Shown: positions 1-7,193 of the stretch, in pieces
Numbering within the stretch: position 1 is the first letter of the stretch
How the letters are laid out: every line of letters starts with the position of its first letter
Origin: Candidatus Auribacterota bacterium
Lineage (GTDB): Bacteria > Auribacterota > JAFGBW01
NCBI GenBank assembly: GCA_016932965.1
Contig: JAFGBW010000272.1
Coordinates: forward strand, 1-7,193
DNA length: 7,193 nucleotides
Reading direction: 5' to 3'
Notes under the pieces: model-generated
Database searches by the model: none
What the model saw: the letters and a program-made list of their open reading frames with translations, nothing else
What the model was told of the DNA's origin: nothing
Position numbers and translations under genes: made by a program

Positions 1-896
1 ATCGAACCGGAAAACATTTCTCCGGGATAAGCGTCCAGGGACAAAGATATTTTCAAATCCTTATGGACATCCTGAATGTCCTTTTCCAGCACCTGGAATT
101 CACAATGGACCTCATTGATCTCCATGATCTCCATCACCTTGGTTTGACTGGTGACATATTCCCCTTTCTGAATTTTCGCCGAGCGCACCATTCCGTCAAT
201 GGGGCATTTCAGATAGGTTTTTTCAAGTTCTGACTGGGCGCTGTCCAGCTCGATTTTAGCGCTTTTCGTGCCCTGTTTTGCCCTTTCCAAAGCCAGCACT
301 GATTCTTCATGTTTGAGGGGAGTAAGGGCGCCGTTATCCATGAGGACCTTATTCTGGTCCACCTTGATCTTCCAGTTTTTCTCCTCGATTCTGGCTTCCT
401 CCAGTTTGGATCTTCTGAACTTGATTTTCAGTTCCGCGTCCTCATGGTTGATTTCCGCCAGAATATCTCCTTCTTTAACCTGATCACCTTCCTTGTTGTT
501 GATGGTATCAACAATACCATTGACCTCAAACCTGAGTTCCACCTTGGATTTGGCTTCAATCGTTCCAAGCGTTTCCATGACCCAGATGAATTCGCCTTTG
601 GAAACTTTATAGACCTTGACCTTGGGTTTTTCCTGCTGTTCCTGGTCTGCTTTTTGGCTTTCTTTTGCCGCTTTCGCCGCTGCTTCAGCCTCTTTTTTCT
701 GTCTTTTCATTTCACCCGCGATCCACCACAGCATAAAAATACCGGATAAAACGATGACGACCACCACCAGCATGGAGACGTACCGAAAGGCCTTCTTGCG
801 GCCCTTTGGTTTTTTTTCCGGTTGAAGGTTTCCGGGCTCCTGGATTTCCGGAGTCGGTTCGACCGGATTGGTTTCCTGAATTGTCTGATCAGACAT
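1..896 (-). CDS. Periplasmic adaptor (membrane fusion protein) of a tripartite exporter, HlyD/MacA/AcrA type; 3' end cut by the window edge
   Basis: Predicted to link an inner-membrane pump to a TolC-type outer-membrane channel. 298 codons are visible. Residues 1-39 are a Pro/Glu- then Lys/Arg-rich cytoplasmic tail, and about 40-60 is one hydrophobic segment (LVVVVIVLSGIFMLWW) acting as uncleaved anchor. Residues 62-92 are an Ala/Lys/Glu/Gln-rich linker. About 121-149 is the first lipoyl half-motif (EVNGIVD, then EGDQVKEGDILAEI). About 150-228 is a charged helical hairpin. About 229-258 is the second lipoyl half (LKCPIDGMVRSAKIQKGEYV), and the beta-barrel begins from 261. The missing part should be the rest of the barrel and the membrane-proximal domain. 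It starts 13 nt after the stop of the TolC-like gene, with only a weak purine-rich site (AAGAAAGA), so translation is probably coupled. The domain order is clear. Whether the partner pump is ABC or RND cannot be told here. Confidence 0.9.
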   Translation of the reverse strand, partial: MSDQTIQETNPVEPTPEIQEPGNLQPEKKPKGRKKAFRYVSMLVVVVIVLSGIFMLWWIAGEMKRQKKEAEAAAKAAKESQKADQEQQEKPKVKVYKVSKGEFIWVMETLGTIEAKSKVELRFEVNGIVDTINNKEGDQVKEGDILAEINHEDAELKIKFRRSKLEEARIEEKNWKIKVDQNKVLMDNGALTPLKHEESVLALERAKQGTKSAKIELDSAQSELEKTYLKCPIDGMVRSAKIQKGEYVTSQTKVMEIMEINEVHCEFQVLEKDIQDVHKDLKISLSLDAYPGEMFSGS

Positions 897-909
897 GCGG
901 TAATCTTTC

Positions 910-3900
910 TTACTTCTTGACCGTCACCTTGAATAATCCTGGCTCAGAGGAAACAGTGTATTTTCTCTCTTTATCCACCTCAAGGATCAAAGACAAGAGC
1001 TTCTGCCAATTCCTATACATAGAAGGCAGAACTGCAGCGGCATGGAAGGCCTTGAAAGAGACCAAAACCCCTTCCCTGATGTCTCCGGAATCCGGCAACG
1101 CTGAAATAACCGTGTCCTTGAATGTGATGATGATCCGGTACGGATCTTTCATGGTCGTGACGGTATAGTCAACCGCAGCGCTGGTCCTGACCGCAAAAAT
1201 AGTTTCATAGCTGTTGTCCTCAACATGATATTCAACGAACGTGATGCGATCCTTGTCTTGCAGATAAGGCTGATACATGTCCTTATCTTCTTTTGTGCTT
1301 TTCTCGGCGAGGATCTGTTCCGGAGTTTTAAGCATGGAGCCACGGGTCTTTTTCGGCCTTTCATGGTCAAAAGCTCTGTCGTACTCCTTCTTTTCAGAAT
1401 AATACGGACTGAAATCATCGTCTAATTTCTTTTTACTGAAAGAAAACCACCGGTGTTTCTTTTCATCGGAAGGAGTGGAGAAATGATATTTTTCATCATA
1501 GACTTTGTATTGATCCATGGACTCATCATCCGCGGATTTTTTCCCAAAAATCCCGAACAGCTTTTTGGGAGCACGCATGACGCTTTTTTCCTGCTTTTCC
1601 CTCAGGATATCCGTTACCACCTCATCCGGATAATAAGAGGCTACACCATGACCGACAGGAAGCATTTGATACCATTTTTTGCCTTTCTGCTTATCTGAAA
1701 CCATAAGACGGATGCCCCTACCCAGATTTTCTTTATCCACGGCAACAACCCCGGAGGAAGGATCCATGTAATTATGAATGCCCAAATTCTTATTCAACCT
1801 GCTGAAGGAAATATAATAATCAGCCTGGGATGATATGAGATCGGTTTTACTGTTCCATAATTTTGCTTCCGCTCTCATCACCTGAACTATCGTGGCCTGG
1901 TCCATCTGCTGTTTTGCCCTGAAAGACCGCAGTTCCTCTTCTGCATAAAGAATTTCAGCCTTCCTGTTTTTGATCTTGGCCTCTGCTTCCTTGATAGAAT
2001 AAACGGATGACTGAATGTCATGGACCAGCGTTCTCTTGCTGTCTTCCATTTCATTCAGCGCCTTATGATAGGCAATGTTGGCCTCCGCAACGGAAGTATT
2101 CTCAGGATTTTCCCAGAGTTTCAATGCGACTTCCCCGCTCTGGTATTCAGTGGAGGTATACTGTCCGACCTGGGGGACCTTGTCCTGTTTGATGGCATTG
2201 GCTTCCAAAACATGGGGCCCCAGATTCTTCGAAACCTTGATCCCGAGGTAATATTCATCCTTCAGGTCAATCTCCTCATCCGCGTAATATTCATCATGTC
2301 TGCCATAAGTGCCGGAAAGTTCCACGTTGAACGAGCTTTTCTTTTCAGCAATTTCGAGGCCGTATTTATAAAACAAAACCAGCAGTTTTTTAACCTGATA
2401 ATCGCGCCTGTTTTTATAAGCCACATCCAGCAATTTTTCCGTGTCCAGCTTAAAGGAAGCAGGAGCTGGCATATTCACGATATCAAGTGTGGTTGTATGC
2501 GGGACAGAAAGAAGCTGGATGAGGGCCAATTTGGCCATTTCCACATCATTTTTTACTTCCTGCACCTGGTACAGGATTTCCTCATACTGATCTCTTGCTT
2601 CCAAAATCTCGGCCAGAGTCAGCGCCTTGGCATTAAACTGTTTTTCCGCGATATCCAGAAGCTCTTTACCGCGTTTCAACAATTCCTGTTTATTTTTCAT
2701 TTTTTCCTTGGCAAATGCCATATTGTAAAAAGCCTGAGTGACTTCAAAAGTGAACTCTGATTTTGTTTTTTCATAATTTTTTCGTGCCACGGCCAGATTC
2801 ACGCGGGCCTGATTATAAGTCAGCCGGTACTTTCCGCCTGCATAAATATTTTGCTGCAGTTCAGCGCCGAATTCCTCACCTTTAAAATCCTCCCTGTCAT
2901 CAGTCCCGGATGTGCCGGAAGTTTCCTTCCATTTCAATTTGACTTTCGGGAACAACGCCCTCTTGGACTCACTCACTTTCATGCGCGCCAGGACCACTTC
3001 CTCCTGGGCTATTTTCGATGGCAGATGATTGGCCACTCCTATAGTGACGCAGTCATCAAGGGAAAGAACGCCTAAATCTTCCACCTGGGTCTGGAGAGAG
3101 GGTCGAAGGATGACATCCTCCGGGGATCCGCCTTCTTCCACATAAGTTCTTTGATTCCGTCTGGCACGGGCGAGGTACCGCCTGGCTCTTAAATTCTCAG
3201 GATCCAGTTCAAGGATCTTTTCAAAAGTGATGATGGCATTGGCATAATCCAGATTGGCAAACTGCTCTTCTCCAGTTGCCTGGAGTTTTTCTATTTCCTG
3301 TGTTTTCCCGGGTTCCATCCCGGCAGTCACTTCGGAAGGGCCAATCTGCTCTGACCTGATCTTTTCCCTTGCTTTTTCCAAAAGAGAGGTCGCCTTTTCA
3401 TCCCCCGGTTTGATCCTCAAAGCCTGCCTCCAGGCCTCGGCTGCTTCCTCATAACGCTGTTGTTTATAGAAAGAGTTACCGTCCTCCATCAAATCGGAAT
3501 ATTGCTTTTCTGTTTCCTCGGAAGCTTCCATCTGCTTTTCCAGGGCGCCGGCAATTTCTCCGGCCTCCACTTTCTGATTTTCCAGACTTTTGGTCTCGTC
3601 TCCCGCGACTTTCTCAGCCAGTTGGTCCGCTTCCCTTCTGTCAGAAGCAATCTTATCGTCAATCTTCTTTAAGAGAGCCTGGGCGTCTTCATTCTGAGGA
3701 TCCGATTGCAAAGCACTCTGGCAATCAGCCTTTGCCAGCAGCACATATCCCTCGCTGTAATTCTTTTCAGCAGATGCAAGGAGTTTTTCGATTTGTTCCT
3801 GATTGACTCCTGACGAGGACGAGGCCGGAATCACATCCACCATGATATTGTTGTCCTTCTGAAAGACTTCGTATTGCGCGTCTTCATCTATTTCTATGAC

Positions 3901-4230
3901 CATGGCATCAAGAAAACAGATTCCTGTTTGCTGGGTAGCCGCATTTTTCAACAGCATGAATCTGACACTGTGTACAAGCCCGGTGGACTTCTCGATATTT
4001 TCAAGCTCTTTGGTTTTAGCCTTTTCCTTCAAACTCAGGATAATCCGCTTTGGATTCTGCAATTCACTGGTCTCGTACTGGGCACTTCCATCGAGTGACA
4101 GCACCAAGCGCGTCTTATTGTCAATTTCAGTCACCTGAACGTCATTAACTGTTGATTCCGCGATGACAACACCTGTTAACATGATGAATCCGCACAACCA
4201 CATCCCGATACCGGAAACTCTGTTTTTCAT
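910..4230 (-). CDS. AMIN-TPR-TolC-AMIN fusion: outer-membrane efflux channel with peptidoglycan-binding-type domains at both ends
   Basis: A 1106-residue secreted protein, more than twice the usual TolC-family length (about 430-490). Residues 1-24 are a signal peptide with likely cleavage after VIA. About 27-135 is an AMIN domain (LQNPKRIILSL, later VIEIDEDAQYEV). Three TPR-like units follow near 143-195, 241-291 and 310-358, the second and third best (YEEAAEAWRQALRIKPGD; YANAIITFEKILELDPEN). About 387-820 is a full outer-membrane efflux domain with its two repeats, including LFPKVKLKW and long coiled helices. About 830-990 is a charged linker, and about 995-1104 a second AMIN domain (MKDPYRIIITFKD, later LILEVDKERKYTV). 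In known proteins AMIN domains bind cell-wall components, as in AmiC and the secretin PilQ. The start is fixed by a strong ribosome binding site. It is first gene of an operon with the adaptor, so an export role is likely; the substrate is unknown. Confidence 0.9.
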   Translation of the reverse strand: MKNRVSGIGMWLCGFIMLTGVVIAESTVNDVQVTEIDNKTRLVLSLDGSAQYETSELQNPKRIILSLKEKAKTKELENIEKSTGLVHSVRFMLLKNAATQQTGICFLDAMVIEIDEDAQYEVFQKDNNIMVDVIPASSSSGVNQEQIEKLLASAEKNYSEGYVLLAKADCQSALQSDPQNEDAQALLKKIDDKIASDRREADQLAEKVAGDETKSLENQKVEAGEIAGALEKQMEASEETEKQYSDLMEDGNSFYKQQRYEEAAEAWRQALRIKPGDEKATSLLEKAREKIRSEQIGPSEVTAGMEPGKTQEIEKLQATGEEQFANLDYANAIITFEKILELDPENLRARRYLARARRNQRTYVEEGGSPEDVILRPSLQTQVEDLGVLSLDDCVTIGVANHLPSKIAQEEVVLARMKVSESKRALFPKVKLKWKETSGTSGTDDREDFKGEEFGAELQQNIYAGGKYRLTYNQARVNLAVARKNYEKTKSEFTFEVTQAFYNMAFAKEKMKNKQELLKRGKELLDIAEKQFNAKALTLAEILEARDQYEEILYQVQEVKNDVEMAKLALIQLLSVPHTTTLDIVNMPAPASFKLDTEKLLDVAYKNRRDYQVKKLLVLFYKYGLEIAEKKSSFNVELSGTYGRHDEYYADEEIDLKDEYYLGIKVSKNLGPHVLEANAIKQDKVPQVGQYTSTEYQSGEVALKLWENPENTSVAEANIAYHKALNEMEDSKRTLVHDIQSSVYSIKEAEAKIKNRKAEILYAEEELRSFRAKQQMDQATIVQVMRAEAKLWNSKTDLISSQADYYISFSRLNKNLGIHNYMDPSSGVVAVDKENLGRGIRLMVSDKQKGKKWYQMLPVGHGVASYYPDEVVTDILREKQEKSVMRAPKKLFGIFGKKSADDESMDQYKVYDEKYHFSTPSDEKKHRWFSFSKKKLDDDFSPYYSEKKEYDRAFDHERPKKTRGSMLKTPEQILAEKSTKEDKDMYQPYLQDKDRITFVEYHVEDNSYETIFAVRTSAAVDYTVTTMKDPYRIIITFKDTVISALPDSGDIREGVLVSFKAFHAAAVLPSMYRNWQKLLSLILEVDKERKYTVSSEPGLFKVTVKK

Positions 4231-4235
4231 ACCGA

Positions 4236-4244
4236 CCCCTTCCT
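4236..4244 (-). promoter_or_regulatory. Strong ribosome binding site of the AMIN-TolC gene
   Basis: The minus strand reads AGGAAGGGG, 5 nt before the ATG at 4230. It is a near-ideal Shine-Dalgarno sequence and fixes the start, just ahead of the signal peptide. Confidence 0.75.
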
Positions 4245-4309
4245 AATTATAAATGAACTTTTTTATTCATAAAAACGGGTTCTTAAATTGCATGTGTTAT
4301 TTTGTTTTG

Positions 4310-4338
4310 AAATTACTAGAATATAGTAAACCTGTCAA
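4310..4338 (-). promoter_or_regulatory. Tentative sigma70-type promoter for the export operon
   Basis: On the minus strand a perfect -35 box TTGACA (4333-4338) is followed after 17 nt by TAATTT (4310-4315), which matches only half of TATAAT. Transcription would begin near 4303 and give a leader of about 70 nt. The surrounding DNA is AT-rich. The weak -10 box makes this a candidate only. Confidence 0.3.
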
Positions 4339-4479
4339 AGTTATTTCTGCTCCCTATCTCATGGCCGGATATTTTTATATCTGCCAGAAAACCAAGGAGT
4401 TTTATGATGGCTTAATGATAACAATAAGAACTGCGTGCATCGCGGAATCAACAAATAAAACGATAACATTATATGGTGG

Positions 4480-4792
4480 TTATGTAAGAATGACTGGCCA
4501 GAAGATGTAACACGATAGTTCTTCTGCCGGCGGATTCATGCCATATCCGGCTAAGTTAGACGGAAACAAATCCACGGCATCGGTAAAACGGGATTTTTTC
4601 AGAATCATAATACCATTCCGGCATGGTGCCGATATCAGATCCTTTTTCAACCGGAAGCGGCAGATAAGAGAGCCTTCCAAACGCTATGACTGCCATCTTT
4701 TTTCCCGGAACCTTCGAAAAAGTGAGGAGTTCCTCTTCAGTGACCCTCAGCATGACGCAATGGTAAAAATCCCCGACTCTGTGCTCAGCAGA
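4480..4792 (-). pseudogene. Possible decayed protein-coding remnant, family not recognised
   Basis: Two overlapping minus-strand frames have codon choice like that of the intact genes. The first opens after a TGA at 4793-4795 and includes VTEEELLTFSKVPGKKMAVI and RLSYLPLPVEKGSDIG. The second includes FTDAVDLFPSNLAGYG and NPPAEELSCYIFW and ends with TAA at 4480-4482. They can be joined into one frame of about 104 residues by removing one base at a run of six A (forward T run, 4594-4599). Neither frame has a start codon with a ribosome binding site, and the protein is not one I recognise. It may be a broken gene fragment or chance open frames. Confidence 0.27.
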
Positions 4793-4815
4793 TCATGATG
4801 TCCCGGCATCCGCAT

Positions 4816-4880
4816 AAAAAAAGACCGCGACTCAACCTGCAGAAATCGATTACCCCCCGCGGAAGTTGAGCGCAGTCCTT
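4816..4880 (-). terminator. Long imperfect hairpin followed by seven U on the minus strand: terminator or end of a small RNA
   Basis: The arm at 4821-4836 pairs with 4865-4880. Six pairs (CTCAAC with GTTGAG) are followed by a one-base bulge, three G/C pairs, one mismatch and three to five more pairs. The loop is 28 nt (4837-4864). Read on the minus strand, the stem runs straight into seven T (4822-4816), as in an intrinsic terminator. On the plus strand the following DNA is only mildly T-rich. No intact minus-strand gene lies just upstream, so what it would terminate is unclear. The large loop is unusual for a plain terminator. Confidence 0.4.
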
Positions 4881-4968
4881 ATTCTTTACTGTCTATCTAT
4901 TTATCAATCGCAAAAGACAGCGTCATGAACCATATCTTTTCTTATAAAAATAGGATCCGCAAATAAAA

Positions 4969-4997
4969 TTGATGAGACTCATTATACAAATTATGAT
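4969..4997 (+). promoter_or_regulatory. Sigma70-type promoter for the methyltransferase gene
   Basis: TTGATG (4969-4974, four of six matches to TTGACA) is followed by exactly 17 nt and TATGAT (4992-4997, five of six matches to TATAAT). Transcription would begin near 5004 and leave a leader of about 90 nt before the ATG at 5095. A perfect 11-bp inverted repeat, ATGAGACTCAT (4972-4982), overlaps the -35 box and the spacer and could serve as an operator. Confidence 0.45.
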
Positions 4998-5080
4998 AAA
5001 GAGGCTTGTTTTGACTGAATCCACGGATGCCTGAATTGCTATCATCGTGGAAAAGGAAAATCCTGATCAATTTAAATGCC

Positions 5081-5085
5081 GAGGT
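5081..5085 (+). promoter_or_regulatory. Ribosome binding site that decides the methyltransferase start
   Basis: GAGGT lies 9 nt before the ATG at 5095. The frame also allows a GTG at 5047, but no Shine-Dalgarno sequence precedes that codon, so the ATG is preferred. Confidence 0.65.
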
Positions 5086-5094
5086 ATTTTAACC

Positions 5095-5850
5095 ATGACC
5101 GATTTTAAGGTGGATAAACATTGGCAGGAAAATTACGACTCCTATTATAGCGAGGACCAAACAGAGTGGCGGCGCCTGGGGGCCATTGATAAAGCCGAGA
5201 ATATTCTATCGTTTTGCAAGGATCTCTCTATTCGATCGCTCATTGATATCGGGGCCGGCGAAGGCGCTGTTTTACAGCGTCTTTCGGAACTGGGATTCGC
5301 TGAAGATTATTATTGTGTGGAAATATCCACGACCGGCGTCGATACGATAAAAAAGAGAAACATCAGGAATCTAAAAGAGTGCAAGGTCTTCGATGGATAC
5401 AGCATCCCCTATGACGATAAACGCTTTGACTTGTCAATACTCAGCCATGTCATTGAACACGCGGAGCATCCAAGGAAACTCCTGACAGAGGCAAAACGTG
5501 CGGCGAAATATGTGTTCATTGAAGTTCCACTGGAAGATAACATGCGGCTGCCGGATGATTTTGTCATGGATAAAGTCGGGCATATCAACTTTTATTCGGC
5601 GAAAACAATACGAAGGCTTCTCCAGACCTGCGGCCTGAAAGTCTTGAAACAAAAAGTGGTCCATGCTTCTAAAGCAGTGTACGCCTATCGCAAAAGCAGG
5701 ATGGCGCTGCTGCAATATTATCTGAAAGAAAATCTCCTGCGCTTTTTCCCAAAGCTTGCCGGATTATTATTTACGTATCACTGCGCCATTTTATGCTCTG
5801 ATCAGAATGATCCAACAGTCAAAATACCGCCGGGAAGCTTAAAAATGTAA
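5095..5850 (+). CDS. Class I SAM-dependent methyltransferase, substrate unknown
   Basis: A 251-residue soluble enzyme expected to move a methyl group from S-adenosylmethionine to an unknown acceptor. The Rossmann-fold landmarks are in order: motif I LIDIGAGEG (49-57) for SAM binding, the acidic end of strand 2 at E76 (CVEIS), the region after strand 3 (FDGYSIPYDDKRFDL, 99-113), motif IV/post-IV LSHVIEHAEHP (116-126), and YVFIEVPLED at 139-148. HINFYS (163-168) followed by a helix ending TCGLKVL is common in methyltransferases of the Methyltransf_11/23 type, many of which modify sugars, lipids or small molecules. The C-terminal 50 residues are basic and aromatic, with no clear membrane helix. 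It stands alone on the plus strand between two minus-strand clusters and has its own promoter and ribosome binding site. The fold is secure; the substrate is not. Confidence 0.87.
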   Translation: MTDFKVDKHWQENYDSYYSEDQTEWRRLGAIDKAENILSFCKDLSIRSLIDIGAGEGAVLQRLSELGFAEDYYCVEISTTGVDTIKKRNIRNLKECKVFDGYSIPYDDKRFDLSILSHVIEHAEHPRKLLTEAKRAAKYVFIEVPLEDNMRLPDDFVMDKVGHINFYSAKTIRRLLQTCGLKVLKQKVVHASKAVYAYRKSRMALLQYYLKENLLRFFPKLAGLLFTYHCAILCSDQNDPTVKIPPGSLKM

Positions 5851-5874
5851 AACGCCCAAATCGGGTTTGTTTAA
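5849..5874. terminator. Weak hairpin at the convergent gene ends
   Basis: Directly after the methyltransferase stop, AAA-CG-CCC pairs with GGGTTT across a 5-nt loop, with the CG bulged. T-rich DNA follows on the plus strand, and a run of four T follows on the minus strand. Its place between converging genes suits a two-way terminator, but three G/C and three A/T pairs make a weak stem. Confidence 0.25.
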
Positions 5875-5888
5875 TATTAAATTTATTG

Positions 5889-5960
5889 CACTACGAAGGA
5901 CACGGAGATAATCTTGCCTCGCTTCGCTCGGTATCCATTCACCACTCACTATTCATTCCC
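5889..5960. repeat. Repeat-like intergenic DNA with four 7-bp units on the minus strand
   Basis: On the minus strand 5960-5933 splits into four heptamers: GGGAATG, AATAGTG, AGTGGTG and AATGGAT. Next to them lie CTCGCTTCGCTC (5918-5929, identical when read backward on the same strand) and CTACGAAGGACACGGAGA (5891-5908). The last resembles dispersed intergenic repeat motifs that I recall from many environmental bacterial genomes. Only one copy is in the window, so its dispersed nature is inferred. Confidence 0.4.
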
Positions 5961-6482
5961 TATTTTCAACTCTCGGCGTATGGTCTGGATCTGTTCCAAC
6001 AATTCTTTTGCCAGGTCCTCGTCCCCGTCTCTGATGTGTTCATACAAGAACAGGGATTCGTCGATATAAAGGAGCTGGAAGCCGTGATCAAGGTGGCTGA
6101 CTTCCGAGAGGTTATCGATCCGGTCGCAAAGCTTGATTATTTTCACCTCTCTTGGAGCGGAAGCAAGCCTTTTCGCGTCGAATTCCTTCCGGGCCTTTCT
6201 GGGTTGTATTCCCAATGACTTGGAAATATTGGTCAGCAAATAAACGTAATCTGCGCAGACCGGTCCAAAGCAGGCTTCTATCTGGCCGCGGGTCACACCG
6301 CAATCCTCGATCACATCATGCAGATAAGCCGAGATGATCATTTCTTCGGTTGACTTCGCCTGTTTTGCCACACGGGCCGCCACACGGAGCGGATGGAAAA
6401 TATAGGGGGTTTTTCCGTCCTTTCGCGTTTGTCCCTTATGCGCTTCTGCTGCAAACAATACGGCTTCGCAGATCCGGTTCAT
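5949..6482 (-). CDS. RelA/SpoT-type HD hydrolase (small alarmone hydrolase, MESH1-like)
   Basis: A 177-residue single-domain protein, about the size of MESH1-type enzymes, which remove the 3' pyrophosphate of (p)ppGpp. It carries the full set of residues known from the SpoT/Rel hydrolase site: R20 in GQTRKDGKTPYIFHP, metal ligand H30, H55-D56 in AYLHDVIED with E59-D60, and D120 with N124 in KLCDRIDNL. There is no synthetase or regulatory domain, so it should only hydrolyse, acting in the cytoplasm on (p)ppGpp or related nucleotides. It begins 3 nt after the stop of the YedJ-like gene. The AAGGA near the end of that gene can serve as its ribosome binding site, so the two are probably translated together. 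The last three codons and the stop lie in a heptamer repeat, so the C-terminus may have been altered. MESH1 has also been linked to NADPH hydrolysis, so another substrate is possible. Confidence 0.88.
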   Translation of the reverse strand: MNRICEAVLFAAEAHKGQTRKDGKTPYIFHPLRVAARVAKQAKSTEEMIISAYLHDVIEDCGVTRGQIEACFGPVCADYVYLLTNISKSLGIQPRKARKEFDAKRLASAPREVKIIKLCDRIDNLSEVSHLDHGFQLLYIDESLFLYEHIRDGDEDLAKELLEQIQTIRRELKIGNE

Positions 6483-6485
6483 CTT

Positions 6486-7124
6486 TTATCTTTTTCCTTC
6501 TATCTCTTCATTCAACCGCTTGAAAAACTGTTTCATATACTCATGCCGGCTGCGGGCGATTTTTCTTCCCTCAGAAGTGAGCATCGAATTTTTTACGTAC
6601 TGCAATTTTACCAGATATTCCCTGTAGGCAGTATCCTCACGGGTATAAGGACGCGTCCTGGAAACATCCACATGACGGTCATGGACCTTGGCCCCGACTT
6701 CACCGGCAAACAAAAAGGAACGGGCAAGCCCCACTGCGCCGATGGAATCCAGCTTATCCGCGTCAAAAAGCACTTTAGCCTCCCTGGACAGGGGCCTTAA
6801 CTTCCCCCTATACCGGTGGGTCTCAATGCAGTGGACAACCGCGTTGATTTTTTCCTCAGGGAACCTGTATTTTTTGAGTATTTTTTCCGCCAGTTGGGCT
6901 CCTTTTTTCGCGTGGCATATCCTGCCGCGTGAAGCGTCTTCAAGCGGTCTTGCAATATCATGTAATATGGCAGCGTAGCGGATGATCTCCTGATCCGCTT
7001 TTTCTTTTTTCCCAAGATAAAGCGCTGTTTTCAGCACCCGCTCCGTATGGGACCAGTCGTGCGATCCGGCTGTATGGGCCTGAAGACGTCTGGCTTCTTT
7101 AACGATATGCTGAAACACGCTCAT
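6486..7124 (-). CDS. HD-domain phosphohydrolase, YedJ-like
   Basis: A 212-residue soluble protein of the HD superfamily, whose members are metal-dependent phosphohydrolases. The expected metal and catalytic residues are visible: H26 in SHDWSHTERV, H55-D56 in AAILHDIARP, H71, H98 and H103 in VVHCIETHRY, and D121/D123 with D126 in LFDADKLDSIGAVG. The tail (TREDTAYREYLVKL, then TSEGRKIARSRHEYM) is typical of the YedJ family, whose substrate I do not know to be settled. The ATG at 7124 lacks a good ribosome binding site; a GAGGG lies 22 nt upstream but serves a two-codon frame better. The same reading frame stays open to the window edge without another ATG. It follows an ABC-type ATPase tail by 29 nt and precedes the alarmone hydrolase by 3 nt, so an operon is likely. 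Confidence 0.88.
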   Translation of the reverse strand: MSVFQHIVKEARRLQAHTAGSHDWSHTERVLKTALYLGKKEKADQEIIRYAAILHDIARPLEDASRGRICHAKKGAQLAEKILKKYRFPEEKINAVVHCIETHRYRGKLRPLSREAKVLFDADKLDSIGAVGLARSFLFAGEVGAKVHDRHVDVSRTRPYTREDTAYREYLVKLQYVKNSMLTSEGRKIARSRHEYMKQFFKRLNEEIEGKR

Positions 7125-7132
7125 GGAGTCTT

Positions 7133-7151
7133 CTATATCATGATATCCCTC
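7133..7151 (-). promoter_or_regulatory. GAGGG ribosome binding site with a two-codon frame (ATG ATA TAG) ahead of the YedJ-like gene
   Basis: On the minus strand GAGGG (7151-7147) is followed after 5 nt by ATG ATA TAG (7141-7133). The ATG of the HD gene comes 8 nt after that stop. The arrangement would allow a ribosome to start, stop and restart on the HD gene. It could also be chance. Confidence 0.3.
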
Positions 7152-7153
7152 AA

Positions 7154-7193
7154 TCAGAAAGAAAGATATCCGTCTTTCATGCGGATGATCCTG
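7154..7193 (-). CDS. C-terminal end of a probable ABC-transporter ATP-binding protein (12 codons visible)
   Basis: Only the last 12 codons and a TGA are in the window, reading RIIRMKDGYLSF. The pattern RIIRMKDG is typical of the last strand of ABC ATPases of the LolD/MacB kind, where a phrase like 'drvi.l.dGri' ends the nucleotide-binding domain. It ends 29 nt before the HD gene on the same strand. The identity rests on a very short match. Confidence 0.4.
   Translation of the reverse strand, partial: RIIRMKDGYLSF

Follow-up and report, generated by a model that had tools for sequence, protein, structure and literature searches.

A single-chain AMIN-TPR-OEP-AMIN protein, a predicted export-pump outer membrane factor, in Candidatus Auribacterota

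Can one polypeptide combine a TolC-type export channel with AMIN domains at both of its ends, and what would such domains do there? This question is raised by a gene in the stretch of DNA analysed here (the window, 7,193 nt), which is the entire contig C61 of a 3.1-Mb draft genome assembled in 300 contigs. A sequence-only reading had proposed that this gene joins two AMIN domains, TPR units and a TolC channel in one chain. We examined the frame and its domains, its relatives within and outside the phylum, and its neighbouring genes.

Domain architecture of the 1106-residue chain

The gene is a single ORF of 1106 codons, running from 4230 to 910 with zero internal stops as judged by ORF reading and translation, and a ribosome site (AGGAAGG) lies shortly 5' of its ATG. 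The product consists of a signal peptide, an AMIN domain, a TPR region, a two-repeat TolC-type OEP domain, a basic linker and a second AMIN domain (Table 1). With ORF reading, Pfam and profile-profile comparison, the proposed AMIN-TPR-OEP-AMIN architecture was confirmed as that of one 1106-residue chain.

Table 1. Features of the window and of the protein encoded at 910..4230
Feature	Residues	Position	Strand	Basis or remark
RND-type periplasmic adaptor (MFP), cut by contig end		3..896	minus	NCBIfam RND_mfp
AMIN-TPR-OEP-AMIN protein, predicted outer membrane factor (TolC type)	1106 aa	910..4230	minus	ORF and Pfam
Putative divergent AMIN, C-terminal	about 993-1104	919..1254	minus	hhalign; Pfam below cut-off
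Lys/Tyr-rich linker	about 830-990	1261..1743	minus	read from translation
Complete OEP/TolC domain, two repeats	about 389-827	1750..3066	minus	Pfam OEP, PDB search
Conserved extra loop in second OEP repeat, GPHVLEANAIKQDKVPQVGQYTSTEYQSGE	671-700	2131..2220	minus	alignment A1
Helical TPR-type region, about three repeat units	about 142-366	3133..3807	minus	Pfam TPR models
N-terminal AMIN	about 27-135	3826..4152	minus	Pfam AMIN, hhalign
Signal peptide, MKNRVSGIGMWLCGFIMLTGVVIA	1-24	4159..4230	minus	lipobox Cys absent; read from translation
Methyltransferase		5047-5850	plus	
HD-domain protein		5949-6482	minus	
HD-domain protein		6486-7124	minus	

The whole protein matched the Pfam AMIN model (PF11741; cut-off 20.5 bits) in two stretches, with 37.0 bits and an E-value of 3.7e-9. 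The N-terminal domain passed the cut-off on its own (31.1 bits, E 2.5e-7), in accord with the AMIN domain placed there by the sequence-only reading. For comparison by hhalign, we assembled two groups. A3 comprises nine AMIN domains that unrelated genomes encode in secretin, amidase and other frames, and as a profile it found PilQ and AmiC in the PDB; A5 contains the N-terminal AMIN of the window protein together with three relatives. The two groups matched at 98.2% (E 5e-14).

The C-terminal domain scored 14.6 bits by itself (E 0.036), below the Pfam cut-off, and matched at profile positions 10-46 only. The resemblance between the two ends that had been pointed out by eye was weak when they were compared as a single pair (score 51; highest in 1000 shuffles, 49), and their likeness became apparent by profile-profile comparison. 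Together with its counterpart from G001, a genome of the same order, the C-terminal domain (group A4) matched A5 with a probability of 96.8% (E 2.6e-10) and A3 with one of 64.7% (E 6e-5); the respective scores, 60.0 and 30.4, compare with maxima of 21.3 and 18.0 in 150 column shuffles of A4 each. As a single sequence it scored 35.8 against A5 (shuffle maximum 20.4) and 25.7 against A3 (shuffle maximum 23.1). The core pattern KDPxRIxI ... Y is kept in the window protein and in G001. It is on the profile-profile evidence only that we take the C-terminal domain as a divergent AMIN, as had been proposed for about residues 995-1104.

Pfam OEP (PF02321; cut-off 22) matched in two stretches with 119.3 bits (2.2e-34), both repeats were also above cut-off in a profile search of the whole genome, and a PDB search using the OEP part alone retrieved E. 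coli TolC chains at E about 1e-10 with both repeats aligned. The complete TolC domain that had been noted between the AMIN domains is present. Three TPR models passed their cut-offs in the preceding region (TPR_1, 29.6 bits against 27.8; TPR_2, 27.7 against 27; TPR_11, 27.8 against 26.8). The linker after the channel contains the aromatic-basic motifs KKLFGIFGKK and KKHRWFSFSKKK.

AlphaFold2, run on the whole chain with a four-row alignment, gave a mean pLDDT of 45.1, with both ends mostly below 50, a low confidence that we attribute to the small number of relatives. Helices of the TPR region reached mostly 70-88, at residues about 141-205 and 241-290 only; in this low-confidence single-chain model, the order of the long helices and of the few strands is the one expected of a TolC-type channel. 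The C-terminal 143 residues modelled alone, from one sequence, gave a pLDDT of 40.5.

The second OEP repeat contains a loop that, judged from the spacing of the TolC match, is about 26 residues longer than TolC at this place. Its invariant columns in alignment A1 are G671, E676, I680, Q682, P686, G689, Q690, T692 and S698, and it possibly forms added strands or a plug. The loop consensus TLExxFIxQDKxPSxGQTTS was seen in the window protein, in relatives from five other genomes and in a TPR-less paralogue on contig C74.

Relatives within and outside the phylum

The genome set searched included 44 genomes of Auribacterota. A contig scan using the single 1106-aa protein as query found no relative; the scan using an alignment found three, in Candidatus Auribacterota RA.bin133, a MAG filed as Chlamydiae bacterium, and Candidatus Theseobacter exili. 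A TPR-OEP core recurs in eight genomes of the phylum with differing ends. The protein of Theseobacter exili (L036/L062) shares the order AMIN, TPR, OEP with the window protein, ends in a TPR in place of the second AMIN, and is followed by adaptor and RND genes; its N-terminal AMIN passed the shuffle test (41.9 against a maximum of 17.6). TPR-OEP-TPR proteins were found in G012 and G005, and proteins with TPR-OEP followed by tryptophan repeats (WWxxW) in G013 and G006; in the proteins of G014, G007 and G021, another C-terminal segment follows three TPRs and OEP.

The closest precedent for the two ends comes from G001, whose AMIN-TPR-AMIN protein has 445 aa and is without OEP; no pump genes were seen beside its gene. 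Its N-terminal AMIN matched best with the N-terminal AMIN of the window protein (113; shuffle maximum 52), and its C-terminal AMIN matched best with the C-terminal one (86; shuffle maximum 55). In a tree of OEP domains, the two AMIN-bearing proteins, those of the window and of Theseobacter exili, were placed apart, which implies either two gains of AMIN or repeated losses.

In G013 and G006, the OEP proteins are without AMIN, and a separate BamD/YbgF-like TPR protein ends in an AMIN domain closely similar to the N-terminal AMIN of the window protein. The same two genomes share a further peculiarity: WWxxW(E/D)K repeats lie in the C-terminal 120 residues after OEP (L032 and L033), and similar (F/I)WExWKK repeats precede the AMIN of the separate TPR protein (L048 and L050).

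AMIN was found in 176 of the 384 genomes searched. Among the matches listed for 12 AMIN-bearing genomes outside the phylum, no frame contained both AMIN and OEP when positions were compared by eye; G001, the thirteenth genome of this comparison, is of the same order and was counted apart. Judged from these matches, the AMIN-OEP fusion appears to be rare in the genomes sampled, and the earlier statement that TolC proteins normally lack AMIN holds within this sample. Three open-licence papers mention both the AMIN domain and TolC, each of them once; judged from titles and opening lines of abstracts, none of the three deals with a fusion of this kind.

The profile of alignment A1 matched one of the frames of 20 AMIN loci, L107 (profile positions 62-182), and we read this match as the TPR part. 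The L107 protein (contig C85 of G274; 1083 aa) contains TPR-like repeats, two tandem AMIN domains and, as identified by eye, a secretin-like end, which parallels the window protein.

Known systems resemble the window protein in part. As in TolC/OEP outer membrane factors, there are two OEP repeats and an adaptor gene directly 3'; unlike these factors, the protein is extended by about 360 residues on the N-terminal side of the channel and by about 280 on the C-terminal side (including AMIN and TPR), and compared with TolC it has the extra loop. PilQ secretins are likewise outer membrane channels with AMIN domains, so peptidoglycan binding and the setting of location might be expected here by analogy; however, the secretin fold is unrelated to OEP, and PilQ has its AMIN domains only before the channel, whereas the window protein has them at both ends. 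TonB-dependent receptors of the cyanobacterial type also combine an outer membrane barrel with an N-terminal AMIN, but their barrel is of another type, and no C-terminal AMIN or TPR was seen in them. Receptor-like frames of this kind (840-924 aa) were identified by eye in G234 and G365, which we guess to be cyanobacterial genomes.

Adaptor and pump genes

Only 13 bases separate the stop codon of the AMIN-TPR-OEP-AMIN gene from the start of the adaptor gene. Its product scored 136 bits with NCBIfam RND_mfp (curated cut-off 94.9) and is 36-42% identical to the adaptors that relatives from the phylum encode 3' of their OEP genes. We read the two genes as one operon. Contig C297 of the same genome shares an exact 35-base overlap with the window end and adds 139 codons to the adaptor gene; beyond the adaptor on C297 there is no RND pump gene, and a long gap is followed by unrelated genes. 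C119, which contains a pair of RND genes, was considered as the downstream contig and rejected: what precedes the RND genes there is a methyltransferase-like frame, and C297 is the continuation.

Based on translation and BLAST, the order OEP, adaptor, RND was found in G013, G005, G020 and G021, mostly with a second RND gene. RND genes of both types found in these operons are present elsewhere in the window's genome (C119, C126 and C266), with about 42-47% identity to the operon RNDs of matching type in relatives. Because both RND types sit on other contigs, the operon has seemingly been broken up.

Another arrangement was seen on contig C98 of the same genome (L065:2712-12260, minus), where a single frame of 3182 codons begins its recognisable parts with membrane segments (about 954-1180) and an ABC ATPase (1259-1437). 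Two internal signals follow: the first, lipoprotein-like, precedes a lipoyl/adaptor-like region (about 2090-2600; by eye, without Pfam match), and the second precedes an OEP domain (about 2693-3150). This frame reads like an entire tripartite ABC exporter in one chain.

Proposed role in the envelope and alternatives

The equatorial domain of outer membrane factors includes both the N-terminal region and the C-terminal elongation (PMC8277102), and it has been proposed to interact with peptidoglycan (PMC13082787). In E. coli with a lengthened Lpp tether, TolC is essential and acts, by genetic evidence, like an extra link between the outer membrane and the wall (PMC8824477). The AMIN domain of P. 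aeruginosa PilQ binds peptidoglycan, and its deletion delocalises the pilus machine (PMC5285504); in M. xanthus, AMIN deletion stops the polar recruitment of PilQ (PMC10653833). The protein probably serves a tripartite RND-type export pump as its outer membrane factor and is held or placed at the peptidoglycan by AMIN, a reading to which we assign a probability of roughly 60%. Its two TolC-like OEP repeats, the neighbouring RND-type adaptor and the RND genes elsewhere in the genome speak for it. The TolC-type channel would be built from three chains, with the N- and C-terminal additions emerging at the equatorial belt, so that the trimer presents six AMIN domains near the level of the wall. 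These may bind peptidoglycan, perhaps a septal or polar form of it; such binding would hold the channel at a fixed height or place and help the adaptor and pump to dock, and the TPR segment may bind a partner protein. The position of the ends of outer membrane factors, at a domain proposed to meet peptidoglycan, is compatible with both of them reaching the wall. A wall for binding is likely available, because penicillin-binding transpeptidases are present in the genome.

The sequence-only reading, which had the channel fixed to the wall by both ends and the TPR units as a periplasmic docking platform, is partly supported. The both-end topology fits, but it does not extend to a rule for the family, since the AMIN of Theseobacter exili is N-terminal only. 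The AMIN domains may also serve localisation at the septum or poles, as for PilQ, rather than plain anchoring. Several points argue against the preferred reading. Most TPR-OEP relatives in the phylum are without AMIN and presumably work too; three OmpA/Pal-type proteins of the same genome already offer wall anchoring; and the pump gene lies apart from the adaptor gene.

Nor need AMIN imply wall binding, as the domain is reportedly discussed for FliO of the flagellar export apparatus, too. Instead of touching peptidoglycan directly, the AMIN and TPR segments could bind proteins and so recruit assembly factors, the adaptor or a second periplasmic protein. The free variation of the ends among relatives (AMIN, TPR, tryptophan-rich repeats or another C-terminal segment) would suit interchangeable docking modules of this sort, and the placement of AMIN on a separate BamD/YbgF-like protein in G006 and G013 and the case of FliO also speak for this explanation; however, the channel AMIN domains that have been studied experimentally, those of PilQ, bind peptidoglycan, and we consider the docking explanation rather unlikely.

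Two other explanations concern the origin of the chain. The second AMIN might be a functionless, degenerate remnant, left when an OEP gene recombined with one for AMIN-TPR-AMIN. The G001 protein, which is colinear with the two ends of the window protein, and the score of the C-terminal AMIN below the Pfam cut-off are consistent with such an event, but the intact frame and the core pattern retained here and in G001 make loss of function improbable. An error of sequencing or assembly that joined separate genes is conceivable in a draft of 300 contigs, the more so as the exact architecture was found in no second genome. Against it stand the uninterrupted frame with its good ribosome site and the homologous precedents for each of the first junctions: AMIN-TPR in G001, AMIN-TPR-OEP in Theseobacter exili and TPR-OEP in eight genomes. 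A chimera is further disfavoured because the N- and C-terminal ends of the window protein pair with the corresponding ends of a single G001 protein; we regard such an error as very improbable.

If the AMIN domains do act at the wall, the protein might represent a class of wall-clamped export channels, with peptidoglycan-binding domains at both ends that determine where the pump sits and how the envelope is spaced, independently of separate tethers such as Lpp or Pal, and, within the phylum, a core with interchangeable periplasmic ends. This broader proposal is a tentative possibility. Even for E. coli, the way in which tripartite pumps find and pass through the cell wall is still under study. 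The combination of a TolC-type channel with an AMIN at each end was not found in the other bacteria sampled, and it suggests that a pump may anchor or place itself in the wall. If true, a channel with its own wall-binding domains would make the contact between the equatorial belt and peptidoglycan directly testable.
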